Assembly: GCA_017515475.1 (NCBI GenBank) | Contig: JAFWFS010000007.1 | Span: forward strand, 124,001-188,000 | Length of the DNA: 64,000 bases | Direction: 5' to 3' | Source: Erysipelotrichaceae bacterium | GTDB lineage: Bacteria; Bacillota_I; Bacilli_A; Erysipelotrichales; Erysipelotrichaceae | Shown here: positions 1 to 64,000 of the stretch, one piece after another | Numbering within the stretch: position 1 is the first letter of the stretch | How the letters are laid out: every line of letters starts with the position of its first letter | Program-made: the position numbers and the translations under genes | Notes under the pieces: model-generated | Told to the model about the DNA's origin: nothing | The model's input: the letters and a program-made list of their open reading frames with translations, nothing else | Database searches by the model: none

Positions 1-1960
1 CGGAAACTGGCATATCGTAACCGGACAGTGTATCGAATCCCTGAACGAATTCATCGAAATATTCGTCACCGGTCTTTTCAACTGTGAATTTAGAAGGAAG
101 CTGAGCCCATTCAGGTTTTACTTCAATTTCTACAAGACCAGCTTTACCGGCATCGATAGCTTTCCAGTTCATTTCTACGACATCATCACCCTTCTTGCCG
201 TAAGACTTCTTGGCAGCGGCCTTCATCAGGTCCAAAGCCTTGTCGTATGGCATGATCTGTTCGTTCAGAGCGAAGAATGCAGACTGTAAAGTCGTATTGG
301 TTCTTCTTCCCATACCGATTTCCGTACAGATCTTGGTCGCATTGATGATATAGAATTTCGCATGCTTCTTGGCTAACTGAACCTTCATTCTGTTAGGAAG
401 ATAATCTTCGATCTTTTCCGGTTCAATCGTCGTATTCAGCAGGAAAGTACCGCCATCCTTTAATCCTGAAAGCATATCGTATTTCAGCACATATGAATCC
501 AATGAGCATGATACGAAATCGGCGTTATTGACATAGTATGTACTTCTGATTGGATCAGGTCCGAATCTCAGGTGTGATCTTGTAACACCGCCGGCTTTTC
601 TTGAGTCGTACTGGAAATATGCCTGCGCATACTGATCGGTATTATCGCCAATGATCTTGACGGAGTTCTTGTTTGCACCGACAGTGCCATCTGAACCTAA
701 GCCCCAGAACAGACATGAAGTGTATGTTCCATCGATCTTGAAGTCAGGATCAACATCGAGTGACAGATGTGTAACATCATCGTTGATACCGATCGTGAAT
801 TCTTCTTTCGGAGCGTCTTTAGCAAGTTCATCATATACTGCCTTGATCTGGTTAGGAGCTGTATCCTTTGAAGCTATACCGTATCTGCCGCCGATCAGCT
901 TGATACCCGTATCTTTCAGAACGCTTAATACGTCCAGATACAAAGGCTCTCTAGTGCCGATTTCTTTCGTTCTATCAAGAACGGCGATCTTCTTTGCAGT
1001 CTTTGGCAGAACGTTAAACAGATATTTAGCAGAGAACGGCCTGTAAAGATGAACAGAGATAACACCGATCTTTTCGCCTTTAGCTGTTAAGGCATCGACA
1101 ACTTCCTTGATCGTCTCAACGACAGAACCCATGGCAACGATGATTCTCTCTGCATCAGGTGCGCCATAGTAAGTGAAAGGCTTGTAATCTCTGCCTGTAT
1201 GTTCAGAAATCTTTTCCATATAAGAAGCAACAACGTCAGGAACCTTAGCAAAGTGTTCGTTCTGCGCTTCTCTTGTCTGGAATACGACATCGTCGTTTTC
1301 AGCTCCGCCTCTTGTTACCGCATTTCCGTGAGGATTCAATGCGTTGGCCTTGAATCTCTTGACAGCATCCATATCCAGCAAAGACTTCAGATAGTCATAA
1401 TCCATAACTTCTACTTTCTGAATCTCGTGTGAAGTTCTGAAACCGTCAAAGAAATGAAGGAACGGAACGCTTGCCTTGATTGCGGAAAGATGCGCAACAC
1501 CTGCAAGATCCATTGCTTCCTGAACGGAATTCGAGCAAAGCATGCATACGCCTGTCTGACGTGCAGCGTAGATGTCTTCATGATCGCCGAAAATAGAAAG
1601 TGCAGAAGTTGCAAGTGCTCTCGCTGCTACATGTACAACACCCGGAAGCAGTTCGCCTGCCCATTTGTACATGTTCGGAATCATCAGTAAAAGGCCCTGA
1701 GATGCAGTGAAAGTAGTAGCTAAAGCACCGCCCTGTAAAGTACCGTGAACGGCACCTGCAGCACCAGCTTCTGACTGCATTTCGGCTACTTTTACGATGT
1801 TGCCGAAGATGTTGGTTCTTTTGGCTGTTGCCCATGCATCGACTACTTCCGCCATCGTTGAAGATGGAGTAATAGGATAGATTGCAGCTACATCAGTAAA
1901 AGCATACGCGCAATGAGCGGCAGCTGTATTGCCATCCATTGATTGGAAAATTTTTCCCAT
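1..1960 (-). CDS. nifJ: Pyruvate:ferredoxin (flavodoxin) oxidoreductase, N-terminal part
   Basis: The enzyme oxidises pyruvate with CoA to acetyl-CoA and CO2, passing electrons to ferredoxin or flavodoxin, in the cytoplasm. The protein opens MGKIFQSMDGNTAAAHCAYA and continues with AAIYPITPSSTMAE, the conserved pyrimidine-binding start of the single-chain enzyme. The frame stays open to base 1, giving 653 codons of a protein usually near 1,175 residues, so the [4Fe-4S] and C-terminal TPP domains lie outside the window. The last visible residues, SGYDMPVS, match the linker after the CoA/gamma domain of this family. The start is fixed by GGAGGA about 10 nt upstream. A promoter lies in the 66-bp gap after the PASTA-like gene, so it is probably transcribed separately. 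A ferredoxin gene elsewhere in the window could supply an electron acceptor (inference). Confidence 0.95.
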   Translation of the reverse strand, partial: MGKIFQSMDGNTAAAHCAYAFTDVAAIYPITPSSTMAEVVDAWATAKRTNIFGNIVKVAEMQSEAGAAGAVHGTLQGGALATTFTASQGLLLMIPNMYKWAGELLPGVVHVAARALATSALSIFGDHEDIYAARQTGVCMLCSNSVQEAMDLAGVAHLSAIKASVPFLHFFDGFRTSHEIQKVEVMDYDYLKSLLDMDAVKRFKANALNPHGNAVTRGGAENDDVVFQTREAQNEHFAKVPDVVASYMEKISEHTGRDYKPFTYYGAPDAERIIVAMGSVVETIKEVVDALTAKGEKIGVISVHLYRPFSAKYLFNVLPKTAKKIAVLDRTKEIGTREPLYLDVLSVLKDTGIKLIGGRYGIASKDTAPNQIKAVYDELAKDAPKEEFTIGINDDVTHLSLDVDPDFKIDGTYTSCLFWGLGSDGTVGANKNSVKIIGDNTDQYAQAYFQYDSRKAGGVTRSHLRFGPDPIRSTYYVNNADFVSCSLDSYVLKYDMLSGLKDGGTFLLNTTIEPEKIEDYLPNRMKVQLAKKHAKFYIINATKICTEIGMGRRTNTTLQSAFFALNEQIMPYDKALDLMKAAAKKSYGKKGDDVVEMNWKAIDAGKAGLVEIEVKPEWAQLPSKFTVEKTGDEYFDEFVQGFDTLSGYDMPVS

Positions 1961-1963
1961 AAT

Positions 1964-2013
1964 AAAAGTCTCCTCCTATGCGTTTTCATTATCTCACAAA
2001 GAAAGAGACTTTT
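1964..2013. repeat. 9-bp inverted repeat spanning the nifJ promoter and ribosome binding site
   Basis: AAAAGTCTC at 1964-1972 is the exact reverse complement of GAGACTTTT at 2005-2013. One arm touches the nifJ Shine-Dalgarno and the other overlaps the -35 region. In a read-through transcript from the upstream gene the arms could pair around the ribosome binding site; in a transcript from the local promoter only one arm is present. It could also be an operator. Function is inferred only. Confidence 0.5.
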
Positions 2014-2016
2014 GAA
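1988..2016 (-). promoter_or_regulatory. Promoter of nifJ
   Basis: Read on the minus strand, a TTCAAA -35 (2011-2016) is followed after exactly 17 nt by GATAAT (1988-1993), preceded by TGA as an extended -10. The expected transcription start is near 1981, leaving a short leader that carries the GGAGGA Shine-Dalgarno. Confidence 0.65.
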
Positions 2017-2026
2017 TATCGATTTT

Positions 2027-3874
2027 TCAGTTATTCTGTTTACTTACGATATAGACTTTAACGGGTGTAGAAACAGGATAATTGCCGGCAGAATATGACT
2101 CGTTTCCATTTACGCTTATCTTTGCAATCTGACCGACTCTTAAATCCGATGTTGTCTCTTCAAAGGTCAGATTCGTAAATTTCGATAGATAATTCTGCAT
2201 TTTTGTCCTGGTTTCCTGATAAGTATCTCCAGGTTCGTAATAGTTCGGGCGCATGATATATGCCGTTTCTTCTTCCTGCGGTCTTGGTCCTAATGATAAA
2301 CCGTATCTGGTTTTTTCATTTGCCACATATGTGCCTGAACCGTGCCATACGACATATCCTTCCGGAACAGTATCGGAATAGTCATCTTTATCCGGATCAT
2401 GGTAAGGATCCAGGGTAAGACCTCTTGTTATGTTTTCGAATTCAGTTACAGTTTTTCCAACATACTGTCCTTTTGCGATTACGATTTCCTGCGGTTCGTC
2501 GCTTTGTTTGCCCTTTGAAACTTTGTAAGAGACTGAATTTCCGACATTGTATTCACCGATGATATAAGAGATGACTGTACCTTTGGCGAATGTTTCCGAA
2601 TAAAGTTCTTCGGACTTATTCGGTACAAGCCCTAATCCCTGAATATACTGTCTGAATTCAGATTCGCTCTTTCCTTCATAACCGGATTCTACAGTGACTT
2701 TTCCATCCGTATTCTTTTTTCCTAAGGACAATCCGTATCTTATCCGCTCGTTAGGTTCGTATGTGCCTGACCCATGCCATACAATGTTTCCTTTTGTAAC
2801 AGTATCGGAGTATTCATCCTTATCCGGATCATGGTACGGATCAAGTTTCAGAGCTTTCACGGCGTTTTCGAAATCGGAAACCGTCTTTCCTACATACTGT
2901 CCTTTGCTTATGATTATTCCATCACTATCGTCTTGTGTTTCACCCTGTTTTCCTAACGAAATTCCATATCTGATCTTTTCGTTTTCTTCATAAGTTCCTG
3001 ATCCGTGCCAAACGACATTTCCTTTTTTTACGGTATCTGAATAATCGTCTTTATCTGAATCATGATATGGATTCAGTGTGAGCTTTTTAACAGCTTCCTC
3101 GAATTCGGATACGGTTTTTCCAATATAGTCTCCTTTGTCGATAATGATCTTATTTGCCTTGTTTCCAAGTGAAAGCCCGTAGTTTATCGTTTCGTCTTTA
3201 ACATATGTGCCGGATCCGTGCCAAACAATCTTTCCTTCAGCTATAGAACTGCTGTAATCATCCCTGGCACTGTTATGATTCGGCTTTAAACCGAGTTCCT
3301 TTGTTTTTGCTTCAAACTGAGCAACTGTAAGATTGATGTATTCACCTGATTTTATTTCGATCGATCTTTCGGTTTCTGCCGATCCATTCGATACATATAC
3401 TGTAATCATTGAATCAGCGGTAATTGTTTCAGGAGCGTCAATTCTTATAATGTTGCCCTTTTTCACTTTATCGCTGTTTTCTTCGACATAAGAAACGTTT
3501 TTGAGTGAATTATCCCTTATCCAGTTTTCTATTTCTTCCTTGTTTGTATAACTGTCAATGATAGGCAGACTGATCGTTTCAATAATACCAGTGGAAACTT
3601 TAACGATCAGACTGTCTTTCAGTTTGTTTCCGGCATTTACCGACTGATAAAAGACAAGGTCTTTGTCTGTCGATGTGCTTTCTTCATATTCGATCTTGCA
3701 TGAATACTCGGGATCCAAGGCACCGCACCAGATAAATACTTCCTGTTTGTTCTTTCCCAGAAAATCAGGAACAGTTATTGATTTGCTTTCCTTAATGAAA
3801 CTGTATCCGACAAATACGCCGATTCCGACTGCAGCAGTAAGCAGTATTGCGAGTAATGCATTTATTTTTTTCAT
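2027..3874 (-). CDS. Membrane-anchored protein with eight PASTA-like modules, no kinase domain
   Basis: A 615-residue protein with one N-terminal membrane segment (about residues 5-25) and an otherwise extracellular body. Two PASTA-like modules (about 33-97 and 100-164) are followed by five modules of about 65 residues (172-237, 243-308, 320-385, 392-455, 464-529) and a divergent C-terminal module (535-615). Four of the five share YIGKTVxxFE-type openings and the closing motif VWHGSGTY; the fourth (392-455) lacks it. PASTA domains in Ser/Thr kinases and PBPs bind peptidoglycan or muropeptides, so a wall-binding or sensing role is likely, but this protein has no kinase or transpeptidase domain. 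The start codon overlaps the upstream glucosaminidase gene by 4 bp, suggesting translational coupling. Exact function is unknown. Confidence 0.8.
   Translation of the reverse strand: MKKINALLAILLTAAVGIGVFVGYSFIKESKSITVPDFLGKNKQEVFIWCGALDPEYSCKIEYEESTSTDKDLVFYQSVNAGNKLKDSLIVKVSTGIIETISLPIIDSYTNKEEIENWIRDNSLKNVSYVEENSDKVKKGNIIRIDAPETITADSMITVYVSNGSAETERSIEIKSGEYINLTVAQFEAKTKELGLKPNHNSARDDYSSSIAEGKIVWHGSGTYVKDETINYGLSLGNKANKIIIDKGDYIGKTVSEFEEAVKKLTLNPYHDSDKDDYSDTVKKGNVVWHGSGTYEENEKIRYGISLGKQGETQDDSDGIIISKGQYVGKTVSDFENAVKALKLDPYHDPDKDEYSDTVTKGNIVWHGSGTYEPNERIRYGLSLGKKNTDGKVTVESGYEGKSESEFRQYIQGLGLVPNKSEELYSETFAKGTVISYIIGEYNVGNSVSYKVSKGKQSDEPQEIVIAKGQYVGKTVTEFENITRGLTLDPYHDPDKDDYSDTVPEGYVVWHGSGTYVANEKTRYGLSLGPRPQEEETAYIMRPNYYEPGDTYQETRTKMQNYLSKFTNLTFEETTSDLRVGQIAKISVNGNESYSAGNYPVSTPVKVYIVSKQNN
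2288..3361 (-). repeat. Five tandem coding repeats of about 65-70 codons
   Basis: These encode residues 172-529 of the PASTA-like protein. Units 2, 3 and 5 are nearly identical in protein around DPYHDPDKDDYSDTV and VVWHGSGTY, while their DNA differs at many synonymous positions. This argues for purifying selection on the protein rather than recent duplication. Units 1 and 4 are more diverged. Confidence 0.8.
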
Positions 3875-6495
3875 GAGTTACCTCCGTCGTTCATCTTTTT
3901 TACATCCATCATCAACCTGTATCTGACTGAATCAGTGAAGAATGAAACTTTAGTATCGCTGTTTTCATATCCTTCATATTGCATGTTGAAACGGTTATCG
4001 ATCTCAAATAGATCATAGTATTCGCCGTTTTGAATACCTATGACGATCCTGTAATTCCCGTTCAGATCATTCAGATCTGCTCTTGCCGAATAACAGATAT
4101 GATCCATGTTGTAATCCGATTCATAGAAAGAAGCATAATCGAATGAACACGGTTTGGTTTCTGTCTGCATGTGAATAACATCATTATCGTTTACAAGATA
4201 CAGCTGATGATAATTCTCTGCATTATCGTAATTCAGGTAATACATCATTCCGACGCCTTCTAATACGACATAGTCATGATTATCTTCACTCAAATAAGAA
4301 ACACTATCGATAGTTCCGAGTGAAGTACGCATCGATGTTTTGTTAAGTAATGAATAATCCAGACCAGGATGATCTATGTCAATTTCAATGCGATATCCAT
4401 ACATTTCATTTAGACTGATTCTATATTCATACTCTCCGGTATTCTCACAAAGTGAAGCATATTCGGACATGTTGCATTTCATCAGAGATTCTGAGTAAGC
4501 GACGTTTTCTATGGAAGTCTCAAGTCTTAAAATATAGGATCCTTTATCCAACTGTGACAAGTCAAGTGTTCCGCTAAATCCCGCCCATTTATAATTGTGT
4601 CCGTCATTGATGTTGTACCAGCCGGTATCCGCATTTTGGCACTCAAACGAGGTGATTATTTCGTTATTTGAAAGATTGTAGACATTAATTACATGTGAAA
4701 CGGCATTAATGTCAGTAAAATCATATCCGTTCAATCCTCCGATTCCGGAAATTGTCAGATTCTGATCGTCTAATTCTATATGATCGATAATTGTAAAGCT
4801 ATCAGCGCTGACAGGCTGCGTAAACACTTGCTGAACCGAGCTGCTATGCAGAAGAATGACCTTATCGGTATCAATATAGCCTACCGATTTATCCCAGTCA
4901 TAATCCAGTATTCCGTCATCCGTGTTTATGGAACCGTTTTTTACAGGATTGGTCGACTGGATCTTATATCTTCCATCGGTCTGATTCAATACTACAACTG
5001 TAAGATCTTTCTGATAATGTGAACCGAATCTTCCGCTATAAAGAACTTCATTCCCATCTGACGTCTTGTATATATTTGGATCCCAGTCGATATTTGAACT
5101 ATACAGAACGTCGTTGTAATTGTTTTTAACAAATCCAATGGTATATGCATTGTAATCCGTTAGATTCCCGTTTTTTCCATTCGCATACTTGTCGATCAGA
5201 TAAGCGATCGAAGCGATCTTTACACCCCAATACGGATCCGAAGCGTAATAAACATTGAAACCGGCTCCTTTGTTACCAACGCATGTACCGAAGTATCGCC
5301 TGTTAGTATAATCGGTAAACAGGTTCAGATTTCTTCCCATCTGTTCTCTTACGCACGCAGAAACGGATGAAAAGTAACTTGCGTTATTTGGCGAATCGTC
5401 ATAGGCTGCCCAGCCAAACAGATTGTTTCTGTTCGTAGCATATCCGGATGTACCATATGCTGATTCAAGACATGCCATTGCATATATGATTAATGCATTG
5501 CATCCGTAATTGTTCTGCGAATCGATAAAGCATTCAGCCTGGTTATTCATAACGCTCGCAGAACCCTTGTAGTCTCTCATAAAAGCATTAAAGGTAGAGG
5601 CTGAAATATTTGTCTTACTTCTGACAGGAAGAAATTGATAGTAGTTGTAACATTCAGCAACAAAGCTTGTTAAAGCAGGATCGGAATAGAAACGTATGCC
5701 GTCGTTTGAATAGTACTTTTTTCCGGTTTCCATTCCCACATCGATATAGTTTTGAGCGTTATCAGCGTTAACAATATATTCGAGTGCATCATTTCCGTTT
5801 ACGCCGTTTTTTGGATAAGCCCTGAAATAATGGAAAACAAGATCGTAATAATTTCCGTTTTTAACGATTTCGTAATAATTCTGATGTACTTTTACTCTGA
5901 AAGGATCTTCATCTTCATAAGAATTGTTTCCTCCCAGCCAGATAGGGATCTGATTACGAATGTATTTTTCAGGAACAAGATCGGTATATTCAAGATCGGC
6001 AAATCCTTCAAAACCATTCATTACGATCTGTACGTATCCTTTCCCAGCAGGTGCTATGTCATATATGTCCGATCCGCATGTATCGATATATGTCATTTCG
6101 TAATGATTGGAAATGTATGTGCTCTTATAAGCGCTGCTGTTTCTTTCCATGGGATTCTGGAAAAGATACATCGTTGAAGAATTTCTTCTTCCTGGATAGG
6201 AATAGGCAAGTCCAGAATTCATCGCAACGATTTTAGCCGGCGAATAGGATTTTGAATATCTGACAACATAGTCGCTGTTGGCTTTCATCGCCTGTTTTGC
6301 CGCATTGAAACTGCTGTGACATGAGATCTTGCTGAATGAACCGTCATCGTTGATATAAGATACTTCAAATTCGCTGGTCGAGCATCCCATAGGATAATAA
6401 GAATCTGCGGAAACAGTAAAACTGCCATTGAATGGCATTATGGAACATATGATGAATGCTGCGAGCATCGATTTAAGCAGTCTATGTTTTTTCAT
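3871..6495 (-). CDS. Secreted N-acetylglucosaminidase (GH73-like)
   Basis: A wall hydrolase predicted to cleave the GlcNAc-MurNAc bond of peptidoglycan outside the cell. I place the start at the ATG at 6495, which overlaps the upstream TAA stop as TAATG and leads straight into a signal peptide (MKKHRLLKSMLAAFIICSIM, cleavage near VSADS), giving 874 residues. A GTG at 6525 would add ten residues ahead of the signal and is less likely. The glucosaminidase domain is around residues 310-440. It contains ACLESAYGTSGYA, with the likely catalytic Glu near 344, and then NNLFGWAAYD and YYASDPYWGVKIA, typical of LytG/AcmA-type enzymes. The long C-terminal half (about 430 residues) resembles nothing I recognise and may bind the wall. 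It overlaps the PASTA-like gene by 4 bp. Confidence 0.85.
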   Translation of the reverse strand: MKKHRLLKSMLAAFIICSIMPFNGSFTVSADSYYPMGCSTSEFEVSYINDDGSFSKISCHSSFNAAKQAMKANSDYVVRYSKSYSPAKIVAMNSGLAYSYPGRRNSSTMYLFQNPMERNSSAYKSTYISNHYEMTYIDTCGSDIYDIAPAGKGYVQIVMNGFEGFADLEYTDLVPEKYIRNQIPIWLGGNNSYEDEDPFRVKVHQNYYEIVKNGNYYDLVFHYFRAYPKNGVNGNDALEYIVNADNAQNYIDVGMETGKKYYSNDGIRFYSDPALTSFVAECYNYYQFLPVRSKTNISASTFNAFMRDYKGSASVMNNQAECFIDSQNNYGCNALIIYAMACLESAYGTSGYATNRNNLFGWAAYDDSPNNASYFSSVSACVREQMGRNLNLFTDYTNRRYFGTCVGNKGAGFNVYYASDPYWGVKIASIAYLIDKYANGKNGNLTDYNAYTIGFVKNNYNDVLYSSNIDWDPNIYKTSDGNEVLYSGRFGSHYQKDLTVVVLNQTDGRYKIQSTNPVKNGSINTDDGILDYDWDKSVGYIDTDKVILLHSSSVQQVFTQPVSADSFTIIDHIELDDQNLTISGIGGLNGYDFTDINAVSHVINVYNLSNNEIITSFECQNADTGWYNINDGHNYKWAGFSGTLDLSQLDKGSYILRLETSIENVAYSESLMKCNMSEYASLCENTGEYEYRISLNEMYGYRIEIDIDHPGLDYSLLNKTSMRTSLGTIDSVSYLSEDNHDYVVLEGVGMMYYLNYDNAENYHQLYLVNDNDVIHMQTETKPCSFDYASFYESDYNMDHICYSARADLNDLNGNYRIVIGIQNGEYYDLFEIDNRFNMQYEGYENSDTKVSFFTDSVRYRLMMDVKKMNDGGNS

Positions 6496-7439
6496 TATTC
6501 TAGTGTTGTCGGTATTTTTATCCACTCGTTACCGTTGGAAAACTTCAGCATCAGACATCCGGAATAGTCAGGTTCAGAACCGGCTGCTTCGGTTTCAAAG
6601 AATAGAGCTCCGTTTTCTCCCAATTCTAATTTCTTATTGAGACAGTTTTTTACTTTTACGGATTCATATTCATCGGATAAGCAAGGGATCACTTCATCAT
6701 TGCTTTCTCGGACAAACCTTGCATCTTCTATCACAAGATTTTCTTCCAGTTTATTTACGTTAATTCTGAACGTATAGATGTTTAATGTAGAGGGAATCTG
6801 ATACTCTTCATCGTTGTGCAGCATCATTGTCGAAATAGAGCAGGAAGAAACGGTGATATCGGAATTTCCTACTTCAATGCTCTGTTCCGTCTCGAATTTC
6901 AATGATGATAAGTCATTGATATTCTTATTCAGATCAAACTCGACCCAGGTCGTATCAATAGAATTCATGACTCTCAGGCTATCGTTGTCAGTTTTATATG
7001 GAATAAAAAGATTACAGGCATATGAATTCTCCACAGAAACGACATTGTTTACGATATTCAGTTTAGAAATCTTGTATCCCTTCTCTTCCAGTTCGTTAAG
7101 ATATTTGGCCGTATTGTTTAGCATGATCTTTTCCGATGTCTGCAGATTGCCCAAATCGAAAGAAATGCCATTCTCTCCCGTAAAGTTGAACTGAGCTACA
7201 ATAAAACTGAATCCAAGTTCATTACTGTCGTCTTTGTAGATCTGATAGTTCTGCAACGACAGTTTTACATTTTCATCTGTTGTGACTGGAACCGGATCGA
7301 CAATTTCGTTGTCATTCATTTTTTCTTTTAACAACGAATAGATCTTTTTCCCTCCAAACACGAAAATTCCGATCAAAGATACGGATATCAGCATAAGTGT
7401 TAAGATCCTGTCAATTCTCAGTTTCCTTCTCTTTGCCAT
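6495..7439 (-). CDS. Membrane-anchored protein of unknown function
   Basis: A 314-residue protein with a basic N-terminus (MAKRRKLRIDR), one hydrophobic segment at about 12-32 and a hydrophilic, probably extracellular remainder. The rest looks like two beta-rich halves, but I recognise no family. It starts directly after the stop of the antitoxin-like gene with no gap, and its own stop overlaps the glucosaminidase start (TAATG). It is therefore the middle member of a tightly coupled gene set. A role as a partner or regulator of the glucosaminidase or PASTA-like protein is only a guess from context. Confidence 0.6.
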   Translation of the reverse strand: MAKRRKLRIDRILTLMLISVSLIGIFVFGGKKIYSLLKEKMNDNEIVDPVPVTTDENVKLSLQNYQIYKDDSNELGFSFIVAQFNFTGENGISFDLGNLQTSEKIMLNNTAKYLNELEEKGYKISKLNIVNNVVSVENSYACNLFIPYKTDNDSLRVMNSIDTTWVEFDLNKNINDLSSLKFETEQSIEVGNSDITVSSCSISTMMLHNDEEYQIPSTLNIYTFRINVNKLEENLVIEDARFVRESNDEVIPCLSDEYESVKVKNCLNKKLELGENGALFFETEAAGSEPDYSGCLMLKFSNGNEWIKIPTTLE

Positions 7440-7652
7440 CTAGATCTTCTCCTTAAGAAGCTCTTCTTTTGCAATCAGTTCGGAAAAACGCTCGATTGGT
7501 ATAATGGCAGCCATCGGCTCATTGTTTTTTACGATGATTTTGACATCGTCAGGTCCAAGCTGGGAGATGATTTTTGCTGCCTTCCCCTGATTTAAATAAG
7601 AAATAGGTACCAGAGAATTCAGTGTAATCCTAAGATCAGACTTCGTTTTCAT
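7440..7652 (-). CDS. Phd/YefM-family antitoxin-like protein, no toxin partner visible
   Basis: A 70-residue protein. The N-terminal part (SLVPISYLNQGKAAKIISQL) followed by KIIVKNNEPMAAIIPIERF matches the Phd/YefM pattern: a DNA-binding N-terminus with a segment like VTKNGKPVAVLV, then a C-terminal helix (FSELIAKEELLKE). Such proteins bind their own promoter and neutralise a RelE/YoeB, Doc or PIN toxin encoded next door. The downstream neighbour here is a 314-residue membrane protein that resembles none of these toxins. The protein may have become a transcriptional regulator of the envelope genes behind it (inference). The promoter carries a palindrome suited to autoregulation. There is no Shine-Dalgarno and the -10 lies 6 nt before ATG. 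Confidence 0.75.
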   Translation of the reverse strand: MKTKSDLRITLNSLVPISYLNQGKAAKIISQLGPDDVKIIVKNNEPMAAIIPIERFSELIAKEELLKEKI

Positions 7653-7658
7653 ACTTAC

Positions 7659-7692
7659 ATACTAAAACATATATTGTATAATGTCAATATAT
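7659..7692 (-). promoter_or_regulatory. Promoter and palindromic operator of the antitoxin-led operon
   Basis: Minus strand: TTGACA (7682-7687), 17-nt spacer, TAGTAT (7659-7664), then 6 nt to the ATG, predicting a leaderless transcript. A perfect inverted repeat ATATATTG (7669-7676) / CAATATAT (7685-7692), with an 8-bp centre, overlaps the -35 and spacer. This is where a Phd/YefM-type repressor would sit. The surrounding 85 bp are very AT-rich and hold no other gene. Confidence 0.7.
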
Positions 7693-7737
7693 TTATGATG
7701 ATATTTATCTATTAATATATCTATATATTTATCAATA

Positions 7738-8742
7738 TTACTTATCAAGCATCCTGGTGAATCGATAAGAGTCTTCACACATCCGATCTATATCGTATTC
7801 TGCCTTGAATCCAAGCAGTCTTTCCGCTTTTTCCGTATCGGCATAGCATACGGCAATGTCTCCCGGTCTTCTGTTCATGATTCTATAAGGAATCTCTTTT
7901 CCACAGGCTTTTTCGTAGGCTTTCAGCACTTCCATGACGGAATACCCTTTGCCAGTTCCAATATTGATCACTTCCGTACCTTTATGATTCAATGCATATT
8001 CTATGGCTTTTACGTGTGCTCTGGCGAGATCTACGACATGTATGTAATCTCTGACGCCTGTTCCATCGGGTGTATTGTAGTCATTTCCCCAGACGTTCAA
8101 GTATTCACGCTGCCCGGAAACAACCTGGGCGATATAAGGAACAAGATTATTCGGAATACCGTTCGGTATTTCGCCGATCAGTCCCGATTCATGTGCGCCG
8201 ATCGGATTGAAGTAGCGAAGCAATACGCAGGAAAGATCACTATCGGCTTTACACATGTCAGTAATGATCATTTCATTCATTTTTTTGGTTGTGCCGTATG
8301 GATTTGTTGTAGTTCCAAGACCGTATTCTTCTTTAAACGGTACATCAAAATCATCACCGTAGACGGTCGCGCTGGATGAAAACACAAGATTATTTACATG
8401 ATGCTTTTTCATCAGCTGATATAGATTGATAGAACCGGAAATATTGTTTTCGTAATAGGTTAAAGGGATCGCTACGGATTCCCCTACTGCCTTGTAACCG
8501 GCAAAATGGATCACGGCATTCAGTTGATTCTCTTCGAATACTTTCTCTAAGCCATCTTTTTCAAGAATATCTACCTGATAAAAAACAGGTTTAATACCGG
8601 TGATCTGCTGTATTTTATCGATAACGTCGATAGACGAATTATTCAGATTGTCGACAATAACGACTTCATATCCATTATTGATCAGTTCTACGCATGTATG
8701 TGAACCGATATATCCGGTTCCGCCCGTTACAAGAATCTTCAT
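7738..8742 (-). CDS. galE: UDP-glucose 4-epimerase
   Basis: Interconverts UDP-glucose and UDP-galactose (Leloir pathway; precursor supply for surface polysaccharides and glycolipids). It is an NAD-binding Rossmann protein starting MKILVTGGTGYIGSHTC, with the catalytic YxxxK as NPYGTTKKMNE, plus GVRDYIHVVDLA and RRPGDIAVCYAD, all typical of GalE. The start at 8742 is chosen because GGAGGA lies 7 nt upstream; this overlaps only the end of rseP, and a longer frame to 8757 lacks support. It has 334 residues, normal length. It is cotranscribed with rseP. No clear terminator follows in the AT-rich gap to 7652. Confidence 0.95.
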   Translation of the reverse strand: MKILVTGGTGYIGSHTCVELINNGYEVVIVDNLNNSSIDVIDKIQQITGIKPVFYQVDILEKDGLEKVFEENQLNAVIHFAGYKAVGESVAIPLTYYENNISGSINLYQLMKKHHVNNLVFSSSATVYGDDFDVPFKEEYGLGTTTNPYGTTKKMNEMIITDMCKADSDLSCVLLRYFNPIGAHESGLIGEIPNGIPNNLVPYIAQVVSGQREYLNVWGNDYNTPDGTGVRDYIHVVDLARAHVKAIEYALNHKGTEVINIGTGKGYSVMEVLKAYEKACGKEIPYRIMNRRPGDIAVCYADTEKAERLLGFKAEYDIDRMCEDSYRFTRMLDK

Positions 8743-8743
8743 C

Positions 8744-9838
8744 CTAACGTCCTCCAATCAGTTTTGAAATATCATTGTAAGTGACAAAAAAGAAAAGAAG
8801 AAGCAATACGATCAGAGATGCCGTCATGACAAAATCCTGCGCTTTCTTGCTTAAAGGTTTTCTTATGATAAGTTCGATCAGGGCTAGTAAAACTCTGCCG
8901 CCGTCGAATATCGGCAACGGCAAGGCATTTACAATTCCTACATTAATCGAAATCAAGGCGATCAGCTGTACATAGTAATCTATCCCCAGGATTGCCGCTT
9001 CGGAAACGGTAGAATATATGCCGATCGGTCCGGATACGCTGCTCAGATTCATTCCTTTAAACAGAGAAAGGAAAGAAGACCAGGTAAGTCTGACAATGAA
9101 AACAGCGTATTCTATGCCGAATTTCCAGCAGTTGAACAGATTGACATCAACCGTCTGCAAGGCTTTATCGGAGAAAGCTATGCCGATCAAATAGCGGTTT
9201 TCTTCTTCTAAGTATTCAGGACTGATTTCCAGTTGAATTGTTTCACCGTTTCTATCTACTTTAACGATCCATGGTCCATTTCCGTCGTACGTTCCGGTAA
9301 ATGAAATCAGTTCACGATATGATTCCGGTGAAATGGATAAACCGTTGGAAAAACCGATATGTGTAACGATGTCCCCTTCCTGAATTCCCGCCTTTTCAGC
9401 AGGTGATCCTTCCACGACAGATACGATCTCAGGCTTGCTTGAAACGACATACTGCCCATTGTGCAGGATAAGCAGAGAATATATCAAGATTGCCAGAATC
9501 AGATTCATGAAAATCCCCGCCAGCATGACGATGATTCTTTTCCATACGGCGATGCCAGGGAGCGTTCTTTCATATGGGATTTCCGTTGTATCAACGGATG
9601 TTTCCAGCTGATTGTCCGTATCTCCGGCCATCGCTACAAATCCGCCTACAGGCAGTGCTCTGATGCAGTATTCGGTTTCCTTTCCTTTTTTGGATAGTAT
9701 TTTCGGACCCATACCGATAGAGTATTCCTTGCAGTAAACACCGAAAATCTTCGCTGCAACAAGATGCCCGAATTCATGTACGGATACGATGATCGAGAGT
9801 AATAACGCAAACAGCAACAAGTTCTTAACAATTTCCAT
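8744..9838 (-). CDS. rseP: Site-2 zinc metalloprotease RseP/RasP
   Basis: An intramembrane protease that clips anti-sigma factors and leftover signal peptides in regulated intramembrane proteolysis. The zinc motif HEFGH is at residues 21-25 in the first membrane helix. A PDZ domain follows at about 120-200 (SPAEKAGIQEGD), then the second metal-binding motif NALPLPIFDGGR and C-terminal membrane helices. Its 364 residues are usual for Bacillota. It follows dxr, as in many Bacillota, but here behind a terminator and with its own promoter. There is no convincing Shine-Dalgarno (only GAAAAG), and TATAAT ends 7 nt before ATG, so the mRNA is probably leaderless. Confidence 0.93.
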   Translation of the reverse strand: MEIVKNLLLFALLLSIIVSVHEFGHLVAAKIFGVYCKEYSIGMGPKILSKKGKETEYCIRALPVGGFVAMAGDTDNQLETSVDTTEIPYERTLPGIAVWKRIIVMLAGIFMNLILAILIYSLLILHNGQYVVSSKPEIVSVVEGSPAEKAGIQEGDIVTHIGFSNGLSISPESYRELISFTGTYDGNGPWIVKVDRNGETIQLEISPEYLEEENRYLIGIAFSDKALQTVDVNLFNCWKFGIEYAVFIVRLTWSSFLSLFKGMNLSSVSGPIGIYSTVSEAAILGIDYYVQLIALISINVGIVNALPLPIFDGGRVLLALIELIIRKPLSKKAQDFVMTASLIVLLLLFFFVTYNDISKLIGGR

Positions 9839-9845
9839 CTTTTCA

Positions 9846-9854
9846 ATTATAGCA
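9846..9854 (-). promoter_or_regulatory. Extended -10 promoter of rseP (leaderless)
   Basis: TGCTATAAT on the minus strand (TATAAT at 9846-9851), 7 nt before the rseP ATG. The place for a -35 is taken by the dxr terminator and shows no consensus. Confidence 0.65.
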
Positions 9855-9861
9855 CTAAGTC

Positions 9862-9888
9862 ATAAAGAAAACTCCTGATCAGGAGTTT
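9862..9888 (-). terminator. Rho-independent terminator of dxr with the stop codon inside
   Basis: A perfect 20-bp palindrome AAACTCCTGATCAGGAGTTT (9869-9888) is followed on the minus strand by TCTTTAT. The dxr TGA stop (9879-9881) lies within the hairpin. Confidence 0.8.
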
Positions 9889-11024
9889 GCCCATAATGTA
9901 TCGACGTATTCCTTTGCCCATTTATGCGATTCTATCAGCTGATCTGCAGTAGGATCTTTGATAAAGTGAGCAGCCTTTAAGGTTTCGAAAATGTATGACT
10001 CGATTTCGATAAAGGATATACGTTCTTTCAGGAACAGATCGACTGCTTCATCATTCGCACCGATCAGGATCGCACCGAAGTTTCCTTCGTAGCTTCCGAT
10101 CTTCTTGGCGAGCTTAACTAACGGATAACGCTGGTAGTCCATCGTCTTAAACGTTAATGAGGTAATCTGATCGAAATTCAGATACTGCGTCAGGGTGTCC
10201 GCTTTATGATCAGGATAGAGCAGAACGTATCTGATAACCATGTGCATGTCAGGTGTACCCATCTGTGCAATGATGGAACCGTCGTTGTATTCAACCATGG
10301 AATGAACTACGGCTTCCGAATGCAGAACGACATCTATTCTGTCGTAAGGAACATCGAACAGACAGTGCGCTTCAATGACTTCAAAGCCTTTGTTCATCAT
10401 TGTTGCAGAATCGATCGTGATTTTTTCACCCATGCTCCAGACAGGATGTTTCAATGCCTGATGCAATGTGACGTTCTTCAGTTCTTCCCTGCTTAAATCT
10501 CTGAAAGCACCGCCGGAACCGGTTAATAACAGCCTTCTGACATCCTCTCTTTTATGTCCCTGAAGACATTGCCATATGGCAACATGTTCAGAATCGATCG
10601 GATAAAGCTGAACGTTGTTTGCTTTTAAGGCTTCGTTGATGATCTTTCCTCCGGCTACCAGAGTTTCCTTGTTGGCAAGAGCGACATTCTTATGGTTTTC
10701 GATTGCGGCAATCGTAGGCTTAAAACCGGTAAATCCCAGTAAAGCATTTACCAGCAGATCATACTCCTCCAGTCTTGCCATCTTAACAAGACCTTCATCG
10801 CCGTTAAAGAAAACCGTATTCGGGAATTTCTCTTCCAGAACGCTGTTTTTTTCTATTGTGCATGCATATTTCAGATCGAATTCATTTAAAAGTTCGATCA
10901 GATAATCGATATTGTATCCAACGGATGCACCGATCAGTTCCAGTTCATCCTTGTGCTGTCTGATCACATCTACAGTCTGTGATCCGATGGAGCCTGATGC
11001 TCCCAATAAAACAAGTTTTCTCAT
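9879..11024 (-). CDS. dxr: 1-deoxy-D-xylulose 5-phosphate reductoisomerase
   Basis: Converts DXP to MEP with NADPH, the committed step of the non-mevalonate isoprenoid route that feeds UppS in the same operon. The NADPH-binding start is MRKLVLLGASGSIGSQT. Catalytic-region motifs are PIDSEHVAIWQCL, LLTGSGGAFRD and ITIDSATMMNKGFEVIEAHCLF. Its 381 residues are normal length. The start overlaps the cdsA stop as ATGA. The gene order uppS-cdsA-dxr-rseP is widely conserved. A terminator hairpin includes the stop codon. Confidence 0.96.
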   Translation of the reverse strand: MRKLVLLGASGSIGSQTVDVIRQHKDELELIGASVGYNIDYLIELLNEFDLKYACTIEKNSVLEEKFPNTVFFNGDEGLVKMARLEEYDLLVNALLGFTGFKPTIAAIENHKNVALANKETLVAGGKIINEALKANNVQLYPIDSEHVAIWQCLQGHKREDVRRLLLTGSGGAFRDLSREELKNVTLHQALKHPVWSMGEKITIDSATMMNKGFEVIEAHCLFDVPYDRIDVVLHSEAVVHSMVEYNDGSIIAQMGTPDMHMVIRYVLLYPDHKADTLTQYLNFDQITSLTFKTMDYQRYPLVKLAKKIGSYEGNFGAILIGANDEAVDLFLKERISFIEIESYIFETLKAAHFIKDPTADQLIESHKWAKEYVDTLWANS

Positions 11025-11785
11025 AAGAATAGATTTAATAAGGTCCCAAACAGTATTATACAGATTAAATTGGAATCCAGACGATCAAGTATACCTCCGT
11101 GGCCTGGAATCAGGTTAGAAAAATCTTTTACGCCGTAGTGTCTCTTGATCAGGCTGAATATAAGATCTCCTATTTCACTGACAAACGGAAGACATAACGA
11201 TGCTGCAAACAGCAGTTTTGCGTCAAGTCCGAAGAAATGAAAGAAAGAGGCCCATAAATAAGAAGTAATGAATCCGAAGAACCAGCCGCCAAGAGATCCT
11301 TCTATTGTTTTCTTTGGAGATACTCTTGCGTTCATCTTGTGCTTGCCGAACTTTCTTCCGACAAAGAAAGCAAAAGTGTCGGTAAGATAGGAAATAATGA
11401 TTACATAGCCTAGAAGCCATTTATCCAGATTCTGGATATAGTCGATGTAATAGACACCGTATCCGAGAAGTACGGACATAAGGAATACGGCAGATACTTC
11501 TGTAAAGCTCTCTTTTTCACAGAATACGGAAATGGTCAGCAGCAGCAGCATTTCCAGAAGCATCCATTCCTGGGCATGTTCATGATAAAGATACATAAGC
11601 AAGGACGCAATCAAAAGAATCACATAAAGCAGATAATTGAATTCATTCTTCCTGATTCTGATGAATTCATAAGAACCCCATGCAAGAATAAACAGCAGGA
11701 TCCCTTTCAGCAGAAAACCGCCAAAATATGCGCACAAAACGGTTACTGCCGCTACGATAGCGCCGCTAATGACTCTTTGTTTCAT
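11021..11785 (-). CDS. cdsA: Phosphatidate cytidylyltransferase
   Basis: Makes CDP-diacylglycerol from CTP and phosphatidate in the membrane, the precursor of phosphatidylglycerol and cardiolipin. It is a polytopic protein with about seven or eight membrane helices. It ends with the family signature (SEIGDLIFSLIKRHYGVKD, then LIPGHGGILDRLDS), which holds the metal-binding Asp residues. The start MKQRVISG at 11785 is chosen because GGAGG sits 6 nt ahead; it lies inside the end of uppS (overlap 20 bp). The protein has 254 residues, normal. Confidence 0.95.
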   Translation of the reverse strand: MKQRVISGAIVAAVTVLCAYFGGFLLKGILLFILAWGSYEFIRIRKNEFNYLLYVILLIASLLMYLYHEHAQEWMLLEMLLLLTISVFCEKESFTEVSAVFLMSVLLGYGVYYIDYIQNLDKWLLGYVIIISYLTDTFAFFVGRKFGKHKMNARVSPKKTIEGSLGGWFFGFITSYLWASFFHFFGLDAKLLFAASLCLPFVSEIGDLIFSLIKRHYGVKDFSNLIPGHGGILDRLDSNLICIILFGTLLNLFL

Positions 11786-12476
11786 CACGACCTCCAAAAT
11801 TGCGTTTACGGTTCTGGTATTCTTCTATACACTGGTCCAGAACACCGTTATTGAAATCAGGCCACAGAGTATCTATAACAACGAATTCCGAATACGCCAG
11901 CTGATATAAAAGAAAATTAGAAAGTCTCATTTCCGATCCGGTTCTGATCAGCAAATCAACTTCCGGAAGATCTCTGGTATACAGATATTCTTTAAACGAT
12001 TCTTCATTCAGATCTGTTTTTTTACCATCTGCATAATCTTTTGCATAAGCCTTTGCAGCTCTGACGATTTCATCCCTTCCTCCGTAATTGAAGGCGAAAT
12101 TAAGAATCAGACCGGTATTGTTCTTTGTCGTCTCTATTGCATCGTCAATGACTCTCATCGTTTCTGACGGGATCTTTTCTCTGTCGCCTATGATCATTAC
12201 CCTGACATTGTTTTCCATCAGTTCCTTGATGTAGGAAGCAAAGAAGATCTTCGGCAAAGACATGATGTATGAGACTTCATCTTCGGATCTCTTCCAGTTT
12301 TCCGTAGAAAAAGCATAAACAGTCAGGCACTTAATACCCAGGCTATTCGCATAAATGGTAATACTTCTTAGAACTTCGACACCTTTATAGTGGCCTGCAG
12401 TACGCGGAAGCCCTTTTAACTTTGCCCAGCGACCATTACCGTCCATAATGATCGCCAAATGATTTAAAGTATTCAT
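11766..12476 (-). CDS. uppS: Undecaprenyl diphosphate synthase
   Basis: A cis-prenyltransferase that condenses IPP with farnesyl diphosphate to make the C55 lipid carrier for peptidoglycan and teichoic acids. The catalytic Asp is in AIIMDGNGRWAK near the N-terminus. Further motifs are TVYAFSTENWKRS, NFAFNYGGRDEI and LIRTGSEMRLSNFLLYQLAY. The protein has 236 residues. The start overlaps the frr stop as TAATG, implying coupled translation. It is cytoplasmic, membrane-associated by family knowledge. Confidence 0.96.
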   Translation of the reverse strand: MNTLNHLAIIMDGNGRWAKLKGLPRTAGHYKGVEVLRSITIYANSLGIKCLTVYAFSTENWKRSEDEVSYIMSLPKIFFASYIKELMENNVRVMIIGDREKIPSETMRVIDDAIETTKNNTGLILNFAFNYGGRDEIVRAAKAYAKDYADGKKTDLNEESFKEYLYTRDLPEVDLLIRTGSEMRLSNFLLYQLAYSEFVVIDTLWPDFNNGVLDQCIEEYQNRKRNFGGRDETKSH

Positions 12477-13024
12477 TAGATCGTCATGATCTCTTTTTGT
12501 TTCGCCTTGGCGAGTTCATCGACCTTGGCAATATACTTATCGGTTTCTTTCTGAATATCTTCCAGATAGTTCTTTGAAAAATCCTCAGGAATCGTCTTGT
12601 CCTTCTTGATTTCTTCATTTACTTCTCTGCGGATGTTCCTGACGGCTACCTTTGCTTCTTCAGCCATCTTGTCGACATCCTTGCAGAAACCTTTTCTTGT
12701 CTCTTCAGTCAGCGAAGGAACAGTTATTCTAAGAACATCTCCGCCGTTCTGAGGAGGGAGACTAAGATCAGATGCATTGATCGCTCTTTCGATATCCTTC
12801 ACGGAATTGCGGTCAAAAGGCTTAATAACGATTGTTTTTCCTTCCTGAATGGAAATAGAAGCGATCTGGTTGATCGGCGTTGGAGTTCCGTAATAATCCA
12901 CCATGATTCCATCCAGCATATTCGGATTCGCTCTACCCGTTCTGACTTTTCCTAAACCTGTCTGAAAAGCGGCAATGGCGTTCTCCATCTTTTCATTGGC
13001 AATTTCAATAAAAATATTATCCAT
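12476..13024 (-). CDS. frr: Ribosome recycling factor
   Basis: Splits post-termination ribosomes together with EF-G. It is a 182-residue protein of the usual length, with GKVRTGRANPNMLDGIMVDYYG and the C-terminal helical KDKTIPEDFSKNYLEDIQKETDKY region of the three-helix bundle (quoted in part). The start at 13024 follows an excellent AAGGAGG, 4-5 nt upstream and directly behind the pyrH stop. The pyrH-frr pairing is conserved across Bacillota. Confidence 0.97.
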   Translation of the reverse strand: MDNIFIEIANEKMENAIAAFQTGLGKVRTGRANPNMLDGIMVDYYGTPTPINQIASISIQEGKTIVIKPFDRNSVKDIERAINASDLSLPPQNGGDVLRITVPSLTEETRKGFCKDVDKMAEEAKVAVRNIRREVNEEIKKDKTIPEDFSKNYLEDIQKETDKYIAKVDELAKAKQKEIMTI

Positions 13025-13035
13025 AAAACCTCCTT

Positions 13036-13737
13036 CTAGCACTTGATTACTGTGCCGGTCGTTTCTCCTTTCACAGCTTTTACTATGTTATCCTTTCCGG
13101 ACATATTGAAGACAAAAGCTTCTATTCCGGCATCTTTGCACAGTTCAGCCGCCTGAAGATCGATGACCTTCAGTTCCAGATTAAGTATATCATCAAAAGT
13201 CAGTTCATCAAACCGCTTGGCATTCGGATTAGTATCAGGATCGCTGTCATAAACGCCGTCTACGCCGCTCTTTGCCATCAGAATGACATCCGCATTAATA
13301 TCGATAGCTCTCTGGGCACTGCCCGTATCGGTAGAATGATACGGTTTCCCTACTCCACCGCCGAATATCATGACTTCACCTTCATCAAGAAGACGGTTGG
13401 CTTCATCCTTATCGAACATCGGCACACTTTCTGCCTGAACAGCGGACATGACGGTCGTTTTAATTCCGATCTGATTCAGTTTTGCGCCAAGCATCAATGA
13501 ATTGATTACCGTTCCGAGCATTCCGGCATAATCGGACTGTACTCTGTCAAATCCCAGTTTTTCAAACAGTTTTCCTCTGCAGATATTTCCTCCGCCGATT
13601 ACGATGCCTATTTGTACACCCATATCTTTGATCTGCCTGATCTGATCGGCAAGATCATCCAGTTTTTCAGCCGAATACGGGAAATCATCGGCAGAAATCG
13701 ATTCACCTGAAAGCTTTAACAATATCCTTTTATACAT
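13036..13737 (-). CDS. pyrH: UMP kinase
   Basis: Phosphorylates UMP to UDP with ATP (pyrimidine nucleotide synthesis) as a hexamer of the amino acid kinase fold. It opens MYKRILLKLSGES, then GIVIGGGNICRG and the C-terminal ATP-site region AKSGVDGVYDSDPDTNPNAK. Two ATGs are possible; the inner one (13737) is spaced 8 nt from AGAGG and gives the normal N-terminus, while the outer (13743) is only about 2 nt from it. The protein has 233 residues. It has its own promoter behind the tsf terminator. Confidence 0.95.
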   Translation of the reverse strand: MYKRILLKLSGESISADDFPYSAEKLDDLADQIRQIKDMGVQIGIVIGGGNICRGKLFEKLGFDRVQSDYAGMLGTVINSLMLGAKLNQIGIKTTVMSAVQAESVPMFDKDEANRLLDEGEVMIFGGGVGKPYHSTDTGSAQRAIDINADVILMAKSGVDGVYDSDPDTNPNAKRFDELTFDDILNLELKVIDLQAAELCKDAGIEAFVFNMSGKDNIVKAVKGETTGTVIKC

Positions 13738-13755
13738 GTTCATTACCTCTACAAT

Positions 13756-13764
13756 ATTCTAACA
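13756..13764 (-). promoter_or_regulatory. Extended -10 promoter of pyrH
   Basis: TGTTAGAAT on the minus strand (TAGAAT at 13756-13761). No consensus -35 is present; that position is the U-tract of the tsf terminator. The short leader carries AGAGG. Confidence 0.5.
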
Positions 13765-13773
13765 GATTTTAAG

Positions 13774-13807
13774 CATAAAAAAATGTCTCTAATGAATAGA
13801 GACATTT
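13774..13807 (-). terminator. Rho-independent terminator of rpsB-tsf
   Basis: An 11-bp stem AAATGTCTCTA (13781-13791) / TAGAGACATTT (13797-13807) with a 5-nt loop, followed on the minus strand by a run of T. Confidence 0.9.
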
Positions 13808-13810
13808 CTT

Positions 13811-14698
13811 TTAGACATTCATCTGTTTTGCGACTTCTTCAGCGAAGTTCTCTTCTCTCTTTTCAAGACCTTCACCGACAGCATATCTGACAAACGCCTT
13901 GACTTCGGCATTGTTCTCTTTCAGAACAGCAGATACCTTCTTGGCCGTATCCATGAAGTATTCCTGGTCAACAAGGCACATTTCCTTTAAGGCCTTGGAT
14001 ACTTTACCTTCAATGGCGCCATTGATGACGTTTTCAGGCTTTCCGGCAAACTTTTCATCATTCTTTACGATTTCAGTCTGCACTCTTCTTTCACGTTCTA
14101 CAATGTCGGCCGGCATATCGGCAGCACTTACGTAAGAAGGAGACATGGAAGCGACCTGCATGGCAATGAAATGTGCCAGTTCAGGATTTCCGCCCTTTAA
14201 GACGCACAGAGCCGTCTTGGCTCCACCCATGTGGGTGTAGTCGCCAAAGAGTTCATCATCGTTCTTTTCCAAGACTTCAAATCTTCTAAGAACGATCTTT
14301 TCACCGATCGTAGCGGTAGCATTGATGAATTCATCGTTCAGCGTTCCGCCGCTAACCGGCAATGCCAGAGCATCTTCGTTATTTGCAGGAGTGTTATCAA
14401 GTATGACTTCACAGGCAGTATCCAGAAGTTTCAGGAACTGTTCGTTCTTGGCTACAAAGTCTGTCTCTGAGTTGATCTCGACAATACATGCCTTGTTTCC
14501 TTTTACAAGGATCTTGGAAAGACCTTCGGCAGCGATTCTGGAAGCCTTCTTGATGGATTTCGCAATACCTTTTTCTCTCAGCCAGTCGATGGCTCTTTCC
14601 ATATCGCCATCGGATTCCGTTAAGGCATTCTTGCAGTCAAGCATGCCGGCACCGGTCTTATCTCTTAATTCTTTTACCTGAGCAGCAGTTACAGCCAT
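13811..14698 (-). CDS. tsf: Elongation factor Ts
   Basis: The nucleotide exchange factor for EF-Tu. The N-terminal UBA-like domain is AQVKELRDKTGAGMLDCKNAL, and the EF-Tu-contacting signature is INSETDFVAKNEQF near residue 80. Its 295 residues match Bacillota EF-Ts. The start overlaps the rpsB stop as TAATG, and a strong terminator follows. Confidence 0.97.
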   Translation of the reverse strand: MAVTAAQVKELRDKTGAGMLDCKNALTESDGDMERAIDWLREKGIAKSIKKASRIAAEGLSKILVKGNKACIVEINSETDFVAKNEQFLKLLDTACEVILDNTPANNEDALALPVSGGTLNDEFINATATIGEKIVLRRFEVLEKNDDELFGDYTHMGGAKTALCVLKGGNPELAHFIAMQVASMSPSYVSAADMPADIVERERRVQTEIVKNDEKFAGKPENVINGAIEGKVSKALKEMCLVDQEYFMDTAKKVSAVLKENNAEVKAFVRYAVGEGLEKREENFAEEVAKQMNV

Positions 14699-15690
14699 TA
14701 TTCAGCCTCCTTTACTTCCGCTTCCTGAGGAACAGTTTCCTCTACAGGAGCTTCTTTCACTTCTTCTTTAACAGTTTCCTTGATTTCATCTTTTACTTCT
14801 TCAGCAGGAGCGTCTTCCTTCTTGCCGATATATCTCTTTTCAGAGTTGTACTTACGAGGATTTCTGTTGTTGAAACGGTTGTTTCTTTCTTCGTTTCTCG
14901 CTTTTCTTCTCTTTTCCTGCTCCTCGGCATGCTTCTCTACATTAATGATGACATCTTCCATTGTGATATCGTTTTCGATTTCACCTTCCTGGTAGGCATC
15001 CTGAAGGATACCGCCCTTGGTCTCGACGATGGCATCTGCAAGCAGAGACATCATGATCTTGATGGACTTGATCGCATCATCGTTTGCAGGAATCGCATAG
15101 TCAACCAATGCAGGATTGCAGTTGGTATCGGCAAGTCCAAATACAGGAATGCCAAGCTTCTTAGCTTCTGCAACGGCATTATGATCTTCTTTTGGATCTA
15201 CTACTACAACAGCATCAGGAAGTTTTTTCATTTCCTTGATACCGCCCAGGAAGTTTTCCAGTTTAACGGCTTCCTTGTGGATCAGGATCTGTTCCTTCTT
15301 CGGATAAACAGAAATCGTTCCATCTGCTTCCATCTGTTCGATTTCAATCAGACGTTTGATTCTCTTCTGAATCGTACGGAAGTTGGTCAGCGTACCGCCA
15401 AGCCATCTCTGGTTGATGTAGAAGCTTCCGGATCTGGTAGCTTCGTCAAGGATAATCTGCTGAGCCTGTTTCTTGGTTCCGACAAACAGAACCTTTCCGC
15501 CCTGCTCAGAAATCTCTTTCATCTTCGCATAAGCTACATCCAGAGCTTCCTGCGTCTTGTTCAGATCGATAATGTAGATACCGTTCTTTGCCGCATAGAT
15601 GAATGGTTTGCACTTTGGATCCCATCTTCTTGTCTGATGTCCGAAGTGAGCACCGTTTTCCAGCAGCTTTCTCATTGAAACTAATTGCAT
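14698..15690 (-). CDS. rpsB: Ribosomal protein S2 with a long charged C-terminal extension
   Basis: A small-subunit ribosomal protein. The first roughly 235 residues are canonical S2: LLENGAHFGHQTRRW, YIIDLNKTQEAL, FVGTKKQAQ, RWLGGTLTNF, GIPVFGLADTNCNP. The protein runs to 330 residues, about 80 longer than most S2. The extra tail is rich in Lys, Arg and Glu (EEQEKRRKARNEERNNRF, later alternating VKEE/APVEE runs) and is probably disordered. GAGAGG lies about 9 nt before the ATG. A structured leader and promoter lie upstream. It is cotranscribed with tsf. Confidence 0.96.
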   Translation of the reverse strand: MQLVSMRKLLENGAHFGHQTRRWDPKCKPFIYAAKNGIYIIDLNKTQEALDVAYAKMKEISEQGGKVLFVGTKKQAQQIILDEATRSGSFYINQRWLGGTLTNFRTIQKRIKRLIEIEQMEADGTISVYPKKEQILIHKEAVKLENFLGGIKEMKKLPDAVVVVDPKEDHNAVAEAKKLGIPVFGLADTNCNPALVDYAIPANDDAIKSIKIMMSLLADAIVETKGGILQDAYQEGEIENDITMEDVIINVEKHAEEQEKRRKARNEERNNRFNNRNPRKYNSEKRYIGKKEDAPAEEVKDEIKETVKEEVKEAPVEETVPQEAEVKEAE

Positions 15691-15720
15691 TTAAAAATTC
15701 CTCTCTTTCCGTTACGCCTC

Positions 15721-15773
15721 CACTATTTCTAGCACCGCTAACTTTTTAAGCACGGAACGGTGAATCCATAGTG
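15721..15773 (-). ncRNA. Candidate structured rpsB mRNA leader
   Basis: On the minus strand two nested helices form across the leader: CACTAT (15768-15773) with ATAGTG (15721-15726), and CACCG (15758-15762) with CGGTG (15733-15737). They are separated by a 5/6-nt internal loop and close a 20-nt apical loop. It sits between the promoter and the start codon of rpsB. Autoregulatory leaders are common for ribosomal operons, so S2 binding is plausible but unproven. Confidence 0.5.
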
Positions 15774-15796
15774 TGTGTATGCATAAATGCTTAAAT

Positions 15797-15826
15797 ATTT
15801 TAACATCATAAATAAAGAAAAGGCAA
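15797..15826 (-). promoter_or_regulatory. Promoter of rpsB-tsf
   Basis: Minus strand TTGCCT (15821-15826), 18-nt spacer, TAAAAT (15797-15802). The -35 overlaps the stem of the murE terminator. Confidence 0.5.
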
Positions 15827-15838
15827 TCGATATTGCCT
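15814..15838 (-). terminator. Rho-independent terminator of murE with the stop codon in the stem
   Basis: A 7-bp stem AGGCAAT (15821-15827) / ATTGCCT (15832-15838) with a 4-nt loop, followed on the minus strand by TTTCTTT. The TAG stop of murE (15837-15839) overlaps the stem. Confidence 0.8.
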
Positions 15839-17291
15839 AAATCTTTCCTTTTTTCTTCAATTCGATCGCTTTTTCGGCAGCGACCTTGTCGGACATGTAC
15901 GGAATCCTTCCGTTTTTGTCCAGAAAGAACTCGTCATTGCCCTTTCCCAGGAGAAGTATTGTATCTCCTTCCTTTGCCAAAGTTACGGCTTTTTGTATGG
16001 CTTCATAGCGATCCAGGATGATTTCGGGATCCAGTCTTTTGAAGTAGGTCTTCATTTCCTTCAGTATATCCATCATATCCTCGGTTGATGGATCGTCGTA
16101 TGTAAGGATGACCTGATCCGCTTCTCTATCGGCGATTACCGCCGTTCCTGGTCTTCTTAAATGATCACGGTCTCCGGATGCACCGAATACGGCCAGGATT
16201 TTCTTATTATCACTTGTTATCGATTTAGCGAAAGCAAAGACCTTTTCGAATGAATTCGGCGTGAAAGCATAGTCGATCACTACATTGAAATCCTGACCGG
16301 CGTCAATCATCTGGCAACGGCCAGGTGTTGTATCAAGATGATCAAGATAAGGCAGTATTCTTTCTATTTCATATCCGTTTTCGTTCAGTACGGCAATCAC
16401 CGCAAGAAGATTGTAGATATTGAACCTCGCAAGCAGGTTGGTGATGATATGATACTTCTTCCCTTCGTGGATGAGATCGAATTCGCTGTGATCGTTGTAT
16501 AGAGATACGTTTTCAGCTTTATAGTCCGCATCATTCTCTAAAGCGTATGTGATCTTGATCGAATTGCACTGTTCCATCAGTCTTAGACCATACGGATCAT
16601 CGATATTGATAATGGCTTTTGCATCCATGTCCAGCATGTCAAACAGGATCTGTTTCGCTTTGAAATAGCTTTCCATGTCATGGTGAATATCCATGTGATC
16701 GCTAGTCAGGTTGTTGAAGACGGCAGTCGTAAAATGAACCTGATCCAGTCTGTGGGTCAAAAGGCCTTCCGAAGATGCTTCAAGCACTAGAACCCTGCAG
16801 CCGTAATCAGTCATTTCTTTTCCTATCCTAAACAGTTCATCGGATTTCGGAGTAGTCAGATTCAGACTGGAGTTGCTGATCTTTTCTCCATAGTAGTAGC
16901 CCATCGTTCCTATATAGCCGCACTTGTCAAAATGGGCGACAAGTGAACGGATGATCCAGGCAATCGTTGTCTTGCCGTTTGTTCCCGTTATTCCTATGGT
17001 ATTCATCTTTTCAGTCGGATAATCATAGAACGCATTGCAGAAAGATACATAAGCCAGTGTTGCATCTTCTACTTTGATATAGACGATACCTTCCCTTCGG
17101 TTTTCGATCTCATCGGAATAAACGATGGCAATGGCCCCATTGTCGATCGCCTGATCGATAAAACGGTGGCCGTCGTTGATTTTCCCTTTCATCGCAAAAA
17201 AGATCGAATCGGGATTCTTTTTTCTTGAATCGAACATGATCGATCTGATCTCTTTGTCTTGATCGGTATCAAATACTTTTTTAATATTCAT
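15837..17291 (-). CDS. murE: UDP-N-acetylmuramyl-tripeptide synthetase
   Basis: Adds the third amino acid of the peptidoglycan stem to UDP-MurNAc-L-Ala-D-Glu, in the cytoplasm. The N-terminal domain has IRSIMFDSRKKNPDSIFFAMKG. The ATP-binding central domain has TIGITGTNGKTTIAWI and then TNLTSDHMDIHHDMESY-like metal and substrate motifs. The C-terminal domain has AVFGASGDRDHLRRP. The substrate-specificity site reads DDPSTED where DAP enzymes carry DNPR, so L-Lys or another diamino acid is more likely than DAP (inference). I prefer the ATG at 17291 (484 residues); an ATG at 17309 is possible. It is downstream of ltaS across a terminator-like hairpin. Confidence 0.93.
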   Translation of the reverse strand: MNIKKVFDTDQDKEIRSIMFDSRKKNPDSIFFAMKGKINDGHRFIDQAIDNGAIAIVYSDEIENRREGIVYIKVEDATLAYVSFCNAFYDYPTEKMNTIGITGTNGKTTIAWIIRSLVAHFDKCGYIGTMGYYYGEKISNSSLNLTTPKSDELFRIGKEMTDYGCRVLVLEASSEGLLTHRLDQVHFTTAVFNNLTSDHMDIHHDMESYFKAKQILFDMLDMDAKAIINIDDPYGLRLMEQCNSIKITYALENDADYKAENVSLYNDHSEFDLIHEGKKYHIITNLLARFNIYNLLAVIAVLNENGYEIERILPYLDHLDTTPGRCQMIDAGQDFNVVIDYAFTPNSFEKVFAFAKSITSDNKKILAVFGASGDRDHLRRPGTAVIADREADQVILTYDDPSTEDMMDILKEMKTYFKRLDPEIILDRYEAIQKAVTLAKEGDTILLLGKGNDEFFLDKNGRIPYMSDKVAAEKAIELKKKGKI

Positions 17292-17310
17292 AAATCGCAA
17301 TCTTCTCATA

Positions 17311-17341
17311 GAAAATATGCAGTCTATCTTGGACTGCATAT
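17311..17341 (-). terminator. Hairpin terminator at the end of the LtaS-type gene
   Basis: A 10-bp perfect stem ATATGCAGTC (17315-17324) / GACTGCATAT (17332-17341) with a 7-nt loop, followed on the minus strand by TTTTCT. The TAG stop of the LtaS-type gene (17324-17326) is in the hairpin. The murE start is under 25 nt beyond, so read-through may feed murE. Confidence 0.7.
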
Positions 17342-19300
17342 GCTTCTTCTCTTGGAGAAATAATCTTCATCAAAAATCAGATAGGATATCTTTATCGTAT
17401 TCTGAACGTAGTTGTTCGTCTTCATGATCTGGTTTTCGTCAGGTGCATGATTCGGATCAGCAGGAGTGAACTTCTCGGTAGTGGCGTCATAAACACCTGT
17501 TTCATTCAGCCAGTTTCCGCTTGGGAAGATGACTGTATTGTTTCCGTTATAGGCGTCGACTCCCATATAAAGCCTTGGATCGTAATTCAAGTCGAATAGA
17601 TTGGCGATCGTCGGAACATGATCAAGTGTTGAACAGTAGTTGTAGTTGATGTTCTTCTGTGTGCCTTTACAGTAAATGACGAAAGGTGATCGGTACTGTC
17701 CGTATTCTCCTTTTCGATCCGGATTGATCCATTGCGTATATTCCATGATCCTGTCGTATGGAGTATCTCTGTAACTGATCCAGTAAGGACGATGGTCGCA
17801 ATAGAAACAGATTACCGTATTCTCGGCGATTCCCTTTTCATCAAGGTAATCAAGCAGAACCTTCATGCCGTTATCAAAATCCATACATTTCGACATATAG
17901 CGTTTATAATCATACGGCCAGTCAGGATGTACTTGGTTGACTTCCTCCAGATAATAATCTCCCCAGTAAGAAGATTCATCATAAGGGAAATGCATGACGG
18001 ATGTAATGATATCGCAGAAGAATCTACCGTTTGTTTCATCCATGTGCTTGATGGCCTGTTCAATCAGCATCGTATCGGACTGCCAACCATTGGTATGCTT
18101 TATGGAAGTATCCTGCCAGATATCATCGATATCGTAGAATTCGTCCACGCCTAAAGCCGGCAGAATGGTCTTGCGTTCATAGAACTCGTCTCGCCAGTTA
18201 TGCAAACCGAAAGTCTTGTAGCCCTTGTTTTTAAACAGATACGGCAGAGCTTCATAGAACTGAATACCTGCCACATAGTTAGGTGTACATACATTCACAT
18301 ACGGGAAGATTGACGTATACGATACAAATTCCGATTCACCTGTAGCGCAGGAATACACAGGCGTGTAGTGATTGTAGAACGTCAGTCCTTCGTTGTACAT
18401 CTTATAAAGAGTCGGGGTCAGTTCCTTGTCTATCATCATGTAGTCGCCGGCTTCGACCATGAAATAAATGAAGTTATATCCTTCAAAAATACCTGTCATT
18501 TCATTCGGCTGCGTAATGGATTTGCTCATCAGATACTTGTCAATCATCTGCATATTGGAATTCTCTTCACTTTCAGCGATTTTCTTCCATTCAGTATCAT
18601 CGATCTTTCTGGTCTTTATTACGGTCTCAGGAACTTCCGTTTCATCGGTTTCATCCGGAATGTCGATTACGATCTGTTCCGGTGCCTTATACACAAGTGC
18701 ACTTAAATCTCTGAAAAAGAAATGTTCTATTCCTGTTTTGTCGATCAGAATGTCTTTATTGGAAAAAGTATCGTAAATCGTCGATAATGGCGTCATTCCG
18801 CTTCCCAGATTGAAGATAGGAATGATCAGCAGCAAAGACAGGATACAGATGATCAATGGAAGCTGGAACGGTCCTTTTTCATTCAGTTTTACGAATCTGA
18901 ACAGCAATATATAAATCAGAATCGTCAAAAGACAGAGATAAAAGACAGGTTTCGCATTAGAAACAAAAATAAAGGCGTATTGGGCGATTCTGGCAGCGCC
19001 GTCAGAAACGGTACCGAAAGAATAGAAATCACCCATGAAGTTCTTAAAAATCAGTTCTACAAAAGTATAAATACTGAACCAGAGTACAATAATCAGACCG
19101 ACGATGAAATATACCTTGCGGCTCTTGAATCTGGTGCAAATGAAGCATATCAGTATTGAAAAGAACTGAACAAACAGGAACATTCTCAGGATATTGAAAA
19201 TATCGTAGCTTCTAAACTGAATCACATGAAAAACAACTTCCAGATAAAGTAACGAAATCATTAAATATAGAAATCTTAAATCTAACTTGTATTTCTTCAT
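17324..19300 (-). CDS. LtaS-type phosphoglycerol transferase / sulfatase-fold membrane protein
   Basis: It resembles lipoteichoic acid synthases, which transfer glycerol phosphate from phosphatidylglycerol outside the cell. About five membrane helices (residues 1-165) precede an extracellular sulfatase-fold domain. The likely catalytic Thr is in SCATGESEFVSYTSIFP. Metal-ligand regions are FMVEAGDYM near the domain start and CFYCDHRPYW near the end. Its 658 residues fit the family. The start overlaps the xerC stop as ATGA. It could equally make another glycerol-phosphate surface polymer. Confidence 0.85.
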   Translation of the reverse strand: MKKYKLDLRFLYLMISLLYLEVVFHVIQFRSYDIFNILRMFLFVQFFSILICFICTRFKSRKVYFIVGLIIVLWFSIYTFVELIFKNFMGDFYSFGTVSDGAARIAQYAFIFVSNAKPVFYLCLLTILIYILLFRFVKLNEKGPFQLPLIICILSLLLIIPIFNLGSGMTPLSTIYDTFSNKDILIDKTGIEHFFFRDLSALVYKAPEQIVIDIPDETDETEVPETVIKTRKIDDTEWKKIAESEENSNMQMIDKYLMSKSITQPNEMTGIFEGYNFIYFMVEAGDYMMIDKELTPTLYKMYNEGLTFYNHYTPVYSCATGESEFVSYTSIFPYVNVCTPNYVAGIQFYEALPYLFKNKGYKTFGLHNWRDEFYERKTILPALGVDEFYDIDDIWQDTSIKHTNGWQSDTMLIEQAIKHMDETNGRFFCDIITSVMHFPYDESSYWGDYYLEEVNQVHPDWPYDYKRYMSKCMDFDNGMKVLLDYLDEKGIAENTVICFYCDHRPYWISYRDTPYDRIMEYTQWINPDRKGEYGQYRSPFVIYCKGTQKNINYNYCSTLDHVPTIANLFDLNYDPRLYMGVDAYNGNNTVIFPSGNWLNETGVYDATTEKFTPADPNHAPDENQIMKTNNYVQNTIKISYLIFDEDYFSKRRSICSPR

Positions 19301-20199
19301 TTTGCGTGTGGATGCGCCTTTTCTACCGCATTTTTCAGTCTATCGAATGTCAGATGCGTATACAGCTGTGTCGTAGAAAGATTCTCGTGTCCCAGCAGTT
19401 CCTGTACGGTTCTAAGATCTGCGCCGTTATCAAGCATATGCGTAGCGAACGAATGTCTAAGCATATGCGGATGAATATCGATCTCCAGACCAGATTTTTT
19501 TCTGACATCTTCCAGAAGGAGCTGAACACTCCTAGCAGATATTCTACCACGGCGTGCTGAAACAAACAAATACGGAAAATCATAATCCGCATATCTGCTT
19601 CGATAAACGTTCAGGTATTTCAGAAGAATATTATTCAGTGCGGGATAATACGGAATCAGACGTTCCTTGTTACCCTTGCCGATCACTCTTATCATCATCT
19701 GTTGCCTGTCGACGTCATTCAGTTTCAGATTGCAGCATTCGGAAATACGCAGACCACAGGCGTAAATCAGTTCAATGATGCATCTATTTCTGATATCGAT
19801 AGGTTCTTCCATGTCAAAAACATTCAGGATCCTGTTGATCTGTTCGATCGTCAAAACATCCGGAAGATGTTTCTCTACATGAATCTTCTTAAAACTTAAA
19901 AACGGGTTTTTGCTGCAGATCTTTCTTTCGCATAGATAACGATAGAATGATCTTAATGAACTCATGTTTCTGGCATAAGTCGAATTCGTGATCTTTCCTC
20001 TGGTGATCTTACCGGACCTTAATTCCGAAATATAATCGAAAACCGTATCTTTTTCAACTTTAGAAAAATCGTCGATACCGTTCACATCCAGATATTCTAT
20101 GAATCTGCTGATATCTCTGCCATACGAGTCGGCTGTTGCTTCCGATCCGCTTCCTTTGTCTTTTATGTAACTGATGAATTCATCAAGAAGCTCATACAT
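19297..20199 (-). CDS. xerC: Tyrosine recombinase XerC/CodV
   Basis: Resolves chromosome dimers at dif together with a second Xer protein. The N-terminal SAM-like core-binding domain (about residues 1-95) is followed by the catalytic domain with ELIYACGLRISE (Arg I), HPHMLRHSFATHML (His-Arg), ELLGHENLSTTQLYTH (His and the nucleophilic Tyr). The protein has 300 residues. The ATG at 20199 has AAGGAG upstream; the in-frame TTG three codons earlier is less likely. It overlaps the trmFO end by 8 bp. The order topA-trmFO-xerC is conserved in Bacillota, which supports XerC over an integrase. Confidence 0.93.
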   Translation of the reverse strand: MYELLDEFISYIKDKGSGSEATADSYGRDISRFIEYLDVNGIDDFSKVEKDTVFDYISELRSGKITRGKITNSTYARNMSSLRSFYRYLCERKICSKNPFLSFKKIHVEKHLPDVLTIEQINRILNVFDMEEPIDIRNRCIIELIYACGLRISECCNLKLNDVDRQQMMIRVIGKGNKERLIPYYPALNNILLKYLNVYRSRYADYDFPYLFVSARRGRISARSVQLLLEDVRKKSGLEIDIHPHMLRHSFATHMLDNGADLRTVQELLGHENLSTTQLYTHLTFDRLKNAVEKAHPHAK

Positions 20200-21484
20200 G
20201 CTTCGCAAACTCCTTCACGGCATTTATTGCGTGTTCTACATAAAAAGATCTTTTTTCTTTCTTGGAACCGGAGAACTCGCAAAGAAATATACCGAAATTC
20301 GCATTCATCGGTTCAAGTTTCGTGATATTCCGATCGGAAATATAATTAGCCATAGCGCCAATCATCGTATCCGGGTCAAGTACGCATTCAGGCTGTGATT
20401 TTAGATGCCGTGACAGCTGTATGGCAGCATAAAGACCGCTTGCGGCTGATTCCACGTATCCCTCAACGCCGGAAATCTGACCGGCAATGAAAAGATTCGG
20501 GTATCTGATGAACTGATATCTGCTGTTTATGATTCCGGGTGAATTGACATAAGTATTGCGGTGCATAACGCCGTATCTTACGATATGAACATCGTGCAGA
20601 GCCGGTACTTTCTTCAGGACCTCTTCCTGTGCCTTGAAAGTAAGATGCGTCTGGAAACCAACGACATTGTATAAAGTATCGATCGCGTTGTCTTTCCTCA
20701 GCTGAACAACGGCATATGGACGGACGCCTTCATGTTCCAGGCCTACCGGCTTCATCGGCCCGAACAGGAGCGTTTTTATTCCTCTTCTGGCCATTTCCTC
20801 AAAAGGCATGCAACCTTCAAAGTACTTTTCATCATCAATATCATGTACATCGATCTTCTTTGCTTCTATGATAGAACGATAGAATTCTTCGAATTCTTCT
20901 TTCGTCAATGGGCAGTTAATATAGTCTCCGGTGTTCTCATCGTCATATCTCGACTTGTAATACGCATGGCTAAAGTCGATCGAATCCTTTTCTACGATCG
21001 GTGAAACGGCGTCATAGAAATGCAAAAAACTGTTTCCGCATAGCGTTCCTAAAGATTCCGCAAGTTTGCCTTCGCACAACGGGCCTGCCGCGATAATCGT
21101 CGGTATATCCGGATCGATTTGCGTTATCTCCTCATGAATAACATCTATGTTTTCATTTTTTTCAATTTGTTCAGTAATGTATTCGGAAAAGCCCGTTCTG
21201 TCCACTGCCAGCGATTTTCCGGCAGGAATCCTGTACTTATCTGCGGCAGACATGATCAAAGAATCCAGTATCCGCATCTCTTCTTTCAGCAGTCCTACCG
21301 CATTATACAGATCATCGCTTCTTAAAGAGTTCGAACAGATCAGTTCCGCAAACTTATCGGTCTTAAAAGCCGCGTGTCTTTTGACCGGCTTCTGTTCATA
21401 TAGATCCACATGGATCCCTCTTTTAGCCAGCTGATAGGCTGCTTCGCAACCCGCAAGACCGGCTCCGATGACTCTAGCTTTCAT
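20192..21484 (-). CDS. trmFO: Methylenetetrahydrofolate-tRNA (uracil-5-)-methyltransferase
   Basis: Makes m5U54 in the T loop of tRNA using methylene-THF and FAD. The FAD-binding start is MKARVIGAGLAGCEAAYQLA. Later motifs are AELICSNSLRSDDLYNAVGLLKEEM (in part), CPLTKEEFEEFY, LFGPMKPVGLEH and IAGQISGVEGYVESAASG. The start at 21484 gives the usual N-terminus and 430 residues, overlapping topA by 11 bp; a frame extension to 21583 lies within topA and is rejected. Confidence 0.96.
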   Translation of the reverse strand: MKARVIGAGLAGCEAAYQLAKRGIHVDLYEQKPVKRHAAFKTDKFAELICSNSLRSDDLYNAVGLLKEEMRILDSLIMSAADKYRIPAGKSLAVDRTGFSEYITEQIEKNENIDVIHEEITQIDPDIPTIIAAGPLCEGKLAESLGTLCGNSFLHFYDAVSPIVEKDSIDFSHAYYKSRYDDENTGDYINCPLTKEEFEEFYRSIIEAKKIDVHDIDDEKYFEGCMPFEEMARRGIKTLLFGPMKPVGLEHEGVRPYAVVQLRKDNAIDTLYNVVGFQTHLTFKAQEEVLKKVPALHDVHIVRYGVMHRNTYVNSPGIINSRYQFIRYPNLFIAGQISGVEGYVESAASGLYAAIQLSRHLKSQPECVLDPDTMIGAMANYISDRNITKLEPMNANFGIFLCEFSGSKKEKRSFYVEHAINAVKEFAKHV

Positions 21485-23480
21485 TCTTTTTCTTCTTTGA
21501 ATACCTTCTCTTTTCCTGACCTTCAATCGCTTCGATATAGTCGCATTTCGGATATCCGGAACAGCCGATGAAATAGGTTCCATATCTTGATTTACGTTTC
21601 AGTAACGGTTTACCACATTTCGGACAGGTTCTTCCGGTTTCTTCGGGCGTTTCTTTTTTGACCAGGGATTCATGCCATTTACAGCTAGGATAATTGATGC
21701 AGGACTTGAATTTGCCGTATCTTCCATTACGGATAACAATATCTCCCCCGCATTCCGGACAGATCTCTCCGGTTTTTTCCGGCTGCAGTTTTTCCATAGA
21801 ATCATATGCGGAATCGACAAGCGGCTGGAATTCCTTATAAAACTTGCTTAAAGCTTCAACATTGTCAAGTTTATTCTCCGCGATTTCGTCAAGTTCCGAT
21901 TCCATTTCAGCCGTGTATTTCACGTTTATGACGGAAAGGAAGTATTCTCTCAGTTTTTCATCCGTCAGAATGCCCTGTTTCGTAGGGAAGAAGAACTTCG
22001 TTTTACCGGAATCGCTGGCTTTTTTCAGTTCCACATAGTTTCTCTTAACAATCGTATCGATAATCGTTGCATATGTGGAAGGTCTTCCGACTCCCTCTTC
22101 CTCCAGTGCCTTGATCAGCCTTGCTTCCGTATATCTTGCAGGAGCTTCCGTAAAGTGCTGCAGCTTATCGATCTTTTTCGCTTTGAAAACATCGTTCTTT
22201 ATCAGTTTAGGCAGAATGATATCCTTAGACTTATCATAGTCGCTGTAGATCTTCAGGAATCCGTCAAACTCCATCTTCGATCCGGATACAGTGAACAGAT
22301 ATCCGTTGTTGTCGAACGAATAAGTAACACTGTCGAATACCGCATCAGCCATCAGCGAAGCCAAAGCTCTAACATAAATGAATTTATACAGGCGGTACTG
22401 GTCATTCGTCAGATACGGCTTTACGGACTCGGGATCATTTAAAAGACTGGTAGGCCTGATTGCTTCGTGAGCGTCCTGCGATCCTTCATCGTTCTTGACT
22501 CTGTAGAAACCTTTGTATTCATTTCCGTATTCCCTTTCGATCTTGTCCATCGCAGCACTGATGAATTCTTTCGAAAGTCTTGTCGAATCTGTACGCATGT
22601 AGGTGATAAGACCCTGCGCTCCGTTCTTCAGTTCGACGCCTTCATACAGCGTCTGCGCTACCATCATCGTCTTCTTCGATCCAAAGCCAAGCTTGATGGA
22701 AGCTTCCTGCTGAAGCGTGGATGTTATAAAAGGCAGGAAAGCGGAACGCTTTTTTGATTTTTCCGAGATATCAGTCAACACGAAATCAGGACTTAGCGCA
22801 CCCAGGATTTCATCTGCCTGTTTTTCATTCTTGATTTCGATCTTCTTGTTTTTGAACTTCGTCAGTTCCGTATCCAGACCGTTATTCAGCTTAGCGCTTA
22901 TCGTCCAGTATTCTTCCGGAACAAAGGCATTGATCTGTTTTTCTCTATCGCAGATCATTCTTAAAGCGATGGACTGCACTCTTCCTGCAGATTTTGATCC
23001 GATCTTTTTCTGCAGCAGTTTAGAAAGCTTAAAGCCGATGATTCTGTCGAGTATCCTTCTGGTTTCCTGCGATCTGACTAAAGCCATATCGATCTTATGC
23101 GGTTCATTTAAGGCATTGATTACCGCGTTCTTTGTGATCTCATTGAATACGATTCGGTTGTTTTCATTCAGATCAAGGCCAAGTTCTCTTGCCAGATGCC
23201 ATGATATCGCTTCCCCTTCTCTATCCGGGTCGGTTGCCAGATAGACAAAATCCGCATTCTTTACCTGCTGCTTCAGCTGTTTCACAACATTCTTCTTATC
23301 TTCAGATATCTCATAAGTCGGCTTAAAACCGTTCTCTATGTCAACTCCCAGACCTTCTTTTCCTCTGGTTGCCAGATCACAGATATGGCCCTTGGAAGAA
23401 GTTACAGTAAAGTCCTTCCCGAGATACTTTTCTATCGTTTTCGATTTTGACGGCGATTCTACAATTACCAGATTTTTCAT
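21474..23480 (-). CDS. topA: DNA topoisomerase I
   Basis: Relaxes negative supercoils as a type IA enzyme. The TOPRIM domain opens MKNLVIVESPSKSKTIEKYLG with YLATDPDREGEAISWHL. The nucleophilic Tyr is in GLITYMRTDSTRLS. Two C-terminal zinc fingers are visible (CPECGG...CINYPSC and CPKCGK...CSGYPKC), followed by a basic tail. Its 668 residues are normal. It follows dprA, as in B. subtilis. A weak GAAGG lies about 8 nt before the ATG. Confidence 0.97.
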   Translation of the reverse strand: MKNLVIVESPSKSKTIEKYLGKDFTVTSSKGHICDLATRGKEGLGVDIENGFKPTYEISEDKKNVVKQLKQQVKNADFVYLATDPDREGEAISWHLARELGLDLNENNRIVFNEITKNAVINALNEPHKIDMALVRSQETRRILDRIIGFKLSKLLQKKIGSKSAGRVQSIALRMICDREKQINAFVPEEYWTISAKLNNGLDTELTKFKNKKIEIKNEKQADEILGALSPDFVLTDISEKSKKRSAFLPFITSTLQQEASIKLGFGSKKTMMVAQTLYEGVELKNGAQGLITYMRTDSTRLSKEFISAAMDKIEREYGNEYKGFYRVKNDEGSQDAHEAIRPTSLLNDPESVKPYLTNDQYRLYKFIYVRALASLMADAVFDSVTYSFDNNGYLFTVSGSKMEFDGFLKIYSDYDKSKDIILPKLIKNDVFKAKKIDKLQHFTEAPARYTEARLIKALEEEGVGRPSTYATIIDTIVKRNYVELKKASDSGKTKFFFPTKQGILTDEKLREYFLSVINVKYTAEMESELDEIAENKLDNVEALSKFYKEFQPLVDSAYDSMEKLQPEKTGEICPECGGDIVIRNGRYGKFKSCINYPSCKWHESLVKKETPEETGRTCPKCGKPLLKRKSRYGTYFIGCSGYPKCDYIEAIEGQEKRRYSKKKKNES

Positions 23481-23500
23481 GTTTCTACCTTCAACAATTC

Positions 23501-23506
23501 ATTATC
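23501..23506 (-). promoter_or_regulatory. Possible -10 of topA
   Basis: GATAAT on the minus strand, 20 nt before the topA ATG. It lies between two copies of ATGAATTGT set 18 bp apart, which could be a binding site. No clear -35 is seen. Confidence 0.35.
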
Positions 23507-23521
23507 TTTACACAATTCATT

Positions 23522-24246
23522 CTAAAATGCAATTTCTTCATAACGGATCGGCTGAGCGCCTTCATAGATCAGATTGTTGTTGTTTCTGCCACGAATATGG
23601 AAAATGTCGTATGGAAGAACCCTGATATCCTTTCCCAGTTCCAGTGCAGCATTAACCGTCGTCATCGTTCCTGATCGTAAATTCGACTGCATGATGTATA
23701 CTCTGTCCGAAAGTGCGGCAATCAGTCTGTTACGGAATGGGAAGTGATAAGCGATCGGTTTAACTTCAGAAGGATATTCCGATATCAGCAGACCTTCTTT
23801 TTCGGTTCTGTAAAACAGCTCCCTGTTGCATTTCGGATAAATATAGTCTATCCCGCATCCCAGTATTTCTATCGTTCTGGAGGCATAAGAATGGCTGCAG
23901 GCATCGATTCCTTTTGCCATGCCTGATATACTATCGTTTTATCATGATTCACCTGAATAAGGGCTTTTGTAGCCTCCAGAGCATAGCTGCAGGGATCTCT
24001 AGAACCCACTACGGCGATCATATTTGTATGCAGGAGATTCAGATTTCCCTTGTAATACAGAACAAAAGGAGGATACTTCAGATCCTTAAGCTTATCCGGA
24101 TACACGTCATCCAGTATTGTAATGGCATTCTCAGCATATCTTTCAGGAACAGTTTCATTTAATCTAATCGCATTTAGGATTTTCTGATAGTTCCCTGAAT
24201 AGCATAAAGAATACGAGATCAGCAGTTCTCTGTTCATCCAATACAT
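23522..24246 (-). pseudogene. dprA: DNA processing protein DprA, interrupted by a frameshift
   Basis: DprA loads RecA on incoming single-stranded DNA in transformation. The upstream part reads NMIAVVGSRDPCSYALEATKAL, the Rossmann-like beginning. The downstream part, in another frame, reads GMAKGIDACSHSYASRTIEILG and FPFRNRLIAALSD, both DprA hallmarks. The two frames meet near 23925-23931, where GTATATCAGGC replaces the GTATCAGGC that would encode the expected V-S-G-M-A-K-G: an extra TA. Joined, the protein would be about 240 residues, short for DprA because the N-terminal SAM domain is missing. The start is uncertain (24246 or 24237). It may be a true pseudogene, a contingency site or a sequencing error. 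It lies between rnhB and topA, the normal place. Confidence 0.8.
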
Positions 24247-24280
24247 TATTCCCGGAAAAAACACCGATTCCAAAATGAAT

Positions 24281-24883
24281 TCAGAATAATCTCAGCTGTC
24301 TGTCTTTGCAGGGCCTAAAAGAATATCGGTATAAATCGTTTAATCCGTATTCATCCATCAGTTCCAGATGTCTTTTCGTACCGTAACCCTTATGATTTCT
24401 ATATTCATATTGAGGATACAGAACATCATATCCCATCATAATGTGATCTCTCAGGACTTTCGCAAGAATGCTGGCAGCGGCAATGGAGATGGATTTTGCA
24501 TCCCCTTTGATGATATCCACTGTATCGTAACGGTGCAAAGGCATGGCATCCGTCAGCGTTACGGAATGAATTCTTGTCGATCTGCTGAGTTCGTCCATTG
24601 CTGTCTGCGTTGCATGGTAGATATCCAGTTCATCGATTCTTTTCGGCGATACGATGCGGAATTCATAGTGGTGCGCATCCTTAATAATCTGTTTAAACAG
24701 TTCTTCCCTTTTCTTTTCCGTGAGCTGTTTGGAATCGTTGATCTCATTATTTTCGTAATTGATAGGCAAGACACAGCAGGCAACAACCAAAGGACCGCAT
24801 AACGGCCCTCTTCCCGCTTCATCAATGCCCATGACATACTGATCCATGGACCAGTATTCTTTCTCGTATCTATTCTCCAGCAC
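24281..24883 (-). CDS. rnhB: Ribonuclease HII
   Basis: Cuts RNA in RNA/DNA hybrids and excises misincorporated ribonucleotides. The N-terminus NRYEKEYWS... is followed by YVMGIDEAGRGPLCGPLVVA (first catalytic Asp-Glu), DSKQLTEKKREEL, SIAAASILAKVLRDHIM and the HKGYGTKRHLE C-terminal motif. It has 200 residues. The start is GTG at 24883, overlapping the rbgA stop by 14 bp and giving the N-terminus usual for this family; an ATG 12 codons on is the alternative. The order rbgA-rnhB is conserved in Bacillota. Confidence 0.94.
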   Translation of the reverse strand: MLENRYEKEYWSMDQYVMGIDEAGRGPLCGPLVVACCVLPINYENNEINDSKQLTEKKREELFKQIIKDAHHYEFRIVSPKRIDELDIYHATQTAMDELSRSTRIHSVTLTDAMPLHRYDTVDIIKGDAKSISIAAASILAKVLRDHIMMGYDVLYPQYEYRNHKGYGTKRHLELMDEYGLNDLYRYSFRPCKDRQLRLF

Positions 24884-25712
24884 TCTGCCAGCTTATCCTT
24901 CCCAGTCTGCTGCTGCGGATGTCTTTCAGGATCATGTCGATTGTTCTTAGCGTGTTTACCGTACCGTTTTGATCCAGAAGCTGTTTTCTTCGTCCTATCT
25001 CTTCCAGCAGATCTTTACCGTTTTCATCTACTTCATACCGTTTCTGTATCGCTCCCGGATACTCTTTTTTTAGATAATCCAGGGCAAACAGAACAAGGTC
25101 TTCTTTATCCAGAATGTCGTCCTTGATCGATCCAAGCAGTGCAAGAAGTCTTGCATCATCCTGATTCTCGAACTTCGGCCACAGTACACCCGGTGTGTCA
25201 AGCAGTTCAACATCTTCGTTGATGCGGATCCATTGCAAAGACTTCGTTACACCCGGTCTGTTTTCGGCTTTCGCGGCCTTTTTCTTCACGATGTTATTTA
25301 TAAATGTAGACTTTCCGACATTCGGAATTCCCGCAACCATTGCCCTAAGCACTTTCTTCCTGATACCTCTGGCTTTCGCTCTTTCCAGTTTGTCCTTAAG
25401 AATTTCCTTGACTTTGCTTACGACTTCCTTTTTGATCGGTTTTCCGGTACTTTCGCAAACCAGACAATGTTCAAAACGCCGTCTCCATTTGACGTTCTGA
25501 TCGGGATCAGAAAGATCGGCCTTGTTCAGAATGACGAGTACCGGCTTATTCTTTGCGAGTTGCGCAATCAACGGATTTGCCGAAGCATCCGGTATTCTGG
25601 CATCTCTCAGCTCGATGACGATATCCACGCTCTTCAGCTGTTCCTCCATCTGTCTTCTGGCTTTCGCCATATGACCTGGGAACCAGTTTATGCTAGTCGA
25701 TTTTTCACTCAT
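24870..25712 (-). CDS. rbgA: Ribosome biogenesis GTPase A
   Basis: A circularly permuted GTPase needed for late assembly of the 50S subunit. The start INWFPGHMAKARRQM is typical. The GTPase motifs come in permuted order: G4 as LNKADL (about residue 60), then G1 as GIPNVGKSTFINN (about 128) and G3 as LLDTPGVLWP (about 173). A C-terminal helical domain follows. Its 280 residues are normal. AAAGGA lies upstream of the ATG. It is the first gene of the long rbgA-rnhB-dprA-topA-trmFO-xerC run and is divergent from the L,D-transpeptidase gene across 63 bp. Confidence 0.95.
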   Translation of the reverse strand: MSEKSTSINWFPGHMAKARRQMEEQLKSVDIVIELRDARIPDASANPLIAQLAKNKPVLVILNKADLSDPDQNVKWRRRFEHCLVCESTGKPIKKEVVSKVKEILKDKLERAKARGIRKKVLRAMVAGIPNVGKSTFINNIVKKKAAKAENRPGVTKSLQWIRINEDVELLDTPGVLWPKFENQDDARLLALLGSIKDDILDKEDLVLFALDYLKKEYPGAIQKRYEVDENGKDLLEEIGRRKQLLDQNGTVNTLRTIDMILKDIRSSRLGRISWQSAGE

Positions 25713-25761
25713 TCAGGTATCCTTTACGATTCTATTTTATCTAAAAACCCGGTAAATGCCA

Positions 25762-25767
25762 TATAAT
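25762..25767 (+). promoter_or_regulatory. -10 element of the L,D-transpeptidase gene (leaderless)
   Basis: TATAAT ends 8 nt before the ATG at 25776 (5 nt before an in-frame TTG at 25773). There is no Shine-Dalgarno and no recognisable -35. Confidence 0.55.
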
Positions 25768-25775
25768 TAGATTTG

Positions 25776-27137
25776 ATGAAAAAGCTGACAAAGAAGAATC
25801 AGATCATTCTGATCTGTGCTTTATCTTTCGCATTGCTGATTTCCGGCATCTATCTTTTTGGCCTGATTTATTTCCGGTCACACTTTATGCCGAACACTTT
25901 TATCAATTACATCGATGTATCGATGCTGAACAAGGAAGATGCGGAAGAACTTACTTCCATGATTCCTTCAAAGATATACATCGTAGAAAAGGACGTCAAC
26001 GGAACGGACGAACATAGAGATATGATCGATCTTACCAATGAAGCTTCCGCCAGCCTTTCCCATGATCTGATGCCTCTGATAGAATCTCAGGACACTTCTT
26101 TGTGGTTTACCTCTTTCTTTCATACACATCAGCTGGAAAGCGTCAGCGTTTACGGCGACTATGACAGGCAGCAGTTTTTGTCCCAGCTCGATAATCTGTA
26201 CTGTTTCAGGAAAGAAAACATTGTCATGCCTACGGATACCCATATCGAGTATTCTGATTACAGACTAAGAATCGTCGATGGAAGCGATGGCTGCTATATC
26301 GAAAAGGATACTGCCGTCAATAAGATTCTGGAAGAAACGGACGCTTTTGTAAACGGATCGGGAATCAATGTGATCGATCTTAGAGATCTCTACTACAAAG
26401 CTCAATCCAATACGAGCGCAGAGGATCTGAATGACAGACTTGAATCCCTGCAAAGAATTCTTGATAAAACGATTACCATCGTCGTCAACGATTCCACAGT
26501 CATTTCATTGACGGGCAGAGAATTCGGGGATCTTCTGATCCTGGAAAACAACGAATTCACCTGTGACGACGTTAGGATCGAAGAATACAGTCATACGATC
26601 GCCGAGACATACAATGTATCGGATACGGAATACATCGACAGAAATGCCTTTAAAACTTCTCTAAGAAAGATTCTTCTAGGAACAAGAGATTCCACGCTGA
26701 ACATCGAATGGATCAGTGATACGGTAGATACGAACGATAAGCTGATCGAGGTTTCTTACAGCAGGCAGAAACTGTACTACTATGAAAAAGGCAATCTGAT
26801 CTTCAGTTCTGACATTGTGACCGGAAACAACGATTTCGCTCCTGATTCGGAAGCCATTCCGGAAGGATCCTATACGGTACAGTACAAAAAAAGAGGCGCT
26901 ACTCTGGTAGGCGCCGAATATACGGAATATGTGGAATACTGGATCGGTTTCGGTTCGCCAGGCTACTACAACGGCGGACATGTGATCGGGTTCCACGATG
27001 CCTCATGGAGAGATGAATTCGGAGGAGACATCTGGAAGAACGATCCTTCACACGGATGCGTCAACATGCCTACGGACATGGTCGCAAGGCTTTACGAAGT
27101 AGCTGATATCGGTACGCCGATCAACGTTTATTACTGA
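25776..27137 (+). CDS. Membrane-anchored L,D-transpeptidase (YkuD fold)
   Basis: Predicted to form 3-3 peptidoglycan cross-links or attach proteins to the wall. An N-terminal membrane segment (about residues 9-32) precedes an extracellular region containing VSMLNKEDAEEL, like the putative peptidoglycan-binding domain often found ahead of YkuD. The YkuD domain is C-terminal (about 320-453), with the catalytic Cys in DPSHGCVNMPTDMVARLYEV. The family motif is usually HGxx14S[HT]GC[VI]R; Asn replaces the Arg here. It has 453 residues. It is one of the few plus-strand genes and converges on lepB with one base between the stops and no hairpin. The start is leaderless by spacing. Confidence 0.88.
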   Translation: MKKLTKKNQIILICALSFALLISGIYLFGLIYFRSHFMPNTFINYIDVSMLNKEDAEELTSMIPSKIYIVEKDVNGTDEHRDMIDLTNEASASLSHDLMPLIESQDTSLWFTSFFHTHQLESVSVYGDYDRQQFLSQLDNLYCFRKENIVMPTDTHIEYSDYRLRIVDGSDGCYIEKDTAVNKILEETDAFVNGSGINVIDLRDLYYKAQSNTSAEDLNDRLESLQRILDKTITIVVNDSTVISLTGREFGDLLILENNEFTCDDVRIEEYSHTIAETYNVSDTEYIDRNAFKTSLRKILLGTRDSTLNIEWISDTVDTNDKLIEVSYSRQKLYYYEKGNLIFSSDIVTGNNDFAPDSEAIPEGSYTVQYKKRGATLVGAEYTEYVEYWIGFGSPGYYNGGHVIGFHDASWRDEFGGDIWKNDPSHGCVNMPTDMVARLYEVADIGTPINVYY

Positions 27138-27138
27138 T

Positions 27139-27636
27139 TTACTTGAATCCGATATCCTTAAACGGATACAGGACGAATAAATGAGTCGAAAGAATAATAT
27201 CGGAACTGAAAGGACCGTAGTAACGAGAATCACGGGATATGTTTCTGTTGTCTCCCAGGCAGTAGTATTCGTTTTCTGACAGCTTTATTTCGAGATCCGT
27301 AGTATTCACGTTGTCTTCCAGGAACGGTTCTTCAACAGGCACGCCATTTACGTAAAGCTTGTTGTCTTTGTAGTTGATCTGCTCGCCCGGAAGACCGATT
27401 ACTCTTTTTACCAGAAGTTTTTCGTCTTTTACTTTAATTACCGCCACATCGAAGCGGTTTATGCTGATATTTCTTGTAAAAATGAATGAAAAGCCATAGT
27501 TGCCATCATGCAGATACGGATACATGCTGTCTCCCTGCACGACGCAAGGAAGTAGAACAAAGCGCATCAGAATGAATGTTATGGCCGCTACGGAAAATAC
27601 AAATCGAATCAGTTCCCAGAAAGAATTCTTTTTCAT
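27139..27636 (-). CDS. lepB: Signal peptidase I
   Basis: Removes signal peptides from secreted proteins on the outer face of the membrane. One N-terminal membrane helix (about residues 10-30) is followed by the catalytic Ser (S37 in VQGDSMYPYLHDG) and Lys (K77 in LLVKRVIGLPGE). The C-terminal box reads YYCLGDNRNISRDSRYYG. It has 165 residues, typical of Gram-positive enzymes. The ATG at 27636 is preferred because the earlier in-frame ATG at 27645 lies within the -10 element. Confidence 0.94.
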   Translation of the reverse strand: MKKNSFWELIRFVFSVAAITFILMRFVLLPCVVQGDSMYPYLHDGNYGFSFIFTRNISINRFDVAVIKVKDEKLLVKRVIGLPGEQINYKDNKLYVNGVPVEEPFLEDNVNTTDLEIKLSENEYYCLGDNRNISRDSRYYGPFSSDIILSTHLFVLYPFKDIGFK

Positions 27637-27643
27637 CTCTACC

Positions 27644-27649
27644 ATTATA
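27644..27649 (-). promoter_or_regulatory. -10 element of lepB (leaderless)
   Basis: TATAAT on the minus strand, 7 nt before the lepB ATG, starting only a few bases after the U-tract of the rplS terminator. No -35 consensus is seen. Confidence 0.6.
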
Positions 27650-27653
27650 GTAT

Positions 27654-27678
27654 AAAAAAGCTGCATATCGCAGCTTTT
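27654..27678 (-). terminator. Rho-independent terminator of rplS
   Basis: A 9-bp stem AAAAGCTGC (27656-27664) / GCAGCTTTT (27670-27678) with a 5-nt loop and a run of T on the minus strand. Confidence 0.9.
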
Positions 27679-27683
27679 CGAGA

Positions 27684-28031
27684 TTATCTGATCTCTTTCA
27701 GTTTCGCAGACTTGCCGGAACGCTGTCTCAGATAGAACAGTTTTGCTCTTCTGACCTTGCCTCTTCTGACAACCGTGATCTTATCGATAATCGGTGAATG
27801 TACAGGGAATGTTCTTTCAACACCGACACCGGAAGAAATCTTTCTAACAGTGAAGGTCTGTCCGATACCGGAACCCTGAACCTTAACGACGATTCCTTCA
27901 TAAGCCTGAATACGTGACTTGTCGCCTTCCTTGATCTTAACGTCGACACGAACAGTCTGCCCCGGACGCAATTCTGGAAGATCTGACTTCATCTGTTCTT
28001 TAGTGATCTCATTTACTAAATTTAAGTTCAT
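27684..28031 (-). CDS. rplS: Ribosomal protein L19
   Basis: A large-subunit protein at the subunit interface. It reads [22 protein letters not shown] (in part), FEG-type [37 protein letters not shown] and a basic C-terminus [14 protein letters not shown]. It has 115 residues from the ATG at 28031, which has AAAGGAG upstream; a frame extension to 28058 is rejected. The order rpsP-khpA-rimM-trmD-rplS is conserved, here with a HAD gene inserted before rplS. Confidence 0.97.
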
Positions 28032-28118
28032 CTTTTCTCCTTTACACAATATAGACATCTGTTCATAATCATTTCGAAAAGCGGAACAGCGCTTAATAAG
28101 GATAACATAAGTGAATCA

Positions 28119-28937
28119 TTAAATCAAATGATTCTGCTTCAAAAAGGCGTAAATCCCCTCTTGGTCCACTGATCCGGTATGCAATGGAATGAGTTCTTTA
28201 AGCTTTTCCGAAGCATTGCCCATGATGACGCCTGTCGAATTCAGCAGCATCGGCAGATCGTTCTCCATGTCGCCAAAAGACAGAATCTGTTTTGTGCCGC
28301 ATTGAAGCAGGTCGGCAAGATGTCTGATTCCTGATGCCTTGTCTACTCCTTTCGGAGTGATCTCGTAACAGTAAGGAGACGAAAAGGCGTGATTGTACTT
28401 ATCCAGATCGAGAAACTTTACCTGTATTTCTTCTTTTACTCTATCCTTAGGATCGTTCAGAACCATCACCTTGGAACGTTCCTTGTCGTTCATCGAATAG
28501 TCGTACAGTTCCGGAATCAGCCATCTGGCCTTCATCCATTCAAGAATCACAGGATTCTCTGACATTCTGTTTACCAGAAATCTTTCTCCTTCATAGATGC
28601 CAAGGGTCAGATATTCAATATCCTGGAATTCTTTACCGATTCTAACGACATCTTCTTTTGCTAACGGATTAATGAACACCGTTTCATTTTTCCTTACATC
28701 CATGAATTCCGTTCCGTTGCATCCGGAGATATAGTCCAGAGGATATACACCGAATACATCATAAAAAGCTTTCAATGCGAGAAAGCACGGTCTGCCGCTG
28801 GCCAGACATATCTTGTATTCTTTATCCTTCAGAAGTTCTAAAGCTTCTCTTGTACGGTCTGATGCGTGATAGCTGAAGTCGATCAGTGTTCCGTCATAGT
28901 CGAAAACGATCGCCCTGATCTCGTTTTTATAGTTCAT
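28119..28937 (-). CDS. Cof-type HAD hydrolase
   Basis: A predicted phosphatase for small phosphorylated metabolites. HAD motif I is IVFDYDGTLIDF near the N-terminus, motif II LASGRP, motif III a Lys region near the C-terminal third, and motif IV SFGDMENDLPML. The cap domain lies between II and III (type IIB, Cof subfamily). It has 272 residues. The start overlaps trmD by 11 bp, so it is coupled to the rimM-trmD operon. Substrate cannot be read from sequence. A weak hairpin (AAGCG/CGCTT, 28079-28094) follows the gene. Confidence 0.88.
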   Translation of the reverse strand: MNYKNEIRAIVFDYDGTLIDFSYHASDRTREALELLKDKEYKICLASGRPCFLALKAFYDVFGVYPLDYISGCNGTEFMDVRKNETVFINPLAKEDVVRIGKEFQDIEYLTLGIYEGERFLVNRMSENPVILEWMKARWLIPELYDYSMNDKERSKVMVLNDPKDRVKEEIQVKFLDLDKYNHAFSSPYCYEITPKGVDKASGIRHLADLLQCGTKQILSFGDMENDLPMLLNSTGVIMGNASEKLKELIPLHTGSVDQEGIYAFLKQNHLI

Positions 28938-29646
28938 TTCCGATCTCTTCCAGAAGATTCTTTTCTTCTTTGCTTAATTCCCTGTTTTCCAGAAGATCGG
29001 GACGATATCTCATCGTCTCTTTTAAAGCCATTTTCAGATTGTATTTCCTGATTTCCGCATGATTCCCGTTCTGCAGTACATCAGGGACCTTTTCACCGTC
29101 GTATTCGACAGGTCTTGTATACTGCGGATATTCCAGCAGGCCGTTGTTGAACGATTCTTCTTTCAGGGAATCCGATGATATTCCTTCATCCAGTAGACGC
29201 AGTATTCCGTCGATCAGAACCATGGAAGGAAGCTCGCCGCCGGTCAGAATGTAGTCACCGATGCTGACTTTCTCGTCTATGTACTTTTCTATCCTGTAGT
29301 CTATTCCCTCATAATGACCGCAGATGATCAGGATCTCTTCCTCTTTGGACAGACGGATCAGATCTTCCTGTTTCAATGGATTCGCTTTAGGAGAAGTCAG
29401 AATCACATGCGTTTTGACACTGCTGTTTTCTTTGATTGCCCGGTGTACGACATCTACTTTCATCAGCATTCCCGCGCCTCCTCCGTATGGCGTATCGTCC
29501 ACATGACGGTGCTTATCAAAAGAATAGTCTCTGATATCGATTATTTCTATTTCTGCGAGCTTTTTTTCCAGGATACGATGAATGATCGAGGTATTCAGAA
29601 AACCCTCGTACATGTCTTTAAACAGCGTCAGAACCGTTATTTTCAT
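28927..29646 (-). CDS. trmD: tRNA (guanine-37-N1)-methyltransferase
   Basis: Methylates G37 of tRNAs with G36 to prevent frameshifting, using SAM bound in a trefoil knot. Motifs are MKITVLTLFKDMYEGFL, DDTPYGGGAGMLMK, ICGHYEGIDYRIE and GDYILTGGELPSMVLID. It has 239 residues. The start overlaps the rimM stop as ATGA. Upstream rimM and downstream rplS are its usual partners. Confidence 0.97.
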   Translation of the reverse strand: MKITVLTLFKDMYEGFLNTSIIHRILEKKLAEIEIIDIRDYSFDKHRHVDDTPYGGGAGMLMKVDVVHRAIKENSSVKTHVILTSPKANPLKQEDLIRLSKEEEILIICGHYEGIDYRIEKYIDEKVSIGDYILTGGELPSMVLIDGILRLLDEGISSDSLKEESFNNGLLEYPQYTRPVEYDGEKVPDVLQNGNHAEIRKYNLKMALKETMRYRPDLLENRELSKEEKNLLEEIGNEL

Positions 29647-30143
29647 AAAAGACCTTCCATCTTGATCACATCGATACGTTTTTCTTTCAGATCGACATTC
29701 TCAATGAACACCGGCAGGAACGGTACCAGACATTCTTTCCCGTCATCTTGCTTCCTGATGCGAAGATTGTTGTTGCGGATTCCTTCTTCTACCTTAAGTA
29801 CTCTACCCTTCAGTTCACCTTTCACATATACGTCCAGATCGGTTAGATCGGAGAAATAATATTCCCCTTTCTTCAATGGCCTGATGTCTTCCTTTGCTTT
29901 GTACATGATGGAGTTCTTGTATTTTTCAACCAGATTGATGTCCTCGTTATCCTTGAAAAGAACAAGCAGAAAACCCTTGTGTTCCTTGAAAGACTTGACG
30001 GTAAAAGGAATATACTCGTCTGATACATAAACGGTCGAACCCTTCATGAAGCGCTCTGAGATAAAATCCGTGTAGGCAGCCACTTTCAGTTCACCTTTGA
30101 TGCCAAATGTATTGACAATCTTTCCTATTTCAACGAATTCCAT
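29643..30143 (-). CDS. rimM: 16S rRNA processing protein
   Basis: An assembly factor that matures the 30S head and binds S19. The N-terminal beta-barrel is VEIGKIVNTFGIKGELKV, followed by a C-terminal PRC-barrel (LKKGEYYFSDLTDLDV to VPFLPVFIENVD). It has 166 residues, typical. It is separated from the KH gene by a strong terminator and has its own -10 only 6 nt before ATG, with no clear Shine-Dalgarno. It probably starts the rimM-trmD-HAD transcript as a leaderless mRNA. Confidence 0.95.
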   Translation of the reverse strand: MEFVEIGKIVNTFGIKGELKVAAYTDFISERFMKGSTVYVSDEYIPFTVKSFKEHKGFLLVLFKDNEDINLVEKYKNSIMYKAKEDIRPLKKGEYYFSDLTDLDVYVKGELKGRVLKVEEGIRNNNLRIRKQDDGKECLVPFLPVFIENVDLKEKRIDVIKMEGLL

Positions 30144-30149
30144 GTTTCC

Positions 30150-30155
30150 ATTATA
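30150..30155 (-). promoter_or_regulatory. -10 element of rimM (leaderless)
   Basis: TATAAT on the minus strand, exactly 6 nt before the ATG, placing the expected start of transcription on the A of ATG. It directly follows the T-run of the upstream terminator. Confidence 0.7.
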
Positions 30156-30156
30156 T

Positions 30157-30181
30157 AAAAAAAGAGATGATTAATCATCTC
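30157..30181 (-). terminator. Rho-independent terminator of rpsP-khpA
   Basis: A 7-bp stem GAGATGA (30164-30170) / TCATCTC (30175-30181) with loop TTAA, followed by seven T on the minus strand. Confidence 0.92.
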
Positions 30182-30430
30182 CTATAAAGCCTCAAACTTG
30201 ATTGAAATATGCTTGTTCTCGATTTTTGAAGCAACCTGTAACATTTGACGAATCGAATTAGCCATTAATCCCTTTTTTCCGATCAGTCTGGCGATGTCTT
30301 CGCTAGGCGCATAAACATACAGCAGCAGCTCGTTGGCGTTCAGACTTTCCATCTGTTTTACCGTTACGGATTCGCCGTCGGAACATAAAGGCTTAACGAT
30401 ATTCAGCAATACTTTTTCCAGATCGATCAT
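30182..30430 (-). CDS. khpA: KH-domain RNA-binding protein (KhpA/YlqC)
   Basis: An 82-residue single type II KH domain protein. The RNA-binding GxxG loop is in ARLIGKKGLMANSIRQML. In streptococci and lactobacilli the homologue pairs with KhpB and affects division and mRNA levels. It starts right after the rpsP stop, the conserved arrangement in Bacillota, and ends at a terminator. Confidence 0.9.
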   Translation of the reverse strand: MIDLEKVLLNIVKPLCSDGESVTVKQMESLNANELLLYVYAPSEDIARLIGKKGLMANSIRQMLQVASKIENKHISIKFEAL

Positions 30431-30700
30431 TTATTTGCTTTTCTTTGATTCCAGGAATTTTTTCATAGTACCGTTCTTTGAAAGTAAACTGCGAACAGTG
30501 TCGGTAGGAACGGCGCCTTTATTTAACCAGTTCAGTACTTTTTCTTCATCAATGTTAACGATTGCAGGCTGTTTTGTCGGATCGTAGGTTCCAACGATTT
30601 CGATATCTCTGCCGTCTCTGCGCGCTCTAGCGTCAGCAGCAACGATACGATAGAAAGGCACTTTCTTGGCACCCATTCTTTTTAATCTAAGCTTTACCAT
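30431..30700 (-). CDS. rpsP: Ribosomal protein S16
   Basis: A small-subunit protein. [20 protein letters not shown], then [16 protein letters not shown] and [16 protein letters not shown]-type motifs are canonical. It has 89 residues from the ATG at 30700, which has GGAGGA 5 nt upstream; an in-frame extension of eight codons is rejected. It is first of the rpsP-khpA pair. Confidence 0.97.
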
Positions 30701-30750
30701 CTTCTTCCTCCTTTGATTACTCAACTATGATGACATAAAATCAACATAGA

Positions 30751-30770
30751 GTCAAGTATTTTTACTTGAC
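30751..30770 (-). promoter_or_regulatory. Hairpin between the SRAP gene and rpsP
   Basis: An 8-bp perfect inverted repeat GTCAAGTA (30751-30758) / TACTTGAC (30763-30770) with a 4-nt loop. There is no T-run after it, so it is a poor terminator. Its end forms TTGACT, a possible -35 for rpsP, so an operator or promoter role is as likely. Confidence 0.4.
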
Positions 30771-30773
30771 AGA

Positions 30774-31316
30774 TTAAAACAGCTTGAGTTCTTCGTTTAC
30801 ACTGACAATGTTCAGTTTCTTTTTAACTAACACAGCATCTTCGTTGTGAATGTATTTCAGCATCTCGTTCTGATTCATGATGATTGGCATGCGATCATGA
30901 ATGTGTCTGAATTCGGGATCCGCAGCTCTGGTGATGATCAGAAGTTCATTGTTACGGTTGAAGATGCAGGCAAGATAGACGTATTCGTCTTCGAAACCGA
31001 CATAGTACTTGTTCCTGTTTGAATCCCATTCATAGAAGCCGTTGCAGATGACAGCGCATCTGTTGTTTCTGATTTCTTCATAGGAAGGCTTGTCGTTTAA
31101 AGACTCGACTCTGGCGTTAATCTGCAGGGTCTTGTTTTTGATTCCCCATTTCATGGAAGCAAGATCGGCCTTGTTTTCGACAGGAATGATGCACAATACC
31201 TGATCAGTAGGAAAAATCTCGCCTTCCTTGTAGACGAGATTCAGTTTTTCTGCCCTTTCTTTGATCTGTTTCCCTTTCTTGTCGGGAAGGATCCCGAAGT
31301 GATATCTTCCGCACAT
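30774..31316 (-). CDS. SRAP-domain protein (YedK/HMCES family)
   Basis: Homologues form a covalent thiazolidine link with abasic sites in single-stranded DNA and so shield them. The catalytic Cys is residue 2 (MCGRYHFGIL). The other conserved parts are MKWGIKNKTLQINARVESL, CNGFYEWD and RHIHDRMPIIMN, containing the active-site His. It has 180 residues, somewhat short for the family. The start is one base after the ffh stop. Confidence 0.9.
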   Translation of the reverse strand: MCGRYHFGILPDKKGKQIKERAEKLNLVYKEGEIFPTDQVLCIIPVENKADLASMKWGIKNKTLQINARVESLNDKPSYEEIRNNRCAVICNGFYEWDSNRNKYYVGFEDEYVYLACIFNRNNELLIITRAADPEFRHIHDRMPIIMNQNEMLKYIHNEDAVLVKKKLNIVSVNEELKLF

Positions 31317-31317
31317 C

Positions 31318-32631
31318 TTACATCCTGAACATCGACTGTAAAGAAGACAGATTCTTAAACATCTTCTTCATCTTTTCATACTGGTTGCAAAGCTTATTGA
31401 CTTGGTCTATGCTCGTACCTGAACCCTTGGCGATTCTTCTTTTGTGAGATGAACGCATGATGGACGGATCTTCTCTTTCTTCTGGTGTCATGGACTGAAT
31501 GATGGCACGGATGGATTTCAGTTCTCTGTCGGCATCCTGATCGTTGATCGCATTGGCCATGTCTGACATTCCCGGCATCATTCTCATGATGGAGGACAGC
31601 GGCCCGAGTTTTCTCGACTGTTCTATGGAATTCAGCAGATCATCCATGGTAAACTTGCCCTTCATTAGCCTGTTGGCGGTTTCTTCCGCCTTTTTCATAT
31701 CCATCTCTTCCTGTGCCTTTTCGACAAAAGAAACAACGTCTCCCATGCCAAGTATCCTCTGTGCAAGACGATCTGGATAGAAGGTTTCAATATCGCTGAT
31801 CTTTTCGCCTGTACCTGTAAACTTGATCGGAACTCCGGTCACTGCCTTCACGGAAAGGGCTGCTCCACCCTTGGAATCACCATCGAACTTTGTCAGGATC
31901 AGACCGGTTACTTCCAGCAGATCATTGAAAGCATTGGCTACATTGACGATGTCCTGACCGGTCAAGGCATCTACCGTTAAAAGAATCTCTTGCGGATGGA
32001 TGGCATCCTTGATGTCCTTCAGTTCTTTCATCAGCGCTTCATCGATCTGCAGACGTCCGGCGGTATCGATGATCGCTGTATCAAAGTCTTTTAGATGGGC
32101 ATGCGAAATACCGTTTTTGATCTGCGTCAATACCGGAATGTCCAATCCCTGCGAATAGACTTCTACATCGATCTGTTTACCAAGAGACTGAAGCTGTTCT
32201 ATGGCAGCCGGACGTATAATATCTCCTGCGATCAAAATCGGTTTTCTTCCCTGCTTTTTTAACAGATTCGCCAGTTTTGCCGCTTGTGTCGTCTTTCCTG
32301 TTCCCTGAAGACCGACGATCATGATCAGAGTCATTCCGGATTCATTGAAATGAAGGGAATTGTCTTCATCTCCCAGCAGTTTTATGATTTCGTCATGAAC
32401 GATCTTTACCAGAAGCTGTCCCGGTTCAACGGAATTCAGAACATCCTGGCCGATAGATTCCAGTCTAACTTTTTCAAGGAAGTTCTTGACAACAGTATAG
32501 TTTACGTCAGATTCCAGCAAGGCAATGCGGATCTCTTTCAGGGTATCTTCCATGTTCCTTTCGGAAAGACGTCCCTTGCCTTGAATATTCCTAAGCGATT
32601 TTGTCAGTTTTTCTTGTAATGAATCAAACAT
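31318..32631 (-). CDS. ffh: Signal recognition particle protein Ffh
   Basis: An SRP GTPase that delivers nascent membrane and secreted proteins to FtsY. The N domain (MFDSLQEKLTKSLRNIQGKG) is followed by the G domain with GLQGTGKTTQAAKLA (P-loop), DTAGRLQIDEALM and LTKFDGDSKGGAAL, then the Met-rich M domain (MMPGMSDMANAI, KKMFKNLSSLQSMFRM). It has 437 residues from the ATG at 32631. An in-frame TTG at 32646 lies within the terminator tail and is rejected. TATAAT is 6 nt before the ATG and there is no Shine-Dalgarno. The usual ylxM neighbour is absent here. Confidence 0.97.
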   Translation of the reverse strand: MFDSLQEKLTKSLRNIQGKGRLSERNMEDTLKEIRIALLESDVNYTVVKNFLEKVRLESIGQDVLNSVEPGQLLVKIVHDEIIKLLGDEDNSLHFNESGMTLIMIVGLQGTGKTTQAAKLANLLKKQGRKPILIAGDIIRPAAIEQLQSLGKQIDVEVYSQGLDIPVLTQIKNGISHAHLKDFDTAIIDTAGRLQIDEALMKELKDIKDAIHPQEILLTVDALTGQDIVNVANAFNDLLEVTGLILTKFDGDSKGGAALSVKAVTGVPIKFTGTGEKISDIETFYPDRLAQRILGMGDVVSFVEKAQEEMDMKKAEETANRLMKGKFTMDDLLNSIEQSRKLGPLSSIMRMMPGMSDMANAINDQDADRELKSIRAIIQSMTPEEREDPSIMRSSHKRRIAKGSGTSIDQVNKLCNQYEKMKKMFKNLSSLQSMFRM

Positions 32632-32637
32632 AGTTTC

Positions 32638-32643
32638 ATTATA
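32638..32643 (-). promoter_or_regulatory. -10 element of ffh (leaderless)
   Basis: TATAAT on the minus strand exactly 6 nt before the ATG, adjoining the seven-T tail of the preceding terminator. Confidence 0.7.
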
Positions 32644-32644
32644 C

Positions 32645-32669
32645 AAAAAAACCCTGTCATAAGACAGGG
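32645..32669 (-). terminator. Rho-independent terminator of the small SSB gene
   Basis: A 7-bp stem CCCTGTC (32652-32658) / GACAGGG (32663-32669) with a 4-nt loop and seven T on the minus strand. Confidence 0.93.
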
Positions 32670-32675
32670 AATCTT

Positions 32676-32972
32676 CTAGCTTCCGACAAACGCGACGGCA
32701 TTCGCCAGAAGCTTCGCGTTGTAGTAGTAATTGCCTTCTTTCTCATAATTGTTCGCCTGAAGCCTGACGTTGACAGCCAGATACTGTCCCGGTTCATAGT
32801 TTTCTTCGGCCAACGAACGGAACATCACTACCTCGTAGACTTCATAGGTTTCAGTGGAATCATTACTGTTCTTCTCTACTGCCAGTCTGACTTTACATAT
32901 CTTGATTCCATTTGCCGTTTCCATCTTTTCGGGGTCTTCAATGATCCTGCCGACTAAATAAAATGCATTCAT
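32676..32972 (-). CDS. Small single-stranded DNA-binding protein without acidic tail
   Basis: A 98-residue OB-fold protein: MNAFYLVGRIIEDPE, CKVRLAVEKNS, YEVVMFRSLAEE and the strand ending AVAFVGS match the core of bacterial SSB. It stops right after the OB fold and lacks the flexible linker and the acidic DDDIPF-type tip through which SSB recruits repair proteins. It is therefore probably a second, accessory SSB. The ATG at 32972 has GAAAGGA upstream; the longer frame to 32996 is not supported. A terminator follows. Confidence 0.8.
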   Translation of the reverse strand: MNAFYLVGRIIEDPEKMETANGIKICKVRLAVEKNSNDSTETYEVYEVVMFRSLAEENYEPGQYLAVNVRLQANNYEKEGNYYYNAKLLANAVAFVGS

Positions 32973-33095
32973 TCTTATCCTTTCTATTACCTGCATCTTT
33001 AATTTAGCATTGATCGAAGAAAAAGAATTCTCAATATCTTATCAGAAATCTTCGGTTTATTATCACTTGCAATCAAAAGGATACATTTCTGTATC

Positions 33096-35501
33096 CTATT
33101 CTTCGTCTTCCTTGATATAGACTTCTCTCGGCTTAGCTCCATTCGCCGGTCCGATGATGCCCCTATCCTCAAGGGTATCGATCAGTCTGGCGGCCCTGTT
33201 GTATCCTATGCCGAATCTTCTCTGCAAAAGCGAAGTAGATGCCTTCTGCTGCGCTTTTACGAATTCAACGACATCATCGTACAATGAGTCGTTATCGTTC
33301 GCATTTACGCTTCCTGCAGCCATGACGGTCGTACCGTTCATATTGGTCAGGAATTCATAGTAGGAATCCTCGTATTCCGGTTTGGCTTGCGATCTGACAA
33401 AATCGGTTATCGCATTGATCTCTTTATCGGTTACGTAGACTCCCTGCAGTCTGATCGGAGCGGTTTCTCCCTGCGGATAGTACAGCATGTCTCCGTTGCC
33501 AAGAAGCCTTTCAGCACCAGTCTGATCCAGGATCGTTCTGGAGTCGATTGAAGAGGCTACAGCGAAGGAAATCCTGGAAGGTATGTTCGACTTGATCAGC
33601 CCGGTAATGACGTCTGTAGACGGTCTCTGCGTCGCTACGATCAAATGAATGCCTGACGCTCTTGCGAGCTGGGTGATACGCTGAATGGAAAGTTCTACAT
33701 CCTTTCCGGCAATGGCCATCAGGTCAGCCAGCTCATCGATGATCACCACCATGTACGGCAGTCTGTTCATCGGTGAATCGCCGATCTTAAGATGTGCATT
33801 GTGTTCATCGACAAATGTGTTGAAAGAATCGATATTTCTAACGCCTGCTGCCGCAAAAGCCTCATATCTTTCTTCCATGATCACGACGATTTTCTTCAGC
33901 ATGTTTGCGGCCATCTGGGCATCGTCAATGATAGGCCAAAGCAGATGCGGAATATCCTTATAGGAAGTGAATTCTACTTTCTTAGGGTCTACCAGCACAA
34001 GTTTTACGCTGTCAGGATGAACTCTAAGCAGAAGTGAAACGATAATGCTGTTGATGCATACGGATTTGCCCGATCCGGTTGCGCCCGCAATCAGAAGATG
34101 CGGCATCTTCGTCAAATCGCAGTATACGCCCTGTCCCATCAGATCCTTGCCCAAAGCAAACAGAAGTTCATTCCTTCTCTTTTCCTTTGGAATGTTCCTG
34201 ATCAGATCCAGCATTCTAACCGGAATCGGTTCGACGTTAGGTATCTCGATTCCTACGGCACTTCTGCCCGGGATTGGCGCTTCGATACGTATGTCCTTTG
34301 CCGCAAGTTCCATCTTGATGTTGTCGGAAATGTTCATGATCTTGTTGATCTTGACAGAACTGTCGGGTTTGATTTCGAACTTGGTAACGGATGGTCCGAT
34401 ATAGGTATTCAGCAGTTCAGAACTGATGCCGAAGTTTTTCAGTATTTCAATGACTTTCTCCCCTTTAACGGATGCAGAAGTCCTGTTGATGCTTGATGAT
34501 TTCGAAGATACGGTTTCCAGATAATCTTCATAAGGTTTCGGCAAATGATATGTACCGCTTGTCTTCTTGACTTTCAGTACTTTAGGCGTACTGTCGGAAG
34601 ATACTCCAGGGATGATCGTTTCTTCTTCGTTTTTTGCCTGAATGTTGTTCTCCGGCTTCCGGTCGCCGTATATTTCCTTGTCGTTCAGATTGATGAAAGT
34701 CGGGGATTTCGAAAGAATTCTTTCTCTTTCTTCCTTTTTTGCCTTCTCTTGAGCTTCTTTCTGGGCTTTTTCCTTGGCTATTCTTCTTTCTTCTTCGAGT
34801 CTTTCCTGTTCTTTCTGTCTTCTTTCTTCTTCCTGTTCATTGAGTCTTGCCATTTCCTCCGCCAGCTTTGCGCGTTTGAGTTCCGCTTCTTTCCTTGCCG
34901 CGGCTCTGGCTTCCTCGATCTTCTTCTTCCGTTCTTTGCTTTCCTTTACGATGCTTGTCTTGACGCTGCTGTAAGTGCTTCTGAAAACGTCGGCAGGTAT
35001 CATCAGGATCAGCGAAATGACGATCAAAGTAGCAAGCGTAATCAGCGTTCCTTTCTGCGAAACCATTGATACCAAAGCAAGATAGAGAGTGTTTCCGATG
35101 ATTCCTCCGGATAAAGAGAATCTGTTTTCGTCCAGAAGTCTTCCTTTAAATGCACTTAGATAAGCTCCGAACTGATGAAAAGAGCTCATCTCTTCCGCAA
35201 GATATGCGGATAAAAGAACGGCTGACAAGTTGAACAGTACGATTCCCGTGATCGTTCTTGAAGTAAACTTAATCTTCTGACCGAAGAAAAGAATACAGAT
35301 AAAGTACGCCAGCAGCGTAATAATAGGCACAATATAGAAAGAACCCAGCAGAATTGTAAAGAAATTATCGATAACGATACCGGCTAATCCCATTCTGGTG
35401 AGGGCAAAAAACATTAGAAAAGCCGAGACAACGGAACAGATGCCCCATACCAGCTGCTTTTCTTTCTTTGTTTTCTTTGTTCTACTGCTCTTCCTTGCCA
35501 C
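33096..35501 (-). CDS. ftsK: DNA translocase FtsK/SpoIIIE
   Basis: Pumps chromosomal DNA through the division septum. Four or five N-terminal membrane helices (about residues 15-175) are followed by a Lys/Glu-rich coiled-coil linker (about 190-275), then the motor: LLIAGATGSGKSVCINS (Walker A), MVVIIDELADLM (Walker B) and VATQRPSTDVITGLIK. A C-terminal winged helix (QRRFGIGYNRAARLIDTLE) would read KOPS/SRS sites. It has 801 residues. The start is GTG at 35501 with AGGAG 8 nt upstream, overlapping the rnj end by 20 bp. Confidence 0.96.
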   Translation of the reverse strand: MARKSSRTKKTKKEKQLVWGICSVVSAFLMFFALTRMGLAGIVIDNFFTILLGSFYIVPIITLLAYFICILFFGQKIKFTSRTITGIVLFNLSAVLLSAYLAEEMSSFHQFGAYLSAFKGRLLDENRFSLSGGIIGNTLYLALVSMVSQKGTLITLATLIVISLILMIPADVFRSTYSSVKTSIVKESKERKKKIEEARAAARKEAELKRAKLAEEMARLNEQEEERRQKEQERLEEERRIAKEKAQKEAQEKAKKEERERILSKSPTFINLNDKEIYGDRKPENNIQAKNEEETIIPGVSSDSTPKVLKVKKTSGTYHLPKPYEDYLETVSSKSSSINRTSASVKGEKVIEILKNFGISSELLNTYIGPSVTKFEIKPDSSVKINKIMNISDNIKMELAAKDIRIEAPIPGRSAVGIEIPNVEPIPVRMLDLIRNIPKEKRRNELLFALGKDLMGQGVYCDLTKMPHLLIAGATGSGKSVCINSIIVSLLLRVHPDSVKLVLVDPKKVEFTSYKDIPHLLWPIIDDAQMAANMLKKIVVIMEERYEAFAAAGVRNIDSFNTFVDEHNAHLKIGDSPMNRLPYMVVIIDELADLMAIAGKDVELSIQRITQLARASGIHLIVATQRPSTDVITGLIKSNIPSRISFAVASSIDSRTILDQTGAERLLGNGDMLYYPQGETAPIRLQGVYVTDKEINAITDFVRSQAKPEYEDSYYEFLTNMNGTTVMAAGSVNANDNDSLYDDVVEFVKAQQKASTSLLQRRFGIGYNRAARLIDTLEDRGIIGPANGAKPREVYIKEDEE

Positions 35502-37170
35502 TTGCGTCTCCTGTGTTGATTTCTATGATTGCCGGAAGTATCATCGGCGTTTTTCCGGTCGATTTCAGTACATAGCGGGAAATCAGCTCTCTGGCTTCCA
35601 TTCTCGTCTGCATGTTTTCATAGGAATTCTCGGCCACGTTCTTCTCGATCGTAGATACAAGAATATTTCCTATTTCATTCAGAATATAATCGGCATCTTT
35701 CAGATAGATGACGCCTCTTGACTGTACATCAGGACCTCCGATGACTTTCTTGGTATTGAAGTCAAGTACAACACCGCAGATGATAGCGCCATCGGTCGAC
35801 AGTTTCTCCCTGTCTCTTAGCACCATGCCGGATACGTCGCGCATATCCGAAGCGTCGATCGCCTTGTCTTCCAGTTCGATCTGATCGGACGTCGATACAA
35901 GTCTGCCGTTTTCAAAGGAAGCAAACTGTCCGTTATCCAGAATGATAATCCTGTCGGGCGTATAGCCCATTTCAACGGCGATATCGGCATTGTTGATCAG
36001 ATCGGAATACTGTCCTTTGATCGGCAGATAGTATTTTGGGCGGATCAGATAAAGCATCATCTTCAGATCCTCTTTCGACGCATGCATTGAAAGGATCTCT
36101 TTCGCATTCAGTTTCACGATCGATATGCCTGCCTTGTACAAGTCGTTTTCCATTGCCGTTGCATCTTTTTCCGTACCCGGAACGACAGGAGAAGCGATAA
36201 TGACGGTATCGTCGTGTCTCAGCTCGATCTTCCGATCTTCACCGATGGCGATGTTGTTCATGAGCTTGAATACCTCATTGCCTGAACCGGATACGATGCA
36301 TATCACATCATTCAATTCATTCCTGAAGTCTTTTTCATCCAGAATGATGTTTCTTGGTATCTTGTAGTAATCCAGAGAATCAACGTCGTTCAATAAACGG
36401 ATATGTTCCTGATCGTAGAAATAGACTTTCTTGCCGTATTTGGCAGCTAGTTCCAGGATCTCCATGATCCTGAAGAGGTTCTGTCTGTATAAAGTGATGA
36501 TCAGACGTCTTCCAGTTTCTTCAAAATAGTGTTCGATGTGATCCGTGATCCTGTGTTTCGGCGCAGTGTAGCCCCCTCTGTTGGATCCTACGGATTCCGA
36601 CATCATGACCAGAACATCCTGCTGTCCCATAAGAGACAAGGCATTGATGTCCATGGAAAAGGCCTTGTTCAGAAAATCGTAATCGAAAACATACTCCGAA
36701 GTATAGACAATCATTCCGGAATCCGTTTCAAATGCAAATCCCACGCCGTCGGCTATCGACTGCATGACCGGGAAGGTATGAACCACATGATTGTCTACCT
36801 TGAATGTATCGTTACGCTTTACGACATGAATGTGCTTGTTTTTGATCTTGTGCTTCTTGAACTCTTCATTCAACAGTCTTCCGGTTAATGCCGTAGCGTA
36901 TATCTCGACATCGATCTGATTCAGAAGATGCCCTATTCCGCCCATGACATCGTCATGACCGTGGGATATGAAAAGTCCTTTGATTCTCTGCTGATGTTCA
37001 ATCAGATACGTAAAGTCCGGAATGATGTATTCAATGCCCAGCTGTTCCGATTCGCTGGGGTATTTCAATCCTGCATCGACGATAAAAATGTCGCCGTCTA
37101 TTTCAACCAGGTACATGTTCTTGCCGTCTTCGTCAAGACCGCCAAGTGCCATTAATCTTATTTTCTGCAC
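35482..37170 (-). CDS. RNase J-family protein with a degenerate active site
   Basis: RNase J enzymes are 5'-exo/endoribonucleases of the metallo-beta-lactamase/beta-CASP fold. Fold and length (562 residues) are right: MALGGLDEDGKNMYLVEID, IFIVDAGLKYP, MVLRDREKLSTDGAI, GGPDVQSRGVIYLKD. Several metal ligands of B. subtilis RNase J1 are changed: HxHxDH reads HGHDDV (residues 70-75), the His of HSIPD is Gln (about 136), the Asp of TGDFKF is Glu (TSEYVF, about 158), and HGEYR reads KGQYS. It most resembles the weakly active J2 class and may act as a structural partner of a J1 encoded elsewhere. The start is GTG with GGAGGA 9 nt upstream. It has its own promoter. Confidence 0.85.
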   Translation of the reverse strand: MQKIRLMALGGLDEDGKNMYLVEIDGDIFIVDAGLKYPSESEQLGIEYIIPDFTYLIEHQQRIKGLFISHGHDDVMGGIGHLLNQIDVEIYATALTGRLLNEEFKKHKIKNKHIHVVKRNDTFKVDNHVVHTFPVMQSIADGVGFAFETDSGMIVYTSEYVFDYDFLNKAFSMDINALSLMGQQDVLVMMSESVGSNRGGYTAPKHRITDHIEHYFEETGRRLIITLYRQNLFRIMEILELAAKYGKKVYFYDQEHIRLLNDVDSLDYYKIPRNIILDEKDFRNELNDVICIVSGSGNEVFKLMNNIAIGEDRKIELRHDDTVIIASPVVPGTEKDATAMENDLYKAGISIVKLNAKEILSMHASKEDLKMMLYLIRPKYYLPIKGQYSDLINNADIAVEMGYTPDRIIILDNGQFASFENGRLVSTSDQIELEDKAIDASDMRDVSGMVLRDREKLSTDGAIICGVVLDFNTKKVIGGPDVQSRGVIYLKDADYILNEIGNILVSTIEKNVAENSYENMQTRMEARELISRYVLKSTGKTPMILPAIIEINTGDASGKEEQ

Positions 37171-37199
37171 CTATTATATTCCTCCAAAATTCATATGTA

Positions 37200-37228
37200 A
37201 TTATATGTTAAATAAGCGATATTTTCAA
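37200..37228 (-). promoter_or_regulatory. Promoter of the RNase J-like gene and ftsK
   Basis: Minus strand TTGAAA (37223-37228), 17-nt spacer, TATAAT (37200-37205), followed by a leader with GGAGGA. It is one of the most consensus-like promoters in the window. Confidence 0.75.
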
Positions 37229-37245
37229 ATGCCGAAAACGGCATT
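37228..37245 (-). terminator. Hairpin after miaB
   Basis: A 7-bp stem AATGCCG (37228-37234) / CGGCATT (37239-37245) with a 4-nt loop. The sequence after it on the minus strand is TGAAAAT, a poor T-run, so termination may be weak. Its edge touches the next -35. Confidence 0.55.
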
Positions 37246-37282
37246 CTACATGACTAAAAACACTGAATGAAACTTATTAGAT

Positions 37283-38713
37283 CTATTCCGCAAGGACGCC
37301 GTTCAAGGAGAACGACAGCACTTCCGTAATCTTTACTTTTACGATGTCTCCGGCATGGATGTTTTCACCGGTGAAGTTGACCAGCTTGTTCTCAGGAGTG
37401 TATCCGGAATAGACGGAACTGTTGCGTTTACTGATTCCGTCTACCAGAACTTCCACGATCTGATCCTTAAAACGCTGATTGTTTTTGTTGGCGTAATAGG
37501 CAACTTTTTCGTTGAGACGCTGCAGTCTTTCTTCCTTGACTCTGTGATCTGTCAGATCTTCCATCAGAGCTGCAGGTGTACCTTCTCTTCTGGAATAAAT
37601 GAAAGTAAAGGCGTTGTCGTATTCGCAGTGATCGACTGCGCTTAACGTATCTTCAAAGGCTTCATCCGATTCGTTCGGGAAACCGACGATGATGTCGGTC
37701 GTAAAGGCGAAATCCGGAAGTTCTCTTTTCAGTTTGTCGTAGAGTTCAAAATACTCTTCCCTGGTATATCTGCGGTTCATTTTCTTTAAGATTCCGGTAT
37801 TTCCGGACTGTATCGGAAGATGAATGTACGGCATGATGTTGCTGTTGTTCTTGATGGCTTCTATCATCGTGTCGTCGAAATCCCAAGGATGTGAGGTCAT
37901 GAAGCGGATCCTTGGAATACCGGTCAAGGCAACGTCATTCAGCAGATTGCCAAATGTATAGTCCTGATTCAGATCTTTTCCATAGGCATTGACATTCTGA
38001 CCTAAAAGGCATACTTCCTTGTATCCCTGTCTGATCAGAGTGTTGATCTCGTTTATGATGTCTTCCTTCTGTCTGGATCTCTCCTTGCCTCTGGTATATG
38101 GAACGATGCAGTACGTACAGAACTTGTCGCATCCGTACATGATGTTTACCCAGGCTTTGTGCGACATGAAACGGCTGACCGGAACATTCTCAACGATCTC
38201 ACCCATCTTGGAGAATACTTCCACCTTGCGTTTCTTATCCGTGTAGATCTCGTAAAGCAGTTTCGGTAATGACGTAATGTTGTGTGTACCGAAAATAAGA
38301 TCTACCTGACGGTATTTCTCCAATATCAGCTTAACCGTTCTTTCTTCCTGCGCCATACATCCGCAAATACCGATCAGAAGGTCAGGATTATAGGTTTTTA
38401 AACGTTTTAAAGCACCGATCTCCCCCAGGACTTTTTCTTCCGCTCCCTGTCTTACCGCACAGGTATTGATCAGAATCAGATCGGCTGTCTTTTCATCGTC
38501 ACAGGAAACATATCCCATACTATCCAAAATACCGGCTATCGTTTCCGAATCGCGCTGATTCGCCTGACAGCCGTGTGTTACTATACAGTATTTCTTGTTC
38601 TTTCCAAGTTCATGATACTTTTCATCCAGCGAGAAATCCAGCTTTTCCGATTTCTCCCTGTTTCTTCTTCTGGCATCATTCAGTGAAGGCAGAACATAGT
38701 CTTTCTTAGTCAT
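37283..38713 (-). CDS. miaB: tRNA-2-methylthio-N6-dimethylallyladenosine synthase
   Basis: A radical SAM methylthiotransferase acting on i6A37 of tRNA. The N-terminal UPF0004 domain has THGCQANQRDSE, INTCAVR and GICGCMAQEE (ligands of the second cluster). The radical SAM motif is MYGCDKFCTYCIVPYTRG, and a C-terminal TRAM domain ends the protein. It has 476 residues. The start has TAGAAT exactly 6 nt upstream and no Shine-Dalgarno. Confidence 0.96.
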   Translation of the reverse strand: MTKKDYVLPSLNDARRRNREKSEKLDFSLDEKYHELGKNKKYCIVTHGCQANQRDSETIAGILDSMGYVSCDDEKTADLILINTCAVRQGAEEKVLGEIGALKRLKTYNPDLLIGICGCMAQEERTVKLILEKYRQVDLIFGTHNITSLPKLLYEIYTDKKRKVEVFSKMGEIVENVPVSRFMSHKAWVNIMYGCDKFCTYCIVPYTRGKERSRQKEDIINEINTLIRQGYKEVCLLGQNVNAYGKDLNQDYTFGNLLNDVALTGIPRIRFMTSHPWDFDDTMIEAIKNNSNIMPYIHLPIQSGNTGILKKMNRRYTREEYFELYDKLKRELPDFAFTTDIIVGFPNESDEAFEDTLSAVDHCEYDNAFTFIYSRREGTPAALMEDLTDHRVKEERLQRLNEKVAYYANKNNQRFKDQIVEVLVDGISKRNSSVYSGYTPENKLVNFTGENIHAGDIVKVKITEVLSFSLNGVLAE

Positions 38714-38719
38714 AACACT

Positions 38720-38725
38720 ATTCTA
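38720..38725 (-). promoter_or_regulatory. -10 element of miaB (leaderless)
   Basis: TAGAAT on the minus strand, exactly 6 nt before the ATG. The ferredoxin terminator T-run lies about 11 bp further upstream, where a -35 spacer would be. Confidence 0.65.
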
Positions 38726-38736
38726 ATGAAAAGTAT

Positions 38737-38762
38737 AAAAAAAACCAAGTTGGACTTGGTTT
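38737..38762 (-). terminator. Rho-independent terminator of the ferredoxin gene
   Basis: A 9-bp stem AAACCAAGT (38742-38750) / ACTTGGTTT (38754-38762) with a 3-nt loop and eight T on the minus strand. It begins at the stop codon. Confidence 0.92.
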
Positions 38763-38935
38763 TATTGTGACAGAGCTTCTACCGGGCATGTAGCAACGCA
38801 GGCACCGCAGTCAACACAGGTTTCCTCGTTGCATGTTGACTTGCCTTCTTCATCCAGTTCCAGAGAACCGGTCGGGCAAACACCTGTACATGCGCCGCAG
38901 CCAATACATAAATCACGATCAATCGTTACTGGCAT
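38762..38935 (-). CDS. 2[4Fe-4S] ferredoxin
   Basis: A 57-residue clostridial-type ferredoxin with two cluster motifs, CIGCGACTGVCP and CVDCGACVATCP. It carries low-potential electrons and is a plausible partner of the pyruvate:ferredoxin oxidoreductase at the left edge (inference). The start MPVTIDRDL at 38935 is chosen because AGGAGGT lies 6-7 nt upstream; a frame extension to 38962 runs through that ribosome binding site. It is a single-gene transcript with its own promoter and terminator. Confidence 0.95.
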   Translation of the reverse strand: MPVTIDRDLCIGCGACTGVCPTGSLELDEEGKSTCNEETCVDCGACVATCPVEALSQ

Positions 38936-38962
38936 TTCAATACCTCCTATAATACTAAGCAA

Positions 38963-38971
38963 ATTATATCA
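38963..38971 (-). promoter_or_regulatory. Extended -10 promoter of the ferredoxin gene
   Basis: TGATATAAT on the minus strand (TATAAT at 38963-38968). The -35 is weak. The resulting leader carries AGGAGGT. Confidence 0.6.
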
Positions 38972-39002
38972 TAATTCATTTGAAATAAGTAAAGACCCTT
39001 TA

Positions 39003-40745
39003 TTACTTTTCTTTGATTTCCAGTGCAAGGAAGTCCAACTGGTCCTGATCTACCGTGTTCGGCGCATCCGACATCAAGCAATAGGCCGTAGCTGTTTTCG
39101 GGAAAGCCACGACATCCTTGATGTTGTCCGTACAGGATAGAATCATGATCAGTCTTTCCAGCCCGATGCCTACGCCGCAATGAGGAGGAGCGCCGTAATC
39201 GAAAGCTTCGATGAAGAATCCGAACTTGTTTCTGATCTGTTCTTTGCTTAAACCCAGGGCGTCGAACACTTTTGCCTGCATCTCGGAATTATGGATTCTT
39301 ACGGAACCGGACAACAGTTCATATCCGTTCAGAACCAGGTCGTAGGCTCTAGAATAGCAGTTTGCCTGATCGCTGGTAAGCTTGTCGATATCTTCATCTC
39401 TTGGAGCGGTAAAAGGATGATGTGCCGATACCCATCTGTTTTCTTCCTCGGAATACTCGTACATCGGGAATTCGGTGATCCATTCAAAACAGAATCTGTT
39501 TTTGTCGATCAGACCCAGTTCTTCGCCCAGTTTCTTTCTGACAGCTCCCAGGGCAGTTTCAGCAACAGACTTCTTGTCCGCGATCATCAGCACGACATCG
39601 CCGTTTTCCAGCTTCAGCGCTTCTTTCAGGGCCTGCTTCTCTTCTTCCGGCAAAGCATTATTCACGGATCCCGAGAAAGCATCGTTATCATATTTCAGGT
39701 AAGCCAGAGCTTTTGCCTTGTAGATCTTGACGAATTCGTTCAGTTCATCGAACTTCTTGCGCGACAGTTTATCGGAAACGTTCTTGAATACCAGTGCCTT
39801 GATGATACCTCCATCGGCTACGCAGTTTCTGAATACCGCAAACTGCGAATCCTTGAACAGATCCGTAACATTTGACATCGGGTTGCCGAAACGCAGGTCC
39901 GGTTTATCCGAACCGTAAAGATCCATCGCATCCACATATCTGATTCTTGGGAATTCCAGATCGTCGATTCCTTTTGTTTCTTTGAAGATCGCTTTCATGA
40001 TCTTCTCCACTTCCGCAAAGATGTCTTCTTCATCTGCAAAGGACATCTCAATGTCTATCTGCGTAAATTCCGGCTGCCTGTCGGCTCTCAGATCCTCATC
40101 CCTGAAACATCTGGCGATCTGGAAGTATCTGTCCATGCCACCAATCATTAAAAGCTGCTTGTACTGCTGCGGAGATTGCGGCAGAGCGTAGAATTTTCCC
40201 TTATAGAGTCTGGACGGAACCAGATAGTCTCTGGCGCCTTCCGGAGTCGATTTAGACAGGATCGGCGTCTCTACTTCAACAAAGTCATCTTCATGCAGGA
40301 CCTTCCTGACGATCGTAGTGACTTTATCTCTTAGCAGCAGCTTTTCTTTTATCGGATTTCTTCTGATATCCAGATATCTATATTTCAGTCTCAGGTCTTC
40401 CAAAGCGTCCGTTTCATCCGCAATGATCATCGGCGTCGTTTTGGCCGTAGATAAAACCTTGCAGCGATCCGCAAGTACTTCGATCTCTCCTGTTTCCAGT
40501 TTCGGATTGGCTGTTTCCTTGACGCTTACAGTTCCTTCTACTTCAATAACGTATTCATTTCTGACATCTTTTACCAGATCGGAATGCGTTTCATCAAACG
40601 TGATCTGCGTAATGCCGTATCTGTCTCTTAGGTCAATGAAAACGATTGAGCCGAGATTTCTTCTTTTTGCGACCCATCCGGCAAGTCTTACGTGTTTTCC
40701 TTCATCAGTTCTTCTTAATTCACCGCAGGTATGATCTCTATTCAT
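39003..40745 (-). CDS. aspS: Aspartyl-tRNA synthetase
   Basis: Charges tRNA-Asp. The N-terminal OB anticodon-binding domain (AGWVAKRRNLGSIVFIDLRD) is followed by class II motifs YRYLDIRRNPI, ARCFRDEDLRADRQPEFTQI (motif 2), the bacterial GAD insertion (about 290-420) and GVGIGLERLIMIL (motif 3). It has 580 residues, bacterial type. The start overlaps hisS by 8 bp, forming the conserved hisS-aspS pair under one T-box. No strong terminator follows. Confidence 0.97.
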   Translation of the reverse strand: MNRDHTCGELRRTDEGKHVRLAGWVAKRRNLGSIVFIDLRDRYGITQITFDETHSDLVKDVRNEYVIEVEGTVSVKETANPKLETGEIEVLADRCKVLSTAKTTPMIIADETDALEDLRLKYRYLDIRRNPIKEKLLLRDKVTTIVRKVLHEDDFVEVETPILSKSTPEGARDYLVPSRLYKGKFYALPQSPQQYKQLLMIGGMDRYFQIARCFRDEDLRADRQPEFTQIDIEMSFADEEDIFAEVEKIMKAIFKETKGIDDLEFPRIRYVDAMDLYGSDKPDLRFGNPMSNVTDLFKDSQFAVFRNCVADGGIIKALVFKNVSDKLSRKKFDELNEFVKIYKAKALAYLKYDNDAFSGSVNNALPEEEKQALKEALKLENGDVVLMIADKKSVAETALGAVRKKLGEELGLIDKNRFCFEWITEFPMYEYSEEENRWVSAHHPFTAPRDEDIDKLTSDQANCYSRAYDLVLNGYELLSGSVRIHNSEMQAKVFDALGLSKEQIRNKFGFFIEAFDYGAPPHCGVGIGLERLIMILSCTDNIKDVVAFPKTATAYCLMSDAPNTVDQDQLDFLALEIKEK

Positions 40746-42009
40746 AATAATCCTCCATCAGCTGCTGTATCCTGGCGGATACTTCTTCTTTCTTTACCGT
40801 TTCCTGAGCCTTGGTCAAAGTATCTTTCAAGGTTACGGTATTGTCCTTTACTTCATCTTCTCCGATGATCAGCACGAATCTGGCATTCTTTCTTTCCGAT
40901 GATCTGAACTGAGCCTTCAGAGAACGGCTGTAGTAGTTCATTTCCGTCGTCAGCCCGCTGTTTCTTAAATCATTCACGATCTGCAGCATGTAGTCCGGGT
41001 CTTCATTCAGATTGATTACATAGCAGTCTATCGACGGTTTGTATTCCTCAAACACTTCTTCCGCTTCCGCAAGTATGAGAAGTCTTTCCACACCGATCGC
41101 AAAACCGATACCGCTCATTTCAGGACCGCCCATCTCCTTGATCAGATTGTCGTATCTTCCACCGCCGAATATGGTCGCCTGCGATCCGGATGCTTCATTT
41201 GTACTCACGACTTCAAATACTGTATCAGTATAGTAGTCCAGACCTCTTACCAGCTTGTCGTCGATCTCGTAAGGGATCCCCATGATGTCAAGATAATGCT
41301 TCACTTTATCGAAATAAACCTGAGACTGTTCATTTAAGGTCATTTTCGGCGCATTGGCGATCAGTTCGCTGTCATGATCGACCTTGCAGTCGAGTATCCT
41401 CAAAGGATTCTTGTACAGCCTGTTACGGCAGTCTGCGCAAAGCTGATCCTGATGCGGTTCAAAGTAGGAAATCAGCTCTTCTCTATATTTCATTCTGGAT
41501 TCATTATCACCAAGCGAATTTACCAGTACTTTTACGCCGCTTAGACCGATGGCCCTGATATAGAAATAGCCTAGCGCGATCACTTCCGCATCAATCAGAG
41601 GATCCTTGTCACCCATGGCTTCAATACCCATCTGGGTAAACTGACGCTGTCTGCCCTTCTGAGGTCTTTCATGACGGAACATTTCCTCGATATAGGCAAG
41701 TTTTACCGGCATTTCAGCCGTACCGTACATCTTGTTTTCAACAAAGCTGCGTACGACTCCTGCCGTTCCTTCCGGTCTTAAGGTAAGAGAATCCTTGCCG
41801 TTCAAAGAGAATGTATACATTTCCTTTGTGACCATGTCCGAGGTATCGTTTTCCTTCTGAAATACTCCCGTGTATTCAAATACAGGCGTTTTTATTTCCT
41901 TATAGCCGTAAAGCTCCAGAAAATGACGGAAAAGATCCTCGAGATCCTGAAACTTCAGCAGAGTTTCAGGCAATAGATCATAGGTTCCTTTTACTGTCTG
42001 ATATGCCAT
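40738..42009 (-). CDS. hisS: Histidyl-tRNA synthetase
   Basis: Charges tRNA-His. The class II core has GTYDLLPE, motif 1, FRHERPQKGRQRQFTQMGIE (motif 2), RGLDYYTDTVFEV and GIGFAIGVERLLIL (motif 3), then a C-terminal anticodon-binding domain. It has 423 residues from the ATG at 42009, which has GGAGGA 8 nt upstream; the longer frame to 42057 runs into the T-box terminator and is rejected. It is controlled by the T-box leader. Confidence 0.97.
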   Translation of the reverse strand: MAYQTVKGTYDLLPETLLKFQDLEDLFRHFLELYGYKEIKTPVFEYTGVFQKENDTSDMVTKEMYTFSLNGKDSLTLRPEGTAGVVRSFVENKMYGTAEMPVKLAYIEEMFRHERPQKGRQRQFTQMGIEAMGDKDPLIDAEVIALGYFYIRAIGLSGVKVLVNSLGDNESRMKYREELISYFEPHQDQLCADCRNRLYKNPLRILDCKVDHDSELIANAPKMTLNEQSQVYFDKVKHYLDIMGIPYEIDDKLVRGLDYYTDTVFEVVSTNEASGSQATIFGGGRYDNLIKEMGGPEMSGIGFAIGVERLLILAEAEEVFEEYKPSIDCYVINLNEDPDYMLQIVNDLRNSGLTTEMNYYSRSLKAQFRSSERKNARFVLIIGEDEVKDNTVTLKDTLTKAQETVKKEEVSARIQQLMEDYYE

Positions 42010-42032
42010 AACAATTCCTCCTAAAATATAAG

Positions 42033-42229
42033 AAAACGTCCTGTCTAAGGACGTCAATAACGCGGTACCACCTTAGTTCATATCATATGATATGCCCTTG
42101 TTGCCGTAACGCAGCATCTGCGGCTTATTCTCATAAGCATCAAGGAAGTGTCCCTCAATCTCCTTCATGAAGCCTTTCACCGTACGCTTCTCGCTTTGAA
42201 TCGGGATCATGATTCTTTTCCTTATCGAT
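42033..42229 (-). ncRNA. T-box leader of hisS-aspS
   Basis: The conserved T-box AAGGTGGTACCGCG is at 42061-42074 on the minus strand. It precedes a terminator hairpin (ACGTCC 42036-42041 / GGACGT 42049-42054, then TTTTCTT). Stem I is recognisable: AAGGAA (42218-42223) pairs with TTCCTT (42142-42147), and GCGAGAAGC and GGTG distal elements lie between. The specifier side reads GGGACAC just before the basal helix, containing both GAC (Asp) and CAC (His, 42148-42150). Uncharged tRNA should stabilise the antiterminator and switch on hisS-aspS. Confidence 0.92.
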
Positions 42230-42235
42230 ATCAGA

Positions 42236-42264
42236 ATTCTAGCACTATTTGATCGCTCTTTCAA
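42236..42264 (-). promoter_or_regulatory. Promoter of the hisS-aspS T-box operon
   Basis: Minus strand TTGAAA (42259-42264), 17-nt spacer, TGC plus TAGAAT (42236-42241). The -35 lies inside the last codons of relA. Confidence 0.75.
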
Positions 42265-44416
42265 CCGAGATCACGCTTTCGACTTTTCTCAGGTTGGCCA
42301 TGATGTTCTCCAGATGTTCCTTATCGGTAACCATGAACGACAAAGAAGTCGTAGCCGTAAGATCTTCATTGTTGGCCACGCTGTTGACGGCTGTCAGATT
42401 GGCTTTGAACTGGGCAACAACCGTAACAAGATCGGTCAGCAGATATGATCTGTCTTTCGAGAAGATCTTGACTGAAGTCTCGTACTTGATATCAGGTTTA
42501 TCGGGATCCCATTGAATATCGATGAGACGTCTCTCGTTGGCGATATTCGGGCAGTCGCTTCTGTGTACTTTAATGCCCTGTCCCTTGGATACGAATCCCT
42601 TGACATCATCGCCATATACCGGTGAACAGCACGGTGACAAAGCTATTTTCATCGAGTTGATGCCGGTTACAACGATTCCGGTCTTGGATACGAACTGATT
42701 CCTGGCGGAATTCTTTTTGGCGATCCTTTCAAGCAGCGACAGATCGACTTCTTTCTTGCCGAGTTTCGTCAGTTTTTCAACGACGGCGATCGGAGCCATC
42801 GACTTGCATCCGATTGCATAAAGTAGATCGTTGGCATTCGTCAGCTGGAAAGTACCTGCGACTCTGTCCAGCTTCTTCATGTCGTAGTATTCATCCAGAT
42901 CAAGATCATGTTTTCTGATTTCTTCCTTTAAGAGGCTTTCACCGTTCTTGATGAAAGTTTCCTTGTCTTCCATTTCCTTCTTCTGGAAATAGGCCTTGAT
43001 CTTGTTTCTGGCGTGGTTGGTCTTGACGATCTTCAGCCAGTCTTCCGAAGGCGTGGAATTCTTGTTGGTACGCAGTTCAACGACATCTCCGGTCTTTAGA
43101 GGCGTATTTAACGGTACAAGAACGCCGTTGACCAGCGCACCTACCGTCTGGTTTCCTACTTCCGTATGGATACGGTAGGCAAAATCGATCGGAGTAGCGC
43201 CGGCCGCCAGGTCGATGACTCTTCCTCTTGGGGTCATGCAGTAGATGTTTGCATTGAAAACGTCATGCGTGATATCGTTCATGAATTCTTTGGCATCCGC
43301 TTCCGAATTTTCCTCAAAAGCTTTCAGCCACTGCAGTTCATTCTGCAGATCCTTCTGGGAACGTTTATTTCCTTCCTTGTAGGACCAGTGGGCAGCGATA
43401 CCTCTTTCCGCGATCTCATCCATTTCCTCTGTACGGATCTGCACTTCATAGATACGTCCGTCCGGTCCAACGATCGTCGTATGCAAAGACTGATACATGT
43501 TCATCTTCGGCATGGCGATATAGTCTTTCAGTCTGCCGGGAATCGGTCGGTAAACGGCATGGATGTAACCAAGTACTTCATAGCAGTTTAGTTCGGTTTC
43601 CGTAACGATACGGATGGCCAGAAGATCCAGGATCTCGTCAAAACGCTTGTTCTTGGTAACCATCTTCTTATTGATTGAATAAAGATGCTTGGAACGTCCA
43701 AAAATCCTGAATGGAATGTTGTGCATCTTCAGGACGATGGAAATATCCTGTATCATGATTTCGATCTGCTTATCGCGTTCCGATTTCTTGGATTCAACCA
43801 GTCTGGCTATCTCGTGGTATTTCTCGTTGTCAAGATAGTAGAAAGACAGGTCTTCCAGTTCGTTCTTGATTTCGGCAATACCTAATCGATGCGCGATCGG
43901 CGCATAGACGTCCAGTGTTTCTTTGGCTATCCTTTTCTGTTTGATTTCCGGCATGTATTCCAGCGTGCGCATGTTGTGCAGACGGTCAACCAGCTTTACC
44001 AGAATAACCCTGACATCCTTGGCCATGGCGATCAGGATCTTTCGGTGATTGACGGCCTGGTATTCCTTTTCATCGGTAAACTTCAGATTGGAGATCTTGG
44101 TTACGGCTTCGACCATTTCATAGATCTCTTCACCGAACTCTTCAACAAACTCTTCTTTCTCTACGCCGCAGTCTTCGATAACATCGTGTAGGAGTCCTGC
44201 GCATATCGTATTCGGATCGGTCTTCAGCTTTGCCAGCTCATAGGCCACATTCAAAACATGCACAAAGTAAGGTTCGCCTGAGGACCTTTTCTGATCCTTG
44301 TGCTTTTCGTAGGCATAGCTGTAGGCTTTTTCAATCAGATCAAGCGATGCCTGGTTTTTGATGTACTTGCCGATCTCATTAAAAAGCTCTTCTTTTGTTG
44401 AAATAAGACTTACCAT
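42245..44416 (-). CDS. relA: Bifunctional (p)ppGpp synthetase/hydrolase
   Basis: The stringent response enzyme of the long RSH type. The HD hydrolase domain has YFVHVLNVAYELA and AGLLHDVIED and looks intact. The synthetase domain has KDYIAMPKMNMYQSLHTTI. A TGS domain follows (about 390-450, MTPRGRVIDLAAGATPIDFA), then a helical region with CCSPVYGDDVKGF and a C-terminal ACT domain. It has 723 residues. It has TAAAAT 6 nt before ATG and no Shine-Dalgarno. The apt gene just upstream is its usual neighbour. Confidence 0.96.
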   Translation of the reverse strand: MVSLISTKEELFNEIGKYIKNQASLDLIEKAYSYAYEKHKDQKRSSGEPYFVHVLNVAYELAKLKTDPNTICAGLLHDVIEDCGVEKEEFVEEFGEEIYEMVEAVTKISNLKFTDEKEYQAVNHRKILIAMAKDVRVILVKLVDRLHNMRTLEYMPEIKQKRIAKETLDVYAPIAHRLGIAEIKNELEDLSFYYLDNEKYHEIARLVESKKSERDKQIEIMIQDISIVLKMHNIPFRIFGRSKHLYSINKKMVTKNKRFDEILDLLAIRIVTETELNCYEVLGYIHAVYRPIPGRLKDYIAMPKMNMYQSLHTTIVGPDGRIYEVQIRTEEMDEIAERGIAAHWSYKEGNKRSQKDLQNELQWLKAFEENSEADAKEFMNDITHDVFNANIYCMTPRGRVIDLAAGATPIDFAYRIHTEVGNQTVGALVNGVLVPLNTPLKTGDVVELRTNKNSTPSEDWLKIVKTNHARNKIKAYFQKKEMEDKETFIKNGESLLKEEIRKHDLDLDEYYDMKKLDRVAGTFQLTNANDLLYAIGCKSMAPIAVVEKLTKLGKKEVDLSLLERIAKKNSARNQFVSKTGIVVTGINSMKIALSPCCSPVYGDDVKGFVSKGQGIKVHRSDCPNIANERRLIDIQWDPDKPDIKYETSVKIFSKDRSYLLTDLVTVVAQFKANLTAVNSVANNEDLTATTSLSFMVTDKEHLENIMANLRKVESVISVERAIK

Positions 44417-44422
44417 GTTTCT

Positions 44423-44428
44423 ATTTTA
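44423..44428 (-). promoter_or_regulatory. -10 element of relA (leaderless)
   Basis: TAAAAT on the minus strand, exactly 6 nt before the ATG, overlapping the T-tract of the apt terminator. Confidence 0.55.
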
Positions 44429-44450
44429 AAACCGAAGCAAAGCTTCGATT
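44429..44450 (-). terminator. Rho-independent terminator of apt
   Basis: Stem CGAAGC (44433-44438) / GCTTCG (44442-44447) with a 3-nt loop, extended by A-T and G-T pairs, then TTTT on the minus strand. Confidence 0.8.
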
Positions 44451-44454
44451 TTAA

Positions 44455-44967
44455 TCAGTATTTTAATAATGTGAAAACGTTATAGTCTTTCAGTCTCTCT
44501 CTGCCGCCCAGATCTTCCAGCTCAATAAGGAATGCGCATCCGACAACTTCGCCGCCCATCTGTTCCACCATTCTGATGGTAGCTTCAACAGTACCGCCGG
44601 TTGCCAGCAGGTCATCGATGATCAGGACTTTCTGTCCCGGTTTGACGGAATCCGCATGCATGTGCAGCTCGTTTGATCCGTATTCCAGATCGTACTTGTA
44701 AGATATCGTCTTTCTAGGAAGCTTGTTCGGTTTTCTGACCGGAATAAAGCCGATCTTCAGTTCATACGCAACCGGACAGCCGAAAATAAATCCTCTGGAT
44801 TCCGGACCGGCTACGACCTGTGCACCGACTTCTTTTGCATAATCGATCAGAGCATTACATGCCTCACTGAATGCCTCGCCGTCAGCCATCAAAGGCGTGA
44901 TATCTCTAAACAGGATACCTTCTTTCGGGAAATCGGGAATAGATGCAATATAGTCTTTTAAATTCAT
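44455..44967 (-). CDS. apt: Adenine phosphoribosyltransferase
   Basis: Salvages adenine to AMP using PRPP. Motifs are [35 protein letters not shown] and the PRPP loop [13 protein letters not shown]. It has 170 residues from the ATG at 44967, about 7 nt after AGAGGTG; an ATG three codons earlier almost touches the Shine-Dalgarno. It has its own promoter in the gap after recJ; the order recJ-apt-relA is conserved in Bacillota. Confidence 0.96.
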
Positions 44968-44994
44968 AACATTCACCTCTGCAAATACATATCA

Positions 44995-45023
44995 ATTATA
45001 GTAAAACTACAGTGTTTCTTCAA
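44995..45023 (-). promoter_or_regulatory. Promoter of apt
   Basis: Minus strand TTGAAG (45018-45023), 17-nt spacer, TATAAT (44995-45000). The -35 lies in the last codons of recJ. The leader carries AGAGGTG. Confidence 0.7.
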
Positions 45024-46521
45024 TTACAAACGAGAGTTTAGAATTATGATAATCGTCTCTTTTCAGTTTGCCGATCAGCATCGAATAATCATTGTCTTCT
45101 TCCTTATGCCGGAAATCGATGGCATCCAGTTTTTCATTAAGCGTGTATTTTCTGAATCTGCCTGCTGATCGGTAGATTTTTAAAATGTTCGGATCTTTGA
45201 TTCCCAGCTGCGGTTCAGGAAAATCCGGTCCGAAAGGTTTCAGTTCATCAAGCTCATTCAGCAGATCGAAATCGATTTCTTCCTGATTCAGAACGATTAC
45301 ATCTTTGATCTGTTCTTCCATCGTAAGTTCGTGACTTGAGATATGATCGAGCAGAGTCGGAAGCTTATCTTCGTTTATCGACAGTCCGACAGCCTGCTCA
45401 TGGCCGCCGTATGTTGTGAACAGGTTTTCAACCTGTTTCAGATACCCGTACAGATCGCTTCCTTTCGGACTTCTTCCCGATCCTTTCAGTTCATTTCCGT
45501 TCTTTGTCAGAACAATAACGGGCTTCTGATACTCATACATCATCCGATTGGCAATCAGACCGCAAAGTCCTTCCTTAAAGGCTTCCGAACATACTACAAT
45601 GATTTTCTGATCTAGATCCATCACTCTTTCCGCCAGAGAAAACATCTGTCTGGTCAGTTCCTTACGTGTCTTGTTGATTTCTTCGATCCTGTTGAGATAG
45701 ATCATGCATTCGCTGCTGTTGTCAAGTAGATATCTGACTACGTAGTTGACATTCATTCTGTCATCCAGTCTGGAAACGGCATTGATTTTTGGGATTACCT
45801 GAAACGAAAGCGTATCGAAATCGATATTATCGCTTCCGGCCAGATACCTTATCGGAAGGATCTTTTCTTCATTTATCAGCCTTATCATTTCTTTCATCAG
45901 ACTGCGGTTGTATCCGAATACCGAAACCATGTCCGCCAGAGTCGCCAGGCCGCCGTAAACAGTCGAAAGAGTATCATACCGGAAACCGTTAGACAGCAGA
46001 GCGCAGAGACCTCCGGCACACATGTCGGCGTATTCTTCAGGGAACAGATTCGGATGAAGATAGGCGTCCGCATCAGGCGCTTCACTGTATTCGTGGTGGT
46101 CAATGACGAGTACCTTAAGCCCTGCGTTCCGAGCTATAGAAAGCTGCTGATTTGCCGTGATACCGTTATCTACACACAGTATGACTTCAAATCCGTTCTC
46201 TATCGCCGTCTTCACGATTCTCTCATTTATTCCATATCCATCCCTGCTTCTGGAAGGGATGTAGTAATTATTCCGGATCTGCAGATCATCCAGGAGACGT
46301 TTCATGATCACCGTAGCGCATATACCGTCGCAGTCATAGTCCCCAACAATAAAAAACCTTTTATCTTTGTAAGATAAAAGAATCTCTCTGAAGCTTTTCA
46401 ATACTTCCAGATCATAATCAGGAAGAAAACCCTTTGCATCAAGTCTTTGAGGATCGATTCCGTTTATCTGACATATTCTTTCCTTCAGACTGTAATCATC
46501 TGTGTTGAAACGGTATTTCAT
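45007..46521 (-). CDS. recJ: Single-stranded-DNA exonuclease RecJ (short form)
   Basis: A 5'-3' single-strand DNA exonuclease of repair and recombination. DHH-phosphoesterase motifs are RFFIVGDYDCDGICATVIM, VDNGITANQQ and VLVIDHHEYSEA. The DHHA1 part contains KGSGRSPKGSDLYGYL and TTYGGHEQAVGLSI. The C-terminal OB domain is followed by little else, so at 504 residues it is shorter than most RecJ (560-770). The start overlaps the mraY stop as ATGA. Confidence 0.9.
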   Translation of the reverse strand: MKYRFNTDDYSLKERICQINGIDPQRLDAKGFLPDYDLEVLKSFREILLSYKDKRFFIVGDYDCDGICATVIMKRLLDDLQIRNNYYIPSRSRDGYGINERIVKTAIENGFEVILCVDNGITANQQLSIARNAGLKVLVIDHHEYSEAPDADAYLHPNLFPEEYADMCAGGLCALLSNGFRYDTLSTVYGGLATLADMVSVFGYNRSLMKEMIRLINEEKILPIRYLAGSDNIDFDTLSFQVIPKINAVSRLDDRMNVNYVVRYLLDNSSECMIYLNRIEEINKTRKELTRQMFSLAERVMDLDQKIIVVCSEAFKEGLCGLIANRMMYEYQKPVIVLTKNGNELKGSGRSPKGSDLYGYLKQVENLFTTYGGHEQAVGLSINEDKLPTLLDHISSHELTMEEQIKDVIVLNQEEIDFDLLNELDELKPFGPDFPEPQLGIKDPNILKIYRSAGRFRKYTLNEKLDAIDFRHKEEDNDYSMLIGKLKRDDYHNSKLSFVIEETL

Positions 46522-47495
46522 AGCAGCGAAATACCGATGAATAATCCTATTACCGAAAGAATCAGCTGTACAAGATAGAACATCAGAACGATTTTTGTTT
46601 CCTTGCAGCCTTTAATCACAAAGGCATAATGAATCGGTGTGTAGGAGAATACTCTCTTATGGAATACTCTGACCATGAACTGCTGTAGACAGACACAGAA
46701 CATTTCAACGACGAATACTCCGCCGATTACAAACAGAGCCAGCGTCTGATCCGTAACCAATCCAAGAGAAGCGAACAGAGCCCCCAGAGCGAGCGAACCG
46801 CTGTCTCCCATGAAGATCTTTGCAGGATGGAAATTGAAGCGCAGATAGCCTAAAAGGCCGGCCAGAATGCAGATGAGGAATAACGCCAGATGATGATCGT
46901 TCTGTATGAAAAGCAGAATGACAAAAGGGATCAGTGCAATAAACGATACACCTGCGCATAATCCATCCATGCCGTCGGTAAAGTTCACCGCATTGGCTTC
47001 CGCCATGTAAAGAAGAACCATGAACGGAAGATAGATATACCATCTTAAAGGAATCACAAGCGAAGTAAAAGGAACGCTCACCTGCATCGGCAGAATATCT
47101 CTGAATATAAAGAACAGTCCGGCAGAGTATGCCAGTTCCATGATCAGCCTTGTTTTCGGCGACAAACCGTCGTTCTTGTGACTTGCGATAATAAGTGCAT
47201 CATCGATAAAACCGACGGAACAGTACAGAACATAAGACAAGAGAACAAACAGGAAACGCCTGTCTGCAACCCCTTTAAGATCCGCAACAAAAAAAGCGAT
47301 CACCGGTATGACGACAAAAAGCAGACCGCCCATGATCGGAGTTTTGTCTTTATTCTTGAATTCTTCCAGTGCATATTCGGAAGCGATCTGTTCGATGTTT
47401 CTTCTTTTCAGATATCTGATAAAAACGGGCATCGCGATCAGCATTGATACAAAAGTTATTGCAGCTGCAACGAGACAAGTAAGCTTAAAATCCAT
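46518..47495 (-). CDS. mraY: Phospho-N-acetylmuramoyl-pentapeptide transferase
   Basis: Transfers phospho-MurNAc-pentapeptide to undecaprenyl phosphate, making lipid I in the membrane. About ten helices with TPIMGGLLFVVIP, EANAVNFTDGMDGLCAG and IFMGDSGSLALGALFA. It has 325 residues. It starts 16 bp after the PBP stop, with TATAAT 8 nt before ATG and no Shine-Dalgarno. The genes that normally follow (murD, ftsW, murG) are replaced by recJ. Confidence 0.95.
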   Translation of the reverse strand: MDFKLTCLVAAAITFVSMLIAMPVFIRYLKRRNIEQIASEYALEEFKNKDKTPIMGGLLFVVIPVIAFFVADLKGVADRRFLFVLLSYVLYCSVGFIDDALIIASHKNDGLSPKTRLIMELAYSAGLFFIFRDILPMQVSVPFTSLVIPLRWYIYLPFMVLLYMAEANAVNFTDGMDGLCAGVSFIALIPFVILLFIQNDHHLALFLICILAGLLGYLRFNFHPAKIFMGDSGSLALGALFASLGLVTDQTLALFVIGGVFVVEMFCVCLQQFMVRVFHKRVFSYTPIHYAFVIKGCKETKIVLMFYLVQLILSVIGLFIGISLL

Positions 47496-47503
47496 ACCAA
47501 AAT

Positions 47504-47509
47504 ATTATA
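47504..47509 (-). promoter_or_regulatory. -10-like element before mraY
   Basis: TATAAT on the minus strand, 8 nt before the ATG, directly after the PBP stop. It may give a leaderless mraY transcript, or be a chance AT-rich match. Confidence 0.45.
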
Positions 47510-47511
47510 CA

Positions 47512-49722
47512 CTATTCGTCTGTCTCTGCATCTATTATTTCTTCATTTGTTTCAGGATAGTGGATATCGCGAAGCTTCACGGTGATTTCCTGCTTCTTGT
47601 CGGCTATCGTTCCCGGATCTGCAGACTGTTCATAAACAACGCCATATCCGTCGATAACGATAGGAAGCTTTGTAAGCGTCCAGAAACTGATCAGATCTTT
47701 TCTTGTCCATCCGATAAAGTCCGGTACATTGACGATGTTTCCATCTGTCATCAGGAATACTTTTTCTCCGGTATACAGATCATCCCCCTTTTCAGGGATC
47801 TGAGCTATGATTCTCTCTCCGTTGCCGATCAGATACAGATCTGAATTATATTCATTCAGAATATCTTCTGCTTCATTTACGCTTAACGAAAGCAGTGAAG
47901 GCATCTCATATTTTCTAAGATAGATCCCCGATTCACCTGAACCGTCAGGAATCGTCAGATTCTCTAACAGAGCGATTCTGTCGATCAAGTCGGGAATCGG
48001 CTTGATTTCGTAATTGTAATAAACGGTTTCAGGCGATACATAGGCAAAATAGACCATGTATTTCGGATCTTCATACGGGAATCCCAACATGCATGAAATA
48101 ATGTTGTCGTCTTCCACATAGGTTCCGTCCATCGGAATCTCTGAAGTACCCGTTTTGCCCATGACTTCAACCGTTTTTGCCGCATAGTGTCTACATGTTC
48201 CTTCAGGATCGGATACGACTCTTCTTAACAGATCCTGCATCTGACGGGCAGTGCTTTCTGAAATCGGTTTGTCTGCTACGGTTCTTCTTCCCTGATAAAC
48301 GGTTTTCTCGGAATTCGGATCAACGATCTTATCGATGAAATAAGGTTTTACCATTTCGCCGTTTCCGAATATTGCAGTATAAGTCTGAAGCAGCTGCAGC
48401 ATTGTCGTAGAGGAACCCTGGCCATAAGTCGCTGTGATTTTATCGATTGGTGAATTATCGTAGTTGGTATAGCCGGCAATTTCATCGATTCCATCGGTGT
48501 TGACTCTCTGATATAAATGAAAACGATCCAGATATTCGCTGTAATTGTCAATGCCTACGTATTGAGAAAGCAGCGTTGCGGTTGCTACGTTGCTGGAATA
48601 GATCAGACCGTAGTCTAAAGGAATGCTGCCCCATTCTCTGAAGGATACGTTATGAATGCAGCCAAGCGAATTTCCTGAATAAGTACGGCCTGTACTTGCC
48701 GTATAACAGTATGAAGATGAATCGAACAAGGCATCTCCGTCATATACTCCAAGATCCATTGCCGTAGCGTAAATGACTGACTTCATGACAGAACCAGGTT
48801 CATAAGCCAGCTGTGAACCGAAATTGACCTGCGTATCATCCGATGTCAGGTGATTCGGATTGTATGTCGGATACTGTCCCCATGCCAGGATCTTGCCTGT
48901 ATCGATCTCTACGACAGCTCCCCAGGCTCTGCTGGCGTTCTTGTATTCGATGGTCGTGTTTAATGCAGTATTCAAAGCTTCCTGTATGGATAGATCGATC
49001 GTCAGATGGATATCGTAGCCGTTAATTGCCGCGATTGTTTCATCGTACATTCCAGGCAAGATAAAACCGTGTTTGTCCTGCTGATAGGAATGACTTCCAT
49101 CCGTTCCGGACAATTCATCGTTCAGATAGGCTTCAAGACCCAGTTTCCCCACCAGTCTGCCGGTATTGTCGGATTGGGCGAAGCCTATTAATTGCGGGGA
49201 AAAAACGTCTCCGTAAGGATAGTAGCGTCTATAGGAATTCCTGAATCCAATGCCATGCAGATCTGGAATTGCCAGGATGGCATTCTTCTGTTCTTCTGAA
49301 AGATTTCTGCCGTTAGCTCCCAACTCCGTCTGATACAGCCCCTGGCTTGAAACAAGAATGTCGTAAATGTCCTGCGCATCCATTTCCAGGATCGGTGCCA
49401 GCATCGATGCTGCATAGGACGGATTGTCGATGTACGCGATTTCGTTTCCGCTTGATAGACGGTCCGGATCCAGGAAACAGATTATGTCATAAGTCTGCAC
49501 ATCCTGGGCTACGATGCTTCCACCCGCTTCATAGATGTTTCCTCTTGAAGCGAAGATCTTCTCTTCAACGTTAGAAACGGAGTAGATGTAATCGTCAAGC
49601 GATGTTCCTGATCTTATGTGTTTCTTGCCGATCGTAACGAAAAAAACATTGCCGATGACAATAAGTACGATAGATAAAAGGATGAAATAGAGAAAACGAA
49701 GTCTAAGATTACTTCGTTTCAT
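47512..49722 (-). CDS. Division transpeptidase with PASTA domains (PBP2x/SpoVD type)
   Basis: A class B PBP that cross-links septal peptidoglycan. An N-terminal membrane helix (about residues 8-30) is followed by the dimerisation domain (EKIFASRGNIYEAGGSIVA), then the transpeptidase domain with YEPGSVMKSVI (SxxK, active Ser), YSSNVATA (SxN) and MGKTGTSEIP (KTG). Two PASTA domains end the protein (about 600-665 and 667-722). It has 736 residues. Its place after ftsL in the dcw cluster supports an FtsI/PBP2x role. Confidence 0.93.
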   Translation of the reverse strand: MKRSNLRLRFLYFILLSIVLIVIGNVFFVTIGKKHIRSGTSLDDYIYSVSNVEEKIFASRGNIYEAGGSIVAQDVQTYDIICFLDPDRLSSGNEIAYIDNPSYAASMLAPILEMDAQDIYDILVSSQGLYQTELGANGRNLSEEQKNAILAIPDLHGIGFRNSYRRYYPYGDVFSPQLIGFAQSDNTGRLVGKLGLEAYLNDELSGTDGSHSYQQDKHGFILPGMYDETIAAINGYDIHLTIDLSIQEALNTALNTTIEYKNASRAWGAVVEIDTGKILAWGQYPTYNPNHLTSDDTQVNFGSQLAYEPGSVMKSVIYATAMDLGVYDGDALFDSSSYCYTASTGRTYSGNSLGCIHNVSFREWGSIPLDYGLIYSSNVATATLLSQYVGIDNYSEYLDRFHLYQRVNTDGIDEIAGYTNYDNSPIDKITATYGQGSSTTMLQLLQTYTAIFGNGEMVKPYFIDKIVDPNSEKTVYQGRRTVADKPISESTARQMQDLLRRVVSDPEGTCRHYAAKTVEVMGKTGTSEIPMDGTYVEDDNIISCMLGFPYEDPKYMVYFAYVSPETVYYNYEIKPIPDLIDRIALLENLTIPDGSGESGIYLRKYEMPSLLSLSVNEAEDILNEYNSDLYLIGNGERIIAQIPEKGDDLYTGEKVFLMTDGNIVNVPDFIGWTRKDLISFWTLTKLPIVIDGYGVVYEQSADPGTIADKKQEITVKLRDIHYPETNEEIIDAETDE

Positions 49723-49723
49723 T

Positions 49724-50023
49724 TTAGTTACCTGTTACAGATATGATGTTTTCTGATATCTGATCCATATTCGCAGCCTGCGCTACCTCATAGACTCTAT
49801 CTTTGTTTTCCAGGGTCTGTATCTCGTAGTTCAGAGACTGATTTTCATTCTTAAGCATGGCCAGTTCTTCAGACATGGTCTGGATCTTCATTGTCAGTGA
49901 AGTATTGATCGTATTGACCAGAAGGGTCGTGATCAGCCAGGCGATCATGGAAAATGTAAAAACGATCAGCGCAAAGCCGTTTAAACTGAGTCTTCTTCTT
50001 TTTCTTTTAACGATTCTTGCCAT
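49724..50023 (-). CDS. ftsL: Cell division protein FtsL
   Basis: A 99-residue bitopic protein with a very basic N-terminus (MARIVKRKRRRLSL), one membrane helix (about 15-37) and an extracellular coiled coil (MKIQTMSEELAMLKNENQSL). FtsL joins the FtsB/DivIC-DivIB complex of the divisome. Sequence conservation is low in the family, so the call rests on topology and its place between rsmH and the PBP. It overlaps the rsmH end by 17 bp. Confidence 0.88.
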   Translation of the reverse strand: MARIVKRKRRRLSLNGFALIVFTFSMIAWLITTLLVNTINTSLTMKIQTMSEELAMLKNENQSLNYEIQTLENKDRVYEVAQAANMDQISENIISVTGN

Positions 50024-50921
50024 AATCCTTTTCTACTCCTCTGATGATTGCGCTCTTTGAGCGGTGATTCATCGCTATCTCTTCTTCACTGGCTTTTTCG
50101 CCGTGGTTCAGCAGCCTGTAGTCCGCAACCTTGACATCTTCCGGTCTTACAGCGATCCGTTTGTCGTCTTCGATCGTCGTCAGTTTCTTGAAGTACTGCT
50201 TAACGATCCTGTCTTCCAGAGAATGGAAGGTGATGATAACCAGTCTTCCATCTTCGTTCAGGATCCTGTCCGTTTCTTCCAGGAAGGCCTTCAGGCTTTC
50301 CAGTTCCTGATTTACTTCGATCCTAAGGGCCTGGAAAGTTTGTTTGGCGGGATGGCCTTTCCTGTTCAGAACTTTAGCCGGTAAGGCTTTTTTTATCACA
50401 TCGACCAGCTGAAGGGTCGTTGAGATCGGTCTGTTCTTGACGATTTCCGCTGCGATCTTCCGGGCGAATCTTTCTTCGCCGTATTCCCACAAGATCTTTT
50501 CCAGTTTTTCCTGTGGATAATCATTTACGACATCGTAGGCATTAAGAGGATTCTCTTTATCCATACGCATGTCCAGCGGTCCGTCATATCGGTAGGAGAA
50601 ACCTCTTTCTCCTTCGTCAAACTGCGGCGAGGATACGCCGAGGTCCAGCAGTATGCCGTCGGCGTGTTCTACATAGTCGGCAATGTTCTTGAAGTTGTCG
50701 TGGATGAATGTGACATTGTCATAGTCTTTCAGGATCTCTTTCGATTCTTCGATCGCTTCTTCATCCAGATCGAAGCAATAGAGTCTTCCTGTTTTCAGTT
50801 TTTCAAGGATCCTTCTGGAATGACCTCCCCTTCCCAGCGTCCCATCCACGTAGATGCCGTCTTCTTTTACGTTCAGCATCTCTATGGCCTTTTCAGGCAT
50901 TACACTGACATGCCTATTCAT
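50007..50921 (-). CDS. rsmH: 16S rRNA (cytosine-1402-N4)-methyltransferase
   Basis: Methylates C1402 in the ribosomal P site. SAM-binding DGTLGRGGHSRRIL, then GILLDLGVSSPQFDEGERGFSY and the C-terminal IITFHSLEDRIVKQYFK are diagnostic. It has 304 residues. The start overlaps mraZ by 8 bp, the conserved mraZ-rsmH arrangement. Confidence 0.96.
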   Translation of the reverse strand: MNRHVSVMPEKAIEMLNVKEDGIYVDGTLGRGGHSRRILEKLKTGRLYCFDLDEEAIEESKEILKDYDNVTFIHDNFKNIADYVEHADGILLDLGVSSPQFDEGERGFSYRYDGPLDMRMDKENPLNAYDVVNDYPQEKLEKILWEYGEERFARKIAAEIVKNRPISTTLQLVDVIKKALPAKVLNRKGHPAKQTFQALRIEVNQELESLKAFLEETDRILNEDGRLVIITFHSLEDRIVKQYFKKLTTIEDDKRIAVRPEDVKVADYRLLNHGEKASEEEIAMNHRSKSAIIRGVEKDYGKNR

Positions 50922-51351
50922 TGTGCAGCAGGTCGTTCAGATTCTCGGCTACTTCCTCGAAACTGTTGGAAGCATCCAGGTAGTATGAATCCCAGGTTGT
51001 CTTGTCCCAGATCTCGATATGATCGTTTGCGCCGATCACGACACATTCCTTGACGATATTGACCGGTTTTGACAGGAATGACGGGATCTGTATTCTTCCC
51101 TGGTTATCAAGCGTGCATTCCGTCGCTGTACTTGTCAGCATTCTGATGTACTGTCTTGCGGCTTTCTTTGTAGTAGGAAGCTTGTCGATTTCTTCAAACA
51201 TCTTGTCCCACTGTTTCAGGGAATAAATCGATAGACATCCATCCAGTCCTCTGGCCAGAATAAAGCTTTCGTGAAGCTCTTCACGGAATCTTCCAGGGAC
51301 GACGATACGTCCTTTGGCGTCTAGATTGTGCTGATATTCACCGATAAACAT
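50914..51351 (-). CDS. mraZ: Transcriptional regulator MraZ
   Basis: A DNA-binding regulator of the dcw cluster. Two SpoVT/AbrB-like halves are visible: MFIGEYQHNLDAKGRIVVPG (first) and ATECTLDNQGRIQIPSFL (second). It has 145 residues, the normal size. The protein family binds short repeats just upstream of its own start, and four such repeats are present here. Confidence 0.96.
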   Translation of the reverse strand: MFIGEYQHNLDAKGRIVVPGRFREELHESFILARGLDGCLSIYSLKQWDKMFEEIDKLPTTKKAARQYIRMLTSTATECTLDNQGRIQIPSFLSKPVNIVKECVVIGANDHIEIWDKTTWDSYYLDASNSFEEVAENLNDLLHNE

Positions 51352-51354
51352 CTA

Positions 51355-51388
51355 CCACTTTCCCCCACAAACAGCCACTTTCTACCAC
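51355..51388 (-). promoter_or_regulatory. Four MraZ-box repeats at exact 10-bp spacing
   Basis: CCAC (GTGG on the sense strand) occurs at 51355, 51365, 51375 and 51385. Three copies sit in AAAGTGG- or TAGTGG-like contexts. They lie between the -10 and the mraZ ATG. The 10-bp period places every box on one DNA face, as known for MraZ octamer binding (TGGGN or AAAGTG-type repeats). Confidence 0.8.
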
Positions 51389-51389
51389 T

Positions 51390-51418
51390 ATTATGGCATT
51401 TTGAATATAAAAAGTAAA
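51390..51418 (-). promoter_or_regulatory. Promoter of the mraZ-rsmH-ftsL-PBP operon
   Basis: Minus strand TTTACT (51413-51418), 17-nt spacer, CATAAT (51390-51395). The MraZ boxes start immediately downstream, so MraZ binding would block initiation or escape. Confidence 0.6.
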
Positions 51419-51447
51419 TAAAAAAGTGCAGTATTTTCTGCACTTTT
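51415..51447 (-). terminator. Terminator-like hairpin upstream of mraZ
   Basis: A 10-bp stem AAAAGTGCAG (51422-51431) / CTGCACTTTT (51438-51447) with a 6-nt loop, followed by TTATTT on the minus strand. It is probably a second terminator behind rpmF. The remaining bases to 51519 show no gene. Confidence 0.75.
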
Positions 51448-51519
51448 CTGTATTTTGAACTGTTTTTTATGTTTTTACCGATGAGAATAATCCGATGAAT
51501 CAGTCATTTCGCATAGAAA

Positions 51520-51544
51520 CAAAAAAACCGGATCTGATTCCGGT
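51520..51544 (-). terminator. Rho-independent terminator of rpmF
   Basis: Stem ACCGGA (51527-51532) / TCCGGT (51539-51544) with a 6-nt loop, followed by seven T on the minus strand. Confidence 0.85.
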
Positions 51545-51572
51545 CGTGAAGCATATAAAGTTCCTTTATGAC

Positions 51573-51722
51573 TTATTTTGCGCCGCAGTTCGGGCAAGCG
51601 CGGTGAGCCAGCTTGTATTCGCCACATGAAGGGCATTTTACCATAGCCGGGGTCATTAATTTATAATGGGTTCTTCTTTTTGCTTTACGGGTCTTTGAAT
51701 TTCTTCTTTGCTGAACAGCCAT
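51573..51722 (-). CDS. rpmF: Ribosomal protein L32
   Basis: A 49-residue zinc-type L32. It begins [20 protein letters not shown] and continues with a zinc site CPSC (residues 30-33) and CPNC (43-46), ending GAK. The start is one base from the yceD stop, the conserved yceD-rpmF pair. GAGGAGG-like purines in the yceD end serve as Shine-Dalgarno. Two hairpin terminators follow. Confidence 0.96.
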
Positions 51723-51723
51723 C

Positions 51724-52218
51724 TCAATCTTCCTCCTCGAATTTGTATTCCATAAGCTTCTGTAGACGCGGATCTATTTCATCTTTTCGGGACGATTCAT
51801 AGTCTTCCTCGGATACAAAAGACCAGCCATCCCCACTAGAATACTCTATTTTTTCTTTTTTTTCAACTTTTATCGGAACTTCCGGTAAAACGATCTGCAG
51901 GACAGCTGTTTCGATCTCCGTTGCATTATCCAGAAAGAATCCTTCTTCATCCTGTTTTGTTACGACCCGATCATCGTCGTTCAGCTCAAACGGGACTCTG
52001 ACATCTTCCAGAGTGAACGCGCAGGGACAGATAAAGTCGCCTGAAAGAGAATAATTGATCCTCAGATCATCCGCAGGACCATAATAGAAGCTGACGTCCC
52101 CTGCGACGTTTTCCAGTCTTCTAAGAAAGAGATTGTCTTTCACGTCATAGGAATCGATATCTACCGGATAGACTTTTTCATCCGCAATGTTCATCAGATC
52201 TTTTAGATAGATTTTCAT
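51724..52218 (-). CDS. yceD: YceD family (DUF177) protein
   Basis: A 164-residue protein linked to 23S rRNA accumulation in bacteria and plants. Family features are the two Cys-region residues in [20 protein letters not shown] and the acidic C-terminal part ending [16 protein letters not shown]. Its position directly before rpmF supports the call. It is divergent from tmcAL with 22 bp between starts, no Shine-Dalgarno, and TATAAT 6 nt before ATG. Confidence 0.9.
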
Positions 52219-52224
52219 AGGATT

Positions 52225-52234
52225 ATTATATAAT
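52225..52234. promoter_or_regulatory. Shared palindromic -10 of the divergent yceD and tmcAL genes
   Basis: ATTATATAAT reads TATAAT on both strands: 52229-52234 on plus, 52225-52230 on minus. Each copy ends exactly 6 nt before an ATG (52241 plus, 52218 minus). The whole gap is 22 bp, with no room for a Shine-Dalgarno. Both transcripts are predicted leaderless and mutually exclusive at any instant. Confidence 0.75.
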
Positions 52235-52240
52235 ATTCAT

Positions 52241-53329
52241 ATGAAAATTACAGGCATCATTACCGAATACAATCCGTTTCATAACGGCCATGTCTATCAT
52301 ATACAGAAAGCCATAGAACTCACCCGTCCGGATGTTCTGGTAGCGGTAATGAGCGGCAACTACTCACAGCGTGGCGATTTATCCGTCATGGACAAGTTTC
52401 AGAAGACGGAGACTGCGCTGAAACATGGAGTAGATCTTGTCGTAGAACTGCCTTTTATCGATACCGTACAGAATGCCTATGTCTTCGGTAAGAAAGCCGT
52501 ACACCTGCTGAATCTGCTGCATGCGGACCATCTTGTCTTCGGCTCCGAGACCAATAACCTGGAAGAGCTGAAAAAGTACAGTGAGCTTGAGATCGACGTA
52601 ACAAGGCTGAAGACGCTGCTCCATGACGGAAATTCTTTTCCGAGATCTTACGGTCTGCTTTCCGGTTCATTATATCCAAACGATATGCTGGCGGTAACCT
52701 ACCTGAAAGCCATGAAGGATACTTCCATAGCGCCTGTCTGCATCCAGCGTACCAACGGCTACCATTCGACCGATCTGGATGTCATATCCTCAGCCACAGC
52801 CATCCGCATTGCTTTGAAAGAAGGAAAAGACGTATCGAAAGCTACACCTGTCGTCATAACCGATCCGGTTTTTAATTCAGATCTGTATCCTTATCTGAGA
52901 AGATTGCTGTTTACCGTTTCAAAAGACGACCTACAGAAAATCTTCATGGTATCGGAAGGCATCGAAAACATGCTGATAAAGAATGCCGTGGAGTGCGAAG
53001 ACTATGAAGGCTTCATCGGTCGCAGCATTTCCCGAAGGTATACCAGATCCAGAATTCAAAGAACACTGCTGCATATTGCCTGCCAGATCAGGAAGGAAGA
53101 TGTCGAATGTCTACCGGAAATAGATTATCTGCGCGTCCTTGGATTCAACGAAAAAGGAAGGCGGCTTCTGAAAGATCTGAAAGATGAAGCAAATGTCATT
53201 ACCCAGTTCAAGAACCTTCCGGAGAAACACAAAGAAATCGAATGGAAGACTTCTCTGATCTATGCGTCACTTACCAAAGATCTGCAGTCGTATCTGAAGA
53301 AAGAACTGCAGGGACCGATCATTATTTAA
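52241..53329 (+). CDS. tmcAL: tRNA(Met) cytidine acetate ligase
   Basis: Forms ac4C34 in elongator tRNA-Met from acetate and ATP. The nucleotidyltransferase-like N-terminus is ITEYNPFHNGHVYHIQKA (HxGH motif), followed by VLVAVMSGNYSQRGD and RTNGYHSTDLDVISSATAIR. It has 362 residues, slightly short for the family (about 390-415). It was formerly annotated YlbM and lies next to yceD-rpmF, as in B. subtilis. The start is leaderless by spacing. Confidence 0.92.
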   Translation: MKITGIITEYNPFHNGHVYHIQKAIELTRPDVLVAVMSGNYSQRGDLSVMDKFQKTETALKHGVDLVVELPFIDTVQNAYVFGKKAVHLLNLLHADHLVFGSETNNLEELKKYSELEIDVTRLKTLLHDGNSFPRSYGLLSGSLYPNDMLAVTYLKAMKDTSIAPVCIQRTNGYHSTDLDVISSATAIRIALKEGKDVSKATPVVITDPVFNSDLYPYLRRLLFTVSKDDLQKIFMVSEGIENMLIKNAVECEDYEGFIGRSISRRYTRSRIQRTLLHIACQIRKEDVECLPEIDYLRVLGFNEKGRRLLKDLKDEANVITQFKNLPEKHKEIEWKTSLIYASLTKDLQSYLKKELQGPIII

Positions 53330-53330
53330 A

Positions 53331-53352
53331 AAAGGGATCGCAGGATCCCTTT
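53331..53352. terminator. Bidirectional terminator between tmcAL and glgP
   Basis: A 9-bp stem AAAGGGATC (53331-53339) / GATCCCTTT (53344-53352) with a 4-nt loop, with T-runs on both sides for the two convergent genes. Confidence 0.85.
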
Positions 53353-53355
53353 GTT

Positions 53356-55788
53356 TTATGATCTGATTTTGCTGATCTTCCAGATATCGTTCGCGTATTC
53401 TTCGATCGTTCGGTCGGAGGAGAAGTACGCCGATTTAGCGATATTCACCAGACACATTCTAGCCCATTTCTTCGGATCGGCATAATACTGGTAGACTTTC
53501 TGATGTGCTTCGACATAGTCGTCAAAGTCGGCAAGAACCATGTATTCGTCGTTTCTTAACAGGAATTCATCGGCAATATCCTTGAAGTCTCCAGGGTCGT
53601 CCGACCATGTGCCATTGGTAAAGGAATCGATGATCTGCTTCAGGACAGGATTCTTTTCATAATAGGTATATGCATCGTAACCGTATTTTTTCAGATGCCT
53701 GATCTCGTCTTCATGGAAACCGAAGATAACGCAGTTGTCGTCCCCTACCAACTCTCTGATCTCGACGTTGGCTCCATCGAGCGTTCCAAGCGTTACGGCG
53801 CCGTTCATCATGAACTTCATGTTGCCGGTTCCGCTTGCTTCTTTTCCGGCAGTAGAGATCTGTTCCGAAATATCCGATGCAGGCATCAGTTTTTCTGAAA
53901 CGGTTACTCTGTAGTTCGGAATGAATACGACATTGATGAACTTGTTGACATCCGGATCGGCATTGACCTTTTCAGCTACGCAGTTGATCAGTTTAATGAT
54001 CTTCTTGGCGAAGGTATAGGCACTTGCCGCCTTGGCTCCAAACAGGAATGTCGTCTTAGGCATCGTGAATTCGGGATCTTCCTTGATCCTGTAATACAGA
54101 GAAATCACGTACATGATATCCATAAGCTGTCTCTTGTAGGCGTGAAGACGCTTGGCGATGGAATCATAGATGGAATTCGGATCGATATCCAGATCGTAGT
54201 TTTTCTTTACCCAGCGTGAAAGCTGTTCCTTCTTGATCTGCTTGACTTTCAGGAACTCCTGTTGCAGCTCTTCATTGTCGACATGATTCATCAGATCCTC
54301 TATCCTGTTGAAATCATAGCGGAAAGCAGAACCGATGTATTTTTCGATCAGCTGACACAGTTCCGGATTTGCGTACATCAGCCATCTGCGCGGCGTAATG
54401 CCGTTGGTCTTGTTGTTGAATTTCTCAGGATAGATCTCATAGAAATCACGGAACGTATCGTTCTTGATGATGTTGCTGTGGATTTTTGCAACGCCGTTCA
54501 CCGAGAAAGATCCGACTATGGACAGATATGCCATACGGATGTTTCCTTCATGTATGATACAGACGGAATCGATGAAATTGTGCTTCTTTCCCATTTCAAT
54601 CAGTTCGCGTTTAAACTGACTGTCGATCTCTTCAATGATCATGTAGATTCTCGGAAGCAGTTTTTTGATATATTCAACAGGCCATTTTTCAAGTGCTTCC
54701 TGCATGACGGTATGGTTGGTATAGGCAAAGGTGTGGGTTACGATGTTCCAGGCCTTGGCCCATGGAATATGATAGGCATCCATCAGGATACGCATCAGTT
54801 CCGGAACGGCGAGAGCCGGATGGGTATCGTTGAGCTGTATCACTACTTTTTCAGCGAAATTATCCAGCGTTCCATATACCTTCATATGGTCGTTGATGAT
54901 GGACTGAAGTCCGGCCGCAACAAAGAAATACTCCTGCTTAATTCGGAGATACTTACCTTTTTCGGTTGTATCGTCAGGATACAGGTTCAGGCAGATATCG
55001 TCGACATCGCTCAGATATTCACGATAGTCTCTTCCTTTCGGCAGGTCATCGGACGGTTCGGCGCTCCACATTCTTAAGGTATTGGAAGTCTCAGTATTAT
55101 ATCCCACGATCGGCATATCGTAAGGGACAGCCAGAACGTGTTCCGTATCTTTGCGGTGGAATTCCAGTTCGCCATTGCTGTCACGCACTACGTCGACGTA
55201 GCCGTAGAATCTGACGTCAACCGTCTTGTCGGCTTTTCTGATCTCCCATGGATTCTCTATTCTCAGCCACTGGTCAGGAACTTCTACCTGTTCATTGTTG
55301 ATAATGAACTGCTTAAACAGACCGCTCTTATAACGGATCGTATTTCCGGATCCGGGATAGTTCAGCGTTGCCATGGAATCCAGGAAACAGGCAGCCAGTC
55401 TTCCCAGGCCGCCGTTGCCAAGTCCTGCGTCCGTTTCGATTTCTTCCAGATCGTCCAGCGAAACGCTAAGATCCTTCAGACCTTCTTTCACTACGTCATA
55501 AATGCCTAAGGACATCAGATTGTTTCTCAGCATTCTTCCTAAAAGGAATTCAAGAGAGAAATAATAGATCTGCTTCTTGTTGTCTGTTCTTACGATGTAT
55601 TTTGTTTCACGCCAGTCTTCCAGCATATAGGTTCTAACCATCTTTGCCAGAACGACGTATTTCTCTATCATGCCGGTTTCGGATAAGTCTTTTCCAAAAT
55701 AGATATGGGCAAAATAATCGAAATATTCTTTAAAACTGTCTTTGTTCTGAAACGCTTCGTTTCTATAGTTTCTAAAATCGTTTGCCAT
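53356..55788 (-). CDS. glgP: Glycogen/starch phosphorylase
   Basis: Releases glucose 1-phosphate from alpha-1,4-glucans using PLP. Motifs are YYFSLEFLLGRMLRNNL, DAGLGNGGLGRLAACFLDS, the PLP-lysine block EASGTGNMKFMMNGAVTLGT and DGANVEIRE. It has 810 residues, normal. It has GAGGT upstream and starts 21 bp after trmK. No glycogen synthesis genes lie nearby. Confidence 0.96.
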   Translation of the reverse strand: MANDFRNYRNEAFQNKDSFKEYFDYFAHIYFGKDLSETGMIEKYVVLAKMVRTYMLEDWRETKYIVRTDNKKQIYYFSLEFLLGRMLRNNLMSLGIYDVVKEGLKDLSVSLDDLEEIETDAGLGNGGLGRLAACFLDSMATLNYPGSGNTIRYKSGLFKQFIINNEQVEVPDQWLRIENPWEIRKADKTVDVRFYGYVDVVRDSNGELEFHRKDTEHVLAVPYDMPIVGYNTETSNTLRMWSAEPSDDLPKGRDYREYLSDVDDICLNLYPDDTTEKGKYLRIKQEYFFVAAGLQSIINDHMKVYGTLDNFAEKVVIQLNDTHPALAVPELMRILMDAYHIPWAKAWNIVTHTFAYTNHTVMQEALEKWPVEYIKKLLPRIYMIIEEIDSQFKRELIEMGKKHNFIDSVCIIHEGNIRMAYLSIVGSFSVNGVAKIHSNIIKNDTFRDFYEIYPEKFNNKTNGITPRRWLMYANPELCQLIEKYIGSAFRYDFNRIEDLMNHVDNEELQQEFLKVKQIKKEQLSRWVKKNYDLDIDPNSIYDSIAKRLHAYKRQLMDIMYVISLYYRIKEDPEFTMPKTTFLFGAKAASAYTFAKKIIKLINCVAEKVNADPDVNKFINVVFIPNYRVTVSEKLMPASDISEQISTAGKEASGTGNMKFMMNGAVTLGTLDGANVEIRELVGDDNCVIFGFHEDEIRHLKKYGYDAYTYYEKNPVLKQIIDSFTNGTWSDDPGDFKDIADEFLLRNDEYMVLADFDDYVEAHQKVYQYYADPKKWARMCLVNIAKSAYFSSDRTIEEYANDIWKISKIRS

Positions 55789-55809
55789 AAGCTTTTTTAC
55801 CTCGACTTC

Positions 55810-56451
55810 TCAATTATACAATATCTCATCGATCTCATTCATAATTTGTTCATATTCAGGCTTGTTTGCCTGCCGATTGATTTCTTCCAGACGCCTTCTC
55901 TTATCCTTCAGATACGCTATGAATACTTCATCCATCCTTTCTAGCAGGATCGGTCCGTATTTGATCTGCCTATCTGTATAAGGCTCGTGTATATCTGCAC
56001 TGAAACAGATGATCTCGTAATAGAAACCGTCATAGACGACTCTTTCATCTTCAATGGTATAGTTCTTCTCAGACAGATATCTTCTAAGAAGATCGGTGTC
56101 CGTATTGGACTGCAGAAGGAAATACTGATATCTGCCCACATCGCAGCTTTCCAGAATATGTCTGATGGTATGGTAACCCATGCCTGAAACTACAACGATA
56201 TCGACATCATCCGGAGCCTTTGCCAGACCGTCGGACAGGATCGGAATCACTTTGTTTTCTAAACCGTACTTCCCGATATTGGCTTTGGCCTGCTCCAGGG
56301 GACCCGGTGCGATATCTCCGGCATAGACTTTGCTGCAGATGCCGTTTTCTATCAAAAAACAAGGCAGCAGGGCGTGGTCGCTTCCCACGTCGAATACTAC
56401 CTTATTCTTTTCTATCAGCATGGCGATCTGTAAAAGTCTGGCTGAAATCAT
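55810..56451 (-). CDS. trmK: tRNA (adenine-22-N1)-methyltransferase
   Basis: Methylates A22 of tRNA. The Rossmann SAM site is KVVFDVGSDHALLPCFLI, followed by IVVVSGMGYHTIRHIL and QSNTDTDLLRRYL. It has 213 residues. It is directly behind rpoD (ATG right after TAG), the conserved place in Bacillota. Confidence 0.94.
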   Translation of the reverse strand: MISARLLQIAMLIEKNKVVFDVGSDHALLPCFLIENGICSKVYAGDIAPGPLEQAKANIGKYGLENKVIPILSDGLAKAPDDVDIVVVSGMGYHTIRHILESCDVGRYQYFLLQSNTDTDLLRRYLSEKNYTIEDERVVYDGFYYEIICFSADIHEPYTDRQIKYGPILLERMDEVFIAYLKDKRRRLEEINRQANKPEYEQIMNEIDEILYN

Positions 56452-57825
56452 CTATTTCTTGTCTTCCAGGAACTCCTTCAGTCTCTTGCTCTTGGTTGGA
56501 TTCTTCAGTTTGCGTAAAGCCTTCGCTTCGATCTGTCTGATTCTTTCACGGGTGACATCAAATTCTTTTCCGACTTCTTCCAGTGTTCGGGTCTTTCCGT
56601 CTTCCAGTCCGAAACGCAGACGGATCACCTTTTCTTCTCTATCTGTCAATGTTGAAAGGATCAGATTGATCTCATCCTTCAGCAGTTCGTTGTTCGCATA
56701 CTGGTCCGGAGAAAGCGCATCCTTGTCCTCCAGGAAATCGCCAAGATGAGAATCGTCTTCTTCACCGATCGGCGTTTCCAGAGATACGGGATCCAGAGCG
56801 ATCTTCTGTATCTCTCTGACTTTGTCTGCACTCATGCCAGAACCCATCTTGGAAGCGATCTCTTCGGCGGAAGGATCTCTGCCAAGTTCCTGTACAAGCT
56901 GTCTCTGGATACGGGTCATTTTATTGATGGTCTCTACCATGTGCACAGGAATACGGATGGTTCTGGCCTGGTCGGCAATGGCTCTGGTAATGGCCTGCCT
57001 GATCCACCAGGTGGCGTAGGTAGAGAATTTGAAACCCTTAGTGTAGTCGAACTTGTCGACGGCCTTGATCAGGCCCATGTTGCCTTCCTGAATCAGATCC
57101 AGGAACAGCATGCCTCTTCCGGTATACTTCTTGGCAATCGCTACGACCAGACGCAGGTTGGCACTGATCAGTTCATTCTTGGCATCTATGCCGTCCTGTA
57201 CCAGTTTCGGATCATCCGGATTGTTGATACCGTTCTCGATCCTCTTGGCGATCAGGATCTCTTCATCTGCCTTGAGCAGAGGAACTCTGCCGATCTCTTT
57301 CAGATACATCTTGACCGGGTCGTTCACCTTTGTATAGGCGGATGCCTGTTCATAGTTTATGACGATATTCTTTTCGGAATCCTCGTCTTCGTCTTCATCG
57401 CTTTCTTCTGTCGCAAGATAGTCGTCGTCTTCCAGTTCATCTTCATCGTCCGATTCATCGATCAGATCAATATTTACGCTGGAAAGCCAGTCGTAAAACT
57501 GGTCGATCTCATCGTCGCTCATTTCAAACCTGTCTAAAGCCGCAACAACATCGGCCTGAACAATGTCGACACCCTGTTTATTCAGTTCAAACAGATCGTT
57601 TTTCAGATCCTCGATATCGTTGTATTTTTTCTTTAGACCTAACGAGGATTTCTTGACGGATTTCACGGCTTTGATCGCTTTCCCATCAGAACCGATGATC
57701 TCTTTCACGTTTTCGGCCTTGTTATAGACTTTCTTTTCTTCTTTATCGCCCTCGTTTACAGAAATATCTTCGAATCCTTCTAAACTCAGCTGTTCATTTT
57801 CCGTATTCTTAGCTTTTCTTGCCAT
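56452..57825 (-). CDS. rpoD: Primary sigma factor SigA/RpoD
   Basis: The housekeeping sigma factor. Region 1.1 (about residues 60-130) is followed by a strongly acidic stretch with repeated DED and EED (about 132-163). Then come region 1.2 ([17 protein letters not shown]), region 2 ([33 protein letters not shown]), region 3 and region 4 with the helix-turn-helix [20 protein letters not shown]. It has 457 residues. Intact regions 2.4 and 4.2 agree with the TATAAT and TTGACA elements seen. It has a good GGGGG Shine-Dalgarno and overlaps dnaG by 17 bp. Confidence 0.97.
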
Positions 57826-59554
57826 TTGTACCCCCTAACTCCCTAACCAGTTCTTCATATTCCCTTAAGTACTCAAATGATCTTTCCGGATCCACTACCG
57901 ATGTCTTGGATATCTTCTCTTTCAGATTTTCCAGTTTTTTTCTTTTGATCTCCAGCTTTACCTTTTCTATGGCTCCGCTTAGAGCATTCTCATCATAATC
58001 CGAAGGAAGCGTCTCCACGACAGCCAGTGAAGTAATGATGTTTCTGACTGCCTCATCATCGGTCTGATCGTAGATCCTTGACAGGGAACAGGAACCGTTT
58101 CTACGATGATCGTCAATGATCATCATAGCCAGCTTCTGATCGTTATCATCCAGCAGACATCCCAGCTGTCTCTGGTAAAGATCCAGTGCTTTCCGGGATA
58201 CTGCCATCTGGGTCAGTATCGTATACTCGGCCTTCGTTAATCCATCAACGGTAAAGCCGAGTTCAGCCACTTTTCTATTATACTCTACTTTTTTATCTAT
58301 CTGATTGACTCTTTTACGTATTTTCGTCAGTTCATAGAGTTCATTCGCATAATTGTCTCTGTCGTATTCATCCGTAAGCTTTTCGATCAGTGCGGATACT
58401 TTTAAGGTCATTTCCTTACGATCATTGTAGTTTTCCAGATTGTAGCGTTTCCTGTAGTAGCCGATCGCATAGTCGATGAACGAAATCTGTCTGGCTTCCA
58501 GATCACGCAAGGCGTTCTTGCCGTATTGCGATATGATCTCATCCGGATCCAGCTCCGTCTTGTTGTCGACGACCAGAACATTCAGTCCTTCATTCAGCAG
58601 GATCTCGCCGATCTTAAGGTTGGCGTACTGCCCTGCGTTGTCTCCGTCATAAGATAGAACGATCCTGCATTTCAGTTCTTTCAGCAGTTCGATCTGTCTT
58701 CTGGTACAGGCCGTTCCCAGGGTTGCTACGACATTGTCCCTGCCGGCGCGGTAATATGCGATCACGTCCATGACTCCTTCACAAACGATGACGTATCCGG
58801 CTTTTCTGGCCGCTTCCTTGGCCCGATGATAATTGTAGAGATGATCTCCCTTGGTATAAATCAGATTCTCTGCCGAGTTGATGTACTTGGAATCGGAATT
58901 GCCTGTATAGTCTCTGGCCGTAAAGGCGATCGGATTACCGTCTCTGTCATGGATCGGAAAAACAATACGGTTGTAGAAAACATCCGCCATCCCGCTGTCC
59001 AGCATCCTGCATATGCCCGTCTTGATCATGTCTTCATCGGAAAAATGATGATTGTTCAGATACTTGTAGATCATGTTGCTGGATGGGTTGAAACCGATGC
59101 CGAAATAATCTATCGTTTCCTTATCCAGTCCTCTGTCGTTCAGATAAGCCATAGCCTCTTCACCGGCCTTGGATGCACTCAACAGATAACGGCAGTAGGC
59201 GATCATTGCATTCAGAAGATCATAGTATTTCTGATATGGAGAGGCTTTTTTCGGTGCGACATCAATCTCGATCGGCTTACCGATGATGTCGGCTACTTCC
59301 TTTACCGCTTCCGGGAAGGAGATCTTCTTGAAATTCGAAACAAAAGAGAAGACATTCCCGCCGTTGCCGCAGACAAAGCACTTGTAGATCTGCTTGTCTT
59401 CGCTGATCGACAAAGACGGGTCATGGTCATCATGAAAAGGACAAAGCGCAGTATAGCCTTTGCCTTTTTTGACCAGAGGAATGTAGTGCCCGATCACATC
59501 TACGATATTGGCACTGTTCCTTATATCATTAATTACGTCATCCGTAAGTTTCAT
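57809..59554 (-). CDS. dnaG: DNA primase
   Basis: Makes RNA primers for replication. The CHC2 zinc finger is [15 protein letters not shown]...KCFVCG (Cys-His-Cys-Cys), followed by the TOPRIM domain ([28 protein letters not shown]) and a C-terminal helicase-binding region. It has 581 residues. The start overlaps the glyS stop as TAATG. glyS-dnaG-rpoD forms the macromolecular synthesis operon in Bacillota style. Confidence 0.97.
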
Positions 59555-60930
59555 TAAAATACGATTCTGTCTTTAATGTAGTCCTTTAATTCAGAGATCT
59601 TGACTCTTTCCTGAAGCATGCTGTCACGTTCTCTGACCGTAACGCAGCTGTCTTCCAGAGAATCGAAGTCATAGGTAATGCAGAACGGCGTACCGATGGC
59701 GTCGTTTCTTCTGTAACGTTTACCGATCGATCCTGCTTCATCGTATTCGCAATGGAATTCCTTGCACAGATCATTGAACAGAGCCGTTGCCGGTTCCGAG
59801 AGTTTCTTGGACAACGGACATACACAGGCCTTGACCGGAGCCAGAGCAGGATGCAGATGCATGACGATTCTCTCGTCATTTTCCCCTACCGTTTCCTTGT
59901 CGTAAGCGTCACAACAGACCATGAGGAAGAGTCTTTCGACACCGACGGACGGTTCAATGCAGTAAGGCACATACTTCTCGTGCGTATCCGGATCCAGATA
60001 ACTCAGTTCCTTGCCTGAGTATTCGGCATGCTGTTTCAGGTCGTAATCGGTTCTGTCGGCAATACCCCAGAGCTCCCCCCAGTCGGTAAACGGATAGGCG
60101 TATTCGATATCGCTTGTTCCCTTGGAATAAAAAGACAGTTCTTCCTTGGCGTGTTCTCTGATCCTGAGTTTTTCTTCCTTAATACCAAGTTTCTTTACGA
60201 AATTGAAGCAGTAATCAACCCAGTACTTGTACCATTTCAGATCTGTTCCCGGCTGGCAGAAAAACTCCAGTTCCATCTGTTCGAATTCCCTGATGCGGAA
60301 AATGAAGTTGCCTGGCGTGATCTCGTTACGGAAAGACTTTCCGATCTGACCGATTCCGAACGGTATCTTCTTCCTCGAAGTTCTGGCAACGTTATTGAAG
60401 TTTACAAAGATTCCCTGTGCCGTTTCCGGGCGCAGATATACGACGGATTTGGCGTCTTCCAATGTACCGATATAGGTCTTGAACATCAGATTAAAAGGTC
60501 TGGCGCTGGTAAAGTTGTGCTTGCCGCAGACTGGACATACGATATGGTTTTCTTCGATCATCTGATCCATTTCTTCCGGAGTCTTGCCTTCAGCCGAAAG
60601 ACCGGTTGCTTCCTCGATCATGTTGTCGGCACGGAATCTGCTCTTGCACTCCTTGCAGTCGACCATGGAATCGGAGAATCCTTTCAGATGTCCGGAAGCT
60701 TCCCAGGTACGGGTATTCATCAGGATTGCGCTGTCGATTCCGACATTATAAGGCGATTTTTCTATGAATTCTTTCCACCAGAGATCCTTGATGTTCTTCT
60801 TTAGCCAGGATCCAAGGATGCCGAAATCCCAGGAATTGGAAAGACCGCCGTAGATTTCAGAACCCTGATAGACAAAGCCTGTACTCTTTAAATGCGATAC
60901 GATTTCTTCAAAACTGTATTTATTGTCCAT
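59554..60930 (-). CDS. glyS: Glycyl-tRNA synthetase, single-chain (alpha2) type
   Basis: Charges tRNA-Gly. It is the archaeal/eukaryotic-like homodimer rather than the bacterial alpha2-beta2 type: [37 protein letters not shown] (motif 2), FREFEQME-type [12 protein letters not shown], and [11 protein letters not shown] (motif 3), then a C-terminal anticodon domain. A zinc-binding insertion has CKECKSRF and CPVCGKHN. It has 458 residues. GGGAG precedes the ATG. recO, often between glyS and its upstream genes, is absent. Confidence 0.95.
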
Positions 60931-60958
60931 TTTATATACTCCCGATAGTATTCACTAT

Positions 60959-60964
60959 ATTATA
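60959..60964 (-). promoter_or_regulatory. -10 of the glyS-dnaG-rpoD operon
   Basis: TATAAT on the minus strand overlaps the stop codon of the upstream flavoprotein gene and precedes a leader of about 22 nt with GGGAG. No clear -35 is seen. Confidence 0.5.
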
Positions 60965-62333
60965 GGTTCTCGCTGATGTATCTTGCAACATACACGCCGC
61001 TTGCGGATGCGTGCGACAGAGAGTGCGTCACGCCGGAGCAGTCGCCGATGACAAACAGGTTTTTGTGCAGCGTTTCCAGATTCTCGTCCAGCTGCAGTTC
61101 CATGTTATAGAACTTGACTTCTACACCGTAGAGAAGCGTCTCGTCATTAGCCGTTCCCGGAGCGATCTTGTCCAGGGCGTAGATCATTTCGATGATGTCA
61201 TCCAGGATTCTCTTCGGTATGACAAGAGAGAGGTCACCCGGTGTTGCTTCTAGGGTAGGGTTGATGAAAGAATGCCTGATCTTGTCGACCGTTGAACGTT
61301 TTCCCCTGATCAGATCGCCGAAGCGCTGTACGATGACGCCGCCTCCAAGCATATTTGACAGTCTTGCGATCGATTCGCCATAGCCATTGGTATCTTTGAA
61401 AGGTTCCGTAAAATGTTTCGATACCAGCAAAGCGAAATTGGTGTTTTCCGTCTTCCTGTTTGGATCTTCGAAGCTGTGCCCGTTAACGGTAATGATGCCG
61501 TTGGTGTTCTCGTTGACGACAAGTCCCTTTGGATTCATGCAGAAGGTTCTTACTCTGTCCTGATACTTGGAAGTACGATAGACGATCTTGCCTTCATAGA
61601 GTTCATCGGTAATGTCGTTGAAGACTTCATACGGAAGCTCAACCCTGACGCCGATATCGACTCTGTTGGAAATCGTCGGAATTTCCAGCTGCCTGCATAC
61701 CGTTTCCATCCACTTGCTTCCGGACCTGCCGGCAGAAATGACGCAGTATCTGCAATGGAAATCTTCCTGATCCGTAATCAGATCATACTCTCCTTCGCTC
61801 TTGCTGACGCTTTTTACTTCCGTATTGAAATAGATGTCAACCTTATCCTTCAGATATTCATAAAGATTACCCAGCACTTCATAGTTGATATCCGTACCAA
61901 GATGTCTTACTTTCGCATCCAGCAGATGCAGGCCGTTACGGATGCATTCCGTCTTGATCCTTGAGTTGGCAGTAGAATACAGCTTCGTATCCCCTCCTCC
62001 GTACTGCATGTTGATAGAATCAACATAGTGCATCAGATCCAGAGCTGTCTGCTTGCCGATGTGTTCGTACAGAGTACCGCCGAAATCATTGGTTATGTTG
62101 TACTTGCCGTCGGAAAAAGCGCCTGCACCGCCAAAACCGTTCATGATCGCACAGGTTTTGCAGTTAATGCACTTCTTGATCTTTTTACCGTCGATCGGGC
62201 ACTTCCTGTTCTCCAGACGGTTTCCATACTCGATGATGGCAACTTTAAGACCCGGAGCCTTCTTTGAAAGCTCGTAAGCCGTAAAAATGCCGCCAGGACC
62301 GGCGCCGACGATCGCAACATCATATTTCTTCAT
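60960..62333 (-). CDS. FAD-dependent dehydrogenase of the COG2509 type
   Basis: A flavoprotein of unknown substrate. The FAD-binding dinucleotide motif is VAIVGAGPGGIFTAYEL and the C-terminal FAD loop is FVIGDCSGVTHSLSHASASG. A Cys cluster C45, C55, C58, C61 (KKCINCKTCAIMNGFGGAGA) follows the first strand-helix-strand and is part of the family pattern. It has 457 residues. GGGAGAA precedes the ATG. It is divergent from the CofE-like gene. Family members are annotated as oxidoreductases without proven function. Confidence 0.85.
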   Translation of the reverse strand: MKKYDVAIVGAGPGGIFTAYELSKKAPGLKVAIIEYGNRLENRKCPIDGKKIKKCINCKTCAIMNGFGGAGAFSDGKYNITNDFGGTLYEHIGKQTALDLMHYVDSINMQYGGGDTKLYSTANSRIKTECIRNGLHLLDAKVRHLGTDINYEVLGNLYEYLKDKVDIYFNTEVKSVSKSEGEYDLITDQEDFHCRYCVISAGRSGSKWMETVCRQLEIPTISNRVDIGVRVELPYEVFNDITDELYEGKIVYRTSKYQDRVRTFCMNPKGLVVNENTNGIITVNGHSFEDPNRKTENTNFALLVSKHFTEPFKDTNGYGESIARLSNMLGGGVIVQRFGDLIRGKRSTVDKIRHSFINPTLEATPGDLSLVIPKRILDDIIEMIYALDKIAPGTANDETLLYGVEVKFYNMELQLDENLETLHKNLFVIGDCSGVTHSLSHASASGVYVARYISENL

Positions 62334-62356
62334 TCTGATTCTCCCATAACAACACT

Positions 62357-62362
62357 ATTATA
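62357..62362 (-). promoter_or_regulatory. -10 of the COG2509-type gene
   Basis: TATAAT on the minus strand, 23 nt before the ATG, with a GGGAGAA Shine-Dalgarno in the leader. This is a leadered counter-example to the leaderless genes. Confidence 0.5.
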
Positions 62363-62400
62363 TCTTAATCAAAAAATAAATAAAGTCGCATAAAATGTTC

Positions 62401-62406
62401 TATAAT
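62401..62406 (+). promoter_or_regulatory. -10 of the CofE-like gene
   Basis: TATAAT on the plus strand, 23 nt before the ATG, with GAGGTGA in the leader. No clear -35 is seen in the AT-rich upstream gap. Confidence 0.5.
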
Positions 62407-62429
62407 AGTTCCGTTAGAGGTGAAGTGTT

Positions 62430-63620
62430 ATGTCAAGATTAACAGGTACAGTATCCAGAGGCATCCGTTGCCCGATCATCAAGGAAGGAGACGATCTTGT
62501 CTCCATCGTTACAGATTCCGTCATACAGGCGGCAGAATCGGATGGCTTCTCTTTACATGACAGAGACGTCGTAGCGATCACCGAGTCGATCGTTGCACGG
62601 GCGCAGGGAAACTACTGCACTGTCGACGATATCGCTGAAGATGTGAAAAGAAAACTGGGAGGAAACGACATCGGCGTTGTTTTCCCTATTACTTCCCGCA
62701 ACCGTTTCTCGGTTCTTCTAAGCGGTATCGCAAGAGGTGCAAAGAAGATCTATCTGATGCTTTCCTATCCATCCGATGAAGTCGGAAACGCCTTCTTATC
62801 TTATGATGAACTGGACGCAAAAGGAATCAACCCGTTCTCTGATGTTCTGGACGAGAAGAAATATCACGAACTCTTCGGCGATCCGGTCCATGAATTTACC
62901 GGTGTCAACTATATCAGTTACTACCGTGAACTGATTGAAAAAGAAAACTGTGAATGCGAAATCATTTTTGCGAATCAGGCAAAGACGATCCTGAACTATA
63001 CCAATAATGTTCTGTGCTGCGACATTCATACCAGATCCAGATCCAAAAGGATACTGAAAGAACTGGGAGCGAATGTCTACGGTCTGGACGACATTATGTC
63101 TGAACCGCTCAGCGGCAGCGGATACAACGAAAAATACGGTCTGCTTGGTTCAAACAAGGCGACCGATGAAAAGGTAAAGCTCTTCCCTAGAGACGCTCAG
63201 CCTCTCGTGGATGCGATCAGAGACAGGTTTCTGAAAGAAACAGGCAAGCATATGGAAGTCATGATTTATGGCGATGGGGCGTTCAAGGATCCTCAGGGCA
63301 AGATCTGGGAACTGGCCGACCCTGTCGTATCGCCGTTCTATACCGAAGGATTAAAAGGAACGCCGAACGAAGTCAAGATCAAATATCTTGCGGATAACGA
63401 CTATAAAGACCTTTCAGGTGAACAGCTGAAAGAAGCCATCAAGGCATCGATCAAAGAGAAGGATTCCAACCTGGTGGGCAAGATGGTATCGGAAGGCACT
63501 ACACCTAGACAGCTGACGGATCTGATCGGATCCCTGTGCGACCTGACTTCAGGTTCCGGAGACAAAGGAACACCGGTCGTACTGGTTCAGGGCTACTTCG
63601 ACAACTATACCAATGAATAA
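62430..63620 (+). CDS. CofE-like gamma-glutamyl ligase (F420-0 ligase family)
   Basis: The N-terminal half matches the coenzyme F420-0:L-glutamate ligase family: VVAITESIVARAQGNY, FPITSRNRFSVLLSGIARGAKK, and a later GNDIGVV region. Residues about 255-396 (MIYGDGAFKDPQGKIWELAD onwards) form a long C-terminal part. It has 396 residues. True CofE adds glutamates to F420 in archaea and actinobacteria. I see no F420 genes here, and relatives in other phyla have been proposed to glutamylate other cofactors such as folate, so the substrate is unknown. It has a Shine-Dalgarno, a promoter and a terminator of its own. Confidence 0.75.
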   Translation: MSRLTGTVSRGIRCPIIKEGDDLVSIVTDSVIQAAESDGFSLHDRDVVAITESIVARAQGNYCTVDDIAEDVKRKLGGNDIGVVFPITSRNRFSVLLSGIARGAKKIYLMLSYPSDEVGNAFLSYDELDAKGINPFSDVLDEKKYHELFGDPVHEFTGVNYISYYRELIEKENCECEIIFANQAKTILNYTNNVLCCDIHTRSRSKRILKELGANVYGLDDIMSEPLSGSGYNEKYGLLGSNKATDEKVKLFPRDAQPLVDAIRDRFLKETGKHMEVMIYGDGAFKDPQGKIWELADPVVSPFYTEGLKGTPNEVKIKYLADNDYKDLSGEQLKEAIKASIKEKDSNLVGKMVSEGTTPRQLTDLIGSLCDLTSGSGDKGTPVVLVQGYFDNYTNE

Positions 63621-63622
63621 GA

Positions 63623-63648
63623 AAATGCACCGTAAGGTGCATTTTTTT
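63623..63648. terminator. Terminator between the CofE-like gene and the ABC ATPase gene
   Basis: A 9-bp stem AAATGCACC (63623-63631) / GGTGCATTT (63636-63644) with a 4-nt loop and seven T on plus, and TTTTC on minus, so it can serve both convergent genes. Confidence 0.88.
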
Positions 63649-64000
63649 AGCCCAGTATTGCGACATCGTTTGCGAATTCTTCGCCGCTTGCTTTTTCAAA
63701 GCGGTTGATCAGTTTTTCAACCGTCATTTTCTTTTTCTCTTCCCCTTTGATGTCCAGAATGATCTTTCCTTCATTCAGCATCAGCAGACGGTTGCCATGA
63801 CGTATCGCATCTCTCATGTTGTGCGTTACCATGAAAGTCGTAAGTTTTGATTTCTCTACGATCTTGTCCGTAATGTCCAGAACTTTCTGTGCCGTTTTCG
63901 GATCTAGCGCAGCGGTATGTTCATCCAGCAGAAGCAGTTTCGGTTTTTTCAAAGTAGCCATCAGCAGTGTCAGAGCCTGCCTCTGGCCTCCGGAAAGCAG
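63647..64000 (-). CDS. ABC transporter ATP-binding protein, C-terminal part (COG1101-like)
   Basis: The last 117 codons; the gene continues past the right edge. It starts in the window with the ABC signature LLSGGQRQALTLLMATL, then KLLLLDEHTAALDP (Walker B and D-loop) and FMVTHNMRDAIRHGNRLLML (H-loop His). The closing segment IINRFEKASGEEFANDV-type tail and the THNMxDAIxxGNRL wording fit COG1101 ATPases, which pair with a periplasmic-type binding protein and permease and include proposed tryptophan transporters. Substrate cannot be assigned from this part. Confidence 0.85.
   Translation of the reverse strand: MLSGGQRQALTLLMATLKKPKLLLLDEHTAALDPKTAQKVLDITDKIVEKSKLTTFMVTHNMRDAIRHGNRLLMLNEGKIILDIKGEEKKKMTVEKLINRFEKASGEEFANDVAILG

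Follow-up and report, generated by a model that had tools for sequence, protein, structure and literature searches.

A 22-bp divergent intergenic region in an Erysipelotrichaceae genome with a palindromic -10 predicted to serve two leaderless genes

The tmcAL/yceD intergenic region

Within the window (the whole stretch of 64,000 nucleotides that was analysed), a tmcAL-like gene and a yceD-like gene are divergently oriented and separated by only 22 bp. The features of this locus are as follows:

51573..51722, minus strand: rpmF (ribosomal protein L32; TIGR01031, E=4e-21), 1 nt past the yceD stop
51724..52218, minus strand: yceD-like gene (DUF177), 164 aa, adjoining rpmF (PF02620, E=2.4e-6, 28.0 bits, cut-off 33.2)
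52218, minus strand: predicted transcription start of yceD (A of ATG)
52219..52240, no strand: divergent intergenic region of 22 bp, AGGATTATTATATAATATTCAT, delimited from the sequence and the open reading frames
52225..52230 (read 52230-52225), minus strand: predicted -10 box of yceD-rpmF, TATAAT, then 6 nt, then ATG at 52218
52225..52234, no strand: ATTATATAAT, putative shared -10 composed of opposite-strand TATAAT boxes with a 2 bp overlap
52229..52234, plus strand: predicted -10 box of tmcAL, TATAAT, then 6 nt, then ATG at 52241
52241, plus strand: predicted transcription start of tmcAL (A of ATG)
52241..53329, plus strand: tmcAL-like gene (HIGH nucleotidyl transferase, PF05636), 362 aa (Pfam E=9e-99 over 342 aa)

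The tmcAL product also matches NF010191 (E=2.8e-95), with a score of 319.9 bits that is under the cut-off of 360. The PF02620 match of the YceD-like protein is below threshold, and this assignment is supported by the position of its gene beside rpmF. The rpmF gene has its own Shine-Dalgarno sequence, GAGGAGG; at this junction (51722-51726), a ribosomal protein gene with a Shine-Dalgarno sequence would be carried on a message that is itself leaderless.

An earlier note on this DNA had described the gap as containing TATAAT on both strands, each copy ending 6 nt before an ATG, with neither a Shine-Dalgarno sequence nor a free -35. This description, including the letters and coordinates of the gap, is exact. 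No Shine-Dalgarno sequence lies within usable reach (AGGA at 52219 is 18 nt away from the tmcAL ATG), and both -35 windows fall inside the opposite genes (GATAGA at 52206-52211 for the plus strand and CTGTAA at 52248-52253 for the minus strand). The transcription starts are predicted from the spacing to the -10 and from the pyrimidine at -1, which is T for both tmcAL and yceD; by this sequence-based placement, the two starts are 23 bp apart. The ATTATATAAT 10-mer is present once in the window, compared to 0.07 copies expected from shuffling, and eight times in the whole 1.3-Mb genome. A search of the window for RNA families and tRNAs identified none.

Conservation within the genus

The gap was compared among 30 aligned members of the genus, in which TmcAL identity ranges from 93% down to 55%. 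In 24/30 of these congeners, ATTATATAAT is retained with start codons 6 nt away on both sides; G004 additionally carries the palindrome, with the tmcAL side changed. Among these 25 genomes, nine of the ten palindrome columns are invariant and the tenth is conserved in 24/25, while most of the twelve flanking columns of the gap vary freely. The start codons alternate between ATG and GTG, both of which are purine-first. This pattern of a nearly invariant core between variable flanks counts in favour of a shared promoter element.

The exceptions are informative with respect to which part of the layout is maintained. Both genes are retained in G031, G024, and G009, where the gap is longer and the two -10 boxes lie apart. 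The gene upstream of tmcAL cannot be recognised as yceD in G017 and G018. Each of these five genomes retains TATAAT or TAAAAT 6 nt before tmcAL, and one of these two boxes is found at exactly this distance in 29/30 congeners overall. G020 retains the palindrome at distances of 6 and 7 nt. Judging from these alignments, what is conserved first is each gene's predicted leaderless -10; the shared palindrome is usual, not obligatory.

No Shine-Dalgarno sequence is conserved for tmcAL or yceD among the aligned congeners. Two further promoter elements were considered and rejected. A hidden -35 within the opposite genes is not apparent: in aligned relatives, the mean match to TTGACA at -35 is 2.0/6 for tmcAL and 2.6/6 for yceD, which does not exceed that at shifted positions, and the best TTGACA matches at spacers of 16-18 are no better than shifted positions, with none conserved. 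An extended -10 is similarly absent, as the congeners always have TTA (once TTC) and never TG at this position.

Leaderless signature across the genome

Position statistics were collected from 520 kb of the same genome (a draft metagenome assembly that is 90.5% complete and 4% contaminated), comprising 493 ORF models. When TATAAT boxes upstream of candidate ATG/GTG codons are sorted by distance, the counts are 0-2 for distances of 0-5 nt, 31 for 6 nt, and 11-12 for 7-8 nt; for TANAAT, there are 59 at 6 nt versus 2-6 at distances 0-5. Using a rule based on -10 distance, 63/492 genes (about 13%) were assigned as leaderless, a share that is only approximate because gene starts were chosen by a simple ORF caller whose rule favours leaderless or Shine-Dalgarno starts. 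Neither the 6-nt peak nor the reversed-pattern controls hinge on this rule.

A pyrimidine (T or C) occupies position -1 in 97% of leaderless candidates versus 48% of Shine-Dalgarno genes, which is the base preference of transcription beginning at the start codon itself. Leaderless candidates are rarely internal operon genes (4/217 among genes that follow a same-strand neighbour at a distance below 25 bp). A weak TTGnA is found at -35 in the Shine-Dalgarno-led promoters of this genome and none in the leaderless promoters, a contrast that suggests two promoter styles. The TATAAT-N5-Y-ATG pattern exceeds its reversed control in most relatives, and is strongest in the genus and some sister genera. 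We found no paper on leaderless transcripts in Erysipelotrichaceae in the literature searched.

Contig C16 of this genome (G000) carries three divergent pairs (near 73904, 93259, and 175627) that are apparently leaderless on both sides, with separate -10 boxes and gaps of 34-37 bp. Going by these three further pairs, the double-leaderless divergent arrangement is apparently a general habit in this genome.

Recurrence at other gene pairs

The complete two-sided pattern, CAY-N6-ATTATATAAT-N6-RTG, was found at 53 sites in 30/36 genomes of the genus, whose members are uncultured bacteria of the gut, and its reversed control at 0 sites in the same 36 genomes. The two-sided 6-nt layout is far above expectation in the genus and is not due to chance. 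Fifty-two of the 53 sites were read, and all have long open frames on both sides except where truncated by a contig end. These sites cluster into nine gene pairs, which are a better count of separate occurrences than 53, given that not every site in a related species represents an independent event:

tmcAL/yceD
folC/ung
GNAT acetyltransferase/GH25
HD/TraB
1-phosphofructokinase-like/murE
GH25/nuclease
M19 dipeptidase/small protein
truB/PP-loop ATPase
ispD/msrA

Relaxing the pattern to near-palindromes, with TANAAT in both directions, brings in only six more sites. This is fewer than expected from the 53% share of TATAAT among single TANAAT boxes (31/59), suggesting that the shared form is under a stricter consensus. 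We also considered whether an 18-bp bidirectional class might be the main form in this genus; with about 21 sites versus 7 in the control, this candidate was weak and was set aside. Outside the genus, the two-sided pattern is rare, with matches in 1/279 other genomes of the order and, across about 258 genomes from other orders, four matches. Of these four, just one (in G409) has long frames on both sides, and the remaining three do not resemble gene starts.

A near-variant of the layout lies outside the window at folC/ung (contig C10 of this genome, near 251792), where the palindrome is positioned 6 nt from ung and 4 and 7 nt from tandem ATG codons of folC. Some other ATTATATAAT copies in the genome are found at ordinary promoter distances from Shine-Dalgarno genes.

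Promoter model and alternatives

We consider it quite probable that the gap is a minimal bidirectional promoter for the housekeeping sigma factor, with a shared -10 and with both transcripts predicted to be leaderless at the first gene. The earlier note's proposal of one palindromic -10 for two leaderless genes is well supported by the position statistics, the Y(-1)R(+1) signature, and genus-wide conservation. In the proposed mechanism, RNA polymerase would read the TATAAT of either strand in ATTATATAAT in the absence of a recognisable -35 or extended -10, and each RNA would begin at the first base of a start codon, 23 bp from the other start. Since they would begin in this way, the tmcAL and yceD-rpmF mRNAs would both be leaderless at the first gene and depend on leaderless translation initiation, and rpmF would be translated from its own Shine-Dalgarno sequence. 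We infer the exact starts and the real use of each direction from sequence features. The lack of a -35 and an extended -10 may explain why the -10 is perfect. Expression of rpmF is expected to need to be strong, which we counted against a promoter with neither a -35 nor a TG element.

A second claim of the earlier note, that the arrangement provides built-in competition between yceD-rpmF and tmcAL, was not supported as a specific function. According to this explanation, the shared -10 is a regulatory device in which polymerase competition fixes the yceD-rpmF to tmcAL expression ratio. When promoters overlap, polymerase cannot occupy both directions simultaneously, and activated bidirectional promoters of E. 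coli do compete (PMC12825309); nevertheless, that study tested five promoters and found competition at the basal level to be negligible for every one. The same block also joins functionally unrelated genes at eight other pairs, the palindrome is split or the genes are parted in the five congeners described above, and a separate activator site does not fit in the gap. We therefore regard a competition device as unlikely. Because of the overlap, two polymerases would be expected on physical grounds to exclude each other, but at ordinary rates of firing the consequences are probably small. Given the low basal firing in the five E. coli cases and the lack of room for an activator, the layout is most likely a form of genome compaction, with a single -10 shared by two leaderless genes, and not a switch dedicated to regulation.

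Alternatively, the palindrome might be used as a -10 in one direction only, with the promoter of the other gene located within the neighbouring coding region and its leader merely overlapping the gap. A -35 site could sit in the opposite gene, and the symmetry of TATAAT lets a second box arise easily. This explanation is distinctly improbable, however, given that both boxes and the exact 6-nt distance on both sides are kept in 24/25 palindrome-bearing congeners, that neither gene has a conserved Shine-Dalgarno sequence, and that the two-sided layout occurs at nine gene pairs with no control matches. It is very improbable that ATTATATAAT is instead an operator for a palindrome-binding regulator: it has perfect dyad symmetry and recurs at several divergent pairs, but this symmetry is exactly that of two TATAAT boxes, its 6-nt distance to start codons is the one seen for single TATAAT boxes at leaderless genes, some genome copies are at ordinary promoter distances from Shine-Dalgarno genes, and the genes that it links are functionally unrelated.

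The compact shared promoter may be extended to a more tentative and rather doubtful proposal: that a 28-bp cassette, made up of a perfect palindromic -10 flanked on each side by 6 nt and then a start codon, has become fixed in the genus and has repeatedly replaced ordinary divergent regions, with a stricter -10 than that of single leaderless promoters. Such a cassette would constitute a minimal two-gene module whose symmetry would force matched strength, possibly with coupled or noise-damped output.

The tmcAL/yceD gap is a natural and repeated case in which 22 bp would accommodate the promoter of two genes together with the points where their transcription and translation begin. If correct, this model shows how small a divergent regulatory region may become and extends leaderless expression to the Erysipelotrichaceae. 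The nine gene pairs are ready material for testing coupling versus competition at symmetrical promoters.

Comparison with known systems

The Bacillus subtilis genes ylbM and ylbN-rpmF, which we take to be tmcAL and yceD-rpmF in a divergent arrangement seen in Bacillota, match this locus in both gene identity and orientation. Relatives outside the genus differ in having longer gaps or other neighbours, and many have Shine-Dalgarno-like leaders.

Leaderless genes led by a TA signal have been surveyed by Zheng et al. (2011, PMC3160421), who described a -10 approximately 12 bp before the start codon and no Shine-Dalgarno sequence, with a TAtAAT form in low-GC Firmicutes. The genes examined here resemble these in all three respects. 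In that survey, Firmicutes leaderless genes are mainly from Lactobacillales and Mycoplasma, and a term search of the paper for Erysipelotrichaceae was negative; by contrast, predicted leaderless genes are common in this genome, and two would share a single box. On both sides of the gap, the sequence has the N6 spacing, the lack of a usable Shine-Dalgarno sequence, and the pyrimidine -1/purine +1 of a leaderless gene.

Bacterial bidirectional promoters with a symmetrical -10 are known from the work of Warman, Grainger and colleagues (PMC12825309, PMC10268837). Divergent starts in this class are 7-25 bp apart, with 10, 18, or 23 bp preferred, and basal firing of five E. coli examples was too low for competition, which occurred only once one direction was activated (PMC12825309). 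We found no papers linking leaderless genes to bidirectional promoters in bacteria in the literature searched. As in this class, the opposite-strand -10 elements of ATTATATAAT overlap (by 2 bp), one -10 region is present for both strands, the predicted starts are 23 bp apart, and mutual exclusion is expected; by sequence, the site fits the 23-bp bidirectional class. Three differences are apparent. The 23-bp class dominates in this genus (53 versus 0 in the control, compared to about 21 versus 7 for 18 bp), unlike in E. coli, where the 18-bp class is usual. Almost all of the -10 elements are perfect palindromes. Finally, both predicted starts are start codons, such that the whole intergenic region would be promoter: a -10 shared at 23-bp spacing is known, and we read the predicted leaderless state of both transcripts as what is new.
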